This document shows positions 1 to 64,000 of a stretch of DNA of 64,000 nt, piece by piece. This stretch comes from Sutcliffiella sp. FSL R7-0096. Lineage in GTDB: Bacteria > Bacillota > Bacilli > Bacillales > Bacillaceae_I. The stretch lies in NCBI RefSeq assembly GCF_038595065.1, contig NZ_CP152003.1:3762001-3826000 (forward strand), in the 5' to 3' direction. The notes under the pieces are model-generated. The model saw only the letters and a list, made by a program, of their open reading frames with translations. It was not told where the DNA came from and made no database searches. Position 1 is the first letter of the stretch, and each line of letters begins with the position of its first letter. Both the position numbers and the translations under genes were made by a program.

Positions 1-768
<768 letters not shown>

Positions 769-770
769 TT

Positions 771-905
771 AGCTGATGCTCGGAGCAAAAGGCGCAGACT
801 CCAGCGGGAGAGTAGCGACAATGTTGAGACCCCGCAACGAAGTGAGAAGGCTCAAGGTCGCCCCGCGGAAAGCGAAGCCGTTTGCGGAGAGCATCAGCGG
901 TGTTA
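771..905 (-). repeat. Dispersed GC-rich repeat, copy A (inside tyrS leader)
   Basis: One of five related intergenic repeats in the window. Read on the minus strand it shows the shared core order: GGCTTCGCTTTCCGCGGGG, then a GAGCC block, GCGGGGTCTC, CGCTAC.CTCCCGC.GGAGTC and TTGCTCC. Its terminal arms are GCTGATGCTC and GAGCATCAGC, which are exact reverse complements and differ from the GCTGTTGATT arms of copies B and C. It sits between the T-box terminator and the tyrS start codon, so it should be part of the read-through mRNA. It has no coding potential. Confidence 0.8.
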
Positions 906-919
906 AGCAGCACATAAAC

Positions 920-1195
920 AAAAAAACCCATCCCTTCTGTAAAAGAAGGGACGAGTTTATACGCGGTACCACCCTAATTGAAAAGCAGACATAGCCGCTT
1001 TCCCACTCAAAAATGTAACGGTTCTCACCGTCTTCTGCTACTAAGCCAAAGTGCGGCCGTTCCCAAAAGATACTCGAGGAGGTAATTCATCCAAACAGGT
1101 GTACTGATTCTCACCAACCATCAGCTCTCTTTAAGCATGCCTATTTGTACTACTTATTCCTGTCTTAGCGCATTCTATAACTAATCAAAAATTTA
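920..1195 (-). promoter_or_regulatory. T-box riboswitch leader of tyrS with terminator
   Basis: On the minus strand the 14-base T-box core AGGGTGGTACCGCG is complete at 962-975. It is followed by a terminator hairpin (CCCTTCT/AGAAGGG) and a T-run at 920-953. Upstream, the stem I region contains an AGAGAG-type block, then GGTTGGTGAGAATCAG followed by TAC at 1101-1103, a fitting tyrosine specifier. Uncharged tRNA-Tyr should pair with both sites and favour the antiterminator. A possible TTGACA -35 lies at 1229-1234, but its -10 is poor. The leader is separated from the tyrS start by about 200 bases, most of them a dispersed repeat (see 771-905). Confidence 0.93.
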
Positions 1196-1271
1196 TATAA
1201 AGTCTTTTTACCATAAAACTGAGTTTCATGTCAATATAATCTTCAAGAAAATTTTGGTAAGGAATAAAAAG

Positions 1272-1303
1272 TTTGTCGCTATAAAACCTCAATATGCTAT
1301 AAT
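1272..1303 (+). promoter_or_regulatory. Putative SigA promoter with extended -10 for the PBP gene
   Basis: A perfect TATAAT at 1298-1303 is preceded by TGC, giving an extended -10 (TGnTATAAT). A TTGTCG -35-like element at 1273-1278 has an over-long 19-base spacer, so the extended -10 probably compensates. The start codon of the penicillin-binding protein is 30 bases downstream. Confidence 0.55.
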
Positions 1304-1333
1304 TAGTATGATTTGCCGGGGGGTAGATAAATT

Positions 1334-4291
1334 ATGTCAAACTACGACAAGTTCAAAGAAAAATCGCAGACCTTTTTTCGGTTTTTTGTAAATAATAAGA
1401 CGAAAAAAGGAGCCAACATTACATACTTAGTAGTGTGGAATCTAATTCTTGTTTTTCTCGTTATCGGATTGATCGGTGTATCTTTCGCCGGTGGTGCCGG
1501 TGCCGGTTATTTTGCCGCACTGGTAAAGGAGGAGCCTATCCGTTCTTATGAAGATATGAGAACAAACATTTACAACTATGAAGAATCTACAGAAATGTAT
1601 TTTGCAGATGACGTCTATTTGGGAAAATATCGTGCAGATCTACTTCGTGAAGAAGTGTCCCTGGATAACGTTTCAGAGCATTTAATCAACGCGCTTATCT
1701 CCACTGAGGATGAATATTTCTACGAGCATGAAGGGGTCGTGCCCAAAGCGATTGTACGTGCCATTGTTCAAGAAGTGACAAATTCGGCCAACCAAACCGG
1801 TGGTAGCACGTTGACACAGCAATTAATCAAGAACCAAGTATTAACAAACGAAGTCTCCTTTGATCGTAAAGCAAAAGAGATTCTTCTTGCCCTTCGATTA
1901 GAGAACTATTTTTCAAAAGAAGAGATTTTAGAAGCATACCTGAATGTTTCCCCATTCGGAAGGGATTCAAATGGTAGAAACATCGCAGGAGCGCAGACAG
2001 CAGCAGAAGGTATCTTTGGCGTAGATATTGGCGAATTGACTATTCCACAGGCCGCTTTCATCGCTGGCTTGCCGCAAAGTCCTTTTGCCTATACTCCATT
2101 CACTCGGTCTGCAGAGGTAAAAGCGCCGGAAGGACTCGAGCCTGGCCTTGAAAGGATGCGCTATGTTCTACACCGGATGCATACGATGGGACATATCGAT
2201 GACAAGCAATACGAGGAAGCACTGGCATATGATATTACTAAGGATTTAACAGGTCCAACAAACAGTGCCATTGACGAATTCCCATATGTAGCATTTGAAA
2301 TAGAAGAAAGAGCACAGGAAATCATTGCTGAGCAACTAGCATTAAATGATGGATACGAGATTACAGACCTAGAAAATAATGATGAATTGTATAGAGAATA
2401 TAAACTTTTGGCAGACACCGCTTTAAGGCATAAAGGGTATGTCATCAAAACTACCATAGATAAAGATATCTATTCAAAAATGAGGGAGATAACACAAGAA
2501 TTCCCTTATTTCGATGGTACTAAAGTTTACTCTTATGAAGAAGAAAAAGATCCAGATACCGGGGAGTTGGTTGCTAGAAACGCAGAGCAAGTAGGGGCTT
2601 TGCTAATGGACAACAAAACCGGTGCAATCATCAGTTTTGTTGGAGGACGCGATTTCAAGCTGAAGGATTTGAACTTCGCAACGAATACATGGCGTCATAA
2701 CGGTTCCACGATGAAACCATTATTAGGATATGCACCTGCCTATGAGATGGGAACTTTACAGCCTGGTAGCATCCTTGCAGATACACCGTTGACTGTTAAG
2801 CTTCCTGGTCAGGATGCATGGTCTCCTAACAACTGGAACAATCGATTCAATGGATTACAAACGGTTCGGGAATCCGTGGCATTATCTCATAACTTAGCAG
2901 CTATCCGCGGATATATGGAAATCCTGCCGCAACGTCCTATGGATTATCTATTCAAGCAAAACTTCACGAAGCTTACACAAGGCGATGCTGGGAACATATC
3001 AGCTGTACTTGGATCCCCATCAGTCGGAGTAAGTGTAGAAGAGAACACTGCCGGTTATGTAACTTTTGCAAACGGAGGAAATTACGTAGAACCGTATTTA
3101 ATTGAAAGCATCACCACAAAAGATGGCGATGTCATCTATGAGCACAAGGTAGAGCCGGTTGAGATCTATTCTCCACAAACAGCCTACCTGATGATTGATA
3201 CAATGCGCGATACCTTCAAAAGGGGTACTGCCATACCTGCAAGGGATTATCTGCAATTCCGTGCAGATTGGGCTGGTAAAACAGGTACTACTCAAGATAC
3301 TCATGATATCTGGATGATGGGCTCTAATCCTAACATCACTTTCGGACTGTGGATGGGTTATGATGAGCGCCACGTCTTAAGAAGTCTCGGGGATCGGACA
3401 CCTACTAAGAGAAGTCAATTATTGTGGGCACAACTCCTGAACGGAGCCTATGACATCAAACCTGAATTAATCGGTCCTTCCGAACAGTTCCAAATGCCTG
3501 GCGGAATCGTTCGACGAAGCTATTGTAAGTTGTCCGGATTGCTGCCATCCGATCTATGTAGCAAGGCAGGCTTGGTTGGAGAAGATCTATTCAATGCAAA
3601 ATATGCTCCCACCAGAACGGACGACAGCCTGACAACAGGGAAATATGTTCAAATTGGCGATGTGGCGTATGCGCCGTTAAGTTCCACTCCTAGAGAGTTT
3701 GTAAAAGAAGGACCAATGCTGAAACCTGATTTCTTAAAGAAGTTGCAAATCAGCAGTATGGAAGAGCTGGCAAAGTACATGCCAAATAGTTCGATCTTTG
3801 ATGGCTTGACCGTACTATCAAATGATCCACTTCCATCCAACAGTTCAGCACCTGGACAAGTTGGCGGTGTGAGCATTTCCGGTTCCACGTTGAAATGGTC
3901 CGCAAGCTCTCAAAAGGACGTTATCGGATATTACGTATACTATAAAGCTAACAGTTCAAGTTCTGCCAGTAAGATTGCGGCTGTGCAGGCAGGGAAAAAT
4001 CTATCGACAAATGTATCACAAAAATCTGGTTTCTTCTATGTCACTGCCGTTAATGCAAGTGGCAAAGAGTCGGCCCCTTCAAGCTCTGTGAAGCTTGGAG
4101 ATCCAGACAAGAAAGAAGAACCTAAGCCAAAACCAAAACCAAAGCCAGATCCAAAACCACCTTCCAATGGTGGCGGTAATGGCGGCGGCAACGGTGGCGG
4201 CAACAGTGGCGGTGGAAACGGCGGCGGAAGTGGCGACGATAATTCCACAGATCCACCACCAGATGATAGCGGGGATGACGAAGAAGATTGA
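1334..4291 (+). CDS. Class A penicillin-binding protein (transglycosylase/transpeptidase)
   Basis: Bifunctional peptidoglycan synthase anchored in the membrane. A cytoplasmic N-terminus is followed by one membrane helix at about residues 29-60. The GT51 glycosyltransferase domain has catalytic Glu125 in STEDEYFYEHEG and the motif GGSTLTQQLIKN. The transpeptidase domain has SxxK at Ser458-Lys461 (GSTMK), SxN at Ser518-Asn520 and KTGT at 649-652. A fibronectin III-like module (about 835-920) follows, then a Lys-Pro repeat, a Gly/Asn-rich stretch and an acidic end (DDSGDDEED). The 985-residue length fits PBP1A/1B-type enzymes with C-terminal extensions. The start is set by GGGGGGT eight bases upstream. 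B. subtilis has no PBP gene at this position. It is monocistronic and ends at a strong terminator. I do not assign a specific pbp/pon symbol. Confidence 0.93.
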   Translation: MSNYDKFKEKSQTFFRFFVNNKTKKGANITYLVVWNLILVFLVIGLIGVSFAGGAGAGYFAALVKEEPIRSYEDMRTNIYNYEESTEMYFADDVYLGKYRADLLREEVSLDNVSEHLINALISTEDEYFYEHEGVVPKAIVRAIVQEVTNSANQTGGSTLTQQLIKNQVLTNEVSFDRKAKEILLALRLENYFSKEEILEAYLNVSPFGRDSNGRNIAGAQTAAEGIFGVDIGELTIPQAAFIAGLPQSPFAYTPFTRSAEVKAPEGLEPGLERMRYVLHRMHTMGHIDDKQYEEALAYDITKDLTGPTNSAIDEFPYVAFEIEERAQEIIAEQLALNDGYEITDLENNDELYREYKLLADTALRHKGYVIKTTIDKDIYSKMREITQEFPYFDGTKVYSYEEEKDPDTGELVARNAEQVGALLMDNKTGAIISFVGGRDFKLKDLNFATNTWRHNGSTMKPLLGYAPAYEMGTLQPGSILADTPLTVKLPGQDAWSPNNWNNRFNGLQTVRESVALSHNLAAIRGYMEILPQRPMDYLFKQNFTKLTQGDAGNISAVLGSPSVGVSVEENTAGYVTFANGGNYVEPYLIESITTKDGDVIYEHKVEPVEIYSPQTAYLMIDTMRDTFKRGTAIPARDYLQFRADWAGKTGTTQDTHDIWMMGSNPNITFGLWMGYDERHVLRSLGDRTPTKRSQLLWAQLLNGAYDIKPELIGPSEQFQMPGGIVRRSYCKLSGLLPSDLCSKAGLVGEDLFNAKYAPTRTDDSLTTGKYVQIGDVAYAPLSSTPREFVKEGPMLKPDFLKKLQISSMEELAKYMPNSSIFDGLTVLSNDPLPSNSSAPGQVGGVSISGSTLKWSASSQKDVIGYYVYYKANSSSSASKIAAVQAGKNLSTNVSQKSGFFYVTAVNASGKESAPSSSVKLGDPDKKEEPKPKPKPKPDPKPPSNGGGNGGGNGGGNSGGGNGGGSGDDNSTDPPPDDSGDDEED

Positions 4292-4314
4292 TTTTTCCTT
4301 CAAGGAATCTAAAG

Positions 4315-4350
4315 AAGGCACTTGATCCAGAGGATCAAGTGCCTTTTTAA
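4315..4350. terminator. Bidirectional terminator between PBP and MFS genes
   Basis: A perfect 14-bp stem (AAGGCACTTGATCC / GGATCAAGTGCCTT) with a 3-base loop. It is followed by T5 on the plus strand and preceded by A-rich sequence for the opposite direction. It serves the two convergent genes. Confidence 0.9.
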
Positions 4351-5574
4351 TTACATCAACGCCGCTTCCTGCTTCTTCTTACTACTCCATATGCTTGCCA
4401 CAATAAGGACTACAAGAGATGTGGTGATGAGTGTTCCATGAAGGAACCAAACCATCTGAGGCATTGTGAATCCTTTCAATAATAGTGGCGCAATGACAAA
4501 TCCCAGTGCAAATCCTAACGATTTCAACAGCATTCCCACTGCGAAAACACGGCCCCTAATGTGATTTTCCGATTTTTGCAGGATACTGGCATGTAACGTG
4601 GTAAAACACGCATCAAATACCCCTGTTAAAAACGCGAAAAATAAAATGACGCTGACAACTGTATTAGATAAGAAAATTATGAAGCCGAGCGACATGAACA
4701 TAGCCGATAAAAAAAATACGGAATAAATCTTATCGCTCCTGATAATTTTTAATTTTGGAATGGTGTAAGTTGCAAGAACAGAACCTATCCCCCAGACACC
4801 CCAAATCATGCCGTAATAAAAGCTTTGACGCTCCCCATTAATCTGTTCTGCCAATAGGGGAATCCCCAGATTATGCGAACTACCTGCAAAAGCACCGACA
4901 AGAAAAACGATGTTGATCATAAGAAGCATCGGTGCAATCTTTAAATATTTATAAACTTCCTTCGTATCCCTGATAATAGACAATAGACTATTTTTAAATC
5001 CTGTGACAAGCTCCTTGCTCGCCTTGGTTTCTGTTGTGTTCCATTTCATCCGCCACAGTACAACCCCCGATAAAAGATAGGTCCCTGCATCAATCATCAA
5101 AGTGTATTTATATCCTAACACTTCCGTAATAATCCCGGCGCCAATAAAGCCTGTAACAAGGCTAATCGATGTCAATCTGGCAATAAGGGAATTGGTTTCA
5201 ATGATTTTGTCCTGGCCGAATATTTGCGGAACCTCTGCACTGAAACTGACCATAAAAAAGCTATTGATAAAACCGATCATAGCAGATACCACGAGGATCA
5301 TAACCGGATCCGGAAAAGGTATCAACAGGAGAATCAATCCCGCCCTCAAGATATCTGTCACAAGCATGATGGTCTTCCTGTTCCATTTATCTGCCGCAAT
5401 TCCACTTACGAGGCTTGCCAGTACCCCACCGATTGTCCTGGCTGCCATCGTTGCAGCCAACCAGACAGGGCTTCCTGTTGCTGCATAAACGACTACATTC
5501 AATACTATCAAATCCATAAAAGAGCCGAAGTCTGATAATGCTTTTGTGTATAAAAATAATCTATGTTTTCCCAT
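4351..5574 (-). CDS. MFS transporter (12-TM efflux-type)
   Basis: A 407-residue major facilitator protein with about twelve hydrophobic segments. It begins MGKHRLFLYTKALSDFGSFM and has the loop 2-3 signature region GIAADKWNRKTIMLVTDILR between TM2 and TM3. It resembles the MFS_3/EntS-like group, whose members export siderophores, macrolides or other small molecules. The substrate cannot be read from the sequence. It stands alone: it converges with the PBP gene and is separated from acsA by a 317-bp intergenic region with a 21-bp-period array. It is not part of the conserved gene order in this neighbourhood, so it may be a lineage-specific addition. Confidence 0.85.
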   Translation of the reverse strand: MGKHRLFLYTKALSDFGSFMDLIVLNVVVYAATGSPVWLAATMAARTIGGVLASLVSGIAADKWNRKTIMLVTDILRAGLILLLIPFPDPVMILVVSAMIGFINSFFMVSFSAEVPQIFGQDKIIETNSLIARLTSISLVTGFIGAGIITEVLGYKYTLMIDAGTYLLSGVVLWRMKWNTTETKASKELVTGFKNSLLSIIRDTKEVYKYLKIAPMLLMINIVFLVGAFAGSSHNLGIPLLAEQINGERQSFYYGMIWGVWGIGSVLATYTIPKLKIIRSDKIYSVFFLSAMFMSLGFIIFLSNTVVSVILFFAFLTGVFDACFTTLHASILQKSENHIRGRVFAVGMLLKSLGFALGFVIAPLLLKGFTMPQMVWFLHGTLITTSLVVLIVASIWSSKKKQEAALM

Positions 5575-5670
5575 TGCGGCTTCCCCTATTCTCTATGTTC
5601 TGTATCTATAGTACTCTTGTTGGAGTTTATTTCGCAATACGAAATTTCGAAAAGTCGAATATTTTTTTTG

Positions 5671-5796
5671 TTCTACCATTAAGGAGGAATGTTCTACACT
5701 TTAGTGGATAGTTTCTACCACTTTCATGTGACCTTCTACCTTTTAGAGAAAACCTTCTACAACTATTAAGTCACCTTCTACCTTTCAACAAAATTC
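5671..5796. repeat. Array of six degenerate units with exact 21-bp period (TTCTAC motif)
   Basis: The hexamer TTCTAC starts at 5671, 5692, 5713, 5734, 5755 and 5776, exactly 21 bases apart each time. The next base is C or A. The remaining bases of each unit are poorly conserved, though units 3-5 end in ACC. All frames contain stops, so this is not a coding heptad repeat. The array fills most of the gap between the MFS gene start (5574) and the acsA terminator. Nothing else is apparent in this 317-base gap. Function unknown; 21 bp is two helical turns. Confidence 0.75.
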
Positions 5797-5834
5797 GACA
5801 CATTGCATCTCACCGCATATTCAAAAAATCAAAT

Positions 5835-5876
5835 TAAAAAAACAACAACCCACCGCAAAGCGGCAGGTTGTTTACA
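5835..5876 (-). terminator. Rho-independent terminator of acsA
   Basis: On the minus strand, ACAACCTGCCGC and GCGGTGGGTTGT pair around a TTT loop and are followed by a run of seven T after GT. It lies 16 bases past the acsA stop. Confidence 0.88.
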
Positions 5877-5891
5877 TCAAAACTCGTCTTA

Positions 5892-7610
5892 TTAATCTTC
5901 CATCGTAGACAAATCACCAGTCGGTAAATCCAGCTCCCACGCTTTTAACACACGACGCATGATCTTACCGCTTCGCGTCTTCGGAAGCTTATCACGGAAT
6001 TCAATTTCACGTGGCGCCGCATGTGCAGCGAGGCCTCGTTTAACAAATTGGCGAATCTCCTCTTTCAGCTCATCACTTGCTGTGTGGCCGTCACGGAGGG
6101 CAACGAACGCCTTGATGATCTCTCCTCGTACTGGATCAGGTTTACCGATGACACCAGCTTCTGCTACTGCAGGGTGCTCGACAAGCTTGCTTTCCACTTC
6201 AAATGGTCCAACACGCTCACCAGATGTCATGATAACATCATCGATACGGCCTTGGAACCAGAAGTAGCCTTCTTCATCCATATAAGCGGAGTCGCCGGAT
6301 ACATACCAGTCACCAGGCATGAAATAAGACTCATATTTTTCTTTATTGTTCCAGATGGTGTGCATCATGGACGGCCAGCCCTTTTTAATGGCAAGGTTAC
6401 CCATGCGGTATGGAGGCAATTCATTTCCTTGATCATCTACAATTGCTGCTTCTACACCCGGAATCGGTTTACCCATGGAACCTGGCTTTATCTCCAAGGA
6501 CGGATAGTTGCATATGAGTTGTGCACCTGTTTCTGTCATCCACCATGTATCATGGACGCGCAAATTGAACACCTTCACACCCCAACGGATAACTTCAGGA
6601 TTCAGTGGCTCCCCGACACTCAGGATATGACGAAGCGAGGAAAGATCATACTTCTTCACCACTTCGTCCCCTGCTCCCATCAGCATGCGGAATGCTGTTG
6701 GCGCGCTATACCATACTGATACGCCATAATCCGAGATTGTTTCGTACCATGCTTCCGGTCTGAAACGGCCACCCACAATGACATTGGAAGCCCCTACTAG
6801 CCAAGGGCCGAAGATTCCATAAGCAGTCCCTGTCACCCATCCTGGATCTGCAGTACACCAGTACACATCCTCTTCCTTCAGATCAAGTACCCATTTCGCC
6901 GTCTGATAGTGCTGCACCATCGCATTATGCACATGCAGCACTCCTTTTGGTTTACCTGTGGATCCACTTGTATAATGGAGGACTAATCCATCAGTCTTTT
7001 CTACCCATTCCACTTGAAGCTTTTTGCTCGCCTCTTTCATACGGGAAAGGAAGTCCACACAAGGACCTTCCTCTTTCACATCTTCCCCGACAAGCACCAC
7101 ATGCTTCAATGCGGGAAGATCATCAAGAGGAATTCTTTTTAGAAGTTCAGGTGTCGTTACGATCACTTTTGCTTCACTATCTTCCAAGCGATCTTTTACA
7201 GCGCCTTCCATGAACGCTTCAAATAGTGGCCCGACAATTGCACCAAGCTTAATGGCCCCTAGAACGGCAAAATATAATTCCGGTGAGCGCGGCATAAAGA
7301 TGAAGACACGGTCTCCCTTTTCCACATCACACGTCTGTTTTAAAATGTTTCCCGCCTTGTTGGACATCTCTTTCATTTCCTTGAACGTGTACTTTTCATC
7401 ACGTTCTGGATCACGATAATACAATGCCACTTTATTTTTTCGTGCAGATTCTGCATGGCGGTCGATTGCTTCATATGCCACATTGACTCTTCCTGTTTCG
7501 GCAAAGCTGAAGTTCTTTTCCACCTCTGACCAATCAAAGCTACGATAGGTTTGTTCATAGTCTTCTAGATTGTAGTTCCCCTTCGTTACTGGTAACGCTT
7601 CCACTTTCAT
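5892..7610 (-). CDS. acsA: Acetyl-CoA synthetase
   Basis: AMP-forming acetyl-CoA synthetase that activates acetate to acetyl-CoA through acetyl-AMP. The 572-residue protein has the adenylate-forming P-loop TSGSTGKPKG near residue 214, HDTWWMTETG in the middle, YVSGDSAYMDEEGYFWFQGR in the hinge region, and the C-terminal catalytic lysine in KTRSGKIMRR near residue 548. That lysine is the known target of AcuA acetylation in Bacillus. An upstream in-frame TTG at 7616 is rejected because AGGGGTG sits 7 bases before the ATG at 7610 and 572 residues equals the B. subtilis length. It is divergent from acuABC, with a cre-like site between them. Confidence 0.97.
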   Translation of the reverse strand: MKVEALPVTKGNYNLEDYEQTYRSFDWSEVEKNFSFAETGRVNVAYEAIDRHAESARKNKVALYYRDPERDEKYTFKEMKEMSNKAGNILKQTCDVEKGDRVFIFMPRSPELYFAVLGAIKLGAIVGPLFEAFMEGAVKDRLEDSEAKVIVTTPELLKRIPLDDLPALKHVVLVGEDVKEEGPCVDFLSRMKEASKKLQVEWVEKTDGLVLHYTSGSTGKPKGVLHVHNAMVQHYQTAKWVLDLKEEDVYWCTADPGWVTGTAYGIFGPWLVGASNVIVGGRFRPEAWYETISDYGVSVWYSAPTAFRMLMGAGDEVVKKYDLSSLRHILSVGEPLNPEVIRWGVKVFNLRVHDTWWMTETGAQLICNYPSLEIKPGSMGKPIPGVEAAIVDDQGNELPPYRMGNLAIKKGWPSMMHTIWNNKEKYESYFMPGDWYVSGDSAYMDEEGYFWFQGRIDDVIMTSGERVGPFEVESKLVEHPAVAEAGVIGKPDPVRGEIIKAFVALRDGHTASDELKEEIRQFVKRGLAAHAAPREIEFRDKLPKTRSGKIMRRVLKAWELDLPTGDLSTMED

Positions 7611-7644
7611 CCACAAACACCCCTTATGTATAATCTACAATTCT

Positions 7645-7673
7645 ATTATAGTACAGATGGAGTTTTTTCTCAA
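7645..7673 (-). promoter_or_regulatory. SigA promoter of acsA
   Basis: Read on the minus strand: TTGAGA (7668-7673), a 17-base spacer, then a perfect TATAAT (7645-7650). It lies about 35 bases upstream of the acsA ATG. Confidence 0.82.
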
Positions 7674-7740
7674 TTTTTTAAAAATTGATATTATTACATG
7701 AATAATTTCGTATTTTCTAGTAGACTGGAGGTAGAGCGTG

Positions 7741-7756
7741 ATGAAAGCGTTTTAAT
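7741..7756. promoter_or_regulatory. Catabolite-responsive element (cre-like) in the acsA-acuA intergenic region
   Basis: TGAAAGCGTTTTAA at 7742-7755 matches the cre consensus TGWAANCGNTNWCA except for one position (A instead of C at position 13). CcpA repression of both acsA and acuABC is established in B. subtilis, and ccpA itself lies in this window. A possible acuA -35 (TTGTGT, 7761) follows directly, so CcpA binding here could block acuA transcription. The acuA -10 is not convincing. Confidence 0.65.
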
Positions 7757-7840
7757 TATCTTGTGTTTTTTCTGTAAAATGAGAAAATATAGCTAGAGAT
7801 TCACTATTATTCTTGTAGGTAAAAGTAGGTGGGAATTTAG

Positions 7841-8473
7841 ATGGAACATAGAAAAACGTATAATGCCAAAGAAATCAAGACAAGAAACAGCCGTTTGATC
7901 ATAGAGGGGCCAGTCACTCCCGAGAAGCTGGCAAGCTATGAGTTTCATAAAGATCTTGTTGCATTTAGACCTCCTGAGCAGCAACGTAAAGCCTTGATTG
8001 AAATTGCAGGGCTACCAGAAGGCAGAATCATCATTGCAAGAACACAAGATACCATTGTTGGATATGTGACCTATTTGTATCCGGATCCAATGGAGAGGTG
8101 GTCCGAAGGCAAGATGGAGAACCTCATTGAGCTTGGTGCCATTGAAGTGGTACCGGAAGTGCGTGGTAGCTCCGTTGGGAAATCCTTGTTACAGGTCTCG
8201 ATGATGGATGAAATGATGGAAAACTATATTGTGATAACTACTGAATATTACTGGCATTGGGATTTAAAAGGTACTGGCCTGAATGTCTGGGAATATCGAA
8301 AAATAATGGAGAAGATGATGAATGCAGGTGGATTGGAGTATTATGCAACGGATGACCCAGAGATCAGCTCACATCCAGCCAATTGCTTGATGGCACGTAT
8401 CGGTAAAAATATCGATCAGGAGTCTGTTCAGAAATTCGATCAACTTCGCTTTCACAACCGCTTTATGTACTAG
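7841..8473 (+). CDS. acuA: Acetyltransferase AcuA (GNAT), regulator of AcsA
   Basis: GNAT-fold protein acetyltransferase that inactivates acetyl-CoA synthetase by acetylating its active-site lysine, using acetyl-CoA. The 210-residue length matches the family. The acetyl-CoA-binding region is visible as the β4 strand IELGAIEVVPEVRGSSVGKSLL (about residues 96-117). An AGGTGGG ribosome binding site lies 7-8 bases before the ATG. It is first in acuA-acuB-acuC, in the same order as B. subtilis. The gene is divergent from its target acsA. Confidence 0.95.
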   Translation: MEHRKTYNAKEIKTRNSRLIIEGPVTPEKLASYEFHKDLVAFRPPEQQRKALIEIAGLPEGRIIIARTQDTIVGYVTYLYPDPMERWSEGKMENLIELGAIEVVPEVRGSSVGKSLLQVSMMDEMMENYIVITTEYYWHWDLKGTGLNVWEYRKIMEKMMNAGGLEYYATDDPEISSHPANCLMARIGKNIDQESVQKFDQLRFHNRFMY

Positions 8474-8518
8474 CATATGATGTCTTAATCGGAACTTGTT
8501 TGACAAGGAGGAAAGACC

Positions 8519-9163
8519 ATGATTGTAGAAAGAATTATGAAGAAGGATGTATTTACACTGCTCCCGACGGATACAGTTGAACGCGCACTTCTTCTAATGG
8601 AAGAAAAAAGCATCCGCCACATTCCGATTGTAAATGCGAATCATCAATTGGTCGGCATCATTTCAGATAGGGATGTAAGAAATGGGTTGCAGGCTGCCTT
8701 ATATGGAAACAGCACCCAAGAAGATTTACAGCAGCCTCTTTCAAAAGTGATGAAGACCAACTTGTTGACCGGCCATCCTCTTGACTTTGTAGAGGAAGTG
8801 GCAGCAACATTTTATGAATATAAGATTGGCTGCCTTCCAATCGTCCAGAATTCTAAACTGGTTGGAATTGTCACTGAAACAGATCTTTTGTATACATTTG
8901 TACAATTGACAGGGGCTAATCAACCAGCTTCTCAATTTGAAGTGAAGGTGGAGAATATCGCTGGAAAATTGGCCGAAGTGACCTCCATTTTAAGCAAAAG
9001 GAAATTAAATATTCTAAGTGTGCTTGTCTACCCTCATCAGGATGAGCAGTCTAAAATACTCGTCTTCCGCGTACAGACGATGAACCCTACAGGAGTCATC
9101 CATGACTTACAGGAGGAAGGCTATGAAGTACTTTGGCCGAACTTACCGGGTGTTACTTCATGA
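8519..9163 (+). CDS. acuB: AcuB, CBS-pair and ACT domain protein
   Basis: A 214-residue cytoplasmic protein with two CBS motifs (about residues 1-60 and 75-130, with IPIVNANHQLVGIISDRD and LPIVQNSKLVGIVTETDL) and a C-terminal ACT-like domain (about 137-205). CBS and ACT modules bind adenine nucleotides or amino acids, so a ligand-sensing role in acetate/acetoin metabolism is likely, but the molecular activity is not established. AAGGAGG lies just before the ATG. The stop overlaps the acuC start (ATGA), which indicates translational coupling. Confidence 0.94.
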   Translation: MIVERIMKKDVFTLLPTDTVERALLLMEEKSIRHIPIVNANHQLVGIISDRDVRNGLQAALYGNSTQEDLQQPLSKVMKTNLLTGHPLDFVEEVAATFYEYKIGCLPIVQNSKLVGIVTETDLLYTFVQLTGANQPASQFEVKVENIAGKLAEVTSILSKRKLNILSVLVYPHQDEQSKILVFRVQTMNPTGVIHDLQEEGYEVLWPNLPGVTS

Positions 9164-10335
9164 AAAAAGCGGTTTTTGTCTACTCGGATGATTTTCAAAC
9201 CTATAAGTTCAGCGAAAATCACCCATTCAATCAACTGAGAGTCAAACTGACCTATGACTTGCTGCATAAAAGCAAGTTTCTATCATTCCAGGATATTGTT
9301 CCACCCAGAATGGCAACAGATGAGGAATTGGCGTTGGTGCATGACCCGCGCTATATTGAAGCTGTTAAATTGGCTGGAAAAGGGCAGTTGCCCAAAGAAA
9401 AAGCAAACAACTACGGTCTTGGGACGGAGGATACCCCTATCTTCCCGAACATGCATGAGGCAAGCGCTCTGCTTGTGGGGGGGACTTTAACTGCAGTCGA
9501 CCAGGTAATGACGGGTAAGTCGGAACATGCATTAAACCTTGGTGGCGGCCTTCATCACGGATTCCGTGGCAAGGCATCCGGCTTTTGTATATATAACGAC
9601 ACGGCCGTTGCCATCAAGTACCTTCAAGAAAAATACGGTGCCAGAGTTCTTTACGTTGACACCGATGCCCATCATGGTGATGGTGTACAATGGGCGTTTT
9701 ACGAGGATCCTGATGTCTGCACCCTGTCCATCCATGAAACCGGGCGCTATTTATTCCCTGGGACGGGGAATGTGAATGAGCGTGGTCAAGGGGACGGTTA
9801 CGGTTATTCTTTTAATATCCCGATTGACGCTTTCACTGAAGATGAGTCCTTCCTCGAAGTGTACGAACAATCACTAACAGAAATTGCCGAGTTCTTTAAG
9901 CCTGATGTCATCCTTACCCAAAATGGCGCGGACGCTCATTACTATGACCCTCTCACCCACCTTTCCACTTCAATAAAGGTGTACCGGGAGATACCCAAGC
10001 TCGCTCATAAAATTGCCCATCAACATTGCAAAGGCAGATGGATTGGAGTTGGTGGCGGGGGCTATGATATCTGGAGGGTCGTACCAAGGGCATGGTCTCA
10101 TATCTGGTTGGAGATGATCGAAAAGAACGATGTGCAAGGTGCTTTGTCAGAAGATTGGATAAACGAATGGAAAGATCAATCACCAGTGGATTTACCTGAT
10201 ACTTGGGAGGATAAAGCAGATTTGTACAAACCTATCCCACGAAAACAGGAAATCACCGAGAAGAATAAACAAATCCTGATGAAGGCGCTATACCCTATCA
10301 GCCACCTGCGAAAAGATAATTCACAGATTGGTTAA
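9160..10335 (+). CDS. acuC: Protein deacetylase AcuC (class I/II HDAC fold)
   Basis: Zinc-dependent histone-deacetylase-like enzyme that removes the acetyl group from AcsA and reverses AcuA. The 391-residue protein has the catalytic His pair in GGGLHHGFRGKASGF (about 128-142), zinc ligands in VDTDAHHGDGV (about 165-175), a further Asp in QNGADAHYYDPLTH and the terminal GGGGYD loop. The ATG at 9160 overlaps the acuB TGA by four bases. An in-frame extension to 9133 lies wholly inside acuB and is rejected. The acetylase, deacetylase and target form one regulatory switch. Confidence 0.96.
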   Translation: MKKAVFVYSDDFQTYKFSENHPFNQLRVKLTYDLLHKSKFLSFQDIVPPRMATDEELALVHDPRYIEAVKLAGKGQLPKEKANNYGLGTEDTPIFPNMHEASALLVGGTLTAVDQVMTGKSEHALNLGGGLHHGFRGKASGFCIYNDTAVAIKYLQEKYGARVLYVDTDAHHGDGVQWAFYEDPDVCTLSIHETGRYLFPGTGNVNERGQGDGYGYSFNIPIDAFTEDESFLEVYEQSLTEIAEFFKPDVILTQNGADAHYYDPLTHLSTSIKVYREIPKLAHKIAHQHCKGRWIGVGGGGYDIWRVVPRAWSHIWLEMIEKNDVQGALSEDWINEWKDQSPVDLPDTWEDKADLYKPIPRKQEITEKNKQILMKALYPISHLRKDNSQIG

Positions 10336-10378
10336 CCATCTCAAACGTAACTCAATGAACTTAACAAACAAAACGAAA

Positions 10379-10563
10379 GGCTCTGTTAAGCACCGCTGTT
10401 GATTTCCGCACTAGGCTTCGCTTTCCTAGGGGCGTTAGGGGAGCCTCCTCGGTTTGCGCCTGCGGGGTCTCCCCTAAACGCTATCTCCCTCAGGTGTCTA
10501 CGCCTATTGCTCCAATCAACAGCTAGGTTGCTGTAAAAATCAACAGTTTGCTTTAACAGAGCC
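10379..10563 (+). repeat. Dispersed GC-rich repeat, copy B, with inverted GGCTCTGTTAA ends
   Basis: Shares the core of the five-copy family (GGCTTCGCTTTCC, GGAGCCTCCTCGG, CCTGCGGGGTCTCC, CGCTATCTCCC, ATTGCTCCAATCAACAG). This copy alone has long outer inverted repeats: GGCTCTGTTAA at 10379-10389 and TTAACAGAGCC at 10553-10563. The inner arms are GCTGTTGATT and AATCAACAGC. The flanking octamers AAACGAAA and AAAAGAAA differ at one base and could be an eroded target duplication. It lies between acuC and the shared acuC/motS terminator. Confidence 0.8.
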
Positions 10564-10565
10564 AA

Positions 10566-10612
10566 AAGAAAAAAGCCAACCCTACGCCTTTGGCGTGGAG
10601 CTGGCTTTTCGC
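10566..10612. terminator. Bidirectional terminator between acuC and motS
   Basis: AAAGCCAACCCTACGCC and GGCGTGGAGCTGGCTTTT form a long stem around TTT. T-rich tracts occur on both sides, and the minus-strand run (TTTTTTCTTTT) for motS is the stronger. Confidence 0.82.
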
Positions 10613-10616
10613 TTTT

Positions 10617-11384
10617 TCAATCGATTTTCTCTTCCTGCTGCGGATCTGAAATGACTATCTCGACCCGTCTATTCTTTTGATAATTTTCACTTGAAGTGTT
10701 TTCGACTATAGGTCTTGTATCACCATATCCTACTGCAATAAAGCGCTCAGGATCCAAATTGTGAGAATCTACCAGATAGCGGATGACACTACTTGCTCTG
10801 GCCGCAGACAATTCCCAGTTAGAGGGAAATTTGTCGGTTGAGATAGGACGATTATCCGTATGGCCTTCTATCTTGACCAGATTAGGAATTTTATTTAAAA
10901 GCGTTCCCACCTTATCCAAGAATGGATGAGCGATGGGAAGGATTCTTGCCTCCGCCGTCTCATATAACACTTTCTCTTCCAGCACAAGAACAATTCCTCG
11001 TTCCGTCCTATTGGCCACTACCACATCTTCTAAGTCATTTTCCGCCAGGAATATCTGTACTTCCACAAGCAGCTCCTGTAGGCTATCTGTTTCCGATTCC
11101 GTCTCATTATTTTCCGGTTCCTTAGAGACATCATCCTGGTTATTCGTTGATTCCGTATTGACGGAAAAATCTGTAGGGTTTTCAAAAGGGACAGCGGAAG
11201 GATTATAATCGAGTATATTCACTTGCTTGAATGATTCTGCCACCGCTTTGAATTTTACGAGATCTATCTGTGACATGGAAAAGAGTAAAATAAAGAATAC
11301 AAGGACCAGCATGAAAAGATCGGAAAACGTAACCATCCATTTTGGTGCACCTTTTTCATGTGCTTCCCTCTTTTGACGCTTCAT
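10617..11384 (-). CDS. motS: Flagellar stator subunit MotS (MotB family)
   Basis: Stator protein that anchors MotP to peptidoglycan and conducts Na+ to drive the flagellar motor. The 255-residue protein has one membrane helix at about 17-38 with the ion-binding aspartate in TFSDLFMLVLVFFILLFSMS (Asp22). A Glu/Asp-rich linker follows, then a C-terminal OmpA/MotB peptidoglycan-binding domain with GHTDNRPI and NWELSAARA. Assignment as MotS rather than MotB rests on the acuC-motS-motP-ccpA order and on similarity; sodium selectivity is inferred. Its start overlaps the motP stop by four bases. Confidence 0.93.
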   Translation of the reverse strand: MKRQKREAHEKGAPKWMVTFSDLFMLVLVFFILLFSMSQIDLVKFKAVAESFKQVNILDYNPSAVPFENPTDFSVNTESTNNQDDVSKEPENNETESETDSLQELLVEVQIFLAENDLEDVVVANRTERGIVLVLEEKVLYETAEARILPIAHPFLDKVGTLLNKIPNLVKIEGHTDNRPISTDKFPSNWELSAARASSVIRYLVDSHNLDPERFIAVGYGDTRPIVENTSSENYQKNRRVEIVISDPQQEEKID

Positions 11385-12196
11385 TGAAAATTCTCCTCGA
11401 GCGTTTCAGCCACAGCTTCGTCTTTTTTAACTCGATCTTGACTGGAAAGGAAGGCTGATAGCTTTTCCTCCAATATTTTAGGGTTTTGACCAGATTGTAC
11501 GCCAATGACCCCTTCTATGATAATTTGTTTCAAGAATACTTCTTTTTCTGTTTTATTAGCTAGTTTACTAGCCATTGGGAGAAAGACTAGATTTGCTAAC
11601 AATGTTCCATATAAGGTTGTCAAAATGGCGATGGCCATATTAGGCCCTAGCGTAGTCGGGTCATTCAGGTTTTTCAGCATCAGTACCAATCCGATGAGCG
11701 TTCCAATCATCCCCCATGACGGAGCATAATCCCCCGCTTTTTCCAAAATGCTTCTTCCCTTCACATGTCTTTCTTCCATGGCAGAGATTTCTGCATTCAT
11801 AATATCATGGATCACTTCAGGCTCCACCCCGTCCACTGCAAGCAGCACGCCCTTTTTTATGAAATCATCTTCTACTTCTTCTAGCTCTGCCTCAAGTGCC
11901 AGTAACCCTTCTCTTCTTGCTCGGTCTGATAGCCTTACAAATGTTTCAATTAGATTTGGTAATTCATTTTCCTGCCTGGAAAATGCAGCTTTCACTACTG
12001 TCGGCATTACCTTCATTTCTTTAAGATTGAACGTAATTAATAAAGCACCAAGCGTTCCCCCTATTACAATTAAAAAAGAGGGAAGATGCAAGAAGCTGCT
12101 TGCACCGCTGAATCCTGAATTATTAACGATACCGAATAAAATCATTGCCAAACCTAGTACAAGACCTATTGGTGTTAACACATCGAACTTTTTCAT
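11381..12196 (-). CDS. motP: Flagellar stator subunit MotP (MotA family)
   Basis: A 271-residue, four-helix stator subunit that pairs with MotS to form a Na+-driven force generator. Visible segments are TM1 (about 8-25), TM2 (about 33-55), a cytoplasmic charged domain (about 65-150), TM3 with PSWGMIGTLIGLVLML and TM4 with AIAILTTLYGTLLANLVFLP. The conserved Pro residues that frame the ion channel in MotA/PomA proteins are present. AGGGGAGA precedes the ATG. It forms an operon with motS (ATGA overlap) and is separated from ccpA by a terminator and dispersed repeat copy C. Confidence 0.94.
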   Translation of the reverse strand: MKKFDVLTPIGLVLGLAMILFGIVNNSGFSGASSFLHLPSFLIVIGGTLGALLITFNLKEMKVMPTVVKAAFSRQENELPNLIETFVRLSDRARREGLLALEAELEEVEDDFIKKGVLLAVDGVEPEVIHDIMNAEISAMEERHVKGRSILEKAGDYAPSWGMIGTLIGLVLMLKNLNDPTTLGPNMAIAILTTLYGTLLANLVFLPMASKLANKTEKEVFLKQIIIEGVIGVQSGQNPKILEEKLSAFLSSQDRVKKDEAVAETLEENFQ

Positions 12197-12248
12197 ACTG
12201 TCTCCCCTGACCTTAAACGCTCTTGTTTATGTTTTTAGTGAAGGCTTT

Positions 12249-12392
12249 ATTTGACGCCGCTGTTGATTTTCGCACTTGGCTTCGCTTTCAGCGAGACGCC
12301 TGTGGAGCCTCCTCGGCAAGCCTGCGGGGTCTCCAAAATGCGCTACCTCCAGCTGCTTGGAGTCTTCACCCTGTGCTCCAATCAACAGCTAT
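12249..12392 (+). repeat. Dispersed GC-rich repeat, copy C
   Basis: Contains GCCGCTGTTGATTTTCGCA, GGCTTCGCTTTC, GTGGAGCCTCCTCGG, CCTGCGGGGTCTCC, GCGCTACCTCC, GGAGTCTTCACC and TGTGCTCCAATCAACAGCT, the order seen in copy B. The arms GCTGTTGATT and AATCAACAGC are inverted repeats. It lies between the ccpA terminator and the motP start, so it falls in the motP upstream region. Confidence 0.8.
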
Positions 12393-12422
12393 GTTATGTA
12401 GAATCATTTTGAGCCTTCCATA

Positions 12423-12463
12423 AGAAAAGAGGACAAACGTTGTTGTTTTTGTCCTCTTCTTTT
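12423..12463 (-). terminator. Terminator of ccpA
   Basis: On the minus strand, AAGAGGACAAA and TTTGTCCTCTT pair around an AACAACAACG loop and are followed by TTCTTA. The hairpin stem is perfect over 11 bp. Confidence 0.82.
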
Positions 12464-12485
12464 ACTATCTATATCGACAGCTTTT

Positions 12486-13484
12486 TTATTTTGTTGAGCG
12501 TCTAAATTCAATTCTATGAGGAAGTACGACAGTTTGGTCCTCCACTTTCTCTTTATTCATAAATTTCGTTAAAAGTCTCATGGCAACTGCACCAATATCA
12601 TACATCGGTTGAACCACGGTAGAAAGCTGTGGACGAACCATTGTCGCTAGTCGTGTATTATCAAATCCAATTACTTCGATGTCTTCAGGGATATTCAGTC
12701 CATTATCTTGAGCACCATGGATGACCCCCAATGCCATTTCATCGGTCCCAACAAAGATTGCTGTAGGACGGTCTTTCAAGCTGATCAATTTTTCAACCGC
12801 TTCAATTCCTGAATCATAGGAATAGTCCCCTTCTAGAACAATCTCCTCATCATAGGATAAACCAGCTTCTTCTAAAGCACGCTTGTAGCCTGTCAGTTTT
12901 TTCTCTCCGTTGATTGGTTCTTCAAAGAGGCCTGACACGTAACCCACGCGCTTGTGTCCCTTCTCAATCAATGCTGTTACAGCATCAAAGGCTGCTTGTA
13001 CATAATCGATCGTTACAGACGGTACCTTATTGTCTCTTTCAATGGAAGCTGCCAATACGATTGGTACAGGAGATCTTTCAAACTCCGCTGCAAGCTCTTC
13101 TGTTATATTTCCACTCATGAAAACAATTCCATCCACTTGCTTGCCAAGCATCGTGTTCAGTAAGTATAACTCCTTGTCCACATTTTGGTCGGAGTTGCTC
13201 AAGATGATATTGTACTTATACATGGTTGCAATATCCTCAATTCCGCGAGCTAGCTCTGCATAGAAGATATTGGAGATATCAGGGATGATTACCCCAACCG
13301 TTGTCGTTTTCTTGCTTGCCAATCCTCTAGCCACGGCATTAGGACGATAACCTAAGCGTTCGATGGCTTCCAATACTTTTTTTCTTGTTGTGGGTTTTAC
13401 ATTTGGGTTTCCATTTACTACTCGGGAAACCGTTGCCATGGAAACATTCGCTTCTCTGGCAACATCATAAATCGTTACGTTCAT
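12486..13484 (-). CDS. ccpA: Catabolite control protein A
   Basis: LacI/GalR-family regulator that, with HPr-Ser46-P, binds cre sites for carbon catabolite control. The 332-residue protein begins [20 protein letters not shown], the DNA-binding helix-turn-helix, followed by the hinge helix region [18 protein letters not shown]. The periplasmic-binding-protein-like core is recognisable through [14 protein letters not shown] and [18 protein letters not shown]. The open frame extends to 13562, but AAGGAGAG lies 9 bases before the ATG at 13484 and known CcpA proteins start here. It has its own promoter and lies downstream of aroA, as in B. subtilis. A likely operator for it is in this window at 7741. 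Confidence 0.97.
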
Positions 13485-13572
13485 TCGCACACACTCTCCT
13501 TCATTTTTCATGCATCTATGTAAGGCAATATTTAATAAGATAAATTTGGCAAAATAACGCATTTATCTAATA

Positions 13573-13601
13573 ATCATACGTTATTCTTTGCCTACAATCA
13601 A
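13573..13601 (-). promoter_or_regulatory. SigA-type promoter of ccpA
   Basis: On the minus strand: TTGATT (13596-13601), a 17-base spacer, TATGAT (13573-13578). It lies about 90 bases upstream of the ccpA ATG, in the gap after the aroA terminator. Confidence 0.7.
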
Positions 13602-13679
13602 TGAATTTACTATACTCCTCCCCATATCTTTTGCTAAATGTAAATTTTTTATGAAAACTTAATGAAAACTTATGAATAC

Positions 13680-13715
13680 AAGAAAAGACGAGCGTTTCAA
13701 TCCGCTCGTCTTGGA
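13680..13715 (-). terminator. Terminator of aroA
   Basis: On the minus strand, AAGACGAGCG and CGCTCGTCTT pair exactly around GATTGAAA and are followed by TTCTTGT. Confidence 0.85.
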
Positions 13716-13726
13716 GAAAATGTTTA

Positions 13727-14803
13727 TTATGACTTGTACGAATAATGACTGCGTAGTTCCGTGATGAACTCATTGAATTGATCGATGTCCATCTGCTGTG
13801 CCGCGTCAGAAAGTGCTACTGCCGGATCAGGATGGACTTCAGCCATCACTCCATCTGCACCGATTGCAAGTGCAGCCTTTGCAGTAGGCAATAGAAGATC
13901 TTTTCTACCAGTGGAATGTGTTACATCCACAAATACTGGTAAGTGAGTTTCTTTCTTCAGAATTGGTACAGCTGAAATATCTAATGTATTTCTAGTAGCT
14001 TTTTCGTACGTTCTGATTCCGCGCTCACATAGGATGATCTGGTCATTCCCTTGGGAGATGATATATTCTGCTGCATTAACGAATTCATCAATCGTTGCGG
14101 CCAATCCTCTTTTGAGGAGTACTGGTTTTCGCACCGCACCTGCAGCCTTCAGTAGTTCGAAGTTCTGCATGTTACGTGCACCTATCTGGATGACATCGAC
14201 GTAATCACAAGCGACTTCAATATCTGCAGGGTTGATGATTTCACTGATGATTGCCATATCATATTCATCACCAACACGTTTCAATATTTTCAATCCTTCA
14301 AGTCCAAGTCCTTGGAAATCGTAAGGAGAAGTTCTAGGCTTGAACGCACCACCGCGAAGCAATTTTACTCCCTGTGCTTTTGCAGCTTGTGCAACTTGTG
14401 CAACTTGTTCATAGCTTTCTACGGCACAAGGACCGATGATGAAGTTTTGAGATCCATCACCAATTTTCACACCCTTGACTTCTACAACCGTATCTTCCGG
14501 TTTTTTCTTACGCGACACTAGTAATGCTTTTCTATGATCATCTTTTTGCAGTTCCAAACCTGCTTTGAAGATCTCTTTGAATAAATGTTGTAATGTGGAG
14601 GTTTCGAAAGGACCATCGTTATGCTCCGTGATCAAGTCTAGCATCTTTCTTTCACGGACTGGGTCATATCGATTTACACCTTGCGCTTCCTTAAGCTTAC
14701 CAATTTCCTGGACAAGCTCACCGCGCTTGTTGATGACCTCTAGTAGTTGTAAGTTGAGTTCTTCGACTTGTTTTCGCAAGGCGTCTAGTTCGTTATGACT
14801 CAT
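13727..14803 (-). CDS. aroA: Chorismate mutase / DAHP synthase bifunctional enzyme
   Basis: First enzyme of the shikimate pathway: condenses phosphoenolpyruvate and erythrose-4-phosphate to DAHP. Residues 1-90 form an AroQ-type chorismate mutase domain ([19 protein letters not shown]) that acts as the chorismate/prephenate sensor in this type. The rest is the DAHP synthase barrel with [42 protein letters not shown] and [10 protein letters not shown]. The 358-residue length equals the B. subtilis enzyme, where the gene is called aroA (aroG in other schemes). AAAGGATG lies upstream of the ATG. It is transcribed toward ccpA and divergent from the FtsA-like gene. Confidence 0.96.
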
Positions 14804-14866
14804 ATTATTTCATCCTTTCTGTATTTATAACAGTACCGAATTGTGGTACATTTCTATTAATTAGTT

Positions 14867-14895
14867 ATTATATACGATGACTTTAAGATTGTCAC
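14867..14895 (-). promoter_or_regulatory. SigA promoter of aroA
   Basis: On the minus strand: GTGACA (14890-14895), an exact 17-base spacer, TATAAT (14867-14872). It lies about 65 bases upstream of the aroA start. Confidence 0.8.
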
Positions 14896-14972
14896 GAATT
14901 TTTTCTTTATTAATTAAACGCTTTTAAGCGGTAAAGTATCATATGATGCATTATAGGGATGGTGAATGTTTT

Positions 14973-17117
14973 TTGATTTTCGCATTGGACATTGGAACCA
15001 GGTCTGTAGTTGGCCTGCTTCTGGAAAAAGAAAACGATAAATTCCATATGATTGACATGGTGGTAAAAGAACATGATGAGCGTGCTATGTTGGATGGCCA
15101 AATCCATGATATATTGGCAGTTTCAAAGGTGATTACATATGTGAAGGAACAATTGGAGGAAAAGCATGGGCCTCTCACCAAAGTTTGTGTAGCCGCTGCC
15201 GGAAGGGCTCTAAAAACGCAGACTGCATATGCCATTCAGGATATCAAAGGGAAAGCACTGTTCAAAGAAGAGGATATTTTTCTACTTGAACTGGCTGCGG
15301 TTCAAGAGGCACAACGAAAATTACTACAAGAGAACCAAATTGATCATGCCAATCAGTATTTCTGTGTTGGTTATTCGGTGCTCCGTTATTATTTGGATGA
15401 AGAGGAGATTGGCAGCCTTCTTGATCAGCGCGGAGAAAAAGCTTCTGTTGAAATCATTTCGACCTTCCTTCCTAAAATTGTGGTGGAATCTTTGATTTCC
15501 GCACTGCAACGCTCTAACTTGCAGCTCGAAGCCCTGACTCTTGAACCGATAGCAGCCATTAATGTACTCATTCCAGCTTCCATGCGACGCCTTAATATTG
15601 CATTAGTCGATATTGGAGCGGGTACCTCTGATGTAGCAATTTCGATGGACGGAACCGTAACCGCTTACGGAATGGTTCCTGTTGCAGGTGATGAGATCAC
15701 CGAAGGACTTAGTGATGCTTTTTTGCTGGATTTTCCACAGGCTGAACAGGCGAAGAGAGAGATGCTGGCAAGAGAAACCATTACCTTTACAGATATATTA
15801 GGCTTCGAACAGACCCTTTCAAAATCTGAAATGGTGGAACAAATCTTGCCATCTATTGAAAAACTTGCAACGTCCATTACGAATGAAATCAAAAGACAAA
15901 ATAATCAAAAATCCCCTAAAGCTGTTATGCTTGTAGGTGGAGGTAGTTTGACGCCGTCTCTTACATCTTTGATTGCCAGAAATCTGGAATTACCTGAAAA
16001 CCGAGTTGCAATTCGTGGAGTGGATGCCATCCACCAGCTTCACCCTACCATCCTTCCGGTGAAAGGTCCTGAATTCATCACCCCTATTGGAATAGCCATT
16101 GCTGCAAAAGAAAAACCAATTGAATACGTTTCTGTCACCGTCAACGAATTGCCCATCCGATTATTTGATGTGAAAAAATTGACGATTGGTGACAGTCTCT
16201 TAGCTTCAGGCATCAACATCAATAAACTTGTCGGGAAACCAGGATTAGCATTGATGATAGAAAAGAATGGGGAAAAGATTACTATTCCTGGAAGCTTTGG
16301 AGAACCCCCGAAAATATATAAGAATGGAAAAGTCGCTCAGGGTTTTGATTCAATAGAAAATGGAGACGACATTTTCGTAGAAAAGGGACAAGATGGAGAA
16401 GCTGCCAAGGCAACCGTAGGACAACTGATCGGAACGGAAAATACGTCTTTAACATTACATTTGAACGGGATTCCAGCTGACCTCAACCCCACTATATTAG
16501 TAAACGGTGAGCCTTCTACGTTGGATACCCCTCTCTCAGACAGGGATAAAATAACCCTCCGATACCCTAAAAACATTAAAGAACTACTTGTTTCCACGAA
16601 GCAAGTGACAGAGGATGAACTGGAACCCTTTTATCTATACATTAATGACGAAAAAAGCTCCCTTTCTTCACTTTCTGTTCAGTTAAAGAGAAATGGTAGC
16701 AGGGTGTCTGCCACCGATACCTACTCCAACCTTGATCAGATTGTATGGGAGCAGGCAGCAAGCCCAACAGTAAAAATGCTGTCTATGCTTCAACAATACG
16801 AAACCAAACAGGAAATTGCCGTCACTTATAAGGGAGCTAAAGTGGTACTATCAAAGAACCTACTTGAATTTTACCGTAATGGAGAATTATTAGAGGAAGA
16901 AGATTTATTAAAAAGAGGCGACCATCTGCAACTGATGCTCAGACGGAAAGAACCATTCATCTTTCAAGACATGTTCAGGTTCGTAAACATCGAAAAACCA
17001 ATAGGAGCTGGATCCTTCGTTCTAAAGAAAAATGGAGTAAAAGCATCCTTCTATGACCTAATCGAACACGGAGATGAACTTGACATCGAATGGGAAGACA
17101 AGAGGGTTCAGGTATAA
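14973..17117 (+). CDS. FtsA/PilM-like actin-fold ATPase with repeated C-terminal modules
   Basis: A 714-residue protein whose N-terminal half (about 1-360) is an FtsA/PilM-type actin-fold: phosphate loop ALDIGTRSVVG, second loop LVDIGAGTSDVAIS, adenosine motif VMLVGGGSLTPSL, and an SHS2/1C-like insertion. The C-terminal half is unusual: at least four stretches follow the pattern hydrophobic-NG, about ten residues, GD/RD, alternating hydrophobic (for example YKNGKVAQGFDSIENGDDIF and LKKNGVKASFYDLIEHGDEL), resembling small β-grasp-like units. The start is uncertain: TTG at 14973 has GGATGGTGA upstream, whereas in-frame ATGs at 14943/14946 lack a clear site. No membrane helix or FtsZ-tail-like C-terminus is seen. 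Function unknown; a membrane or division-associated scaffold is a guess. This gene is not in the B. subtilis order. Confidence 0.85.
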   Translation: MIFALDIGTRSVVGLLLEKENDKFHMIDMVVKEHDERAMLDGQIHDILAVSKVITYVKEQLEEKHGPLTKVCVAAAGRALKTQTAYAIQDIKGKALFKEEDIFLLELAAVQEAQRKLLQENQIDHANQYFCVGYSVLRYYLDEEEIGSLLDQRGEKASVEIISTFLPKIVVESLISALQRSNLQLEALTLEPIAAINVLIPASMRRLNIALVDIGAGTSDVAISMDGTVTAYGMVPVAGDEITEGLSDAFLLDFPQAEQAKREMLARETITFTDILGFEQTLSKSEMVEQILPSIEKLATSITNEIKRQNNQKSPKAVMLVGGGSLTPSLTSLIARNLELPENRVAIRGVDAIHQLHPTILPVKGPEFITPIGIAIAAKEKPIEYVSVTVNELPIRLFDVKKLTIGDSLLASGININKLVGKPGLALMIEKNGEKITIPGSFGEPPKIYKNGKVAQGFDSIENGDDIFVEKGQDGEAAKATVGQLIGTENTSLTLHLNGIPADLNPTILVNGEPSTLDTPLSDRDKITLRYPKNIKELLVSTKQVTEDELEPFYLYINDEKSSLSSLSVQLKRNGSRVSATDTYSNLDQIVWEQAASPTVKMLSMLQQYETKQEIAVTYKGAKVVLSKNLLEFYRNGELLEEEDLLKRGDHLQLMLRRKEPFIFQDMFRFVNIEKPIGAGSFVLKKNGVKASFYDLIEHGDELDIEWEDKRVQV

Positions 17118-17130
17118 GTTTAAACAATCT

Positions 17131-17240
17131 TCTAGTTGTTGATTGGAACATAGGGCGAAGACTCCGACGGGAGGTAGTACTTAGCGGAGATCCTGCAAGC
17201 ACCCTGTGGAGATGTGGAAATCAACAGCGGTGTTAAGGAA
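17131..17240 (-). repeat. Dispersed GC-rich repeat, copy D (shortened)
   Basis: Read on the minus strand it starts TTAACACCGCTGTTGATTTCC and ends in CTACCTCCCGTCGGAGTC, TTCGCCCTATGTTCCAATCAACAA. The middle part with CGCTTTCCGCGGGG and the GAGCC block is deleted, so only about 105 bp remain. The arms TGTTGATT and AATCAACA are retained. It lies directly after the FtsA-like gene and before a terminator. Confidence 0.75.
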
Positions 17241-17251
17241 GACCTAAAAAT

Positions 17252-17291
17252 AAAAAACGAACGTGCATCTACGCACGTTCGTTTTATTTTA
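17252..17291. terminator. Bidirectional terminator between the FtsA-like gene and ytxJ/brxC
   Basis: AAAACGAACGTGC and GCACGTTCGTTTT are perfectly complementary around ATCTAC, with T/A-rich flanks on both sides. Confidence 0.9.
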
Positions 17292-17610
17292 CATTTTCCT
17301 GTAAAGAAGAATACGTGATTTTCCAATGAGAAGCATTCCACACAACGTCTCCACCCTTAAACATTAAAGCCTGCGGAGATTCATGCTTCACTCCAGTTGC
17401 TTCCGCAATATGATTGGAAAGCGGTCTTGCATCTTGGACATTTAAGTAATAGCAAGGAACCTGATCCTGATCTGCTACAAAATTCTCAAACTCTTCAAAA
17501 GCAGCATGACTAATGGGACAGGTTGTACTGTTTTTAAAAAAGAGAAATGTTTCATTTTCTTGGAGAACTTGATTAAATTCTTCTACGGTTTGTATCATAG
17601 TTTTATCCAT
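17284..17610 (-). CDS. ytxJ: Bacilliredoxin-like protein BrxC/YtxJ
   Basis: A 108-residue thioredoxin-fold protein of the YtxJ family, also named BrxC, a monothiol bacilliredoxin that resolves bacillithiol mixed disulfides after oxidative stress. The active site is FKNSTTCPISHAAFEEF with a single cysteine near residue 31; the family's cis-Pro region is visible in ESPQALMF. The open frame continues to 17688, but AAAGGATG is placed 7 bases before the ATG at 17610 and 108 residues matches the family. It is the last gene of ytxG-ytxH-ytxJ, expressed from the SigB/SigH-type promoters upstream of ytxG. Confidence 0.92.
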   Translation of the reverse strand: MDKTMIQTVEEFNQVLQENETFLFFKNSTTCPISHAAFEEFENFVADQDQVPCYYLNVQDARPLSNHIAEATGVKHESPQALMFKGGDVVWNASHWKITYSSLQENVK

Positions 17611-17689
17611 TTTCCGACATCCTTTACAATTGAATAGTGAAATTAAAAACGGCGAAGCTATCATATCACTTCGCCGTTTGAATCTCAAG

Positions 17690-18223
17690 TTATGAGTTTA
17701 CGTTCTGCTCGTTCTGTTCGTTCTGTTCTTCTTCACTCACAGATAACTTTTTCTCTACGTCTTCTAACGCAGCTTTTGTTTCTTCAAGTCTTTGTTTTAC
17801 TTCGTCAGACATGTCCTCGGTACCATTTTCAATAGCAGTAGCCGCTTCAGAGATGATATCTTGAACCTGCTCTTGCAGTTCCATGGATACATCCCCATTT
17901 TTTTCTCTCAGATGCTTAACTTTATCCATCACTTGCTGGGTTTGATCTGTGATGGCTTTTGTTAATTGGTTTGTTTTATCTTTAGCTGTTTCAGCTAGTT
18001 CAGTCGTATATTCAGTAGCTTGCAGCTTCCAAAAATCTGTTTTTTCTTTCAATTGAGTTGCCTGATCTGTAATATCCCCACGAAGTTCTCTACCGGATTT
18101 AGGAGCTAGGAAAAGCGCAGTAGTAGCACCCACGATTCCACCAATTAATGTACCGATCAATAAGTCCTTTGCATTGATGCTGTCTTTGTTAACTTCTTGA
18201 TTCTTCATCTCTTCATTGCCCAT
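17690..18223 (-). CDS. ytxH: General stress protein YtxH
   Basis: A 177-residue protein with the YtxH domain: a single glycine-rich membrane helix, LLIGTLIGGIVGATTALFLAPKSG (about residues 21-44), followed by a long charged, probably coiled-coil tail (about 50-165) ending in a run of EQNEQN. The start at 18223 is chosen because GAGGAGGAA lies 6-8 bases upstream; the frame's extension to 18289 overlaps ytxG. It belongs to the SigB general stress operon in B. subtilis. The molecular function is unknown. Confidence 0.9.
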   Translation of the reverse strand: MGNEEMKNQEVNKDSINAKDLLIGTLIGGIVGATTALFLAPKSGRELRGDITDQATQLKEKTDFWKLQATEYTTELAETAKDKTNQLTKAITDQTQQVMDKVKHLREKNGDVSMELQEQVQDIISEAATAIENGTEDMSDEVKQRLEETKAALEDVEKKLSVSEEEQNEQNEQNVNS

Positions 18224-18236
18224 TTCCGATTCCTCC

Positions 18237-18671
18237 TCATAAATTGTTGATTTTATTTTTTTGTTTTCTTTCATTCCATTTGTCGACAAGCTCCATTGCT
18301 ACATTGGACCATTGAACGACCTGTGACACCTTATCCTGATTTTGATCTAGCTGCTTGGCAACATTATTAGATAAACGTGAAACGGAATGATTAAATCCCT
18401 GAATGGAAGTACCTACATCCTTTACAGCAGTTACAACCGTATTAAGTTGTTGTGACTTATCTTGAATGTCATCCATTAATACATTGGTCTTATGTAAAAT
18501 CTGCTCTGTCTCGGATGTGATCCCCTTCATCTGGTTTTCAATGCTACCTAAAGTCCCGGCTACTTGATTTAATGTGCCTTGCACTGATAGAAGGGTTTTT
18601 GAAACAAAAATAACCAATATTAAAAAAGCAATAGCTACAATAATTGCGCTAATGTAAAGCAATTCACTCAA
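18237..18671 (-). CDS. ytxG: General stress protein YtxG (DUF948)
   Basis: A 144-residue protein with an N-terminal membrane helix (about 5-27) followed by a coiled coil of DUF948 type (QGTLNQVAGTLGSIENQMKG and onward), which resembles the signalling helices of methyl-accepting proteins. It starts with TTG at 18669-18671, supported by GGAGGTG six bases upstream. First gene of the stress operon. Function unknown; it is probably an inner-membrane stress protein. Confidence 0.9.
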   Translation of the reverse strand: MSELLYISAIIVAIAFLILVIFVSKTLLSVQGTLNQVAGTLGSIENQMKGITSETEQILHKTNVLMDDIQDKSQQLNTVVTAVKDVGTSIQGFNHSVSRLSNNVAKQLDQNQDKVSQVVQWSNVAMELVDKWNERKQKNKINNL

Positions 18672-18709
18672 AGTGACACCTCCTGGCTGCTGACCTACAT
18701 ACTAACTAG

Positions 18710-18734
18710 TTACCCTATCTGTTACAGTTTAAAC
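18710..18734 (-). promoter_or_regulatory. SigB-type promoter of the ytxGHJ operon
   Basis: On the minus strand: GTTTAA (18729-18734), a 13-base spacer, GGGTAA (18710-18715). This fits the SigB consensus GTTTAA-N13-15-GGGWAW, and the predicted start lies about 30-35 bases before the ytxG start. The B. subtilis operon is a known SigB target. Confidence 0.8.
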
Positions 18735-18749
18735 ATCCTATACCCCTTT

Positions 18750-18778
18750 TTATTCTAGGACAATGATAAAATCCCTTC
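18750..18778 (-). promoter_or_regulatory. SigH-like promoter of the ytxGHJ operon
   Basis: On the minus strand: GAAGGGATT (18770-18778), 11 bases, CTAGAATAA (18750-18758). It matches the SigH pattern RnAGGAwWW-N11-12-RnnGAATww at all but two positions. It lies just upstream of the SigB promoter. Dual SigB/SigH control is known for this operon in B. subtilis. Confidence 0.6.
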
Positions 18779-18897
18779 AAAAAATAAAAGATTTTTTTAG
18801 AATATGACATTTTTTTTCAGACAAAAAATTCAACAAACTTCGCGGAATCGGTTACAATATAGGTGTTACATAACCAATTTCACTAGGGGGCCAAACA

Positions 18898-20013
18898 ATG
18901 AAAGATCCTCGGATTCAAACACTTGCAAAAAATTTGATAAACTATTCCGTACGTCTTCAAAAAGGCGAAAAAGTATTAATTGAAAACTTCGGTTTGCAAA
19001 AAGAGCTGGTAATCGCACTTGTAGAGGAAGCTTACAAAGCTGGAGGCTACCCTTTCGTATCCTTGAAGGATGTCCAGGTTGACCGCGCACTGTTAATGGG
19101 GGCACAAGAAGAACAATTTAACATGAAAGCCGATTTCGAAGCAAATGTCATGAAGAATATGGACGCATATATCGGCCTTCGTTCAGGTGACAATATCTCA
19201 GAATTATCAGATGTTCCAGATGACAAGCAAAAAATTCAAGGTAGCACAGTTGGAAAGAAAGTACACCGTGATATCCGTGTGCCTAAAACCAAATGGGTTG
19301 TCCTCCGCTATCCAAATGCAAGTATGGCTCAACTAGCTAAAATGAGCACTGAAGGATTCGAAAACTTCTACTTTGATGTGTGTAATTTAGATTACGGAAA
19401 AATGAGCAATGCCATGGATGCTTTAGTTGAACTGATGAACAAAACGGATAAAGTAAGAATCACTGGTGAAGGGACTGACTTGACTTTCTCTATCAAAGAT
19501 ATCCCTGCAATTAAGTGTGCTGGGGAAATGAACATCCCTGACGGGGAAGTTTACACAGCTCCCGTGAAGGACTCTGTAAATGGAACGATCACGTATAACA
19601 CTCCATCTCCTTATCAAGGGTTCACGTATGAGAACGTAAAATTGACTTTCCGCGATGGAAAGATTGTGGAAGCATCAGCGAATGATTCTGATCGTATAAA
19701 CAAAATTTTCGATACAGATGAAGGAGCACGATTTATCGGAGAATTTGCGATTGGAGTTAACCCGTATATCCAACATCCGATGCAGGATATTTTGTTTGAT
19801 GAGAAAATCGACGGCAGTTTCCACTTCACTCCTGGTCAGGCCTATGAAGATGCTTGGAATGGCAACAATTCCGACATCCATTGGGATATGGTGATGATCC
19901 AGCGTCCTGAATATGGTGGTGGAGAAATCTATTTCGATGATGTATTGATCAGAAAAGATGGAAAGTTCGTCATTTCCGAGCTTGAAGGTTTGAATCCTGA
20001 GAATTTAAAATAA
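18898..20013 (+). CDS. Aminopeptidase of the M29 (AmpS/aminopeptidase T) family
   Basis: A 371-residue cytoplasmic metallo-aminopeptidase that removes N-terminal residues from peptides. The sequence matches the M29 clan throughout: LINYSVRLQKGEKVLIENF at the N-terminus, conserved Glu in CAGEMNIPDGEVYTAP, IGEFAIGVNP and the metal-site region GSFHFTPGQAYED plus HWDMVMI near the C-terminus. AGGGGGCC precedes the ATG. It is shorter than the 410-residue AmpS of B. subtilis, so no symbol is given. It is monocistronic, divergent from ytxG, with a terminator 15 bases after the stop. Confidence 0.9.
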   Translation: MKDPRIQTLAKNLINYSVRLQKGEKVLIENFGLQKELVIALVEEAYKAGGYPFVSLKDVQVDRALLMGAQEEQFNMKADFEANVMKNMDAYIGLRSGDNISELSDVPDDKQKIQGSTVGKKVHRDIRVPKTKWVVLRYPNASMAQLAKMSTEGFENFYFDVCNLDYGKMSNAMDALVELMNKTDKVRITGEGTDLTFSIKDIPAIKCAGEMNIPDGEVYTAPVKDSVNGTITYNTPSPYQGFTYENVKLTFRDGKIVEASANDSDRINKIFDTDEGARFIGEFAIGVNPYIQHPMQDILFDEKIDGSFHFTPGQAYEDAWNGNNSDIHWDMVMIQRPEYGGGEIYFDDVLIRKDGKFVISELEGLNPENLK

Positions 20014-20028
20014 GTTTTTGATATGGTG

Positions 20029-20060
20029 CCATCCACAGGTTGAATATGTGGATGGTTTTT
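20029..20060 (+). terminator. Terminator of the M29 aminopeptidase gene
   Basis: CCATCCACA and TGTGGATGG pair perfectly around GGTTGAATA and are followed by TTTTTTG. Confidence 0.88.
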
Positions 20061-20147
20061 TGTTTCTTTGGGGAGCGGCTAGTAAGATACATAGACGCAC
20101 CAGCTCTGTTTCCTCCTATACAGGAATTCCTTATCCTTCGCCTAAAT

Positions 20148-20190
20148 GACAAAAAACCGGTCTCCCTTCTCACAAAGGAAAACCGGTTCT
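20148..20190 (-). terminator. Terminator of murC
   Basis: On the minus strand, AACCGGT and ACCGGTT pair with an inner partial stem (TTTCC...GGGAG), followed by TTTTTTGT. It sits just past the murC stop. Confidence 0.75.
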
Positions 20191-20197
20191 AATATAA

Positions 20198-21499
20198 TTA
20201 TACTTGTAACGACTTTTCATATGCTTCCTGGAATTTTGTTACATCACCAGCACCCATAAAAATGATTACTGCATTTTCATGTTTAGCCAATAATTCCGTT
20301 CCTTCTTCCGTCAAGATCGCTGCCTGATCTATTTTTTCCAGAAGATCATTAATGGTCAGCTTCCCCTGGTTCTCACGCGCGGAACCGAAGATATCACATA
20401 GATACACATGGTCTGCACCACCCAGGCTTTCAGCAAACTCGTTCAAGAAGGTTTGCGTTCTTGTAAAGGTATGCGGCTGGAATACCGCAATGACATCGCG
20501 GTCCGGGTACTTTTGATTCGCAGCATCGATTGTCGCGCGAATCTCGGTCGGATGATGCGCATAATCATCAATCAATACTTGTGAACCGACCACTTTTTCA
20601 GAAAATCTTCGTTTTACTCCTTCAAAAGTTAGCAATTGGCTCTGGATTACATCCGCAGGGATCTCTTCATAATGGCATAGAGCAATCACCGCTAATGCAT
20701 TCATGATATTGTGATCGCCATAGCCTTTTATTTTGAAGGTGGCATAGTGGTTGTTACGGACAAACACATCGAAGGTCGTACCTTCTGTGGACTTTTCCAC
20801 ATGACGGGCCTGGAAATCATTTTCTTCCCCAAAGCCGTAATAGATCACAGGGACCTTCGCTTGGATTTTTTGCAGATACTCGTCGTCTCCGCAGGCAATG
20901 ATTCCTTTCTTCACTTGCAAGGCCATCTCTTGGAAGGCATTGAACACATCATCGATACTGCCAAAATAATCTGGATGATCGAAGTCAATGTTAGTCATGA
21001 TTGTGTAGTCAGGGTAATAGGACAGAAAGTGTCTCTTGTATTCACATGCTTCAAATACGAAATATTCGCTTTCTTCGGCTCCCCGACCAGTACCGTCCCC
21101 TATCAGATAGGATGTCGGCTTTGCCCCTTGGATGACATGAGAAAGCAATCCCGTGGTAGATGTTTTTCCATGTGCGCCAGTTACAGCAATACTTGTAAAC
21201 TTCTCCATAAACTGACCTAGAAATTGCGGATAACGAATAACAGGTACATTCAGTTGCTTCGCCGCCTCAATCTCCTCGTGTGTATCAGGAAATGCATTAC
21301 CAGCTATCACCGTCATGTCTTCCTTTATATTTTCTTTATCGAAAGGAAGGATCGTGATGCCCTTTTCTTCTAGCCCTTTCTGAGTAAAGAACCTTTTCTC
21401 GATATCCGAGCCTTGAACCTGATAGTGCATATCGTCGAGAATTCCCGCAAGTGCACTCATTCCTGAACCTTTTATACCAACAAAATGATAAATGGTCAT
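20198..21499 (-). CDS. murC: UDP-N-acetylmuramate--L-alanine ligase
   Basis: Adds L-alanine to UDP-MurNAc with ATP hydrolysis, the first amino acid step of peptidoglycan precursor synthesis. The 433-residue enzyme has the N-terminal UDP-binding loop [12 protein letters not shown] (8-19), the ATP P-loop GAHGKTSTT (108-116), the central motif [26 protein letters not shown] and the C-terminal [10 protein letters not shown]. Length and gene position (next to ytxGHJ and sftA) match B. subtilis. GGAGGTTT precedes the ATG. A TATAAT at 21700-21705 on the minus strand may be its -10, but no good -35 is visible. Confidence 0.96.
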
Positions 21500-21756
21500 G
21501 AAAAAACCTCCAACATTTATCTATATATAATTCGATTACTTACTCTGCAAACGAACTGATCAATAGTTTATTTTTGTGCAAGACATCGCTTTCCGTGTAT
21601 GGATATACCATTATATGATAAGCGTCTAAATTTGCTAATTCCCCTAATGACAAGGGTTCAAACCATATGTAGAAAAGGCTTTTTGTCTAACAACGACCTA
21701 TTATAGCACTAATTAAAGAATTACTCTAGTTCAGTCCAGCTAACGGTAACGGCAGA
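21500..21756. other. AT-rich intergenic region upstream of murC
   Basis: About 260 bases between the murC start and the next terminator. It holds a TATAAT on the minus strand at 21700-21705 without a matching -35. I see no ORF with a ribosome binding site, repeat or clear hairpin here. Confidence 0.5.
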
Positions 21757-21794
21757 AAGAAAAACTGATAGAGATATCTTTCTACCAGTTTCCC
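21757..21794 (-). terminator. Terminator of the nicotinate phosphoribosyltransferase gene
   Basis: On the minus strand, AACTGGTAGA and TCTATCAGTT pair (one G-T pair) around AAGATATC and are followed by TTTCTTTC. Confidence 0.8.
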
Positions 21795-21816
21795 AAGAAA
21801 TGTGGACCGATATACG

Positions 21817-22902
21817 TTAGTCCACTTTTTCGAGGCGCTCGTTAAACCGGTACTTCCTACCGGCTTTTGCTTGCGGCTCCCCGTTTAATACAACATTGTC
21901 GCCAGTAAAACCGATATGAATTTTCAATAGGCTTCCCCCGACACCATATATGTCCACTGGTACGTCCTGTTCTTCAAATTCTTTGATGCGCTGCTCACTG
22001 AAACCGCCACTTACCACGATCTTCACATGTTGGTAACCTTCTTTATCCAGTGCTTCCCTTAAAGCAAATACTAACGGTGCATTTACACCGCGCGGATCAA
22101 AGGTTCCCAATACATCCTGATGGCGGATGAAATGTTGGTCAATCATGGTTCTTGAAGTATCCACCCGGACTCCTTTGAGTTTGTCTCCAAACTCCCTTGC
22201 AACACGCAGGGCATCGGTAATCACATCATTGTTGTAATCCACCAGCACAAGCAGTTCATCCTCCGGAAACTTGGCGTGGTATGCTTTGGAAGCTTCCACA
22301 ACGTCACCGTTGAAAAGTTGGATAAGGGCATGTGGCATGGTCCCCATCCCTTTTTTTCCCCACCATTCATTCATGGCGTGCGTTGCTTGTGCAGTAGATC
22401 CTCCGATATGTGCGGCATAACCGTCTCCTGCCTGTTGAGTATAATGGTCATCACGGTCTCCCATAAAGATGACAGGCTTTTGCCCAGCAGCTTTGACCAC
22501 ATTATAAACATTCGTGGATACAGAAGTTCTTCTGGCCAGGATCCCGTCAATCACACCTTCTAAGAAGCCGAAATTTTGATATGGACCGGTTATGGTCAGT
22601 ACAGTTTCGAACGGGGAGATTTTGTCCCCATCCTTTAAAGAGTAAATCTCCAGTGATTCTGGATCATCCGCGAATGTTTTGATTAAAGCAATCACTTCGT
22701 CTGTGCCGCATAAAACAGCATGATCTTTTTGAAAAAACTGCATGGTGACAATATTATCCGGTTTGAATTCCTTCACGATCTCTCTTGTTTTCAAAAAGTA
22801 TACCGCTGAGAACCAACCTTCCTTCACACGTTCATCAAACTTAAAGGTGCGATTTGTCAGCCTTTTTATTTTACCCTGTAGCTTCAACTCAATTTCTTTC
22901 AT
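21817..22902 (-). CDS. Nicotinate phosphoribosyltransferase (short type)
   Basis: Salvages nicotinate to nicotinate mononucleotide for NAD synthesis with PRPP. The 361-residue protein belongs to the compact NAPRTase group. Visible are the N-terminal domain with VTMQFFQ and TITGPYQNFGFLEG, the catalytic region GDGYAAHIGGSTAQATHAMNEWW, the barrel strands VRVDTSRTMIDQH and VSGGFSEQRIKEF, and DIYGVGGSL near the end. The conserved His of the phosphoacceptor region is probably in AAHIGGS. B. subtilis pncB (yueK) is longer and lies elsewhere, so this is a second or alternative form and I leave the symbol blank. A weak inverted repeat follows sftA upstream. Confidence 0.88.
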   Translation of the reverse strand: MKEIELKLQGKIKRLTNRTFKFDERVKEGWFSAVYFLKTREIVKEFKPDNIVTMQFFQKDHAVLCGTDEVIALIKTFADDPESLEIYSLKDGDKISPFETVLTITGPYQNFGFLEGVIDGILARRTSVSTNVYNVVKAAGQKPVIFMGDRDDHYTQQAGDGYAAHIGGSTAQATHAMNEWWGKKGMGTMPHALIQLFNGDVVEASKAYHAKFPEDELLVLVDYNNDVITDALRVAREFGDKLKGVRVDTSRTMIDQHFIRHQDVLGTFDPRGVNAPLVFALREALDKEGYQHVKIVVSGGFSEQRIKEFEEQDVPVDIYGVGGSLLKIHIGFTGDNVVLNGEPQAKAGRKYRFNERLEKVD

Positions 22903-23033
22903 TTTATTAAAAGCTCCTTACGACCCTGTATTTTGGGTTACTGTCTTGCCGGAAATGCCGACTCCTATAGTTTTACTATTATTTATAATAATAGATGTTT
23001 GTATCCATTTACAACATTTCCTGTAACAGAGCT

Positions 23034-25457
23034 TTAATAGTCAGAATCTTGCATATTGATCAGTTCTTCTGCTGATACAAGTACGTCCCTCGGTTTACTG
23101 CCTTTTGGTCCTGAAATGACGCCCTGATCCTCCATCAACTCCATCAAGCGCGCTGCACGATTATAGCCGATGCGGAACCTTCTCTGGAGGCTGGAGGTGG
23201 ATGCGCCGTTCTGATCTACTACATACTGGCATGCCTCGAAAAATAGCTCGTCCTCATCCTGAATTGTAGCTTCTTTCAACAGCTCGCTTTGTTCAAAAAG
23301 ATATGTTGGCTTTTGCTCCTTACGGACGTGATCTACCGCTCTCTCAATCTCTTCATCTGACACGAAGTTACCTTGGACCCTGATTGGTTTTGGTGCACCG
23401 TTTTCCAATAACAACATATCCCCTCTGCCTAGCAGGCGTTCTGCTCCACCAATATCAATGATGGTTCTGGAATCGACCTGAGAGGAAACGGAAAAGGCGA
23501 TTCTTGTCGGGATGTTTGCTTTTATCAATCCCGTGATGACATCTACGGAAGGGCGCTGGGTGGCTATTAATAAGTGCATGCCGCAAGCGCGCGCTTTCTG
23601 AGCGATTCTGCAAATGGCTTCCTCCACATCACTCGGCGCCACCATCATCAAATCTGCCAGCTCATCAATGATGATTACCATATAAGGCAATGTTTCCTGG
23701 TTATGCTTCTTGGCTACCTCATTGTACTTTCCAATGTCCCGGACTCCTGCGTGAACAAATAACTCATATCGACGTTCCATCTCTTCCACTGCCCATTTCA
23801 AAGCAGCTGTCGCGGCTTTAACATCAGTGATGACTGGGCTTACTAGATGTGGAATATGATTGTATGGCGTAAGTTCGACCATCTTTGGGTCTATCAATAA
23901 CAGTTTTACCTCATCAGGTGTACTTTTAAATAACAGACTCATAATGATAGAGTTTACGCACACGCTTTTACCTGATCCAGTGGCACCGGCGATCAAACCA
24001 TGGGGCATCTTTTGCAAATCCAAAACGACCGGTTGACCAGATATGTCAAGCCCCAACGCCACCGTCAATGGGGAAGTATGCTGGATAAAAGAAGGATGAC
24101 GAATGATTTCCCGAATAAAAACAGGCTTACTCACCCGGTTGGGCACTTCAATTCCAATCGTGTTTTTCCCAGGTATCGGTGCCTCCATCCGAATGTCACG
24201 TGCAGAAAGGCTTAACTTGATATCATCACTCAAATTAGTTATCTTGTTCACCTTTACACCAGGCTCTGGCTGCACTTCAAATTGGGTAACAGACGGTCCT
24301 TGTGTGGCCTTTACCACTTTGGCCCCAACTCTAAAGTGGTGGAGGGTTTCATTGAGAAGCTCCCTTTGGGCCTCCACCCATTCCCTATCATCCTCGGAAT
24401 GCTGGGGCGGAATGGAGAGCATCGTGATAGAAGGCTTACTAAAGTAAGGCTGCGCTTCTTCTTGTTTTCCAACTACCTGTTGTTTTCTTTCCAAGGACCG
24501 TTTATCCTGTTTGAGCATGATTACATTAAAAGGAATATGCTGCTGTTTGCTGGAATCTTGTCGCACTTGAGTTTCTCGTTTCTGTCTTTCCTCTATTCTT
24601 TCTGGCTGGACATCCTCTATAGTGACTGCAGATTCCGCATAGGAGGGAGCTTCTGGTATATTTTCCTCAATAGCAGGTTCATGTTCCGCTCTAAGCAAAG
24701 CCTCATATGAGTCATCTTTTGCAATTGTCACTTCTTCTTTATGAGATTCGGAAATTGACTCTTCGCTTGGTTCCACAGCCGTTTCATAAGAAGATTCTTT
24801 CTCTTCCAATCCTGCTTCCACTATATGTGGAGTTGAATTTTCTTCTAACAGAACGTCATTGAATTCTTGGACCTTTTCCTTTTCTCTTCCCAACTCCGCA
24901 AATCCTTGATAGCTTCCATAGGAAGTTTCCATTGCTGTGACCTCAGTTACTTCTAATTCCCCAGCAGGTAATTCCTTGCTTGTTAATTCTATCTCCGGTA
25001 GATAGGTATGTCTTTTTTCAATCGCAGGACGAGGTTTGTATCCAAAAATGGGCGAAACGAATTCTGTAGGATGAAACGGCTGTTTGTTTTCGTTCACCAC
25101 TTTTTCAAATTTCTTTTGAGGCTGAGCAGTTTTTTTCATTTCTGCATCCTTCTTCATAGGTGGCTGTTCCACTTCACTCTTCTGATTTTCCTTTTTTTGC
25201 TCGAATCTTACTTGTTCAAGCTGCGGTTTGCTAGGCTGCTTCGCCTTACCACTCTCTCTTTTTCCCCTCTTGCTTGGCTGTTCTGCATTTCCTTCATCGG
25301 GAATCAGGGGGAATCGGAATTTTCCTGTCGGGTATTGATACGCCACCTTTGCATTCGCTTGTTTTTGTTTATTTCCCGGTTTCTCAGCGTAATCTTGCTC
25401 AATGGTACGTTCTTCATCCTCACTTAGCTGAGCAAACAGCTTTTTAAACCAGTTCAC
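23034..25457 (-). CDS. sftA: DNA translocase SftA (FtsK/SpoIIIE family, soluble)
   Basis: Septum-associated DNA translocase that clears chromosomes from the closing division site. Residues 1-330 are charged, low-complexity and lack membrane helices, as in SftA. The motor follows: Walker A GATGSGKSV near residue 490, Walker B LLIDPKMVEL and ELADLMMVAP, arginine-finger region ATQRPSVDVITGLIKANIP. The γ winged-helix DNA reader is RRFRIGYNRAARLMELMEDQ. At 807 residues it is shorter than the 952-residue B. subtilis protein, mainly in the linker. GTG at 25457 aligns with known N-termini (MNWFKKLF); an in-frame GTG nine bases upstream is also possible, and neither has a strong ribosome binding site. 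Confidence 0.93.
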   Translation of the reverse strand: MNWFKKLFAQLSEDEERTIEQDYAEKPGNKQKQANAKVAYQYPTGKFRFPLIPDEGNAEQPSKRGKRESGKAKQPSKPQLEQVRFEQKKENQKSEVEQPPMKKDAEMKKTAQPQKKFEKVVNENKQPFHPTEFVSPIFGYKPRPAIEKRHTYLPEIELTSKELPAGELEVTEVTAMETSYGSYQGFAELGREKEKVQEFNDVLLEENSTPHIVEAGLEEKESSYETAVEPSEESISESHKEEVTIAKDDSYEALLRAEHEPAIEENIPEAPSYAESAVTIEDVQPERIEERQKRETQVRQDSSKQQHIPFNVIMLKQDKRSLERKQQVVGKQEEAQPYFSKPSITMLSIPPQHSEDDREWVEAQRELLNETLHHFRVGAKVVKATQGPSVTQFEVQPEPGVKVNKITNLSDDIKLSLSARDIRMEAPIPGKNTIGIEVPNRVSKPVFIREIIRHPSFIQHTSPLTVALGLDISGQPVVLDLQKMPHGLIAGATGSGKSVCVNSIIMSLLFKSTPDEVKLLLIDPKMVELTPYNHIPHLVSPVITDVKAATAALKWAVEEMERRYELFVHAGVRDIGKYNEVAKKHNQETLPYMVIIIDELADLMMVAPSDVEEAICRIAQKARACGMHLLIATQRPSVDVITGLIKANIPTRIAFSVSSQVDSRTIIDIGGAERLLGRGDMLLLENGAPKPIRVQGNFVSDEEIERAVDHVRKEQKPTYLFEQSELLKEATIQDEDELFFEACQYVVDQNGASTSSLQRRFRIGYNRAARLMELMEDQGVISGPKGSKPRDVLVSAEELINMQDSDY

Positions 25458-25556
25458 ATCTATCACACTCTTTCTTACTTTTTGTGGTACCGCACACTTA
25501 TAAAAGGCGATGGTTGCTATCTATATTTTTCGAAACCAATTCGAATTTTTCTACTG

Positions 25557-26369
25557 TTATTTCTTATGTTTCTTATTATCTTTTCCTAAAATGAAGATCG
25601 GTTCCAACTGCCCTTCTTCATATAAGAAGGATAAGGCAGTGATAGGAATTTTACCATTTACGAAGAAGCTCATCGTCAACTCGGCAAGGATGTCGTATCC
25701 CACCTCATTCTGTATATCCGCCAAAATCAATACATCCTGATGGGGAACCGCCACTGTCATCGTACCTATCACTTTCTTTTTGAAAGAATCTAAAAAGGAT
25801 TCATTAAGGATCCTGCTAGCATCGTATCCGTCATTAGAACGCACAAAATAAAAGGTGTTACCGGCCACTACATCTTCTTTCATACTTGTAGGTAATGATC
25901 TGACATTGAACATGGCCATTTCTTTTATCGTGTTTTTAGATAGATTCTCTCTTTGTAATAGATTTTCATCAATCAGTTTATATGACTTCCCTAAATCAAT
26001 AGCATAGTAAATCCTTGTTTCTGCAGTATGCTCATCATACACCAAAGACACATCATTGCTTGTTTTCGGGAACGAAGTGGAACGGATGACAGGATAAATA
26101 TGGCGCTCTGCCCCATTCAATTGAACCGGTATCTTCATACTTGTGAGGGCCTCTCTCACATAGTACACGTATTCCTCCAACGCTTGAACATCATTTGCTT
26201 GTTCGTATTTTGACATCACCCCTTGCAGGGCGATGGTAATTCCCTTTTGAGTTTCCTTATCCTCCACACGCAAGGCTTCATTTTCTCTATCGTATGTAAA
26301 TACCCAGCTTGGATGGGCCAACTTCTCTTCTAGAATTCGTCTGATTTTCTGTATCGTCATTTTTTCCAC
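25557..26369 (-). CDS. ytpQ: Conserved protein YtpQ (DUF1444)
   Basis: A 270-residue cytoplasmic protein of the DUF1444 family. Conserved stretches include [51 protein letters not shown] and [22 protein letters not shown] at 26369 is chosen because AAAGGA is 9 bases upstream; the TTG at 26378 would sit directly on that site. It lies upstream of sftA with an 99-base gap. The biochemical role of the family is not known. Confidence 0.9.
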
Positions 26370-26406
26370 AAGGAACAATCCTTTCTCTCTTTTGAGGTCA
26401 CCCTTT

Positions 26407-26436
26407 ATTGTACAACAAATCAGAAAGATATTGTAA
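26407..26436 (-). promoter_or_regulatory. Putative SigA promoter of ytpQ
   Basis: On the minus strand: TTACAA (26431-26436), an 18-base spacer, TACAAT (26407-26412), about 40 bases upstream of the start. Both hexamers are reasonable but not perfect. Confidence 0.5.
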
Positions 26437-26439
26437 TTT

Positions 26440-27025
26440 GTCGAACAACGTTTTAGGTGAATGCGGTATCATTACTATCAACTATTTGAAAGTTGTGCCA
26501 TTTAAGTCGTTCTCCCCTTCTTCCGACCTATCTCCCCTACCAAATACCCTTTTTCACTTGTAAATCTCTGAATCTAAGTGCTTATTTGGGCTTCCTTTAT
26601 TCTTTTAGGAATACGAGCACTAGTACGTTTTTATTGTTTTTTAGAAAATCTAAACGCAATGAATCAACTTAGGCTATTCCTACTACATATTTTTTTCAGA
26701 TGGAAATACTGTAAAGATTAGGAAAAACCTTTGTTTATAGAATTATTTTACAAATATTCTTCCTATTGCCACTTTTTATCCAACCTCTACCAATTCCCCA
26801 ACTTGAAAAAGCTGTCTGAAACTTACGTACTATTTTTAGAATATTCTGATATTGTTCCCTCTTTTTCGACACTATTCTTCTACACACTTTATTAATCTTT
26901 AATTGTCACCGAGATACTCCTACATAAGCAAGATTCTACCGAACAGCGATGGTTGGTGGATATTTCTTTGAAAAGGGGGGAAGATTCATCGGTTTTTTGT
27001 ATTTAATTTCAAAGGGGGATGTTGA
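26440..27025. other. Long AT-rich upstream region of the bacillopeptidase F-like gene
   Basis: About 590 bases without a credible gene. It is AT-rich with many T-tracts, contains the palindrome AGAATATTCT near 26838, and ends in the strong ribosome binding site AAAGGGGGA seven bases before the protease ATG. No confident -35/-10 pair is visible. A long regulatory region would fit an exoprotease under complex post-exponential control, but no specific binding site can be named. Confidence 0.45.
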
Positions 27026-30000
27026 ATGAGTAGGAAGAACAAACGTAATTTTACTAGAGTATTCAGTATCATTATGTGTTTATTACTGATCGCCCCAAGC
27101 TTTATCCCTGGTACTGCTTCTGCGCAAGGGAAAAAAGCTTCCGTTTCTTTGGGTGAATCTAAAGAAGTGATGGCAAGTAAAATAACGGATCGTTTATCTA
27201 CGCAGTTTTCTAAAGATGGGGAAAAGGTTACCTTCCTTATCAAATTCAAAGAACAGGTAGATACGCAGGCAGTAGCAGCTAAAGCCGTGGAAGCAGCCAA
27301 GGTACAAAAAGCTTCTGCCGGACAAGAAAAACTGATGAAACGTAATGCTGTTGTCTCTGAGTTAAGAGCAACATCAATCGAAACCCAAGCAAATGTAAAA
27401 GAGTACCTTGAAAAAGCGGTAGCTGATGGAAGAGCAAAGGACATCCAATCCTTCTACGTAGTAAACGGGATGGCCGTTACTGCAACGAAAGAAGTAATGG
27501 AGGAGCTTGCTAGATTCCCAGAAATTGAAAAGCTTCTTCCAAACGAAGTACGTCAGTTGGATCCGGCAGCAGAAGCAGCTGCGACAACTGAAATCGCAGT
27601 AGAAGAAAAGCCTGCTGCAGGCCTTGAGAACATTGAGTGGGGCGTTGCCCAAATCGGTGCTCCTCAAGCGTGGGAAATGGGTGTAGACGGTCAAGGGACT
27701 GTTGTAGCCAGCATTGACACAGGAGTTCAATGGGATCACCCTGCTTTAAAAGAAAAATATCGTGGTTTTAATGCTGGAACTGGTAATGCAAACCATGAAT
27801 ACAACTGGTTTGATTCCACTCCTGCAAACCAATCAACTCCTTACGATGATGACGGTCACGGTACGCACGTAACAGGTACGATGGTTGGTGCTGAGCCGAA
27901 TGGATCTAACCAAGTTGGGGTTGCTCCTGGAGCAAAATGGATTGGCGTTAAAGCATTTACTCCATCTGGTGGTACGGACGTTGCCCTACTTGCAGCTGGA
28001 GAGTGGATTTTAGCTCCAAAAGATGCTAGTGGAACTCCAAACCCTGCGATGGCTCCGGACGTTGTCAACAACTCATGGGGCGGCGGACCTGGCTTGGATG
28101 AGTGGTATCGACCAATGGTGCAAGCATGGGTAGCGGCTGATATCTTCCCTGCTTTCGCTGCAGGAAATACACGCATCGGGAACCCTGGCGGTCCTGGATC
28201 TGTTTCCACTCCTGGTAACTATCCGGAATCTTTTGCAACAGGTGCAACTGATGTGAACAGAAACCTTGCAAGCTTCTCTTTACAAGGTCCTTCACCTTAT
28301 CAGGAAATCAAGCCTGAAGTATCTGCACCTGGTGTTGGAGTTCGCTCTTCCTTCCCTGGTAACAGCTATGGTGCTGCTAGTGGAACTTCCATGGCAAGCC
28401 CACATGTAGCCGGTGTGGTTGCTTTACTTAAGCAGGTTAACTCTAACCTGACTGTGGCAGACATTGAGGAAATCTTGATGACTACTGCAACGGAAAGAAC
28501 AGATTCCAATTTCCCTGACTCTCCAAACAACGGATATGGACATGGTATCGTCAATGCATTTGATGCAGTATCTTCCATAATATCCGGTCTTGGAAAAATC
28601 AAAGGGCAAGTTGCGAAGGATGGAGAAGATGACGAAGCTCCAACTTTCGAACATACAGCACCTGTTGAAACTTATGCTGGCATGAACCTGCCTTTAAGCA
28701 TTCACGTACAGGATAATGTAAGTATTTCTTCTGTAACATTGCAATATCAAAACACTGCTGGTGAGTGGGTAAATCTTGCGGCAGAGCGTGCCTCTGGTTC
28801 TTACAATGACGCTACTTACACAGCATCCATCCCTGGTGACGACATTGCAGAACCTTCCGTATCGTACCGTTGGCATATTGTCGACTTCGGTGGCAATGAA
28901 GTGATTTCCGATACGTATGAAGTGAGCGTACAACCTGGTATCACGGTTGGCTATTCCACAGATTTCGAATCTGAGCCTGTAGGATGGTACTCTTTCGGTG
29001 CTGTCAATTCATGGGAGTGGGGTGTTCCGACAGCAGGACCCTCTGCAGCCAACTCTGGAGAGAAAGTATATGGTACTAACCTTTCCGGTAATTATGGCAA
29101 CAGCGCGAACATGACACTTGTGATGCCTCCAATCGACCTGCCGGAAGATAGTGGTGCATACCTTCAATTCATGAACTGGTTCAACCTAGAGACTCGTTAC
29201 GATTTCGGCCACGTATTTGTTTCTACAGACCAAGAGAACTGGACCCAACTACTACGTTTTGACGGTATCAGCGAAAGCTGGACTGCTAGAGAAGTGGACC
29301 TTTCTGAATATGCAGGTCAACGTATTTACATCGGTTTCAACGTTACAACGGATAGTAGTGTTGTACGTACAGGCTGGTATATCGATGATGTCGCATTATC
29401 AGCAGAGTCTAATGCAACAGCAGCATCCACACAGCTGGAAGTGACGAAAGAAGAGAAAGTTGAAGCAAAAGAGGAGCAAGTAAATCCAGATAAAATCCAT
29501 CCGGTTGCTACTCCTGAAAAAGAAGAAGCTGTGAAAGAGGATGTTAACCCTGCGGCACTTCCATTACATGCACAAGTGACTGTATTGGAAACAAACCGTT
29601 CTGTTAATACAAATCCTGCGAACGGCTATTACGAGCTTTTACATGCAGCAGGCACATTCACGGTGCAAGCTGAAGCATATGGATATCACCCAGCCCAACA
29701 AACAGTTGAAATCGCTCCAGACGGAGAAGCAGTCGCTAACTTCGTATTGGACGAAATGGCACGTGGTACTGTTAACGGTACTGTGACAAACAGTGTTACT
29801 GGGGATCCTATTGCAAACGCAACATTAATGCTTATTGAAGATGCAGCAATTGCCCCTGTAACAACAGATGAAAACGGAAACTTCTCCATCACTGCATTAG
29901 AAGGCGACTACACACTTCGTGTAATGGCTCCTTCCTACTATAGTGAAACTGTAGAGGTATCTATTGAAGGTGATGAAACGACTAACCTTGATGTAGAATT

Positions 30001-31417
30001 ACGCCCATTCATTGGATACCCTGGTGAAATCGGCTATGACGATGGTACTGCTGAGAATGCCCGCGCATTCTATGATGCCGGAAACGGTTGGGCAGTAAAA
30101 ATGTCTCTACCGGAAGGTCAAAACAGTGCGCTTGTAACTGGTGGATTATTCCGATTCTGGGATACTACATGGCCAACTCCTGGTGGTACAGACTTTAAAG
30201 TAGAGGTTTGGGATGCATCTGGTTCTGATGGAGCTCCTGGATCCAAGCTTGCGGGACCATTTGACGGTACGGCACTACGTACTGGTGAGTGGACAACTGT
30301 TGACTTGGCAGAGCATGGAATCATCGTAGAACAAGACTTCTACATGGTTTACATCCAGTCTCAACCTAATCCGAATGCACCTGGCCTTGGAACAGATGAA
30401 GATGGACCAAATGCTGGCCGCAGCTGGCAATATGTAGGTGGTGCATGGTCTCCTTCCCCTGAAGCCGAAGGAAACTATATGATCCGTGCTTTAGTAAATT
30501 TTGAAGTGACAGCACCAACGATCACTTCTCCAGCTGATGGTTCCTTCACAAATGAAGGTACTGTAACGGTAGAGGGTAATGCTTCTCCTACAACAACTGT
30601 TCATGTGATGAACAATGGCGAAGAAGTGGCAACTGCTACAGCTACAGATGAAGGAACATTTGCTGTAGATGTTTCCCTGACAGAAGGTGCAAACGCGCTA
30701 ACGGCCAAATCCTCAACTGAGACAGGAGAGACGGAAGAATCAGCTCCTGTGACAGTGGTGCTTGATCAGACCGCTCCTGAACTTGCCATTACAAGTCCTG
30801 AGGATGGTTCTAAAACAAACCGCGAAACAGTCATTGTAACAGGTACTGTCGCGGATGAGAACCTGGATTTTGTAAAAGTGAACGGTCAGAAAGCAACTGT
30901 GACAGATGGAACATACTCTCACAGAGTAATGCTTGAGAATGGTGAAAACAACATTACAGTGGTGGCTACTGACCTTGCAGGAAATAGTACTAGCCAAGAC
31001 GTAACAGTCCATGCTAAATACAATGCTCCTGAAATCAGTAACTTAAAGCCGACTGAAGACAAGCACTTAAGAGCTGGAGAGTCTGTGAAGATCGAATTCA
31101 ACAGTGACCCAGGACTTCGTGCAACCTTCTCCATCCGCATGCCGTTAACAAACGCAGCGACCATGATGGAAGGCAATGATGTCAACAATGCAGTCGAGCT
31201 ACCATTGATGGAACAATCTCCTGGTTACTATGTAGGGTATTGGACAGCTACTTCAAGCGTCGTGGCAAGTGGTGCAGAAATCGAAGTTAAAGTATCTGAT
31301 GACTTCGGTAATGTGACACGTGCAATTGCAGATGGTAAGCTGTTCATCAATGATGGAAATGATGGGAACGGCAAAGGAAAAGGTAAGCCTGAAAAGCCTG
31401 GGAAGAAAAATAACTAG
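27026..31417 (+). CDS. Secreted subtilisin-family protease, bacillopeptidase F-like
   Basis: Extracellular S8 serine protease of 1463 residues. A signal peptide (1-33, cleavage after TASA) is followed by a propeptide (about 34-200). The catalytic domain carries Asp231 (SIDTGVQWDHP), His278 (DDGHGTHVTG), the oxyanion Asn in VVNNSWGGG and Ser455 (GTSMASPHVAG). Downstream are a MAM/VEG-like β-sandwich (about 646-793, ending WYIDDVALS), an acidic Lys/Glu linker, two carboxypeptidase-regulatory-like β domains (about 846-990), a further β region, two Ig-like repeats opened by TITSPADGSFTNEGTV and AITSPEDGSKTNRETV, and a basic tail rich in G, K and P. The architecture and length resemble B. subtilis Bpr, which lies elsewhere on that chromosome. 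AAAGGGGGA supports the ATG. It interrupts the ytpQ-ytpP neighbourhood. Confidence 0.93.
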   Translation: MSRKNKRNFTRVFSIIMCLLLIAPSFIPGTASAQGKKASVSLGESKEVMASKITDRLSTQFSKDGEKVTFLIKFKEQVDTQAVAAKAVEAAKVQKASAGQEKLMKRNAVVSELRATSIETQANVKEYLEKAVADGRAKDIQSFYVVNGMAVTATKEVMEELARFPEIEKLLPNEVRQLDPAAEAAATTEIAVEEKPAAGLENIEWGVAQIGAPQAWEMGVDGQGTVVASIDTGVQWDHPALKEKYRGFNAGTGNANHEYNWFDSTPANQSTPYDDDGHGTHVTGTMVGAEPNGSNQVGVAPGAKWIGVKAFTPSGGTDVALLAAGEWILAPKDASGTPNPAMAPDVVNNSWGGGPGLDEWYRPMVQAWVAADIFPAFAAGNTRIGNPGGPGSVSTPGNYPESFATGATDVNRNLASFSLQGPSPYQEIKPEVSAPGVGVRSSFPGNSYGAASGTSMASPHVAGVVALLKQVNSNLTVADIEEILMTTATERTDSNFPDSPNNGYGHGIVNAFDAVSSIISGLGKIKGQVAKDGEDDEAPTFEHTAPVETYAGMNLPLSIHVQDNVSISSVTLQYQNTAGEWVNLAAERASGSYNDATYTASIPGDDIAEPSVSYRWHIVDFGGNEVISDTYEVSVQPGITVGYSTDFESEPVGWYSFGAVNSWEWGVPTAGPSAANSGEKVYGTNLSGNYGNSANMTLVMPPIDLPEDSGAYLQFMNWFNLETRYDFGHVFVSTDQENWTQLLRFDGISESWTAREVDLSEYAGQRIYIGFNVTTDSSVVRTGWYIDDVALSAESNATAASTQLEVTKEEKVEAKEEQVNPDKIHPVATPEKEEAVKEDVNPAALPLHAQVTVLETNRSVNTNPANGYYELLHAAGTFTVQAEAYGYHPAQQTVEIAPDGEAVANFVLDEMARGTVNGTVTNSVTGDPIANATLMLIEDAAIAPVTTDENGNFSITALEGDYTLRVMAPSYYSETVEVSIEGDETTNLDVELRPFIGYPGEIGYDDGTAENARAFYDAGNGWAVKMSLPEGQNSALVTGGLFRFWDTTWPTPGGTDFKVEVWDASGSDGAPGSKLAGPFDGTALRTGEWTTVDLAEHGIIVEQDFYMVYIQSQPNPNAPGLGTDEDGPNAGRSWQYVGGAWSPSPEAEGNYMIRALVNFEVTAPTITSPADGSFTNEGTVTVEGNASPTTTVHVMNNGEEVATATATDEGTFAVDVSLTEGANALTAKSSTETGETEESAPVTVVLDQTAPELAITSPEDGSKTNRETVIVTGTVADENLDFVKVNGQKATVTDGTYSHRVMLENGENNITVVATDLAGNSTSQDVTVHAKYNAPEISNLKPTEDKHLRAGESVKIEFNSDPGLRATFSIRMPLTNAATMMEGNDVNNAVELPLMEQSPGYYVGYWTATSSVVASGAEIEVKVSDDFGNVTRAIADGKLFINDGNDGNGKGKGKPEKPGKKNN

Positions 31418-31430
31418 GTGGTAAATGGGA

Positions 31431-31471
31431 AGGCAGGCAGTCACAGAAACGTGATTGCCTGCCTTTTTTAT
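31431..31471 (+). terminator. Terminator of the bacillopeptidase F-like gene
   Basis: AGGCAGGCAGTCAC and GTGATTGCCTGCCT pair (one G-T) around AGAAAC and are followed by TTTTTT. Confidence 0.92.
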
Positions 31472-31511
31472 GGGATTGTTTATGGTGTTGATGATGGGTG
31501 GCCAGTTCGAA

Positions 31512-31592
31512 TGTCCAAAGAGTTCCGGTTTTTGTCCAAAGATATTACCTAATTGTCCGAAGAAATATTTGTGTCCGAACCATATTTACACA
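31512..31592. repeat. Short array with 21-bp period (TGTCCAAAGA motif)
   Basis: TGTCCAAAGA begins at 31512 and 31533, TGTCCGAAGA at 31554 (both steps 21 bases) and TGTCCGAACC at 31572 (step 18). It lies between two convergent genes, beyond their terminators or nearly so. It resembles the arrays at 5671 and 60955 in period but not in motif. Confidence 0.55.
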
Positions 31593-31659
31593 ACAAAAAC
31601 ATAGGTATTTCCTTAAAAAATACAACATTACCACCCCCAATTTTAAATAAGTCCTTAAA

Positions 31660-31694
31660 CCACAAAAAAACAGCCATCCCCACGGATGACCGGT
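31660..31694 (-). terminator. Terminator of ytpP
   Basis: On the minus strand, GGTCATCC and GGATGGCT (with G-T pairs) flank GTGG and are followed by GTTTTTTTG. Confidence 0.75.
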
Positions 31695-31707
31695 CCCAAA
31701 AAATCTA

Positions 31708-32022
31708 TCAACCTAACGAAGCTACAAATGCTTCAATTTCTTCCTGCGTCTTGCGGTCCTTACTTACGAAACGACCTGCTTCTTCCCCATTTTTATACCC
31801 AACAAAACTTGGAATTCCGAATACACTCAACTCGGCACAAAGATCAATAAACTCATCCCTGTCCACATAAATAAACGTGTACTCGTTAAACTTCTCCATA
31901 ATTTCCGGCAATACCGGCTCAATGACACGGCAGTCAGGACACCAGTCCGCAGAAAACATGAACACAACATCTCTTTCATTTTTCAAGTGGTTGAATTGTT
32001 CCAAGGATTGTAATTTTTCCAT
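31708..32022 (-). CDS. ytpP: Thioredoxin-like protein YtpP
   Basis: A 104-residue cytoplasmic thioredoxin-fold protein with the redox motif WCPDC in FSADWCPDCRVIEPVLPEI (near residue 27) and a cis-Pro region in FGIPSFVGYKNGEEAGRF. It probably acts as a small disulfide reductase; its partner is unknown. GGAGGGGAACG lies 5 bases before the ATG. The start codon overlaps the stop of the upstream PTS-IIC-like gene by one base (TAATG), so the two genes are translationally coupled. Confidence 0.92.
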   Translation of the reverse strand: MEKLQSLEQFNHLKNERDVVFMFSADWCPDCRVIEPVLPEIMEKFNEYTFIYVDRDEFIDLCAELSVFGIPSFVGYKNGEEAGRFVSKDRKTQEEIEAFVASLG

Positions 32023-33053
32023 TATCGTTCCCCTCCAATATTAATTCTCATATCCCCCTCTTTAATGAGGGATCGCTTTCTCATCCATTCTGATACAACT
32101 AAACTTACCACAGCGGGTCCTACAATGTGAAGCAACAAGACTTTTATTAGTACCGATACAGAAAAGCCCATTGCAGCAAAGGTCATGATCTGACCGACCA
32201 ATCCGCTTGTCCCCATTCCGGCCCCTTCTTTCACGTTTACCATCTGGAAAACCGTCGTACCAAGAGGGGCAAAAATAATTCCTGCTACCGTTGGGGGTAT
32301 GATGATCATCGGGTTTTTGATAACATTGGGCACTTGAAGCATGGAAGTTCCTATACCTAAAGCTAAAAGGCCAGACATTTTATTTTCCCGGTAACTACTT
32401 ACAGCAAACCCTACCATCTGAGCAGCACAACCGATTGTGGCTGCTCCGGCAGCAATCCCTTCCAACCCCAGCATCATCGCAATTGCGGCACTCGATATCG
32501 GTGCAGTCAGTGCCCACCCCATCAATACCGCAACCAGCATACCCATTACAATGGGCTGTTGGTCGGTAGCCCACATGATCAGGGATCCTAATGAGTTCAT
32601 CCCCGCATTAATGGGGGGTCCAATAAAAGTCGCAACAAGGAAGCCTGTCAAAATGGTCACAAAAGGAGTAACCAGAATATCTACTTTTGTTTCTTTCGAT
32701 ACCAGCTTGCCCGCTTCTGTTGCCAAAAGTGCGGCAACAAAACTGCCTGCCGGTCCACCCAGTTGCGCTCCTGCTGCTCCAGCAATAACAGTCGCAAATA
32801 AAACCAATGGTGGTGCCTTTAGGCCATATGCCACTGCTGCACCTATTGCTGGGCCCATCAACCCCATTGCCAATACTCCCATATCAGTAAAGAAAGTCCA
32901 ACCCAGCTGATCTCCCACCGTTTTAATAATCAATCCGATGATCAAGGAAGAGAACAGACCCAGAGCCATATAGCTCAACCCGTCTATTAAATAAACCCTT
33001 GCCGAAAGCGTTACGCCCTTTTTATGTAAAAAAGCTTTCATATCCTCACTCAT
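32022..33053 (-). CDS. PTS IIC-like membrane protein (orphan)
   Basis: A 343-residue polytopic protein with about ten hydrophobic segments, resembling the PTS_IIC_2 group (sugar permease subunit-like). It begins with a hydrophilic MSEDMKAFLHKKGVTLSARV and has glycine/alanine-rich helices such as GPAIGAAVAYGLKAPP and SIIMWATD-like loops (LGSLIMWATDQQPIVMG). No EIIA or EIIB domain is fused or encoded nearby, so sugar phosphotransfer through it is doubtful. It overlaps ytpP by one base. AAAGGAAT precedes the ATG. The substrate is unknown. Confidence 0.78.
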   Translation of the reverse strand: MSEDMKAFLHKKGVTLSARVYLIDGLSYMALGLFSSLIIGLIIKTVGDQLGWTFFTDMGVLAMGLMGPAIGAAVAYGLKAPPLVLFATVIAGAAGAQLGGPAGSFVAALLATEAGKLVSKETKVDILVTPFVTILTGFLVATFIGPPINAGMNSLGSLIMWATDQQPIVMGMLVAVLMGWALTAPISSAAIAMMLGLEGIAAGAATIGCAAQMVGFAVSSYRENKMSGLLALGIGTSMLQVPNVIKNPMIIIPPTVAGIIFAPLGTTVFQMVNVKEGAGMGTSGLVGQIMTFAAMGFSVSVLIKVLLLHIVGPAVVSLVVSEWMRKRSLIKEGDMRINIGGER

Positions 33054-33082
33054 TCCTTTTTATATTTCCTGCACGATTTACA

Positions 33083-33109
33083 TTAATAATAACGAATAGC
33101 TGTCGATAT
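33083..33109 (+). promoter_or_regulatory. SigD-like promoter upstream of the chemoreceptor gene
   Basis: TTAA (33083-33086), exactly 15 bases, GTCGATAT (33102-33109). The SigD consensus is TAAA-N15-GCCGATAT, so 10 of 12 positions agree. It implies a leader of about 130 bases. SigD control of chemoreceptors is the rule in Bacillus. Confidence 0.5.
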
Positions 33110-33245
33110 ATACTAGTAGATATTTTAGCTTTTGTTAAAAGTTTGTTGTGGATATTGTAGAATTATGTCTATAATTACTTTAAAATATCAGATTTTTAAC
33201 AAAACATATAAAATTCGAAAGTCTTTTATGTTTTAGGGGGGTACC

Positions 33246-35399
33246 ATGAAAACAATAAGAGGTAGAGTAAGATTTATTTTATTGGCAGCCATAACAGGTC
33301 TTATCATTGTGTTATTATTCAATTTCTTTTTCTACTTTACTCAATCCACTGCAAAAGAGCAAGAAACCGCTTTGTTTGAAGCTGTAAATGGAAGTAAAGA
33401 AATAAAGTTCGCTTTCTCTGATACTCGTAAAAATGAACAGGAGTTTTTACGAATTCCAAGTGATGAAACTTCCATGGTCATTAAAGAAAATTTAGAGATC
33501 ATCCAGCAAGAGTCAGCTGATATGCAACAGCAGTTTGCTGCATATGAAGAGATCGCAAGCCGCTTTTCTCAAATCGAAACGGCCGCATCAAATTATCTGA
33601 ATGAATTTATTCCTCTTGAAGAGCTTTATAAAGAAATAGGTTTTACCGAATTCACCGGCCTCCAGGGAGTTATGAACGGTTCGGTCAGAAACCTAGTTAT
33701 CAATGTAAGGGGGGCAAATCGCGAGGAACTTACAACCACTTTAATGAACATGAGACTCTATGAACAACAGTATCTGGCTACCAAACAGGAAGCTAGATAC
33801 CGTGAATTCATAAAAAGCTCCGATACATTCAAAGCACAATTGGCAGAGGCGGATCTTCCTGATTCCCAGAAGAATGGGTTATTGGAGCTTTACAATCCAT
33901 ACGTGCAAGCAATGACGGATTTGTACAACAATTACACCGCTTCGTACCTCTTTGTAAGAAACTTTGAAACGATAAGCGACGAAGTGGAGGCAAGTGTAAA
34001 TGAAGTGGAAGCTGCGGTGTCCGATCTGCAAGCACAGCTTCAACAAGAATCAAACGGGAAGCTTCAAACCATTATGTTGCTTACACTAATTATTAGCGTA
34101 CTTTTATTAATATTCTTAAGTACAACAGGCTATTTCCTAAACCGAAAAATTGCCTCTTCCATCCGTTCTCTGAAAGATGGAGCTTCTAAAATTGGAGAAG
34201 GGAATTTCGCTTACCGTGTTCCAATCACCACCAAGGATGAAATGGCAGACCTTGCAGTAACCTTTAATGCTATGGCTGAGAAAGTACAGACTTCCTTGTT
34301 AAAAGTGATGGAAGCCACAGATAAGCTACAGTCTTCCTCTCAAAATCTGGCGGCAATATCTGAAGAAACAACCGCACAGTCGACAGAGGTGAACGAAGCG
34401 ATCAAACAGGTCGCCATCGGTTCCAGCGAGCAGGCTCTGCATCTTGATGAGAGTACTGACATTTTAAAACGAGTCAAAGCGGCTGTTGAACAGGCAGACC
34501 ACTTAAGCATGGAAATTAAATCAAAAGCCGATCACGCTAGACTGGTTGGGGAGGACGGATTGACGGTAGTGAAGGACCTGCACCAATCATCCGAGCAGTT
34601 CCTGGAGCTTGCCAACCATTTGACTGAACGGGTACAACAGGCAACAAAACAGTCCCAGCAGATACATACCATCGTTGCCACTATACAAGAAATCGCAGAG
34701 AACACCGACCTATTGGCATTGAATGCTGCTATTGAATCTGCCCGGGCTGGTGAGGCTGGAAGAGGATTTGCCGTTGTCGCTCAAGAAGTTCGTAAACTTG
34801 CTGAGCGTTCGAAGCATGAAGCATTATCCATTAAAAAGCTTGTGACAGAAATGGGCAATCAAATGAGCAAACTATCCAATGACGCCTTGCAGTTCAACGA
34901 GTATAGAGATCTACAACAGCACTCAGTTGATCAAACGAAAACATCTTTTGAAAAGATTGCTGGAAATGTTCTTGAAATCAATCATAAGGTGGACGATGTT
35001 CAGCAAGCGATTGTACAGGTTACCCAGTCAAATAAGCAATTAGAGGAAAAGCTATCAGAAGTCCATTACATCTCCGAAGAAGCTGCGGCTACCTCCGAGC
35101 AGGTCAGTGCTTCCAGTGAGCATCAAATTGTCGCAATCGAACAGGTGAATGAAGCGGCTATCTCACTCTCTGATATTGCTACTGAACTCCAAGAGGAAGT
35201 AAGCCAGTTCATCGTGGAAGAGGAAATCGGACAGATGAATGGGCAGGATATCGTGACCAACGAACAGACGGACATTCACGAAGATGAAGAAGAAGTCACC
35301 CCTGAAGAGGAAGAGGCCGAAGCTAGATGGGCTCATGAAGAAGCTGCTGCGGGCATGAAAGAAACCGCTGCTTCCTCAGAACAAGAGAATAAACACTAA
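33246..35399 (+). CDS. Methyl-accepting chemotaxis protein
   Basis: Transmembrane chemoreceptor of 717 residues that signals to CheA/CheW. TM1 is about 11-31 and TM2 about 273-295, enclosing an extracellular all-helical sensor of about 240 residues without an obvious Cache or PAS fold. A HAMP domain follows (about 296-350), then the long signalling coiled coil with the hairpin tip [19 protein letters not shown] (about 485-503) and [18 protein letters not shown]. The C-terminus has an acidic Glu-rich tail. GGGGGG lies 5 bases before the ATG. The ligand is unknown. It is a single gene between unrelated neighbours, followed by a terminator. Confidence 0.93.
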
Positions 35400-35407
35400 T
35401 CAATGCA

Positions 35408-35441
35408 AACCAGTTTGTCCAAGACAAGCTGGTTTTTTCTT
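35408..35441 (+). terminator. Terminator of the chemoreceptor gene
   Basis: ACCAGTTTGTC and GACAAGCTGGT pair (with one G-T) around CAA and are followed by TTTTTTC. Confidence 0.85.
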
Positions 35442-35448
35442 TTCAAAA

Positions 35449-35498
35449 GGCTGTTTTTTTCGTATTTAGCGAATGGCAACAATCCTTGAAAAAGAGCC
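35449..35498. mobile_element. MITE-like element, 50-bp miniature copy with 8-bp target duplication
   Basis: Begins GGCTGTTTTTTTCG and ends CTTGAAAAAGAGCC; the internal part keeps GGCAACAATC, which matches the inner right end of the larger copies at 41222 and 45990. It is flanked by identical octamers TTTCAAAA at 35441-35448 and 35499-35506. It encodes nothing. It lies between the chemoreceptor terminator and the lipoprotein gene. Confidence 0.7.
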
Positions 35499-35555
35499 TT
35501 TCAAAAAAAAGAATACGACAGGCACTTCCTCCCCATCATATTCTTTCTCTCCTAC

Positions 35556-36074
35556 TTATTTAATTTTAACCGAAGAAACAACCTCCATCATGCTTTTCGT
35601 GCTGCTCTCCATGTTTTTGGTGTCCGTTACTGTGGTCATTTTCACTCCACCAACCCCAACCGTCACCTCATAAAACTCTTCTTTTTCTCCTTCAACTGGA
35701 GATATAAGCATATAACCTAAACGACCGTCTTCCAAGACTGTATGGTCAAGTTGCAATTCATCATAGTTCACCTTGGTAGAATCATATAAAACCTCAGAAT
35801 CCTTTGATTCAAATGGATTCGCAAACAATAGATAGGTTTGCTCTTTATGTGTAAGGACGATGTTGTTTTCCGTTTCTGTATCAACTGAGAACTGTGAGGG
35901 AAGATAATAATGAAAGGCATCTGTCTCCTCTGTTGCTTCCATTTCTTCACCATTGAACGTTTGTTCAAAAGCATCAATGGATTTCTGGGTGGCATCTTCA
36001 ATAGAGATCGAGCATCCTGCTAAAAATAATAATGATAAAAATAAAATAGAAATGATGGCTCTTCCGAAATACAA
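35556..36074 (-). CDS. Putative lipoprotein
   Basis: A protein of about 172 residues with a lipoprotein signal: a hydrophobic helix followed by the lipobox LAGC near residue 19 (LLFLAGCSIS). The mature part is acidic and about 150 residues long, with FHYYLPSQFSVDTETENNIV and LIFANPFESK-like strands (QTYLLFANPFESKD). The start is uncertain: TTG at 36074 has GGGAG 8 bases upstream, while GTG at 36083 would touch it. It should be attached to the outer face of the membrane. No family is recognised. It is a single gene divergent from ytoQ. Confidence 0.75.
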   Translation of the reverse strand: MYFGRAIISILFLSLLFLAGCSISIEDATQKSIDAFEQTFNGEEMEATEETDAFHYYLPSQFSVDTETENNIVLTHKEQTYLLFANPFESKDSEVLYDSTKVNYDELQLDHTVLEDGRLGYMLISPVEGEKEEFYEVTVGVGGVKMTTVTDTKNMESSTKSMMEVVSSVKIK

Positions 36075-36243
36075 TATTTCCACTCCCTTTAGTACTAAAT
36101 GACTACAAAATTCACACTTATTCTATCATACCTATAAATCTTTCCCTATGACAAGGACAAGTTGGAATTATCACTTAATTCTCTTTTTTATGATAGACTA
36201 ATTAATAGATAAATAACAAGAGGTACTATTTGGAGGGATTGTA

Positions 36244-36684
36244 ATGAAATTTACTATTTACCTTGCTGGAGAAATCCACACCGACTGGAGAGAAGAATTG
36301 AAAGACAAAGCCAAAGCGTTAGACCTTCCCTTGGAGTTTGTCGGACCAATGACAGACCATGAGCGTTCGGATAACATCGGGGAATTGATTATGGGAACTC
36401 AAGCAAATCCCATCGCAAAGGATGAGGCAGCTTCCCAAATCAACAACCTGCGCACGCAACTTCTAATGAAAAAGTCAGATGTTGTCATTGCCCTGTTTGG
36501 CGAAAAGTACAAGCAATGGAATACAGCGATGGATGCAAGTGCTGCCATCAGCCTTCATAAACCACTTATATTAATTCGACCTGAAAATCTTCATCATCCG
36601 TTGAAGGAGTTGTCCAATAAAGCAAATGTTACGGTGGAAACGGTGAATCAGGCATTAAAAGTACTTACTTACGTACTTGAGTAG
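36244..36684 (+). CDS. ytoQ: Conserved protein YtoQ
   Basis: A 146-residue cytoplasmic protein with a nucleoside 2-deoxyribosyltransferase-like fold: FTIYLAGEIHTDWREEL at the start, GPMTDHERSDNIGE, and KSDVVIALFGEKYKQWN in the core. Family members are described only as YtoQ; the enzymatic activity is not established. TGGAGGGATT precedes the ATG. A hairpin terminator follows the stop immediately. Confidence 0.88.
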   Translation: MKFTIYLAGEIHTDWREELKDKAKALDLPLEFVGPMTDHERSDNIGELIMGTQANPIAKDEAASQINNLRTQLLMKKSDVVIALFGEKYKQWNTAMDASAAISLHKPLILIRPENLHHPLKELSNKANVTVETVNQALKVLTYVLE

Positions 36685-36713
36685 AAGCAGGCTTTAAGTC
36701 TGCTTCCTTCTCT
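36683..36713. terminator. Terminator hairpin between ytoQ and the DUF84 gene
   Basis: GAAGCAG and CTGCTTC flank GCTTTAAGT; followed by CTTCTCTT. It overlaps the 3' end of the convergent DUF84 gene, and the T-run is interrupted. Confidence 0.6.
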
Positions 36714-37233
36714 TATACTTCCATTGCCCCACCAGCAATCGACTTACATGTTCAAACATTTGCTGCCTTGTTACAGCTCCCTCAGAAAATATCCCTACTG
36801 CCCCTTCATGTTTCCTGATATCTTTCCGCTGACAATATTCATCCATAAGATCGCCAAGCTCTCTTCCTGCCAGGAGTTCTCCTTTAAATGATTCCGGAAG
36901 AGCTATCCTAGCACCACCTGCGATGAATTCTTCCCCATCTTTCGCTACAAGCGCTCCCCAATTACATACCATGACAGTGAAAGCTGGTGCAGAATCCAAG
37001 ACCACCCCTCCTTCAAGCCCAATGGCAAACTCCGCATCGTCACATTTCGCTAAAGCTTGTCTTGCTCGATGTAATGCACCTTCAATCGTTTCCTGATCAG
37101 ATAAAGGCTGTTTACTTACTCCTGAATCCACGTCCATTGCCACCGTCTCCCAGTTCTCCATGTCCATTTCAGATAATGTTCTTTGCACCGCCATATATTT
37201 AGCAGGATTTCTTGATCCGACTATTACTTTCAT
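36694..37233 (-). CDS. DUF84 non-canonical purine NTP phosphatase
   Basis: A 179-residue cytoplasmic protein of the YjjX/DUF84 family, which hydrolyses inosine/xanthosine triphosphates and so cleans the nucleotide pool. It has the N-terminal MKVIVGSRNPAKYMAV, the substrate-pocket SDQETIEGALHRARQAL, IGLEGGV and the HEGAVGIFSEGAVTRQQMFEH end. The family is related to ITPase/Maf folds. AAGGAGGAG lies before the ATG. It is downstream of ytoP but separated from it by a terminator. Confidence 0.88.
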   Translation of the reverse strand: MKVIVGSRNPAKYMAVQRTLSEMDMENWETVAMDVDSGVSKQPLSDQETIEGALHRARQALAKCDDAEFAIGLEGGVVLDSAPAFTVMVCNWGALVAKDGEEFIAGGARIALPESFKGELLAGRELGDLMDEYCQRKDIRKHEGAVGIFSEGAVTRQQMFEHVSRLLVGQWKYKRRKQT

Positions 37234-37251
37234 TTTAAATCTCCTCCTTCA

Positions 37252-37290
37252 AATAAAAAAAGCGATGAGGTTCCCCCACCGCTTTCCACT
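37252..37290 (-). terminator. Terminator of ytoP
   Basis: On the minus strand, AAAGCGGTG and CATCGCTTT pair (one G-T) around GGGGAACCT and are followed by TTTTATTTG. Confidence 0.82.
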
Positions 37291-37321
37291 CATTTACTTG
37301 CATTCTTTTCCACCATTTTGA

Positions 37322-38392
37322 TTAACGGCTTCTAATGGAATCCACTGTGGATTGATCTGTGGATTTGACAAGCTTCACGATAAGCTCTCTTGCAGCAGCA
37401 TAATCATCCACATGTACAATAGAAGCATGTGTATGGATATAACGTGAACAGATTCCAACTACTGCAGAAGGTACTCCCTCATTTGAAGTATGAACACGCC
37501 CTGCATCCGTACCACCCTGAGAGATGAAATATTGATATGGGATGCTATTGGATTCAGCTGTATCCAATACAAAATCCCTCATCCCCGTGTGTGTAACCAT
37601 AGAGCGATCGTAAATGCGCAATAACGCACCTTTTCCAAGATGACCAAATTCCTTCTTATCCCCTGTCATATCATTTGCCGGAGAAGCATCAAGGGCAAAG
37701 AAAATATCAGGCTTGATCATGTTGGCCGCAGTTTGGGCTCCACGCAATCCTACTTCTTCCTGCACAGTAGCTCCAGAATATAGCACGTTCGGAAGCGTCT
37801 CTCCTTGAAGGTCCTTCAATAACTCAACAGCAAGTCCGCAACCATAACGATTATCCCATGATTTTGCAAGGATTTTCTTTTCATTCGCCATCGGAGTGAA
37901 AGGGCAGACAGGGACAATTTGCTGACCAGGTTTGATGCCGATCTTTAAAGCATCCTCTTTATTGTCTGCACCAATATCAATTAACATATTCTTGATATCC
38001 ATAGGCTTGGCACGTTTTGCTTCATCAAGAAGATGAGGAGGAATTGAACCGATCACACCAATTACTGGACCATTGTCCGTCATGACCTGCACACGTTGAG
38101 CAAGTAAGACCTGGCTCCACCAGCCACCAAGTGTCTGGAATCTGATCATTCCGTTTTCCGTGATGGAAGTAACCATGAAACCAACTTCATCCATATGGCC
38201 TGCCACCATAACGGTTGGTCCCGTTTCATCTCCTCTTTTCACACCAAAAATCCCACCCAAACGGTCTTGTACTACTTCATCCGAGTATTTTTCTAATTCA
38301 CTGCGCATGAAACGGCGAACATCATGTTCAAATCCAGGTGCTCCTTGCAGCTCCGTTAACGTTTTAAATAATGATAATGTCTCTTGATTCAA
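37322..38392 (-). CDS. ytoP: M42 family aminopeptidase YtoP
   Basis: Zinc/cobalt-dependent glutamyl-aminopeptidase-like enzyme of the M42 family, which forms TET-type dodecamers that degrade peptides. Metal ligands are visible: His in [11 protein letters not shown], Asp in KSWDNRYGC, the Glu pair in [10 protein letters not shown], Asp in [10 protein letters not shown], and His in [12 protein letters not shown] at 38392 is preferred, since AAGGAG lies 9 bases upstream; the ATG at 38401 would directly abut that site. The resulting 356 residues agree with the 357 of B. subtilis YtoP. It is monocistronic. Confidence 0.92.
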
Positions 38393-38511
38393 GTAAGTCA
38401 TCTCCTTTTTTCTCAAGCTTCTATGTATGTAGATCTGCATATACTTCGTTAGATTATCGAAATATTTTAACTATATTGTATCGAACTTTCTCTATTGTTT
38501 CCAGCTTTAAC

Positions 38512-38541
38512 ATGACATTTATTTGTTTTCCAAGTTATACT
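38512..38541 (+). promoter_or_regulatory. SigA-type promoter of ytzB
   Basis: ATGACA (38512-38517), an 18-base spacer, TATACT (38536-38541). About 95 bases upstream of the ytzB start. Confidence 0.55.
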
Positions 38542-38639
38542 ATTAGTATGATAGGCTCAAAAATTCAACGCATCAACTATTCACATTTGTAAAGGCTAAC
38601 TTAAAAGCTACAGTTTTATGAATGAAAGGATGATACGAG

Positions 38640-38951
38640 ATGAAATGGAAAGCACTTCTAATCGGTGCTGGAATTGGTGCAGCAGCCGCATACTTTTTCA
38701 CGGAAGCATCAAAGCAGCAAGCCATAAAGCCTGAAAAAGCATTAAAAATAGCCAAAGAAGCTTTCAAAAAGCGCGGACCTGTTGATGGCTCCTGGATACA
38801 GATGGTCCCCGAAACAATTATCAGGAATGATTTATCCTACTCCATCTATAGAGGAGGCATTTCCAGAAGAATTGATAACGTGTTGGAGCAATATGAATTT
38901 GTGGTCGACAAAAATACGGGATTAATATTGGATGTTACTCAATTAAAATGA
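38640..38951 (+). CDS. ytzB: Small PepSY-domain protein YtzB
   Basis: A 103-residue protein with an N-terminal membrane helix (KWKALLIGAGIGAAAAYFF, residues 2-20) and an extracellular PepSY-like domain (about 30-100, with ALKIAKEAF and LILDVTQLK). PepSY domains often inhibit proteases or bind the cell surface, but no activity is known here. AAAGGATGA lies 6-8 bases before the ATG. Length and position match B. subtilis ytzB between ytoP and ytnP. Confidence 0.88.
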   Translation: MKWKALLIGAGIGAAAAYFFTEASKQQAIKPEKALKIAKEAFKKRGPVDGSWIQMVPETIIRNDLSYSIYRGGISRRIDNVLEQYEFVVDKNTGLILDVTQLK

Positions 38952-38954
38952 TCA

Positions 38955-38997
38955 AGAGGCCTGGCAGCAAGCATTTCTGCCAGGCCATTCCTTTACT
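38955..38997. terminator. Bidirectional terminator between ytzB and ytnP
   Basis: GGCCTGGCAG and CTGCCAGGCC are exact complements around CAAGCATTT; followed by ATTCCTTT. The ytnP stop lies at its right edge. Confidence 0.8.
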
Positions 38998-39841
38998 TTA
39001 TACGTACCACTTTATCTTTTATTTCAAAGCGTTCATTCCATTTTACTGCACGGTAAAATGCATCATGGTAGAAGGTGAACCATGCATTGCGCCCAATCCC
39101 ATCTTTGATCCACTTCTCCTTTGCTTCTATTGATGTCATCGGATAGTCGTCATAGGCCAGTACCCATAGGGATGGGGAATGAGCGTGGGTGGGCATAAGG
39201 TCTGCCATGTGAATTATGGTTTCCTCCCCTTGTGTCAATTCGACAATGGAATGTCCATCACTGTGTCCACCTGTGTGGATCATTTTTATCCCCTCAATGA
39301 CCGTTGTTTCTTCTGTAAAAGTCTTTACTTGCTCTTCAATACCTTTCCAGTTCATTTCCCAGTACGTGTTTATGGAACGGATATTAGGGTTTCTCATTTC
39401 ATTCCACTCCACCTCTGAAACATGAATGGTGGCATTCGGAAAAACGGATACGTATTTCTCTTCCTTTGTATCCCACGTGGTAAGCCCGCACACATGATCA
39501 AAATGAAGATGTGTCATGATGATGGTGTCAATATCCATTGGTGTTAAACCGAGTTTTTGTAAATCCTCTCCTACTGAAGACTCCTCTGTCGCACCAAAAT
39601 TCCGTTTCTGTTTATCAGAAAGTTTACCTTTTCCTAGCCCTGCTTCAATAAGGATATTACGGTCCCCTGTTTGGATAAGGATCGGATCTGTTCGAAGTTC
39701 AATCTGGTTGCTGTCGTTTACTGGGTACCTCCTTGACCATAATGCCTTTGGAACCACCCCGAACATGGCCCCTCCATCAAGATGTGTTACCCCTCCGTTC
39801 AACCAAGTCAGTTTCCATTCCCCAAATGTTAGCGTTTCCAT
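38993..39841 (-). CDS. ytnP: Metallo-β-lactamase fold hydrolase YtnP (lactonase-like)
   Basis: A 282-residue zinc hydrolase of the AHL-lactonase-like group. B. subtilis YtnP inactivates a streptomycete signalling compound. The metal motif HLHFDH (in [14 protein letters not shown]) is complete, a further His lies in [13 protein letters not shown], an Asp in [11 protein letters not shown], and a final His in FYHDAFYRA. The ATG at 39841 is chosen because GGGAG is 9 bases upstream and the B. subtilis protein starts METL; an ATG nine bases earlier abuts that site. The upstream region holds the 52-bp tandem hairpin array. Confidence 0.92.
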
Positions 39842-39944
39842 TTCAGTCATCTCCCTCTTTGTTTTTTGTATGTATGACCTTATTGTATCAAAAAAAGGTA
39901 ACCTTTCGCGAACATCCTGGTAGACCCATCGTAAAAACTAACAT

Positions 39945-40488
39945 GAGATTGTCTTCATCCCCCCATGAAGACAATCTCCTCCCAAAATCAAGTTCGAGAT
40001 TGTCTTTATCCACCCTATGATGACAATCTCATCCCAAAATCCAGACCGAGATTGCCTTCATCCACCCTATGATGACAATCTCATCCCAAAATTCAGACCG
40101 AGATTGTCTTCATCCTCCCTATGATGACAATCTCATCCCAAAATCCAGACCGAGATTGTCTTTATCCACCCTATGATGACAATCTCATCCCAAAATCCAG
40201 ACCGAGATTGTCTTTATCCACCCTATGATGACAATCTCATCCCAAAATCCAGACCGAGATTGTCTTTATCCACCTTATGATGACAATCTCATCCCAAAAT
40301 CCAGACCGAGATTGTCTTCATCTACCCTATGAAGACAATCTCATCCCAAAATTCAGACCGAGATTGTCTTCATCCACCCTATGAAGACAATCTCATCCCA
40401 AAATTCAGACCGATTTTGTCTTCATCACCCTTATGATGACCCTTCCATCTCAAAAATCCAGACCGAGATTGCCTTCGTCACCCCTTTC
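39945..40488. repeat. Tandem array of about ten 52-bp hairpin-forming units
   Basis: GAGATTGTC-type units start at 39945, 39996, 40048, 40100, 40152, 40204, 40256, 40308, 40360, 40412 and 40465 (steps 51, then 52 eight times, then 53). Each full unit holds an inverted repeat, GAGATTGTCTTCAT and ATGAAGACAATCTC, around a CCACCCT-type loop, then the linker CATCCCAAAATCCAGACC. Units 1, 8 and 9 have a perfect 14-bp stem; others have mismatches at stem positions 10 and 12. Outer units are degenerate and central ones nearly identical. The unit length is not a multiple of three. It lies downstream of trmB and upstream of ytnP. Confidence 0.93.
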
Positions 40489-40504
40489 TTTTATTATCGC
40501 TTAC

Positions 40505-40545
40505 CAATACAAAAAAACGCCTCCTCAAAAAGGGGCGCTTTCAAG
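40505..40545 (-). terminator. Terminator of trmB
   Basis: On the minus strand, AGCGCCCC and GGAGGCG-type arms flank TTTTTGA and are followed by TTTTTTTG. The stem is imperfect but the T-run is strong. Confidence 0.7.
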
Positions 40546-40546
40546 T

Positions 40547-41188
40547 CTATTCTGGATATTTCACTTCACATCGATAAATAGGAAAACCTTTACTGGAAAA
40601 CTTCTCTTCATACTCCGTCATGATATTTCCTTCAAAGTCACTGTTATGAAGGTCTAAGCTGACATACTTCAATAAAAGGCCGTACTCAGAAAAGCTCATC
40701 AAACTATACTCAAACAATCCACGGTTGTCTGTCTTAAAGTGAATTTCTCCTTGCGAGACCAATACTTCCTTGTAAAGATCGAGGAAAGCCTTGTACGTAA
40801 GCCTTCTTTTTTCATGGCGGGTTTTTGGCCAAGGATCAGAAAAGTTCAAATAAACCCTGTCTATTTCTCCTGCATCGAAATACTCCGCTAACTTTTGAGC
40901 ATTTACGTTCAAAAGCTTTACATTCGGAATATCTGCTGCGACTGCCTTTTCCAAAGCCTTCACAATCACGCTTTCAAAAAGCTCTATTCCAATATAATTA
41001 ATCGATGGGTTAGCTTTTGCCATCTCTGTAACAAATGTCCCTTTTCCAGTCCCCACTTCAATGTGGATCGGATTATTGTTGCCGAAAATATCCGCCCACT
41101 TGCCTTTATGGTTTTCGGGATCTGGAATGCAGTAATACGCATTCTCTGCGATAAACTCTGTTGCCCATGGTTTGTTTCTGAATCTCAT
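40547..41188 (-). CDS. trmB: tRNA (guanine-N7-)-methyltransferase
   Basis: Methylates G46 in the tRNA variable loop using S-adenosylmethionine. The 213-residue protein starts [13 protein letters not shown], has the SAM-binding loop [16 protein letters not shown] (about 39-54), the adenine-contact region GIELFESVI, the motif [15 protein letters not shown] and the C-terminal [16 protein letters not shown], all typical of TrmB. Position between ytnP and ytzH matches B. subtilis ytmQ. AGGTGAC precedes the ATG. Confidence 0.95.
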
Positions 41189-41221
41189 GTCGTTAGGTCA
41201 CCTCGTTGATTAATAATAATT

Positions 41222-41404
41222 GGCTCTTTTCGTAAACATTGTTGCTTTTTCGCATGGATAAATCAACCGTTATTTTCCTTACTGTCGTGCTCTTTTCCAC
41301 GCCGTACTTAAGAAACTACTTGCATTTATAGAGTATGAAGGCAATGAAAAGTCCAATTACCGACTTTTTACAAGTAAATAGCAACAAACTTTGAGAAAAG
41401 AGCC
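41222..41404. mobile_element. MITE-like element, 183 bp, with 8-bp target duplication
   Basis: Begins GGCTCTTTTCGTAAACATTG and ends CTTTGAGAAAAGAGCC; the outer 10 bases are perfect inverted repeats, and the inner GTTGCT / AGCAAC also pair. Identical octamers TAATAATT flank it at 41214-41221 and 41405-41412. Internal blocks GCTGTCGTGCTCTTTTCC-like and GAAAAGTCCAATTACCGACT recur in the copy at 45990. No ORF or transposase. It fills most of the gap between the divergent trmB and ytzH genes. Confidence 0.85.
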
Positions 41405-41424
41405 TAATAATTTTACCTTTTTCA

Positions 41425-41458
41425 CAGAAAAAAACCGATCTCGATGGACCGATTCTTT
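41425..41458 (-). terminator. Minus-strand terminator upstream of ytzH (antisense side)
   Basis: On the minus strand, AATCGGTC and GATCGGTT form an 8-bp stem (two G-T pairs) with loop CATCGA, followed by seven T. No minus-strand gene ends here. The nearest one upstream is ytmP, whose stop touches the ytzH stop, so this may end ytmP transcripts that run antisense through ytzH. Confidence 0.65.
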
Positions 41459-41524
41459 TGGCGTGTATAAGAATGATAAATAAACAAAGGCTAGTACATA
41501 TATAAAATAAAGGAGTGCTGAAAC

Positions 41525-41803
41525 ATGCCGTTAAATTATCATGATCAAATACATCTTCTAAAGGATATTTTGGCGGATCATCAAATTGATTGCTGCGGTT
41601 CTGTTGCTGAGTATGAGCAGCTAGAACGTGTCATCAAATCACTAATGGTCAATAATGAAATCGATCAGAATGTGAAGAGTATCCTCCAGGATATCTATTC
41701 CTATAGCCAGGCCGGAATCAATTCAAGCAACGACCATAACCATAATCAACTTCATCAATCAAAATTCACCGGCTGGATTGAAAGTATCGACCAATACTCT
41801 TAA
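41525..41803 (+). CDS. ytzH: Small conserved protein YtzH
   Basis: A 92-residue cytoplasmic protein of the YtzH family, matching the B. subtilis length and position between trmB and ytmP. It starts MPLNYHDQIHLLKDILADHQ; CCGS and a His/Asn-rich stretch (NDHNHNQLHQ) near the end are notable. AAGGAGTG lies 7 bases before the ATG. No domain of known function is recognised. It converges with ytmP with no intergenic space at all. Confidence 0.87.
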   Translation: MPLNYHDQIHLLKDILADHQIDCCGSVAEYEQLERVIKSLMVNNEIDQNVKSILQDIYSYSQAGINSSNDHNHNQLHQSKFTGWIESIDQYS

Positions 41804-42583
41804 TTATACAGGCAAAAGCCTTTCCAAATAGTTCAGCCAGTTTTGCTTTTCCTTTTCAATATCTTTATGATGATACCATTGTACAGATAGGATCGTCTGT
41901 GCTATCACGTACCAATGCATACGGTGGCGCAGATCATCTGTCAATGGTATTCCATATGTTGAAAGCCAATCAGCCCAGTCCTGCTCTGGAATATACCAGT
42001 ATAATAGCATACATAAATCAATAGCCGGATCTGCAATTACAGCCCCGTCCCAATCAATCAAAAATAACTCCTGACTATCTGAAAGCAGCCAATTGTTATG
42101 ATTCAAATCACAATGACAGACTACCTTATCTTTATATCGGACATGATGGATTTCCTTCGTAAGAAAATCCAGTGATTTTTGGATCACATCCAAAGATAAG
42201 AGTTCAAAAGCCATTCCGTTTTTGATATCCTCTAGGATTGTCGAAGGCTCCACCGGTTCTTTTCCTAACCGGGTAAGCATATCAAGCAGCTCTTTTGAGT
42301 GGTGGATTTTGTGTAAGAGTTGTGCCACCGTTTCCATATTCATGTCATTGGGCTTCAATTCTCTTGCACTGATCCAATGTTGTGCAGTAATAACATCCCC
42401 ATTTTCCAGGCGTTTTGTCCAGACAAGCTTAGGAACGATCCCCTCTGCTGAAAGAACAGCCAAAAATGGCGATGAATTTCTTTTTAGGAATAACTTCTTG
42501 CCCTCATTTTGTGCAAAGTAAGCATCTCCCGTCAAACCACCTGCCGGACTGATTTTCCACTCATCACCTAATAAATGTTCCAA
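41804..42583 (-). CDS. ytmP: Phosphotransferase (APH/choline kinase-like) YtmP
   Basis: A small-molecule kinase of about 259 residues with the aminoglycoside/choline kinase fold. The glycine loop is PAGGLTGDAYFA, the ATP lysine KLFLKRNSSPF, the catalytic loop HCDLNHNNW and the metal-binding LIDWDGAVIADPAIDL. The substrate is unknown; thiamine, choline or a sugar are possible. TTG at 42583 is preferred because AAGGTG is 6 bases upstream; the frame is open to GTG at 42607, which has no clear site. It precedes no other minus gene before ytzH and is separated from amyX by a terminator. Confidence 0.85.
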   Translation of the reverse strand: MEHLLGDEWKISPAGGLTGDAYFAQNEGKKLFLKRNSSPFLAVLSAEGIVPKLVWTKRLENGDVITAQHWISARELKPNDMNMETVAQLLHKIHHSKELLDMLTRLGKEPVEPSTILEDIKNGMAFELLSLDVIQKSLDFLTKEIHHVRYKDKVVCHCDLNHNNWLLSDSQELFLIDWDGAVIADPAIDLCMLLYWYIPEQDWADWLSTYGIPLTDDLRHRMHWYVIAQTILSVQWYHHKDIEKEKQNWLNYLERLLPV

Positions 42584-42676
42584 CCATTTCACCTTCAATT
42601 TCAACACAACTTTTCATTATCAAATATTAGAAAAGCGCAAGCGCTAAATAGGAATTTTCATTCACATACGTCTTTT

Positions 42677-42716
42677 AAGCAAAAAAACAGCTATTGAACA
42701 ATTTCACAATAGCTAT
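42677..42716 (-). terminator. Terminator of amyX
   Basis: On the minus strand, AGCTATTG and CAATAGCT pair exactly around TGAAATTGTT and are followed by GTTTTTTTGC. Confidence 0.87.
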
Positions 42717-42767
42717 CTTTTAAATTTTATCGTTATTTCTCGATTAAATCAAGTCCTTGTGAAACAA

Positions 42768-44918
42768 TTAATGTTGAGCAAGGACAACGGTACTGATTGG
42801 TGCCACCTGTATTTCTCCCTTCACTTTCCGGATCGGTGAATCACCTGCAGCATACTCATCTGCCAGAACCTCCCACTCCCCCTGTAGGGGCAAGGCTACC
42901 GATTCCGAATGAAGCCCATTATGAAAAATGACCAGGAGATGGTTCCATTTTCCATACTTGTTTACATCACTGAGATGGTACATGAGCAGATGTCCCTTTT
43001 CAATAGGAAATCTTACGTGCTGCTGGATTTGAGCTGTTGTTGGAAAGCGGAAAGCTTTATGTGACTTTCTTAGTTGGATAAGTCCACTTAAATAGGTGAC
43101 ATTCTCCAAATATTGCTCTTTCCTTTGCCAATCCAGGTTATTTACGGTATCAGGAGACTTGTAACTGTTCTCTTCGCCGCCCTTTGTACGGTAAAATTCC
43201 TGTCCGGCATGGAGGAAAGGAATACCTTGCGCTAACAAAATGATAGCAGTGGCAAGCCGGTGTCGTTTCATTCTTGTTTCTTCATCCTCATGACTGTTAC
43301 AGACAGATATTTTATCCCACATCGTGTGATTATCATGAGACTCAATATAGTTGATGGATTGGGTAGGCTCAAGGAATAGCCCTCTTGTATTTGGTTCTGT
43401 TTGGATACTTCCGGAAAGTGATTGCTTCATTAAATGGGTTTTATGAGTATTTCCAAGAGCGAATCCGCGGTCAAACATGTTAAAAGTACTGCCTTTGACC
43501 GAATCCCTGACCATATCATTGAAAAACGCTATTTCCGGCATCTTTTTTGCATTGATGATCATCGCCTTCTGCTCTGCACCAAGAGGGGTATTCAGCTCCC
43601 ATCCTTCCCCGAGGAGGATGGCACCGGGCTTAATGATGGATACTGTTTCCTTTACAGCGTTCATTGTCTGAACATCCATTATTCCCATCAGGTCAAACCT
43701 GAAGCCATCTACATCATACTCCTCCATCCAATATTTGATGGAATCCAAGATAAATTTACGAACCATTTTCCTTTCAGATGCTATGTCATTTCCAACACCG
43801 GTCCCATTGGAAGGCATGCCATGTTCGTCATGGCGGAAGTAATAGCCTGGGACTATCTTTTCAAAAGAGGAATCCTCCCTGATATATACATGGTTATACA
43901 CTACATCCATAATTACCCTTAACTCTTTTCTGTGAAGGGTGTTAATCAATTCTTTCAGCTCCACGACCCTTGAGTAAGGATCGTTGGCATCAAGGGAATA
44001 GCTTCCTTCAGGCACATTGAACAGAAGCGGATTATAGCCCCAGTTATATGCTTTATCAGGCTCTGCCTCGTCTACCCCTCCGTAGTCATTGAAGGGTAAG
44101 AGCTCAATGTGGGTGACGCCGAGCTTTTCTATATAAGTCAGACCTGTTTCGCCTGTTTCTGGACTTGGAGATGGATCTTCAGAAAAAGCTGCATACTTAC
44201 CTTTTTGTATCATTCCGCTTTTAGGATGAGAAGAAAAATCACGTATATGCAGCTCGTAGATGATGGCATCTGTTGCATCCATGAATGGAGGCAACGGAAC
44301 TTTCGGGATATTCATCCGTTCTTTGTCAATAATGACCGCAGCTTCACTATTTAAGCTAGATGCGATGGCATAGGGATCGACCGCTTCTCTCCAGACAAGG
44401 TTCACACAGACAAGATACGTATATAAAAAGCCTTCCAAATCACCTTGGACGGTAATCCGCCATATCCCCTTATCTTCTCGGATCAGGCTATAATGGATAT
44501 CCTCTTTGCTTTTAGGGGCTTTTAGCTTTATTTTGACAGCAGAAGCAGTCGGTGCCCAAAGCGTGAAGGTGGATGCCCCTTTCTGATAGGTAGCACCGAG
44601 GTCATTTCCTTCATAATAAAATGCATCATCAAATGCCTTCGTACGGATAACGGCACCGATTTGCAGATCGGTTTTTCTTCCATGTTCATCCGCTACCTTA
44701 TACTTGGTTCCTATGTTGATGATTGTATTCGCTTTACAAATGTATTTAACCGTATTGGGTAGCGTCTTTTTGTCCACAATTTCCAAAGGGTAGGTGTTTT
44801 CTTCAAAAAGGAGGGTGAAGGTAGCTGATTCTCCATGATAACTTCCCATTGGTAAGAGGATGGTTATTTTATCCATTTCATCTAAGTAGGCTTCAAATTC
44901 TCTCTTGATGAAAATCAT
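42768..44918 (-). CDS. amyX: Type I pullulanase
   Basis: Hydrolyses α-1,6 branch points in pullulan, starch or glycogen-derived dextrins; intracellular, since no signal peptide is present. The 716-residue protein has an N-terminal β domain, a CBM48-like module (FTLWAPTASAVKIKL), and the GH13 barrel with the type I pullulanase signature YNWGYNP, conserved DVVYNHV, nucleophile Asp about 407 in FRFDLMGI, acid Glu about 436 in LLGEGWEL and the third acid in IESHDNHTMWD. The ATG at 44918 follows AGGGAGGG; the upstream frame to 44957 is rejected. The length matches 718 residues in B. subtilis. It is downstream of the NERD-like gene. Confidence 0.94.
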   Translation of the reverse strand: MIFIKREFEAYLDEMDKITILLPMGSYHGESATFTLLFEENTYPLEIVDKKTLPNTVKYICKANTIINIGTKYKVADEHGRKTDLQIGAVIRTKAFDDAFYYEGNDLGATYQKGASTFTLWAPTASAVKIKLKAPKSKEDIHYSLIREDKGIWRITVQGDLEGFLYTYLVCVNLVWREAVDPYAIASSLNSEAAVIIDKERMNIPKVPLPPFMDATDAIIYELHIRDFSSHPKSGMIQKGKYAAFSEDPSPSPETGETGLTYIEKLGVTHIELLPFNDYGGVDEAEPDKAYNWGYNPLLFNVPEGSYSLDANDPYSRVVELKELINTLHRKELRVIMDVVYNHVYIREDSSFEKIVPGYYFRHDEHGMPSNGTGVGNDIASERKMVRKFILDSIKYWMEEYDVDGFRFDLMGIMDVQTMNAVKETVSIIKPGAILLGEGWELNTPLGAEQKAMIINAKKMPEIAFFNDMVRDSVKGSTFNMFDRGFALGNTHKTHLMKQSLSGSIQTEPNTRGLFLEPTQSINYIESHDNHTMWDKISVCNSHEDEETRMKRHRLATAIILLAQGIPFLHAGQEFYRTKGGEENSYKSPDTVNNLDWQRKEQYLENVTYLSGLIQLRKSHKAFRFPTTAQIQQHVRFPIEKGHLLMYHLSDVNKYGKWNHLLVIFHNGLHSESVALPLQGEWEVLADEYAAGDSPIRKVKGEIQVAPISTVVLAQH

Positions 44919-45023
44919 GCGTTTCCCTCCCTGTCTAAAAAGTAGGCTCCTATACAACCATGCCCATTCTATAGCGTATTCCGTTCCGGGGCTTAGCTTG
45001 ACAGATATTCTTACAAACTTCCA

Positions 45024-45968
45024 TTATTGCCATTCCGGCCGGTCTATATAAGTTGATTGGCAATGGGACAGCAGGGCTCCAGCTGCTTTAAGCTGACTGT
45101 GTTTTAGCGGAAGCCTGTTTTCCCTCATTTTCTCAAACCACTTATCATATGTACGTTTGTCGATTACCTGGACATCAGTAGGGCCATCAGAAATGTCGAT
45201 ATACCCTTTTGGGTGCAACAACAGCTTTGTCACAGGCAGACTTATTTCGTATTGTGGAAGGATATTCTTTATGATGGCACCCATCCTGTTCAAACTGATG
45301 GTAGGATTCACTATTTTTCTCTCATTTTCTTTTTCACGGATGGACCAGAAGCGGTCATTATTACCCAATATTACACTCTCATCTTGTTCATCCATATAAA
45401 AAAGGGCAAAAATTTCGTTCGGGGTAATGATAATGATTTCCAGTTCAACAGGGGCCTGCTTAACAAGGAATATCGGTTTGTACATGACAAAAAATGTGTC
45501 AGGAAAGCGTTGCAGGAAGTATTTTAATAGGGTCTCCCGCCTATAATTCTTTTGGAGGTGGGACATCTCCCTGATAGTTGAACTCGCCCACTTTAACTGG
45601 AGGGGGAGGATGGAGTCAAGAAACTGCTGTTTTCTTTCTTCAGGTGTCTTCTTTCCTCTAATTTCAGGAAGCTTCCATTCCTCCTCCATTTCAGCAACAA
45701 CTGGACTCACTTTCCCAACATATAACTCTTCTACATCATCGTCCTTCTTTTTAAATGACTTGATTAAGGAGGACAGCATGCTTTCTTTTTCTGCCTTTTC
45801 TTCCTCTACCTGCTCCACCTCCGGGATAATCACATCCACAGGATTTTTGAGCATCGCTTCAAAAGTATTCCATTGCTGTTTTTTCAACCGTATATATTGA
45901 TTCGGATAACGATATATATCTACTTCGTATCTTGTAATATAATCTTGTAATTTAATTAACTGCGCCAC
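45024..45968 (-). CDS. NERD-like domain protein
   Basis: A 314-residue cytoplasmic protein. The central part (about 135-260) looks like a NERD (nuclease-related) fold: LKYFLQRFPDTFFVMYKPIFLVK, ELEIIIITPNEIFALFYMDE and LNRMGAIIKNIL. An acidic/basic linker (about 50-90) precedes it. A catalytic nuclease signature is not clear, so activity is uncertain. It occupies the position of B. subtilis ytlQ between ytlP (thpR) and amyX. The GTG at 45968 lacks a strong ribosome binding site. A MITE-like element lies just upstream. Confidence 0.75.
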   Translation of the reverse strand: MAQLIKLQDYITRYEVDIYRYPNQYIRLKKQQWNTFEAMLKNPVDVIIPEVEQVEEEKAEKESMLSSLIKSFKKKDDDVEELYVGKVSPVVAEMEEEWKLPEIRGKKTPEERKQQFLDSILPLQLKWASSTIREMSHLQKNYRRETLLKYFLQRFPDTFFVMYKPIFLVKQAPVELEIIIITPNEIFALFYMDEQDESVILGNNDRFWSIREKENERKIVNPTISLNRMGAIIKNILPQYEISLPVTKLLLHPKGYIDISDGPTDVQVIDKRTYDKWFEKMRENRLPLKHSQLKAAGALLSHCQSTYIDRPEWQ

Positions 45969-45989
45969 AGGCGGTCACTCTTTTCTATA

Positions 45990-46199
45990 GGCTGTTTTCG
46001 CATACATTGTTGCTTTTCGAATTTATATACTATCCTTTAAATTCTTTGCTGTCGTGCTCTTTTCCTAACTATACAAAAAAGCTTCCATGCTTTTTATTGA
46101 GATTCTATGCTATGAAAAGTCCAAGTGCCGACTTTTCTTGTAAAAAGTCCAAGTGCCGACTTTTTACTAGTGAACAGCAACAATCTTTGAGAAAAGAGC
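45990..46199. mobile_element. MITE-like element, 210 bp, with 8-bp target duplication
   Basis: Begins GGCTGTTTTCGCATACATTG and ends ATCTTTGAGAAAAGAGC, related to the copy at 41222 over its full length. Inside, the block GAAAAGTCCAAGTGCCGACT occurs twice in tandem (about 46116 and 46143) where the other copy has one. TTTCTATA flanks it at 45982-45989 and 46200-46207. The right duplication contains the stop codon of the LrgB-like gene. No ORF. Confidence 0.82.
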
Positions 46200-46202
46200 T
46201 TT

Positions 46203-46889
46203 CTATAAGAAATATCCAATACTAATGGGCAATACCAGCGCGTATAACAGGGCGGACAGGGTCATGCTGATAGAGCTGAATGCGGCTTCTTCCTCTCCAT
46301 ATTCCGTCGCCTTGGCAGTACCGATTCCGTGTGCAGCACAGCCAAGCGCAACCCCTACACCAAGATAATGAGATATTCCCATGTACTTCATCAGCACCGG
46401 GCCAACAACGGCCCCCATTATCCCGCTCAGTATAACTAAAGCCGCAGCCAGACTTGGAATGCCTCCTGTAATGGCCGCAATATCCATGGCTATTGGGGAA
46501 GTAACAGATTTCGGCAAGAAGGTGGCGGAATAAATAGGGCTGAGGGCTGCCACTTTCACGTAAACCATACCTGTAACGATTCCAATAAAGACTCCTGACA
46601 ATAAGCCTGCAAACAAAGGAAATCGATAACGAAATATTTTCTTCCGCTGATGGTATAGCGGGTATGCGAGGGCAACAACAGCCGGACCAAGCAATTCCTG
46701 GATCCACCAGCCCCCCAGCATATATGTATCATAGCTCACATTTAAAGCCATCAATCCGAGGATGAGTAGAAGGGTGGTAGTGGCGACCGGATTGAGCATT
46801 GGATTACGAAACCGAAGATAGATACTCCTCATTCCTAGGAACATTAAAATAGTAATGAGAATGAACATAATGCCGTACCAAGTATTCAT
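46203..46889 (-). CDS. LrgB/CidB family membrane protein
   Basis: A 228-residue integral membrane protein with seven to eight hydrophobic segments. Family features are ATFLPKSVTSPIAMDIAAITGG, IPSLAAALVILSGIMGAVVGP and GVALGCAAHGIGTAKATEYGE. LrgB/CidB/YohK proteins pair with a holin-like LrgA/CidA protein and affect autolysis, pyruvate or glycolate transport. The gene overlaps the LrgA-like gene by four bases (ATGA). The stop codon lies in the target duplication of the MITE, which inserted directly behind the gene. Confidence 0.9.
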   Translation of the reverse strand: MNTWYGIMFILITILMFLGMRSIYLRFRNPMLNPVATTTLLLILGLMALNVSYDTYMLGGWWIQELLGPAVVALAYPLYHQRKKIFRYRFPLFAGLLSGVFIGIVTGMVYVKVAALSPIYSATFLPKSVTSPIAMDIAAITGGIPSLAAALVILSGIMGAVVGPVLMKYMGISHYLGVGVALGCAAHGIGTAKATEYGEEEAAFSSISMTLSALLYALVLPISIGYFL

Positions 46890-47278
46890 ATCCCATCTCT
46901 CCTTGAACCCTTTGTTTTAATATCGACCGCTGCTGCAGTTTTTTGAGCAACCAAACCGGAGCTCAAAAGCACCAGAAGCGTCCCTATTAAGAGCGCAAGC
47001 AGCATGATCAGACCGTTATTGCTCGATAAAAATCCAAAATGGTCCATGACTCCGACTGTGGCAGGCACAAAAAACAAAGGCAGGTAAAGAATCAATGCAT
47101 GTGCTCCTCCTTGAAGGTATTTATCCTTTAGGATACCCGTCATAAGGAACAGCAAAAGCAACAACATCCCAATGATACTCCCAGGTACCGGGATGGTAAA
47201 AACATCTTGAATATATGCACCTACCCGATAAAAAACATAGAGAATACATATCTGAACTACTAGTTTCATTCCCCTCAT
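46886..47278 (-). CDS. LrgA/CidA family holin-like protein
   Basis: A 130-residue membrane protein with four hydrophobic helices, including IPVPGSIIGMLLLLLFLMTGI and LPLFFVPATVGVMDHFGFL, the family hallmarks. It is the holin-like partner of the following LrgB-type gene. AGGAG lies about 11 bases before the ATG at 47278; the internal ATG at codon 4 has GAGGGGA immediately adjacent, so the exact start is uncertain. It lies directly downstream of thpR and could be co-transcribed with it. No LytSR-type regulator is nearby. Confidence 0.9.
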   Translation of the reverse strand: MRGMKLVVQICILYVFYRVGAYIQDVFTIPVPGSIIGMLLLLLFLMTGILKDKYLQGGAHALILYLPLFFVPATVGVMDHFGFLSSNNGLIMLLALLIGTLLVLLSSGLVAQKTAAAVDIKTKGSRRDGI

Positions 47279-47293
47279 TATCCAAATCTACTC

Positions 47294-47851
47294 CTATACT
47301 AATGGAAAAATTTCCTTCTCTTCATATTTTGGCATTCTGTTGAGATGTGTTTCATAAAGGACTATTTCTTTCACTTCATAAGAACCTCCCTTTTCGCTAT
47401 TGGTCAAGAGACTTTCTTGGTCTATCGACCCTGGACCCTTCCATTTTCTAGCTAGTGTGATATGTGGATGAAATGGCCGTGAATCAAGCTGGAATCCCAC
47501 CTTTTCACATGCAGCATATATATCTTTACGTAGGGAATTTAAAGATGGGGAATTTTCAACCCCAAGCCAAAATATTCTTGGAGACTGAGGATTACCGAAC
47601 GTGCCCAACTCACTTAAGGTGAGGGAAAAGGATCGATGTTGCGCTGCTACATCCAAAGTCAATGAAACCAGTTTTTCTTTTTGAGATTCCTCCATATTCC
47701 CAAGAAACGCGAGTGTTAGATGCAAATCCTCGGGATGTACCCATCTGGTAAATGGATACTTGCCTTTCAACTCTTTCATATATAAATGTAACTCTTCCTT
47801 CCATTCTTTTGGAAGAGGGACTGCGATAAAATAATGGGTTTGTGTAGTCAT
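47294..47851 (-). CDS. thpR: RNA 2',3'-cyclic phosphodiesterase (LigT/ThpR family)
   Basis: A 185-residue 2H phosphoesterase that opens 2',3'-cyclic phosphates on RNA; it was formerly called 2'-5' RNA ligase. Both HxTx motifs are present: HLTLAFLG (near residue 43) and HITLARK (near residue 129), each providing a catalytic His and Thr. It corresponds to B. subtilis ytlP. GGTGAG lies just before the ATG. It is the first gene of a minus-strand group with the LrgAB pair. Confidence 0.93.
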   Translation of the reverse strand: MTTQTHYFIAVPLPKEWKEELHLYMKELKGKYPFTRWVHPEDLHLTLAFLGNMEESQKEKLVSLTLDVAAQHRSFSLTLSELGTFGNPQSPRIFWLGVENSPSLNSLRKDIYAACEKVGFQLDSRPFHPHITLARKWKGPGSIDQESLLTNSEKGGSYEVKEIVLYETHLNRMPKYEEKEIFPLV

Positions 47852-48021
47852 CGTCTCACCTTTCTTATTTTAGCAATATATTGCATTGCTTTGTATAGTA
47901 TCTTAGCATCAAACGGACCATATGATTAGTCAATACCCCTAACATTCATCCGTTTAGTCCGTTTTTCTATTTTATGTTACAATACGAATTATTAGATGCA
48001 TGTGAATGAAAGGTTGTGAAT

Positions 48022-48963
48022 ATGGTGAAGGTTGTTACTAATATGGCTGATTTAATTGGAGAAACTCCTCTGGTTAAATTGAACCGCATCGTCCCAGAAA
48101 GCGCTGCAACGGTTTTTTTGAAATTGGAATTTCAAAACCCCAGCGGAAGTGTTAAGGATAGAGCCGCTTTCAATATGATAATACAAGCTGAAAAAGATGG
48201 ACTTATCAAACCCGGTGCGACGATCATTGAACCAACCAGTGGCAATACTGGAATCGGCCTTGCGATGAATGCCGCTGCAAGGGGATATAAAGCGATACTC
48301 ATCATGCCTGATACCATGTCCAAGGAGCGCATAAACTTGCTGAAAGCATATGGTGCAGAGGTAGTATTGACACCAGGCGATGAAAAAATGCCAGGTGCGA
48401 TAAAAAAGGCACAGGAACTGGTGAAAGAAATCCCGAACAGCTTCATGCCGATGCAATTTGAAAACCATGCTAATTCCGATGCACATCGAAAGTCCACCGC
48501 ATTGGAAATCATTGATGGGATGCAACAAATCGGCAAGCCATTGACGGCATTTGTGGCTACAGCCGGCACTGGTGGAACGATTACCGGAACAGGAGAAGAG
48601 CTAAAGAAGCATTATGAAGGATTGACCGTACACTTGGTGGAACCTGCAGGATCACCTGTATTGTCCGGCGGAAAACCCGGCAAGCACAAGCTTGTGGGAA
48701 CAAGCCCTGGTTTCATCCCTGATATCTTAAACCAAGAAGTATATGATGAAATCTTCAAGATCAAAGATGAGGATGCATATGAAATTACACGTAAACTTGC
48801 ACGACATGAAGGTATCTTGGTAGGACCATCTTCCGGTGCTGCCTGCTTCTCCGCAATAGAAGTGGCAAAAAGATTGACACCTGATGATGTTGTGGTGTGT
48901 ATCGCCTGTGATACAGGGGAAAGATATTTGTCCACTGACCTTTTTGAATTTGAAAATGAATAA
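48022..48963 (+). CDS. Cysteine synthase family PLP enzyme (YtkP-like)
   Basis: PLP-dependent β-replacement enzyme of the CysK family, which joins O-acetylserine and sulfide, or related substrates. The 313-residue protein has the PLP lysine at Lys45 in NPSGSVKDRAA, the asparagine loop EPTSGNTGIGLA, the phosphate-binding GTGGTITGTG and VGPSSGAA near the C-terminus. ATG at 48022 has AAAGG 8 bases upstream; a GTG six bases earlier is less well placed. Its position beside ytlP and upstream of the pepV region matches ytkP of B. subtilis, a CysK paralogue. The substrate preference cannot be read from the sequence. Confidence 0.92.
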   Translation: MVKVVTNMADLIGETPLVKLNRIVPESAATVFLKLEFQNPSGSVKDRAAFNMIIQAEKDGLIKPGATIIEPTSGNTGIGLAMNAAARGYKAILIMPDTMSKERINLLKAYGAEVVLTPGDEKMPGAIKKAQELVKEIPNSFMPMQFENHANSDAHRKSTALEIIDGMQQIGKPLTAFVATAGTGGTITGTGEELKKHYEGLTVHLVEPAGSPVLSGGKPGKHKLVGTSPGFIPDILNQEVYDEIFKIKDEDAYEITRKLARHEGILVGPSSGAACFSAIEVAKRLTPDDVVVCIACDTGERYLSTDLFEFENE

Positions 48964-49009
48964 ATGAAAGCCCCTTCGTTGCATGGTGCAGCTTAGGGGC
49001 TTTTTTTCA
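48964..49009 (+). terminator. Terminator of the cysteine synthase-like gene
   Basis: AAAGCCCCT and AGGGGCTTT pair exactly around a 19-base partly paired loop and are followed by TTTTTC. Confidence 0.87.
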
Positions 49010-49039
49010 CAAAGGTTTATCGACTATAAAGCTTGCCCG

Positions 49040-49168
49040 TTCCTTTTCGTTGCAGGCACTCGCTTTCCGCGGGGCATTGCTTAAGCCTCTTCACAACCTC
49101 GGGGGTCTCAAGTCTGCCGCTACCTCCCGCCGGAGTCGAATGCGTTTCGCTCCAATCCGCTCATTTTT
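49040..49168 (+). repeat. Dispersed GC-rich repeat, copy E (diverged ends)
   Basis: Contains CACTCGCTTTCCGCGGGGC, TTAAGCCTCTTCACAACCTC, GGGGGTCTCAAGTCTGCCGC, TACCTCCCGCCGGAGTC and TTCGCTCCAATCCGC, the family order. The terminal arms GCTGTTGATT/AATCAACAGC are lost or altered. It lies between the convergent cysteine synthase-like and MFS genes. Confidence 0.75.
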
Positions 49169-49174
49169 TTAAGA

Positions 49175-50353
49175 TTACGATGCCTTTACGAGTTCTTTTT
49201 TATCGGCTTGGTTGATCATCATGATGAACACCAATCCACACATTGTTAAAAGGCCGAAGAACAAATATACATGTGCAACGGAGTAATACTCTGCAATGAA
49301 CCCCCCAAAGAACGTACAGAACCAACTGCCTAACCCATTACCGACGGCAGTATATAGGGAAACCGCCGTAGCACGGGCAGAGGTTGGGGCTATATCCCGC
49401 ACAAACTGTAACGCTGCAGGAATGAAAAGCCCGACAGAAAAACCTTGGGCAATCGTGGTCGCATACACCACATACAGTGGCGGTTCAAAGAAATAAAGCA
49501 CCCAACGTATCATCGCAATCGAAGCAGCACTGATCATGATAGTATGAAGTCCAAATCGGGCAATCCACTTGCCTGCCACCCGCATAAAAGGCGCCTCACT
49601 ACCTGCAGCGAGCAAAAAAGCAATCCCGACGCCCGTCACCGTTCCCCCGATATCGGTTATGAATAATCCAAAATAAAAATTATTTGCAAAAACCGGTCCG
49701 AAGATCAGGAAAGTCGTTACCAGGAACATCACAAATTTAGGCATTTTCATCAATGTTCCTATTCCATCCCGGACATTGACACTGATGGTTTGACTTTCTT
49801 TCGGTAAAAAGATCGTTACAACCGCTCCAATCATCAGCGCTACTGCAAATGTATAAAATATCACTTTCAAAGAAAAGAAATCAGAAAGCCATCCTGCAAC
49901 CAGAACTGCCACGGCAAAACCGATTGCACCCCAAAGTCTGATGGAACCGTAATTTCCTTTCACCCTTTGAACATAATTCAGCGTGATGCTATCCGATATA
50001 GGTACAAGGGCACTTTGTGTGACAGCCAGTAAGAAAGCGACAGTCAATAGGGCAGCATAGCTTCCCATAAATGAAAAGGCAATTCCGGTCATGGCAGTAA
50101 GGAACAAGGTCCATATCAGTATCTGTTTCGGCTTTTGGGTATAATCGCTAAAAATCCCCCAAAGCGGCTGGACGAAAATCATGACGACTGGGCTGATGGA
50201 CATGATCATCCCGATCTGTGATCCACTCAATCCCACATCTTCTTTCAAATATACTGTCAGCAACGGGAATAGTGCACCGAAGCTGAAAAAAGTTAAAAAG
50301 TAAAAACTGTAAAAATAGCGAGTTGTTTTGTCTTTCACGGAGGCAGTACTCAT
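49175..50353 (-). CDS. MFS transporter (MFS_1-like / HcaT-type)
   Basis: A 392-residue, 12-helix major facilitator protein of the group that includes phenylpropionate permease HcaT and sugar/nucleoside symporters. It begins STASVKDKTTRYFYSFYFL, and the loop GIFSDYTQKPKQILIWTLF corresponds to the MFS loop 2-3 signature; SLYTAVGNGLGSWFCTFFGG lies in the second half. AGAAGGATTT precedes the ATG. The substrate is unknown. It is a single gene separated from pepV by a terminator and not part of the conserved B. subtilis order here. Confidence 0.83.
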   Translation of the reverse strand: MSTASVKDKTTRYFYSFYFLTFFSFGALFPLLTVYLKEDVGLSGSQIGMIMSISPVVMIFVQPLWGIFSDYTQKPKQILIWTLFLTAMTGIAFSFMGSYAALLTVAFLLAVTQSALVPISDSITLNYVQRVKGNYGSIRLWGAIGFAVAVLVAGWLSDFFSLKVIFYTFAVALMIGAVVTIFLPKESQTISVNVRDGIGTLMKMPKFVMFLVTTFLIFGPVFANNFYFGLFITDIGGTVTGVGIAFLLAAGSEAPFMRVAGKWIARFGLHTIMISAASIAMIRWVLYFFEPPLYVVYATTIAQGFSVGLFIPAALQFVRDIAPTSARATAVSLYTAVGNGLGSWFCTFFGGFIAEYYSVAHVYLFFGLLTMCGLVFIMMINQADKKELVKAS

Positions 50354-50387
50354 GATAAATCCTTCTTTCTTCTCGTTAAGTAAGGAA

Positions 50388-50433
50388 AAAGTAAAAGGCT
50401 ACCGCCCCTTGGGGAAGTAACCTTTACATTCTA
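50388..50433 (-). terminator. Terminator of pepV
   Basis: On the minus strand, GTAAAGGTTAC and GTAGCCTTTTAC (partly bulged) enclose CCCC/GGGG pairing and are followed by TTTTTCC. Confidence 0.75.
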
Positions 50434-50459
50434 CCACAATTATATTTAGGATAAATATG

Positions 50460-51875
50460 TTATTTCGCTAATTCATAGATAGCTTGTGCATAGATGGCAG
50501 TAGCCTTGATGAGATCTTCAATGAAAATATGCTCATCTTTTTGATGCGCTACATCCTCTCTGCCAGGGAATAGCGGACCAAAAGCCACTCCTGCTTCAAG
50601 AGATCTCGCATATGTTCCACCACCGATGGACAATAACTCGGCCTTCTCCCCAGTTTGTTCTTCATAAACCTTTTGCAACTTCTGAATCAGTTCGTGATCC
50701 TGTGGTACATGGTGGGCAGGAGCAACATTGAATTTGTTTACTTCAAAGCCATACGCCTCTGCTTCTTTTCTCAACTGCGCTTCTGATTCCTTTGTATCGC
50801 AAGTTACTGGAAAGCGAATGTTTACACCTAGGTTGCCGACAGAAGTTCCACGGTCATAACGGAAAAGACCTGTATTGATGGTAAGGTCGTCGGTAATTTC
50901 GTCGGTAAAATTGATGTTAAGCTTCTTTCCACGTGAATCAAATGCAAGCTTTTCACTGATAAAGCCTACATAGGATGCTCCTTTTGCATCCAGCCCTACA
51001 GAGTGGAGGAAGGTCGCCAAGTGGTATCCTGCATTCGTACCATTGTCCGGCTCCATCGCATGGGCTGAAACGCCTTTGATGTTAAGGAACAAAGCATTTC
51101 CTTCCTTCGTATAGCCACCCTCAATTCCTTTTTCTGAAATGTATTCATTAAAAGCGTGAGTGATTGCGTCCATTTCTTCCATCACTTCAAGTGAGGCTTT
51201 TGCGTGATCTGGCACCATGTTCAGTCGACGACCGGATTCAAACATTAACAAAGTGTTTTTCTCAGATGCCACCTCCCCTTTGAAATTTAACCGGAGCTGG
51301 ATATCGCCTAACCCTTTTTCCGCATAAATGATCGGGAAATCCGCATCAGGTGCAAATCCCATCGTCGGCATTTCTTCATGTTTGAAATAGTGCTCTACAC
51401 ACTGCCAGTTGCTCTCCTCATCTGTACCAATGATGATGCGCACACGTTTAGATAAAGGCAGCTCTAGCTCTTTCACTATTTTAAGTGCATAATAAGCCGC
51501 CATTGTAGGACCTTTATCATCTATCGCTCCGCGTGCAAAGATTTTCCCATCCCGGATGGTGGCACTGAATGGTTCATCGGTCCAGCCATCCCCTTCAGGA
51601 ACGACATCAATATGACAAAGGATCCCCAAAAGCTCTTCCCCCTTGCCATGTTCAATATGTCCTGCATAATGATCGACATTTTTTGTGAGGAAACCGTCCG
51701 CTTCCCCTTTATGTAATAAATATTGAAGTGCCTCTTCTATTCCTTTTCCAAAAGGTGCCGCAGAGCTTGCCTCCTCCTCATTTAAGACACTATTGATCTG
51801 TAAGATTTCCTGCGTATCTTTAATCAAAGAATCTTTTCTTTTCTCTACTTCTGCTAACCAATTAATTTTTTCCAT
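50460..51875 (-). CDS. pepV: Dipeptidase PepV
   Basis: A 471-residue zinc-dependent M20 dipeptidase that cleaves dipeptides in the cytoplasm. Metal and catalytic residues are visible in LGILCHIDVVPEGDGW (His, Asp), FARGAIDDKGPTMAAYYALK (bridging Asp) and GTDEESNWQC (Glu pair); the lid domain and the C-terminal HQKDEHIFIED complete the family pattern. It corresponds to ytjP. The gene starts 7 bases after the ythQ-like permease stop, so ythP-ythQ-pepV probably form one transcript. AGGTGATGA lies before the ATG. Confidence 0.94.
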   Translation of the reverse strand: MEKINWLAEVEKRKDSLIKDTQEILQINSVLNEEEASSAAPFGKGIEEALQYLLHKGEADGFLTKNVDHYAGHIEHGKGEELLGILCHIDVVPEGDGWTDEPFSATIRDGKIFARGAIDDKGPTMAAYYALKIVKELELPLSKRVRIIIGTDEESNWQCVEHYFKHEEMPTMGFAPDADFPIIYAEKGLGDIQLRLNFKGEVASEKNTLLMFESGRRLNMVPDHAKASLEVMEEMDAITHAFNEYISEKGIEGGYTKEGNALFLNIKGVSAHAMEPDNGTNAGYHLATFLHSVGLDAKGASYVGFISEKLAFDSRGKKLNINFTDEITDDLTINTGLFRYDRGTSVGNLGVNIRFPVTCDTKESEAQLRKEAEAYGFEVNKFNVAPAHHVPQDHELIQKLQKVYEEQTGEKAELLSIGGGTYARSLEAGVAFGPLFPGREDVAHQKDEHIFIEDLIKATAIYAQAIYELAK

Positions 51876-51882
51876 TTAATCA

Positions 51883-53019
51883 TCACCTCATTAAAAAATG
51901 AAAAAGCGTATTGATGATGAGCACCAATCCAACCAATCCAACGGCCGGATAGTACAGCCACCTTGTTACAAGCTCCTGATAGTGCCCTTGAATCAGCTTC
52001 TTCCCCTTATGCATATTCAAAAAGGGATGTCCCACCAATTCATCATATACTATATTTAACCATTCTTTCAGAAAAAAGAAAAACGCCATAAACAAGCCAA
52101 TAGTCATCCACAGCGGGAGGTATCCCATGACAGCAATCGTGATTCCGATTATTTGCAAGTACGAGAAAATATGCCGGGAATTTCGCAACAAATATTTAAA
52201 GAACAATTCGGTCAGGGCGCTGTGTGGTCTCCTGTCTTCGAAAATCCTTTGTGATTGCCCGAAAAATAAGGGCTTAGTTCTCTCTGAAGCACGGGGAACA
52301 TGCACGTATTCCGATGCATAAAAAATCATGCCGACATATTTTTGGCGGATTTTCTCATTATGGGCCATGTCTAGGGAGAAGCTTTCCACCCTCCAATAAA
52401 TTACATGCAAAAGGACAGTACCAATCAACAGAGTAGCAATCGCTAAGTACCACAGACTTTTATCAACCGTAATATAAGTCAAAAAACCAATAAGAATAAA
52501 GAGAATGAAATATACCCCTTTACGTTTCCATCCAGACCAGTGAAAGTCTAACAATTTCCCCAAAATGGTTATAAAAATAAATAGAACAGAATAATACAAC
52601 ACCCATTCCACTAGCGGCAACATGGAAGGACTGACAGCCTCCATCAGTAGGTAGGAGAGGGTAGCAATTAGTACCGCCTTGATGGAATTCAGACCAGTAC
52701 TCGCTAAAATCCCCCATTTCTTCAAGCCTTTCAATAAATCTTTTCTATGTACAAAAAAATACGAATCCGCCTGCTGATAGAATATCCGGATGGTACCCGT
52801 CCAAGCAAGATAGTAGATGACAAACAGACTCAATCCATAGGGCAATCCTTTTAACAGTGTGATTAAACTTGGAAACATATCATAAATCATGGCAGCAACG
52901 AATAATAATGTAAGGACAATATAGACTAGGATCGTCCAATCTATAACGGCTTTCGTATTCTTCCATTGATATTTCCGCTCTTGCTTTAGACGTTCCTTGT
53001 ATAAATGGAATACCTTCAT
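51883..53019 (-). CDS. ythQ: ABC transporter permease, YthQ/EcsB type
   Basis: A 378-residue membrane protein with about eight to ten helices, similar to EcsB/YthQ permeases. Hydrophobic pairs and the motif FLKEWLNIVYDELVGHPFLN near the C-terminus are conserved. The ATG at 53019 overlaps the ATPase TGA (ATGA); the open frame to 53055 is rejected. It forms an ABC transporter with the upstream ATPase. Substrate unknown; Ecs-type systems influence secretion and proteolysis. Confidence 0.88.
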   Translation of the reverse strand: MKVFHLYKERLKQERKYQWKNTKAVIDWTILVYIVLTLLFVAAMIYDMFPSLITLLKGLPYGLSLFVIYYLAWTGTIRIFYQQADSYFFVHRKDLLKGLKKWGILASTGLNSIKAVLIATLSYLLMEAVSPSMLPLVEWVLYYSVLFIFITILGKLLDFHWSGWKRKGVYFILFILIGFLTYITVDKSLWYLAIATLLIGTVLLHVIYWRVESFSLDMAHNEKIRQKYVGMIFYASEYVHVPRASERTKPLFFGQSQRIFEDRRPHSALTELFFKYLLRNSRHIFSYLQIIGITIAVMGYLPLWMTIGLFMAFFFFLKEWLNIVYDELVGHPFLNMHKGKKLIQGHYQELVTRWLYYPAVGLVGLVLIINTLFHFLMR

Positions 53020-53729
53020 CCCGCTTGCTCCCTTGCCGATAAAGTGTAGAAACAATCAAGCAATGAAGCACCGGGAAGTTGGCAATCTGTTTGTATATCA
53101 TGTAGTGTCCCTTCTGCTTTTTTGCGTCCTTCAGCCAAAAGAATAAACCTGTCACAAATTTTTTCTGCAGTGTCAAGCACATGCGTACACAATAAGATAC
53201 CGGCGCCCCTTGCCTGTTCTTGATGGAAAAGCTCGAGAAGTTTTTTCGTAGCAATGGGATCAAGCCCAATAAACGGTTCATCCACAATGTACAAGGAAGG
53301 CTTAGACATGATGGCAAAGATCAACATGGCTTTTTGCTGCATCCCTTTTGAAAAGGTGGCCGGAGACTCATGTATGACTTTTTCCAAATCAAATAACTTC
53401 AACAACTCCTCCACTCGCTCTTTCCAAACCTTTTCATCTATCTCCAGCAGAGATGCCATCAAATCTATATGTTCCCATAAAGTCATATCATAATAGAATA
53501 CAGGCTTTTCAGGGATATAGGCATACGATTTATCGGAAGGAAGTGATATGTCCCCTTCATAAAATGGATTCAATCCAAGGAGCGTCTTGATTGTCGTACT
53601 TTTACCGGCTCCATTAGGACCAATCAGTCCGACCATTTCTCCTCTAGAAACGGAAAAATTAATATCCTGGACTATAGACATGTCATCATCATATCCTGCT
53701 TTCCTTAATTTTAAAGTTAATAATTCCAT
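53016..53729 (-). CDS. ythP: ABC transporter ATP-binding protein, YthP type
   Basis: A 237-residue ATPase with Walker A GPNGAGKST (about 38-46), a Q-loop, signature FSKGMQQK in place of the usual LSGGQ, Walker B LYIVDEPFIGLDP and the switch His in LLCTHVLDTAEKI. The ATG at 53729 has AGGAGGG 6 bases upstream; a frame extension to 53747 is rejected. The signature variant is typical of the EcsA/YthP group. It is translationally coupled to the permease. Confidence 0.92.
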   Translation of the reverse strand: MELLTLKLRKAGYDDDMSIVQDINFSVSRGEMVGLIGPNGAGKSTTIKTLLGLNPFYEGDISLPSDKSYAYIPEKPVFYYDMTLWEHIDLMASLLEIDEKVWKERVEELLKLFDLEKVIHESPATFSKGMQQKAMLIFAIMSKPSLYIVDEPFIGLDPIATKKLLELFHQEQARGAGILLCTHVLDTAEKICDRFILLAEGRKKAEGTLHDIQTDCQLPGASLLDCFYTLSAREQAG

Positions 53730-54023
53730 AACTATCCCTCCTAACATCTAATAATACGGTGCATTAGGCCAAAAGTTTCATATTTTTCTAAAAATTACTA
53801 GCAGAATATTGTCGAGTAGCGTAAAATAATGTATATTGACTTATATACTTTGGTTTTCACTTAACACTTCATAGACTAAATGTTAATATTGTGTAAACTG
53901 CATCATTATTCTAGAATTTTTTCCACATAATCGTGTACAATATAAACTAACTTAATACCTAACACCTATCATCAAGAATTTAGCGAGTAGTACCATGTTA
54001 AATACCGGATAAGGAGTGGTTTT

Positions 54024-54245
54024 TTGAAGCCTTCAACTAACCGTATGCTAACCCGTATTAAAGCCGTCTACATGTTTATTCATGAAAAGGGAACTGTTTC
54101 CACACAGCAGTTGGTCGATGAATTTGGGATTACACCCCGAACCGTCCAACGTGATTTAAATGTGCTGGCATTTAATGACCTGGTTCAAAGTCCAACGAAA
54201 GGTAAGTGGACTACTACGCAGAAAAAAGTTAGGTTGACTTCATAG
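54024..54245 (+). CDS. ytzE: Small DeoR-type HTH protein YtzE
   Basis: A 73-residue DNA-binding protein that consists of little more than a DeoR-family winged helix: KGTVSTQQLVDEFGITPRTVQRDLNVL contains the helix-turn-helix. No effector domain is present. TTG at 54024 has AAGGAGTGG about 5 bases upstream; an ATG at codon 8 is possible. It matches B. subtilis ytzE between ythP and the pseudouridine synthase. Target genes are unknown; the divergent ythPQ operon is a candidate. Confidence 0.85.
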   Translation: MKPSTNRMLTRIKAVYMFIHEKGTVSTQQLVDEFGITPRTVQRDLNVLAFNDLVQSPTKGKWTTTQKKVRLTS

Positions 54246-54268
54246 GACTACATATACAAAAAATTGCA

Positions 54269-54312
54269 CAATAAAGCCCCATTCCTCTTCAATCCGGAAT
54301 GGGGCTCTTCAT
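54269..54312. terminator. Bidirectional terminator between ytzE and the pseudouridine synthase gene
   Basis: AGCCCCATTCC and GGAATGGGGCT pair exactly around TCTTCAATCC. The plus-strand side continues CTTCATTATT. Confidence 0.82.
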
Positions 54313-54315
54313 TAT

Positions 54316-55026
54316 TCATCTTTTTTGTAACAGTTCAAGTTCTTCATCCGTCAATTCACGATACTCTCCAAGCTCCAGGTCTTCGTCAAGTTTCAATTCT
54401 CCCATGCTCAAACGCTTCAAATAAGTCACCGTCTTACCAACCGCTTGGAACATCCTTTTCACCTGATGGAACTTGCCTTCGACGATGGTAATCTCGATTT
54501 GTGATTCTGGGCCAGCTTCAAGAATTTTTAATTCCGCCGGTAACGTCTCATATCCGTCATCCAGCGTTACACCTTTACGAAAAGCTTGGATATCCTCCTC
54601 CGTTACCTCCCCATCAATTTTTGCATAATAGGTTTTAGGCACGTGTTTTTTAGGTGAAAGGAGCTGGTGGGCTAGTTGACCATCATTGGTCAGGAGCAAA
54701 AGCCCTTCTGTATCCTTGTCTAAGCGTCCAACAGGAAATGGTTCAAAGATTTTATCTTCTTCTTGCAGGATATCCACCACCGTTTCCTGACGGTGATCTT
54801 CAGTTGCAGATAACAGTCCAGGCGGCTTGTGCATCATCAGGTAAATGAACTCACGGTATTCCACAATATCATCATGGACTGTTACCTCCTGCACTTCTGG
54901 ATCCACATGCACCTTGGCATCCTTCACCACATTTCCATCCACTTTTACCACACCGGTTTTTAGAAGCTTCTTCACTTCTTTTCGCGTTCCAAAACCGCTG
55001 TTGGCAAGCATTTTATCCAATCTCAT
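54316..55026 (-). CDS. Pseudouridine synthase, RsuA/RluB family
   Basis: Converts specific uridines in rRNA to pseudouridine. The 236-residue protein has an N-terminal S4 RNA-binding domain (MRLDKMLANSGFGTRKEVKK, about 1-60) and the catalytic domain with GRLDKDTEGLLLLTNDG, in which the Asp after GRL is the nucleophile, and EGKFHQVKRMFQAVG near the end. The ATG at 55026 follows GGAGCGG; the frame to 55047 is rejected. It corresponds to B. subtilis ytzG. It lies 51 bases downstream of murJ and is probably co-transcribed with it. The exact rRNA position cannot be read from the sequence. Confidence 0.91.
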   Translation of the reverse strand: MRLDKMLANSGFGTRKEVKKLLKTGVVKVDGNVVKDAKVHVDPEVQEVTVHDDIVEYREFIYLMMHKPPGLLSATEDHRQETVVDILQEEDKIFEPFPVGRLDKDTEGLLLLTNDGQLAHQLLSPKKHVPKTYYAKIDGEVTEEDIQAFRKGVTLDDGYETLPAELKILEAGPESQIEITIVEGKFHQVKRMFQAVGKTVTYLKRLSMGELKLDEDLELGEYRELTDEELELLQKR

Positions 55027-55077
55027 ATTTCGTACCGCTCCTTCCATAGGGAAAGAGGCCCCTTTGACTCGAGACCT

Positions 55078-56691
55078 CTATCCTCTTTCTTTTCTATTTA
55101 AAAACGAAAAACGATTACCGAACAGGTACATCAATAAGTTACTTCTGTAGCTGAGGAAGAAGTAGATGCCTGCTCCGACAATACCGCTGACAGCCACAAC
55201 GATGATGGCTTGTAGACGGCCTTCGCTGTATGGGACGAAGCCTGCCAAGAAATACAGGGCAACAAGCACCGCTCCAATCATCACGATGTTGAAAAGGATC
55301 ATCAGAAAACCGCGTCTCAGTACCATGGAATAATCAAAATCAGTAAACTTCTTAATCGCCCATAGATTTATCGCAACACTGGCTGTATAACCTATTGCCG
55401 TTGCCACAATGGATCCTTCCGCACCCATTAATAGGATAAGTGGATAATTGAGGACCAATTTCAATAACAAGCCGATCGCAAGTCCTACAACCGTATATTT
55501 CTGTCTGTTGATGCCTTGCAATACGGAGGCAGTGACTGTGAAAATTGCCAATGGTATGGCGGTCGGTGCATACCAAGTCAATAGCTGTCCACCTATTTCG
55601 TCATAGGAAAAGAATGCCGCATATGCTGGTCCTCCTAGGAGGGATAACCCAATACAAGCCGGGACAGTCAAAAAGAGTAAAATCTGCAATGTCACACTAA
55701 GTTGCTTTTGCAGACTTTGATGCTGACCATTGATAAATGACTTTGTTATAGCAGGAAGCAGACTCAGTGCAAAAGCTGTCGCCAACGTAATAGGAATCAT
55801 AATTAATTTCTGACCGTAATTGTTGATGATTCCAAATGCGGTATCAGCATAGATTGCCGTGAATCCTGCTAACACCATTGCATCATTAAAAGAAAATGTA
55901 TCTATCAATTGATAGAGAGGCATGGCAAGCCCAACAAAAACAAATGGCATCGCATAAGAAATTAGTTCCTTATACATATCTTTATAAGAAAGATCTACTG
56001 TTTCAGGGTCTTTTTCAAGCATGGAGTCCAAGTTCTTTTTACGTCTAAACCAGTACCACACTAGTATAACGAGACCTCCAATAGCTCCTATAAAGGCCGC
56101 AAATGTTGCAAATCCAATGGCAACGGTCATATCCCCATTTAAAACTTCCAGTATGAAATATAGACTTCCCAATAGGAACACAATTCTTACTAGCTGCTCC
56201 ACAACTTGGGATATGGCTGTTGGACCCATGGATTCATAGCCTTGAAAAAAGCCACGAATCAAACTCATGATAGGAACCACCAGCAAAGCCACACTTACCA
56301 TCCTGACGACAAAGGTAATATCCTCATAGGTATGTTTACCTTCTTCTATGATGAGAGGAGAAAGATATGGTGCCAACAGAAACAACGTTAAAAACGAAAC
56401 AACTCCCGTAATACTCATGACCATAATACCCGATCGGAAAAGTTTCCTGCCAACACTATACTCTCCCAAAGCATTATACTTTGCGACAAACTTGGAGACC
56501 GCGAGTGGGACACCAAGTGTAGCGATACTTAAGAAAACAGAATATAACACATAAGCATACGAATAAAGAGCTCCTCCATCATTACCAACCATGGCATGAA
56601 ACGGAAAAATATAGACTAGGCCAAGTACCCGTGACAGCATCGTACCAACTGTCAAGATCAAGGTACCTCTCAATATATTAGATGTTGACAT
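55078..56691 (-). CDS. murJ: Lipid II flippase MurJ / YtgP
   Basis: A 537-residue MOP-superfamily membrane protein with about fourteen helices, which flips lipid II to the outer face for peptidoglycan synthesis. The N-terminus ILRGTLILTVGTMLSRVLGL is typical. Conserved charged residues of the central cavity lie in IRGFFQGYESMGPTAISQVVEQLVR and QLIDTFSFNDAM. It corresponds to B. subtilis YtgP, whose flippase role is established. Two wall-synthesis genes, murC and murJ, therefore lie in the same window. Confidence 0.92.
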   Translation of the reverse strand: MSTSNILRGTLILTVGTMLSRVLGLVYIFPFHAMVGNDGGALYSYAYVLYSVFLSIATLGVPLAVSKFVAKYNALGEYSVGRKLFRSGIMVMSITGVVSFLTLFLLAPYLSPLIIEEGKHTYEDITFVVRMVSVALLVVPIMSLIRGFFQGYESMGPTAISQVVEQLVRIVFLLGSLYFILEVLNGDMTVAIGFATFAAFIGAIGGLVILVWYWFRRKKNLDSMLEKDPETVDLSYKDMYKELISYAMPFVFVGLAMPLYQLIDTFSFNDAMVLAGFTAIYADTAFGIINNYGQKLIMIPITLATAFALSLLPAITKSFINGQHQSLQKQLSVTLQILLFLTVPACIGLSLLGGPAYAAFFSYDEIGGQLLTWYAPTAIPLAIFTVTASVLQGINRQKYTVVGLAIGLLLKLVLNYPLILLMGAEGSIVATAIGYTASVAINLWAIKKFTDFDYSMVLRRGFLMILFNIVMIGAVLVALYFLAGFVPYSEGRLQAIIVVAVSGIVGAGIYFFLSYRSNLLMYLFGNRFSFLNRKERG

Positions 56692-56768
56692 AAAATCCCT
56701 ACCTACTACTTGTAACTTTTTGTCTAACCTTTGTATTTTATCACACTTCTTATTATGGAAACACTATA

Positions 56769-57149
56769 TTACCATCCCGCCAGTAAACTTCTAGTTAGTG
56801 AAATCTTTGGAAAAGATAGATATGGCGTATCATCTTTCAAGTTTTCTAGATGCTCTTTTGTTACGACCAAGGAGAATTCGCTATAGGCATCTGCGTCCAG
56901 TAAGAGTACTCCAGCTTCTTTCTGGCTAAAGATAAGACCGAATTCTTCTTGTTGGTTTAGGCGGATACAAAGAACATAAGCATCCATCTCTTTGTCATAG
57001 AGCCATGTATAAGAAAATTTATGTATTTTGGTGGCCATTTCTATAGGCATTGTCGGAACGGAAAGAAGCAGGACCGGGGTTCCATTTTCCTCTGTCCAGC
57101 CTCCATCATATGGAATATGTGCTTCAGAAATATTTGGTGAGTATGTCAT
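56769..57149 (-). CDS. Hypothetical protein, 126 residues
   Basis: A cytoplasmic protein of 126 residues without a signal peptide. It begins [20 protein letters not shown] and has a β-rich middle ([40 protein letters not shown]) and ends [19 protein letters not shown] supplies a possible ribosome binding site (AAAGGGGTA) before the ATG at 57149. The open frame extends to 57530 but the first half is the antisense shadow of ytfP. I do not recognise a family. It is divergent from ytfP. Confidence 0.72.
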
Positions 57150-57208
57150 GGGATACCCCTTTTCTTTAATTTGTAATCTACTAGAAATCATACGGAATGT
57201 TGCTCTTT

Positions 57209-57237
57209 TTGTCCAACAAGAGAATAGAGGGTATAAT
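57209..57237 (+). promoter_or_regulatory. SigA promoter of ytfP
   Basis: TTGTCC (57209-57214), an exact 17-base spacer, TATAAT (57232-57237), 40 bases before the ytfP ATG. It sits in the upstream part of a false long frame that starts at 57028 and so helps to reject it. Confidence 0.78.
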
Positions 57238-57276
57238 AGGCAACATGTAAGCAAAATAAAGTTGGTTGGTGAAAAA

Positions 57277-58554
57277 ATGAAATACGATGTGATTATCATA
57301 GGCGGCGGTCCTTCAGGTCTTATGGCCTCCATCGCTGCAGCAGAACAAAAAGCAAAAGTATTACTGATAGATAAAGGAAATAAACTTGGGCGGAAGCTTG
57401 CCATTTCAGGAGGCGGACGCTGTAATGTGACGAACAGGCTACCTGTAGACGAAATCATCAAACATATCCCGGGTAACGGGAGATTCCTATATAGCGCATT
57501 TTCTGAGTTCAATAATGAAGACATCATCAAGTTTTTTGAGAAACTTGGGATACAATTGAAGGAAGAAGATCACGGCAGGATGTTTCCTGTTTCAGACAAA
57601 GCTCAGAGTGTGGTTGACGCGATGTTGAACAGAATGAAGGAGTTGCGGGTGGACATTCGAACCAATACGTCTGTGGAAACGGTGGAATATAATGAGGACC
57701 GTACCCGTGGCGTTTTGCTTAAAACAGGAGAATTCTTGGAGTGCAGCTGTGTGGTAATTGCAGTTGGTGGAAAATCCGTGCCGCACACCGGTTCCACTGG
57801 TGATGGATATCCGTGGGCACGCAAAGCCGGGCATACGATTACTGATTTATTCCCGACAGAGGTCCCCTTGAACTCACAAGAAAAATTCATCCGTGAAAAA
57901 AGATTGCAAGGATTGTCCCTGCGCGATGTAGCTTTGAGCGTTTTAAATCCCAAAGGAAAAGTGGTAAAAACACATCAAATGGATATGATTTTCACCCACT
58001 TTGGTGTATCTGGCCCTGCCGTATTGCGTTGCAGCCAGTATGTTGTGAAAACGATGAAGAAATTTGGCGTGGATAAAGTCACGATGAATTTGGATGTCAT
58101 GCCTTCCTTGAATGAAGAAGTAGTGTTTCAACAGCTTAATAAAGCCTTGAAGGAAGAACCAAAAAAAGCCATTAAGAATGTCCTTAAAGGGCTTGTACCT
58201 GAGCGTTATTTATTATTTTTATTGGAAGTTTGCGGAATTGACGAGCAGGAGATCGGAGCGACCTTAGCACATGAAAAAATAAGGGAACTCGCAAAAATGT
58301 GCAAGCAGTTCCGATTTGAAGTATCCGGCACCCTTTCCATTGAAAAGGCATTTGTAACCGGAGGCGGCGTTTCGGTGAAAGAAGTTCACCCGAAAGAGAT
58401 GTCCTCCAAATTGAAAGACGGATTATACTTTTGTGGAGAAGTACTTGATATCCATGGATATACTGGTGGTTATAATATCACCTCGGCCTTGGTGACAGGA
58501 AGACTTGCAGGCCTGAACGCCGGGAAGAAGGCGGCAAGCCTACGTCGTTACTAA
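57277..58554 (+). CDS. ytfP: FAD-dependent oxidoreductase YtfP (HI0933 family)
   Basis: A 425-residue flavoprotein of the HI0933/YhiN group. The N-terminus [20 protein letters not shown] is a Rossmann FAD-binding motif, [17 protein letters not shown] is a family signature, and the C-terminal [21 protein letters not shown] segment closes the FAD site. The true ATG at 57277 follows TTGGTGA and is preceded by a promoter; the frame open from 57028 is rejected. The natural substrate is unknown. Confidence 0.9.
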
Positions 58555-58662
58555 TAATACAAAAGACATTACAAATGCTAGTCCTACTCCATACATGCCA
58601 AACTCATTGATAAATGATTTACTTTCCTCTTGAAGTACCTCGTTTTGTGTGTGGTGGTTCAT
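58540..58662 (-). CDS. Small membrane protein, 40 residues
   Basis: A short reading frame starting [20 protein letters not shown], followed by a hydrophobic helix (residues 24-40, [17 protein letters not shown]). AAAGGATG lies 7-9 bases before the ATG at 58662. The layout, with a polar N-terminus, one membrane helix and a good ribosome binding site, is typical of small bacillar membrane proteins. The 3' end overlaps the convergent ytfP stop by 15 bases. No family is recognised. Confidence 0.6.
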
Positions 58663-58785
58663 AATGAATACATCCTTTCTCTTTTTAGTTTCTGTTTATA
58701 TGACCTGTTACTAATTAGACGTATGGTGTTACGAAAATGTTTCAATTATTTATGAGTTATTTCAGATATTTATCTATACCCACAT

Positions 58786-58830
58786 AAAAGAACCTGATAA
58801 ACGTCTTTTTAGGAAGTTTTCAGGTTCTAA
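58786..58830 (-). terminator. Terminator overlapping the 3' end of the Cse60-like gene
   Basis: On the minus strand, AGAACCTGA and TCAGGTTCT pair exactly around a long A/T-rich loop and are followed by TTTATG. The stop codon TGA is part of the stem. Confidence 0.65.
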
Positions 58831-58999
58831 ATATTACCATTGCCGAGAAGCAATAAATCTGTTCTTCCTCGTCGTTAATACACCCGACTTGGTACTTGAT
58901 GTCAATCACATCCCTGTCTGACAATCCTTTAAGAAAATCATTTACTGCATCCTCGAGATCCCGCTCATGCTCCTCATCAAACACCCTGATCTGCACCAA
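58820..58999 (-). CDS. yteV: Sporulation protein Cse60-like (YteV)
   Basis: A 59-residue protein beginning MVQIRVFDEEHERDLEDAVN and continuing FLKGLSDRDVIDIKYQV to FSAMVIFRT, which matches the Cse60 family; the B. subtilis gene yteV (cse60) lies in the same region and is expressed in the mother cell under SigE. The TTG at 58999 has AAGGAGGGG about 7 bases upstream; the adjacent GTG is an alternative. The function in sporulation is undefined. A specific SigE promoter could not be confirmed by eye. Confidence 0.85.
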   Translation of the reverse strand: MVQIRVFDEEHERDLEDAVNDFLKGLSDRDVIDIKYQVGCINDEEEQIYCFSAMVIFRT

Positions 59000-59116
59000 C
59001 CCGGACCCCTCCTTGCATGAATAATAGAACTTGTTTTCTATTACTATATATAGGTGAAAAAGTTGGGTTTTATACTTGGGTTTTGTGGAATTAGAGAAAA
59101 AATAGATAGAAAAATA

Positions 59117-59160
59117 GAAGGAGCTTCGCTTTTTGAATGGGCGGGGCTCCTTTTTTTAAA
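59117..59160. terminator. Terminator after the frameshifted membrane gene
   Basis: GGAGC and GCTCC arms with an inner GC-rich extension flank TTTTTGAATGG. T-runs occur on both sides, T7 on the plus strand. Confidence 0.55.
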
Positions 59161-59771
59161 AACCAAGCAACTGCATGGTTCCTATGTACATGGTTATTGC
59201 TGCAATACTCAATGAGATCTTGTTGAATTTTAAAAAGTTGATAGGTGGTCTTTCGTCCCGAAGGTCCCCCACCACTTCCTTGATAAAATCCTTATCCGGG
59301 AAATTCTGGAACTCTACTTCTAACCCACTTATTTCAAGGTCTTTCCACTTTATTTTGATGGTTTGATGAGGTTCATCAAAATAATACATAGTAATATAAT
59401 TGCTACTAATATACTCTTCATTTTCTATAACATCATTTTTATAAGAATACCCTTTGTCCTTAAGATTTCTCTCTAAAATGCCCATGACTTCTTGTGGTAC
59501 ATACTTTTCTATATGTATCTCGTCTTTTTTTCTTTGCATAAACATCATTGCAAGCGGGACCAATAAGGGACCCAGTGTAAAATAGAGCGAATTAACATCC
59601 CAGTTTTCTTGAGAGGTCGTGAACCAAATTAGGCCAAGCGTAACAAATCCTGTTATTAGTGGAAATAGTTGAAACTCCTTTTTGTAGAAAACTCGTAATT
59701 GCTGCTACTATGAGCATCACACCAAGAAATACAAGGAAAAGTGGGAATATGTTTTGGTCAATGTAGTCCAT
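59156..59771 (-). pseudogene. Membrane protein gene with one frameshift
   Basis: From the ATG at 59771 (MDYIDQNIFPLFLVFLGVML) the frame codes for a first membrane helix, then runs into unrelated sequence and a stop. From about 59690 a second frame continues smoothly: VFYKKEFQLFPLITGFVTLG, a third helix and a cytoplasmic domain (MQRKKDEIHIEKYVPQEVM), ending with a helix IAAITMYIGTMQLLGF at 59156. The total span is 616 bases, one more than a multiple of three, so a single inserted base near 59690-59712 explains it. The intact protein would have about 204 residues and four helices. No family is recognised. A sequencing error cannot be excluded. Confidence 0.7.
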
Positions 59772-59839
59772 GTTTAAGGTGGTCTCCCTTCTGGCTGTTA
59801 GTTTTGTATATTAATATACGGATGAGTTTGGGAATGGTT

Positions 59840-60828
59840 TCAATTTTTGGTTAGGAGTGGGTTGAGATTGTAGGTGCGGGATTTGGTGTTTCCTATCCCT
59901 TTTAATTTCATATTCCTTATAAGGACCCTGATAATATGATTATTATCAATACGTAAAAACCTCTTTAATTCTGACATCGTTATTTCCGTATTGATTAACA
60001 ATGCATAATCTATGAGGGCTTGAATATGGGCGTCAGCTGAAAGGAGTAAACAATCAGGACACTTCCATTTCCCATGGATTCTTTGCATCACTACATTAGG
60101 CTTGCAATCTGGACATAATACTCCAGTAAGTATGTCACGTGGGAATACCTTATATTTACCTGTTGGGGAGCTTTGAAGTGGTGTATGATCTTTAATTGTA
60201 ATTTTGAGATTTTATTGAGAGTTTTTTTATCATAATGGCTGTTAGAGTGCTTTCTTATAAGAGGGGCTACTTTTCCTGATAGGGCAGGACTTTTAATTAC
60301 ATGTTTTTCTACGATACTTGGGGAAGAGAGGACTTTTACAATAACTTTAGGATTGGTCAACACAACCAACTTTTCAAAGGGTGCAATAGGTAGATTTTTA
60401 AGTTTTACCCATGCCTCTAGTTTATAACATTGGTTGCTAACTTGAAGTATGGGATCTTGTAACGCTTTAAGTGGCTTACTCTCCACTTCTTGTATGAGTT
60501 GATGATTTTTTGGATCGAAGTGAATGAGTCCACGTAAGTACTTCACCTCGAGGAGTAAATAGAAGTTTGAAAATAAAATGAGGGTATCTATTTGGAAGTG
60601 ACTATCTCTATATGGAAGCCGTAAATCATAGAAGATATAATACGGGGTGTCAGTTTCTGGGAGAAGTTTAAGATAATAGTCTAGAGCCTGTTCACCATAA
60701 ATACCTGCTTCCTTTATTCCTAATTCACTCAATATTTCTTCATACTTTTCGTGATTTGGACGTACCCTTCTCTTCATCGCCCTCAGAATCTGAACTCTTA
60801 AGGGTATTTTTCTGTGTTTTTTTATCAA
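59840..60828 (-). pseudogene. NERD-domain nuclease-like protein gene with one frameshift
   Basis: The TTG at 60828 (AGAGGTGA upstream) opens a frame for a NERD domain: KYEEILSELGIKEAGIYGEQ, DSHFQIDTLILFSNFYLLLEVKYLRG. That frame stops at 60091. One base out of frame, from about 60140, coding continues as KYKVFPRDILTGVLCPDCKP and WKCPDCLLLSADAHIQALIDY, ending at 59840. CPDC...CPDC is a zinc ribbon found in longer NERD proteins. The span of 989 bases is one short of 330 codons, so one base was probably lost near the run CCCC at about 60160-60170. The intact protein would be 329 residues. Confidence 0.8.
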
Positions 60829-60954
60829 AGTATCACCTCTACTATGGTATGTTTATACTATTAGACATCGTTCTACAAATTTCCTCCTTTTTCTAAGCGG
60901 AAATCTCGGTGAGAATTTGATTATGAGGTATAGCGAGTTACTCTCAAGAAAGGA

Positions 60955-61059
60955 TTGTGACTTTTCGGAGGGTTATTATGACTTTTTTGAAGGTGATTGC
61001 GACTTTTCCAGACGTTATTGTGACTTTTTCACCAGTTATTGTGATATTTCGGAATCCGG
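60955..61059. repeat. Array of five units with exact 21-bp period (TTGTGACTTTT motif)
   Basis: TTGTGACTTTT or a close variant starts at 60955, 60976, 60997, 61018 and 61039, a constant 21-base step. Consensus over the units is TTGTGACTTTTCNGANGGTTA. The last unit is diverged (TTGTGATATTT). Units are not translatable as a conserved heptapeptide with a plausible start. Function unknown. Confidence 0.8.
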
Positions 61060-61139
61060 CCAAAATATCAACCAATTCCCATCCTCTTAATTACCAACCT
61101 CCTTCTAATAAAACCTAAACACCAGTTACCTATTTTCAG

Positions 61140-61197
61140 AAAAACCAAAAAACCACCAACCAGCGGCCCATTACTCGCCCACCGGTCAGTGGTCTCA
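61140..61197 (-). terminator. Terminator of the rhodanese gene
   Basis: On the minus strand, ACCACTGACCGG pairs with CCGCTGGTTGGTGGT imperfectly, followed by TTTTTTGG. Confidence 0.65.
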
Positions 61198-61203
61198 CTT
61201 ATA

Positions 61204-61509
61204 TTATTCTACGTCGCCTTCCCACTCTAGCATGCCGCCGACCATGTTGCGGACTTTGTAGCCTTGGTCTTGCAGGTAGTGGCAGACGTTTTCGCTTCGG
61301 CGTCCGGAGCGGCAGATAACAATGTATTCTTTTCCTTTGTCGAGCTTGTCCAGGTTTTCTGGGATATCGCCCATGCGGATGTGTTCTGCTTGTTTGATTT
61401 TGCCCATTTCGATTTCTTCGTCTTCGCGAACGTCGACAAGGTAAAGTTCTTCGCCTGCGTCAAGCTTCTTCTTTAACTCACCAGTCGTAATTGTTTGGAT
61501 CTCTGACAT
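61204..61509 (-). CDS. Single-domain rhodanese (YtwF-like)
   Basis: A 101-residue cytoplasmic sulfurtransferase domain. The active-site cysteine lies in the loop VICRSGRRSENV (near residue 66), the N-terminal LYLVDVREDEEIEMGKIKQA and the C-terminal NMVGGMLEWEGDVE are typical. The CRSGRRS loop is the basic type common in persulfide carriers. It is similar to B. subtilis YtwF. No ribosome binding site better than GAGG before the ATG at 61509 is visible. It lies downstream of leuS. Confidence 0.9.
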   Translation of the reverse strand: MSEIQTITTGELKKKLDAGEELYLVDVREDEEIEMGKIKQAEHIRMGDIPENLDKLDKGKEYIVICRSGRRSENVCHYLQDQGYKVRNMVGGMLEWEGDVE

Positions 61510-61567
61510 GTGTGAAAACCTCGATTCTATGTAATGTAATGCTAATTACCTCTATTTTAACAAAAAG

Positions 61568-61613
61568 AAAACAAGACTGCCAAACCGGACGGCGGCAGTC
61601 TTGCATTTTCCCA
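61568..61613 (-). terminator. Terminator of leuS
   Basis: On the minus strand, CAAGACTGCC and GGCAGTCTTG pair exactly around GCCGTCCGGTTT, followed by TTTTCTTTTTG. Confidence 0.9.
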
Positions 61614-61616
61614 TGA

Positions 61617-64000
61617 TTAGTTCGCTACAATGTTCACAAGTTTTCCTGGAACGGCGATGACTTTGCGGACCGTCTTGCCTTCAATGGATTCTTTCACTGT
61701 GTCATCTGCAAGGGCGATCTCTTCCATTCTTTCACGTGTGGCATCAGATGGAACGTAAAGCTTTGCTTTTAGCTTACCATTCACTTGAACAACGATTTCG
61801 ATTTCGTCCTCTACTAGTTTGGACTCGTCGAATGTTGGCCATGCCTCATATGTGATGGTTCCTTCGTTGCCAAGCTTCTCCCAAAGTTCCTCCGCTATAT
61901 GCGGGCATACTGGGGAAAGCATTTTCACGAAGCCTTCTACGTAATCTTTGGCAATGGTGTCTGCTTTGTAAGCTTCATTGATGAATACCATCATTTGAGA
62001 TATAGCCGTGTTGAAACGTAGGCCTTCGTAGTCTTCTGTTACTTTTTTCACGGTAGCATGGTACGTTTTCTCAAGAGTATCTTCTTCTGTCACTTCCACA
62101 ACCTTGGAGCTTAGCTTGCCGTTTTCTTCTACAAACAATCTCCAAACGCGATCCAAGAAGCGACGGGAGCCGTCAAGTCCGTTGGTGGACCATGCGATGG
62201 ATGCCTCAAGTGGCCCCATGAACATTTCATATAGACGAAGGGTGTCGGCACCGTGGGATTCAACGATGTGATCAGGGTTTACGACATTCCCTTTGGATTT
62301 ACTCATCTTTTCATTATTTTCCCCTAGGATCATTCCTTGGTTAAATAGCTTTTGGAATGGCTCTTTTGTTGGAACCACACCGATATCGTATAGGAATTTG
62401 TGCCAGAAACGTGCGTATAGTAAGTGAAGTACAGCGTGCTCTGCTCCACCGATGTAGATGTCGACTGGCAACCATTCTTTCAATTTTTCTGGGTCAGCTA
62501 ATTTCTCGCTGTTTTTCGGGTCAATATAGCGCAAGTAGTACCAGCAGCTTCCGCCCCATTGTGGCATCGTGTTAGTTTCGCGACGGCCTCTTTTGCCTGT
62601 TTCAGGGTCTACGACATTTACCCAGTCCTCAATGGCAGCAAGCGGGGATTCGCCTGTACCGGATGGACGGATTTCAGATGTTTTTGGTAATACAAGTGGA
62701 AGCTGATCTTCCGGTACCGCTGTAGTCGTGCCATCTTCCCAATGAATGATTGGAATCGGCTCGCCCCAGTAACGCTGACGGCTGAACAACCAGTCACGAA
62801 GGCGGTAGGATACTTTCTTTTCGCCTTTTGCATTAGCAGCTAACCATTCGATCATGTTGGAAATCGCTTCATCTTTACCAAGGCCATTTAAGAAATCGGA
62901 GTTAACGTGTTCGCCATCACCTGTATAGGCTTCCTTGGAAACATCGCCACCTGCAACCACTTCTACGATAGGAAGGTCAAACTTCGTTGCGAATTCCCAG
63001 TCACGCTCGTCATGAGCAGGCACTGCCATGATGGCACCAGTTCCATAGCTCATTAATACGTAATCGGCAATCCAGATTGGCAATTTCTCGCCGTTAGCAG
63101 GGTTTACAGCAAATGCTCCCGTGAACTCACCGGATTTTTCTTTGGAAAGTTCAGTACGCTCAAGGTCACTCTTGCTTTGGACTTTTGCGATATAGGCTTC
63201 TACTGCGTCACGCTGCTCATCAGTTGTGATTTTTTTCACTAACGGATGCTCTGGAGCCAGTACTGCATAAGTGGCGCCGAAAAGTGTGTCCGGACGTGTC
63301 GTGAAAACGGTGAAGTTCTCATCTGTCCCGTCGATGCTGAAATGTACATTCGCACCTTCCGAACGGCCAATCCAGTTACGCTGCATATCCTTCAAGCTTT
63401 CTGGCCAATCCAACTCGTTCAAGTCTTCCAATAGTCGATCTGCGTATTCTGTGATTCTAAGGATCCATTGTCTCATCGGACGGCGTTCTACGGGATGGCC
63501 CCCACGCTCTGATTTCCCGTCGATTACTTCTTCATTTGCTAAAACCGTACCTAGTGCAGGGCACCAGTTTACAGGGACTTCGTCCACATATGCCAAGCCT
63601 TTTTCGTAAAGCTTTAAGAAAATCCATTGTGTCCATTTATAGTACTCAGGATCTGTTGTGTTTACTTCACGGTCCCAATCATAGGAGAATCCTAGGGACT
63701 TAATTTGTCTGCGGAATGTGTTAATGTTTTGCTCTGTGAATTCTGCAGGATCGTTTCCTGTATCCAAAGCATATTGCTCTGCAGGTAGACCGAATGCATC
63801 CCACCCCATTGGATGCAGGACATTTTGTCCTTGCATACGCTTCATGCGTGAAAGGATATCTGTTGCTGTGTAACCTTCCGGGTGACCTACGTGCAGGCCT
63901 GCGCCGGATGGGTAAGGGAACATGTCTAGTGCGTAGAATTTCTCTTTCCCTTTTTCCTCGTGTGTTTTAAATGTTTTATTTTCTTCCCAATACTTTTGCC
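61617..64000 (-). CDS. leuS: Leucyl-tRNA synthetase (5' end beyond window)
   Basis: Class I synthetase that charges tRNA-Leu. The visible 794 codons run from [20 protein letters not shown] at the right edge to the stop at 61617. The HIGH motif is HVGH in [14 protein letters not shown], the editing domain has [12 protein letters not shown] and [19 protein letters not shown], the catalytic loop is [10 protein letters not shown]. The C-terminus ends [13 protein letters not shown]. About 10-15 N-terminal residues, the promoter and any T-box lie outside the window; an internal ATG at 63923 is not the start, because the frame continues with family-typical sequence upstream. Confidence 0.97.

Follow-up and report, generated by a model that had tools for sequence, protein, structure and literature searches.

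An apparently undescribed family of 52-bp hairpin arrays in Bacillales, exemplified by the trmB–ytnP array of Sutcliffiella

The intergenic region between trmB and ytnP in Sutcliffiella sp. FSL R7-0096 carries a tandem array of ten hairpins at 52-bp steps, which is apparently one copy of an undescribed family of intergenic arrays in Bacillales. The family has a nearly constant geometry and is spread over the order, its arms covary, its AT-rich tracts are phased, and its arrays prefer the 3′ ends of genes. As the best explanation, held at somewhat less than even confidence, it is proposed that the arrays act as an intergenic DNA scaffold at the ends of transcription units, in a way that would resemble BIME-2.

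The array between trmB and ytnP

In the window, by which is meant the whole 64,000-nt stretch analysed, taken from genome G000 (other G numbers denote comparison genomes), TRF found the array at 39945–40483 with a period of 52, 10.4 copies, and a score of 843, compared to 74 for the second-best array. A count of base pairs resolved ten hairpins and a terminal half-hairpin, of which only the left arm is present (40465–40478); none of them is assigned to a strand. Hairpins 1 (39945–39978, loop of 6, terminator-like on the minus strand), 8 (40308–40342), and 9 (40360–40394) form 14 of 14 pairs, hairpin 4 (40100–40134) forms 13, hairpins 2 (39996–40030), 3 (40048–40082, with one outer pair broken), 5 (40152–40186), 6 (40204–40238), and 7 (40256–40290) form 12, and the degenerate hairpin 10 (40412–40446) forms 8. 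Consecutive starts are 52 bp apart eight times and 51 bp once. The original prediction of about ten 52-bp hairpin units, with perfect stems in units 1, 8, and 9, is thus borne out, and its view of the array as non-coding is supported. The nine outer pairs, which all other units were expected to keep, are complete in units 2, 4, 5, 6, and 7, but not in unit 3 (8/9) and unit 10 (4/9). When 12 or more of the 14 pairs and a loop of 6–8 are required, there are 10 hairpin starts inside the array and 11 across the remaining window. Two other elements of the window are an AT-rich array at 60954–61044 with a 21-bp step, i.e., two helical turns, and the motif TTATTGTGACTTTT (further 21-bp arrays occur in relatives, at L164 4554–4646 and L168 4295–4369), and a T-box leader on the minus strand at 944–1175 (135.7 bits).

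The minus strand of 39945–40240 folds with z = −8.8 as RNA and z = −9.7 as DNA in comparison with 200 dinucleotide shuffles, none of which was equally stable. The stable RNA fold favours an RNA-level element, in which transcribed strings of hairpins would protect transcripts, terminate them, or be bound by an RNA-binding protein; however, the DNA fold is equally good, and we consider this explanation improbable. No Rfam family matched the array at its gathering score, and the sub-threshold matches, mostly to plant and animal microRNA families, are chance. Intrinsic termination by the hairpins themselves was rejected, as the terminator scan of the window, which looks for a T-run right after the stem, lists one of the ten, hairpin 1 on the minus strand.

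Both neighbouring genes, trmB (40547–41188, NCBIfam NF001080) and ytnP (38993–39850, NCBIfam NF047919), lie on the minus strand, along which the stop of trmB is followed by an intrinsic terminator, the array, a TACAAT box, and ytnP. The terminator (40511–40538, minus strand), read from the sequence, has a stem with one bulge and T7; a folding-based scan likewise found a T-run and hairpin 34 nt upstream of the array. The TACAAT box (39882–39887, minus strand), a putative −10 element that is absent from the list of a simple promoter scan, lies 57 nt beyond the array end and would serve as the ytnP promoter. In several relatives devoid of the array (e.g., G013 and G014), the T-run of the terminator leads straight into TGATACAAT and abuts the TACAAT box. 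With the box as putative promoter, the array most likely lies outside both transcripts, which argues against the RNA-level element. Because the array sits between the trmB terminator and this presumed promoter, the suggested role as 3′UTR of trmB or 5′ leader of ytnP is unlikely; the other part of that suggestion, a DNA-binding platform, may hold.

The trmB–ytnP locus in relatives

Among 15 genomes having trmB (G001, without a trmB match, was left out), five carry an array at this locus (G000, G005, G007, G009, and G011) and ten carry none. Because it is absent in 10 of 15 genomes, the array is dispensable there, and this absence counts against a DNA scaffold. With arrays in four relatives, it is not confined to a single strain, which had been named as a possible outcome against the original prediction, and the comparison of copy number proposed with it shows that size varies, from three to five elements in the four relatives to ten hairpins in G000. 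Near-identical units within each array and the variable array size support the proposed unequal exchange from a middle stock. The same homogenised units and variable copy number, together with the missing arrays of the ten genomes, are also consistent with neutral tandem repeats, which would arise by slippage and unequal exchange and whose arms would be matched by template switching during correction of quasi-palindromes.

All five array-bearing genomes have the motif TTCGCG in common at the ytnP-side junction, and G004 keeps the junction sequence at this locus without an array. From the junction sequences, the array may be read as ancestral and as lost more than once. The target-site duplication of MITEs was not seen by eye at the array edges; a 17-nt duplicate around the insert of G007 lies outside the array and may result from terminator conversion. 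The position that corresponds by synteny to window 35232–35504, about 5 kb from the trmB–ytnP array, carries an array of a second subfamily in G006, G007, and G008 and array-less other sequence in G003, G004, G005, G009, and G011; the window itself has no array there.

A dispersed family in Sutcliffiella

A blastn search with the array gave 44 matches in its own genome, where 14-mer arms with at most two mismatches were found 173 + 130 times, compared to 26 + 31 for the reversed control. The covariance model R1, built from 61 units of 20 G000 loci (including L017, later ambiguous in orientation), gave 158 matches at E ≤ 1 in that genome, with 150 of 3289 first-look candidates scored, and at least 23 array loci were found with it among the matches listed. 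The arms and the 52-bp step are common to the loci, and the linker is locus-specific yet nearly identical inside each array. Aligned R1 units contain 87.9% standard pair cells and reach a covariation score of 0.109, both higher than in any of 500 shuffles; less clear is the number of pairs in which both bases changed, which 33 of the 500 also reached. Covariation across the loop is also what an RNA-level element would leave. The second subfamily (ATGAAGACC...) is present in the same genome outside the 23 loci.

In relatives, R1 at E ≤ 0.01 matches 12 of 15 members of the genus and one of two members of other genera of the family; for G002 and G012, neither R1 nor the ATGAAG-CTTCAT pattern gave any match, which counts against a DNA scaffold. 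The patchy distribution among close relatives favours the closest rival of the scaffold, namely a selfish non-autonomous interspersed repeat. Here a putative enzyme would recognise the hairpin or the ATGAAG ends and copy and amplify the units, the 52-bp spacing would reflect a need of the enzyme, and the host would gain nothing; we regard this as possible, if on the unlikely side. It is further favoured by the second subfamily of G007 (contigs C1, C5, and C6), whose near-identical linker at several loci, observed among those listed of 146 exact elements, points to a young subfamily and recent spread. However, many arrays sit at orthologous places in relatives: array-masked flanks match a G000 stretch in alignments of 400 nt or more for 16 of 20 stretches of G009, 6 of 10 of G005, and 4 of 10 of G007. 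This persistence argues against a selfish repeat, and so does the lack of matches on plasmids and phages, each searched with one array, not the same for both. In viral sequences, at least 120 stretches have a match (one each in the 80 listed), a raw figure. The size of orthologous arrays differs, with about two hairpins at 4750 kb in G000 compared to 11.9 TRF copies in the corresponding DNA of G006. Four arrays of G007 (L204–L207) lie, by eye, within copies of a longer shared sequence, so a larger repeat may carry some arrays along. In the draft genome G009, contigs C1, C5, C6, C8, C9, and C11 end inside arrays, which probably break assemblies.

Spread across Bacillales and geometry of the unit

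Weak R1 matches in another family share the 52 step, including a 260-bp super-repeat (5 × 52). This super-repeat, in G253 (L160, about 2370–3340), has approximately four copies with hairpins at 52-bp steps; in the same genome, a 122-bp tandem repeat (L158 2378–2769, 3.2 copies, 99%) lies directly beside a 52-bp array. Because the weak matches kept the step, the order was searched with the pattern ATGAAG-N32..34-CTTCAT-N6..8-ATGAAG, which has 18 fixed bases. It is present in 60 of 397 genomes and 29 of 135 genera, and 39 genomes, which belong to 19 genera and 13 families, have ten or more forward matches, the maximum being 234. The reversed-pattern control gave 0 in every row of the search, and some single matches, among them those of G211 and G328, appear to be chance hits in coding sequence. 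In a phylum-wide sample, which takes in a few members of the order, only 2 of 398 genomes have the pattern, the own genome of the array and one with a single match. This difference between order and phylum argues for a DNA scaffold. Searching other genomes with the unit, a check suggested with the original prediction, has thus revealed a family that is both genome-wide and order-wide. The ATGAAG ends recur across the order; one search had them in the query, and another did not. Such recurrence speaks against neutral tandem repeats.

The geometry was determined for 96 arrays with 450 elements from 28 genomes, with duplicates removed and two-element calls included. The element finder accepted elements of 43–47 and loops of 4–10, mildly penalising lengths other than 45. 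It misses degenerate arrays (none was reported at trmB in G009, where four hairpins are present), and three two-element calls, around window 4281, around window 35284, and at L240, resemble coding chance, those that passed the filter being kept among the 96. The element is 45 nt long in 423 of 450 cases, the loop (spacer) is 7 in 344 of 354, and the step is 52 in 332 of 354, with 51 in 19, 53 in 2, and 50 in 1; G108 and G183 have only steps of 51 plus one of 50. The unit therefore consists of a 45-bp inverted-repeat element with ATGAAG...CTTCAT ends and a 7-nt spacer, and the corresponding search motif is ATGAAG-N33-CTTCAT-N7. Between genera, these ends, arms that covary across the 7-nt loop, and the 45 + 7 = 52-bp step are kept, and little else; linkers of different genera show no likeness by eye except for A/T tracts. 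ATGAAG is nearly constant, and the bases next to it are species-specific (GAC, ACC, TTC, GCC, or ACA) with the complement on the opposite arm. That step and element length hold while the linkers differ between genera argues for a DNA scaffold. Neutral tandem repeats are very improbable, since across many genera the sequence of the linker turns over and its length hardly does. An RNA-level element would not need the fixed 52-nt pitch either.

Which of the two possible folds is conserved was read from differing neighbour units, in counts that see each junction from both sides. At depths 7–10, loop-side versus linker-side pairing amounts to 22 v 19, 45 v 8, 22 v 22, and 66 v 27; at depths 11–15, it is 36 v 27, 67 v 53, 45 v 43, 87 v 41, and 52 v 61. 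These counts favour a hairpin centred on the loop at depths 8, 10, and 14, though not everywhere, and the pairing of arm bases across the loop at these depths supports a DNA scaffold; depths 7, 9, and 13, which do not discriminate, and depth 15, which leans to the linker, are counted against it. Linker-centred pairing as the conserved fold is disfavoured by the same counts. When the strand with the G-rich loop is taken as the upper one, G·T mismatches exceed A·C mismatches (239 v 171 in 351 hairpins), a slight lean to RNA that is also counted against a DNA scaffold. The G-rich loops of one strand and, in other genera, its purine-rich linker likewise fit an RNA-level element.

The ends of arrays bear on the selfish repeat. 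Among 144 ends of 72 arrays with at least three elements, the outside arm is missing in 88, doubtful in 21, and clear in 35. Many short arrays in the stretches of G005 and G007 hold three elements, in a sample picked from blastn hits, which disfavours arrays of one or two elements. Such arrays, many of which begin and end in a half-hairpin, and the 88 ends without an outside arm favour a selfish repeat, but where both edges of an array were inspected by eye, they showed no repeated sequence.

Helical phasing of AT content

The length of 52 bp corresponds approximately to five turns of the double helix at 10.4 bp. In 67 Sutcliffiella arrays, the AT power of the unit is largest at harmonic k = 5 (10.4 bp), where it reaches 21.3, compared to 7.0 for the next harmonic; in 14 genomes of other genera, the values are 27.4 and 11.0. 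The conserved arms contribute to the k = 5 signal in both sets. The linker on its own also carries this signal, nearly in phase with the arms plus loop, at −41 v −44 degrees in Sutcliffiella and −37 v −47 degrees in the other genera. Column permutations gave P = 0.022 and 0.010, and with circular shifts of the linker the observed vector was never reached, at 20000 trials for each of the four sets used, which overlap. Taken alone, the linker has a broad AT peak, about 11–13 bp, and the linker window takes in the A/T tracts adjacent to the arms, which is counted against a DNA scaffold. It is mainly because of this phasing, with linker and arms in phase at harmonic 5, that a role at the DNA level is preferred. 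An RNA-level element has no need of phased AT tracts, and under neutral tandem repeats the tracts would not be expected to hold their position, as they do.

Genomic placement

Two flanking ORFs are available for 85 arrays, of which 29 lie between convergent, 49 between tandem, and 7 between divergent genes, compared to 16, 66, and 30 of 112 array-free gaps in the same stretches. Convergent gaps are favoured (Fisher test, P = 0.0018) and divergent ones avoided (P = 0.0009); in this count, ORF calls are mechanical, orthologous arrays are not independent, and four more arrays lie inside ORFs and seven lack a flank. A folded terminator is present within 250 nt upstream, on the strand with the G-rich loop, in 11 of 23 G000 arrays and on either flank in 13 of 23, compared to 28 of 325 pieces drawn at random from these stretches, intergenic or not. 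With a stricter scan, such a site was found upstream for 5 of 23 arrays, compared to 20 of 1249 randomly drawn pieces. Four arrays lie approximately 185–230 nt past the 5S of rRNA operons; these (L115–L118) have a long upstream flank in common and look like paralogous copies. The arrays thus favour gene 3′ ends, often beyond intrinsic terminators. The avoidance of divergent gaps, the preference for convergent ones, the upstream terminators, and the four arrays past 5S argue for a DNA scaffold, although gene ends would also tolerate insertions of a selfish repeat.

The terminators upstream of 11 of 23 arrays speak against an RNA-level element, and so do the arrays L120 and L129 between tandem genes of G000, where the G-rich loop strand is antisense to both neighbours (L122 is ambiguous). 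On the other hand, the end units of L128 (G000 2754.6 kb) and L119 (850.0 kb) look, by eye, like an intrinsic terminator for the convergent gene; they stay in register with the 52-bp step, and the changes in their arms are compensated. Such end units favour an RNA-level element.

Orientation relative to replication was rejected as a signal. By R1 strand, the sense is the same for 20 of the 23 loci of G000, opposite for two, and ambiguous for the locus at 985 kb; a near-palindrome is oriented only by the composition of its loop and linker, so strand skew can explain the 20 of 23. A purine count gave 13 of 23 in another, partly overlapping set, with the terminus taken as 2.45 Mb; by skew, the terminus of G000 lies before 2.38 Mb, and three arrays were placed on the wrong arm.

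A possible DNA scaffold

BIMEs are located at the 3′ ends of transcription units, and BIME-2 arrays with gyrase in E. coli are thought to take up supercoils or act as a boundary. If the DNA scaffold is correct, then the dyads CTTCAT-N7-ATGAAG would be bound on one helix face by a putative dimeric protein that binds, bends, or wraps DNA, such as a nucleoid protein or a topoisomerase. Alternatively, supercoiling might extrude the dyads as cruciforms. Lying directly behind a terminator, an array could absorb supercoils driven by transcription or act as a local boundary. The arrays would grow and shrink by unequal exchange and occasionally spread to new loci. A more far-reaching version, which we consider doubtful, assumes an order-wide chromosomal scaffold with dyads five turns apart and in-phase AT tracts at the ends of transcription units, including rRNA operons. 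It would be read by a putative Bacillales protein whose specificity, for the bases that follow ATGAAG, evolves together with the arrays, species by species. The arrays would amount to an extensive repeat family of Gram-positive chromosomes into which a helical ruler is built. The family offers a simple search motif, may explain assembly breaks in these genomes, and makes a Bacillales counterpart of the E. coli BIME-2 gyrase sites testable.

Comparison with known repeat systems

The original prediction held that no named family fits, and this is supported by Rfam and by the literature, where the accessible parts of the sources, including PMC3733652, PMC12306157, PMC2267715, PMC6379681, PMC3049150, and PMC545597, contain no description of a 52-bp hairpin array in Bacillales. 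CRISPR was rejected, as there are no unique spacers and the linkers are nearly identical within an array. The core site of a Y-recombinase, with inverted arms around 7 bp, was also rejected; by eye, the spacers of a short array differ from one another, and none recurs at both edges. The MIRU/VNTR loci of mycobacteria are dispersed tandem arrays with units recognisably related between loci; in contrast to them, the 52-bp family has a strict dyad as its unit, with hardly any variation in length. Stem-loop repeats of Bacillus genomes are similar in kind, and PMC2267715 lists sizes of 147–167 bp for Bcr1, 74 for Bhal-1, and 72 for Bant-1. The last two are set apart by these listed sizes, not by sequence, and identity with one of them is possible. 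BOX elements of Streptococcus, according to PMC3049150, are interspersed, have a variable number of tandem middle modules, and are predicted to form stem-loops, all of which resembles the 52-bp arrays. However, no ends similar to boxA and boxC are seen by eye outside the arrays, the whole array being one module, and among 23 G000 loci no flanking module is shared, by eye, except at the four rRNA loci.

The closest likeness is to REP and BIME. The 52-bp family consists, as these do, of arrays of intergenic palindromes with many copies per genome, here up to hundreds of pattern matches, and its 25-bp dyad (9 + 7 + 9) falls within the 20–40 bp of such small palindromes. It differs in the fixed 52-bp pitch, in direct repetition of the unit, and in its occurrence only in Bacillales in the samples searched. 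The REP palindromes of RAYT systems carry a GTAG or CGTC tag at one end, as stated in PMC3733652, and this tag is missing from the consensus of Sutcliffiella and of other genera. A RAYT partner was rejected, as RAYT NF047646 does not follow the arrays: at E ≤ 1e-3 it was found in 19 of the 22 genomes rich in arrays and 13 of the 18 poor in them, only 10 of the 40 exceed the curated cut-off, and the array-rich G226, G259, and G289 have no match. This also argues against a selfish repeat. In E. coli, BIME-2 elements are gyrase sites, according to PMC6379681. Considering these likenesses and differences, the arrays would not be a member of REP/BIME, although in their working they may resemble BIME-2.
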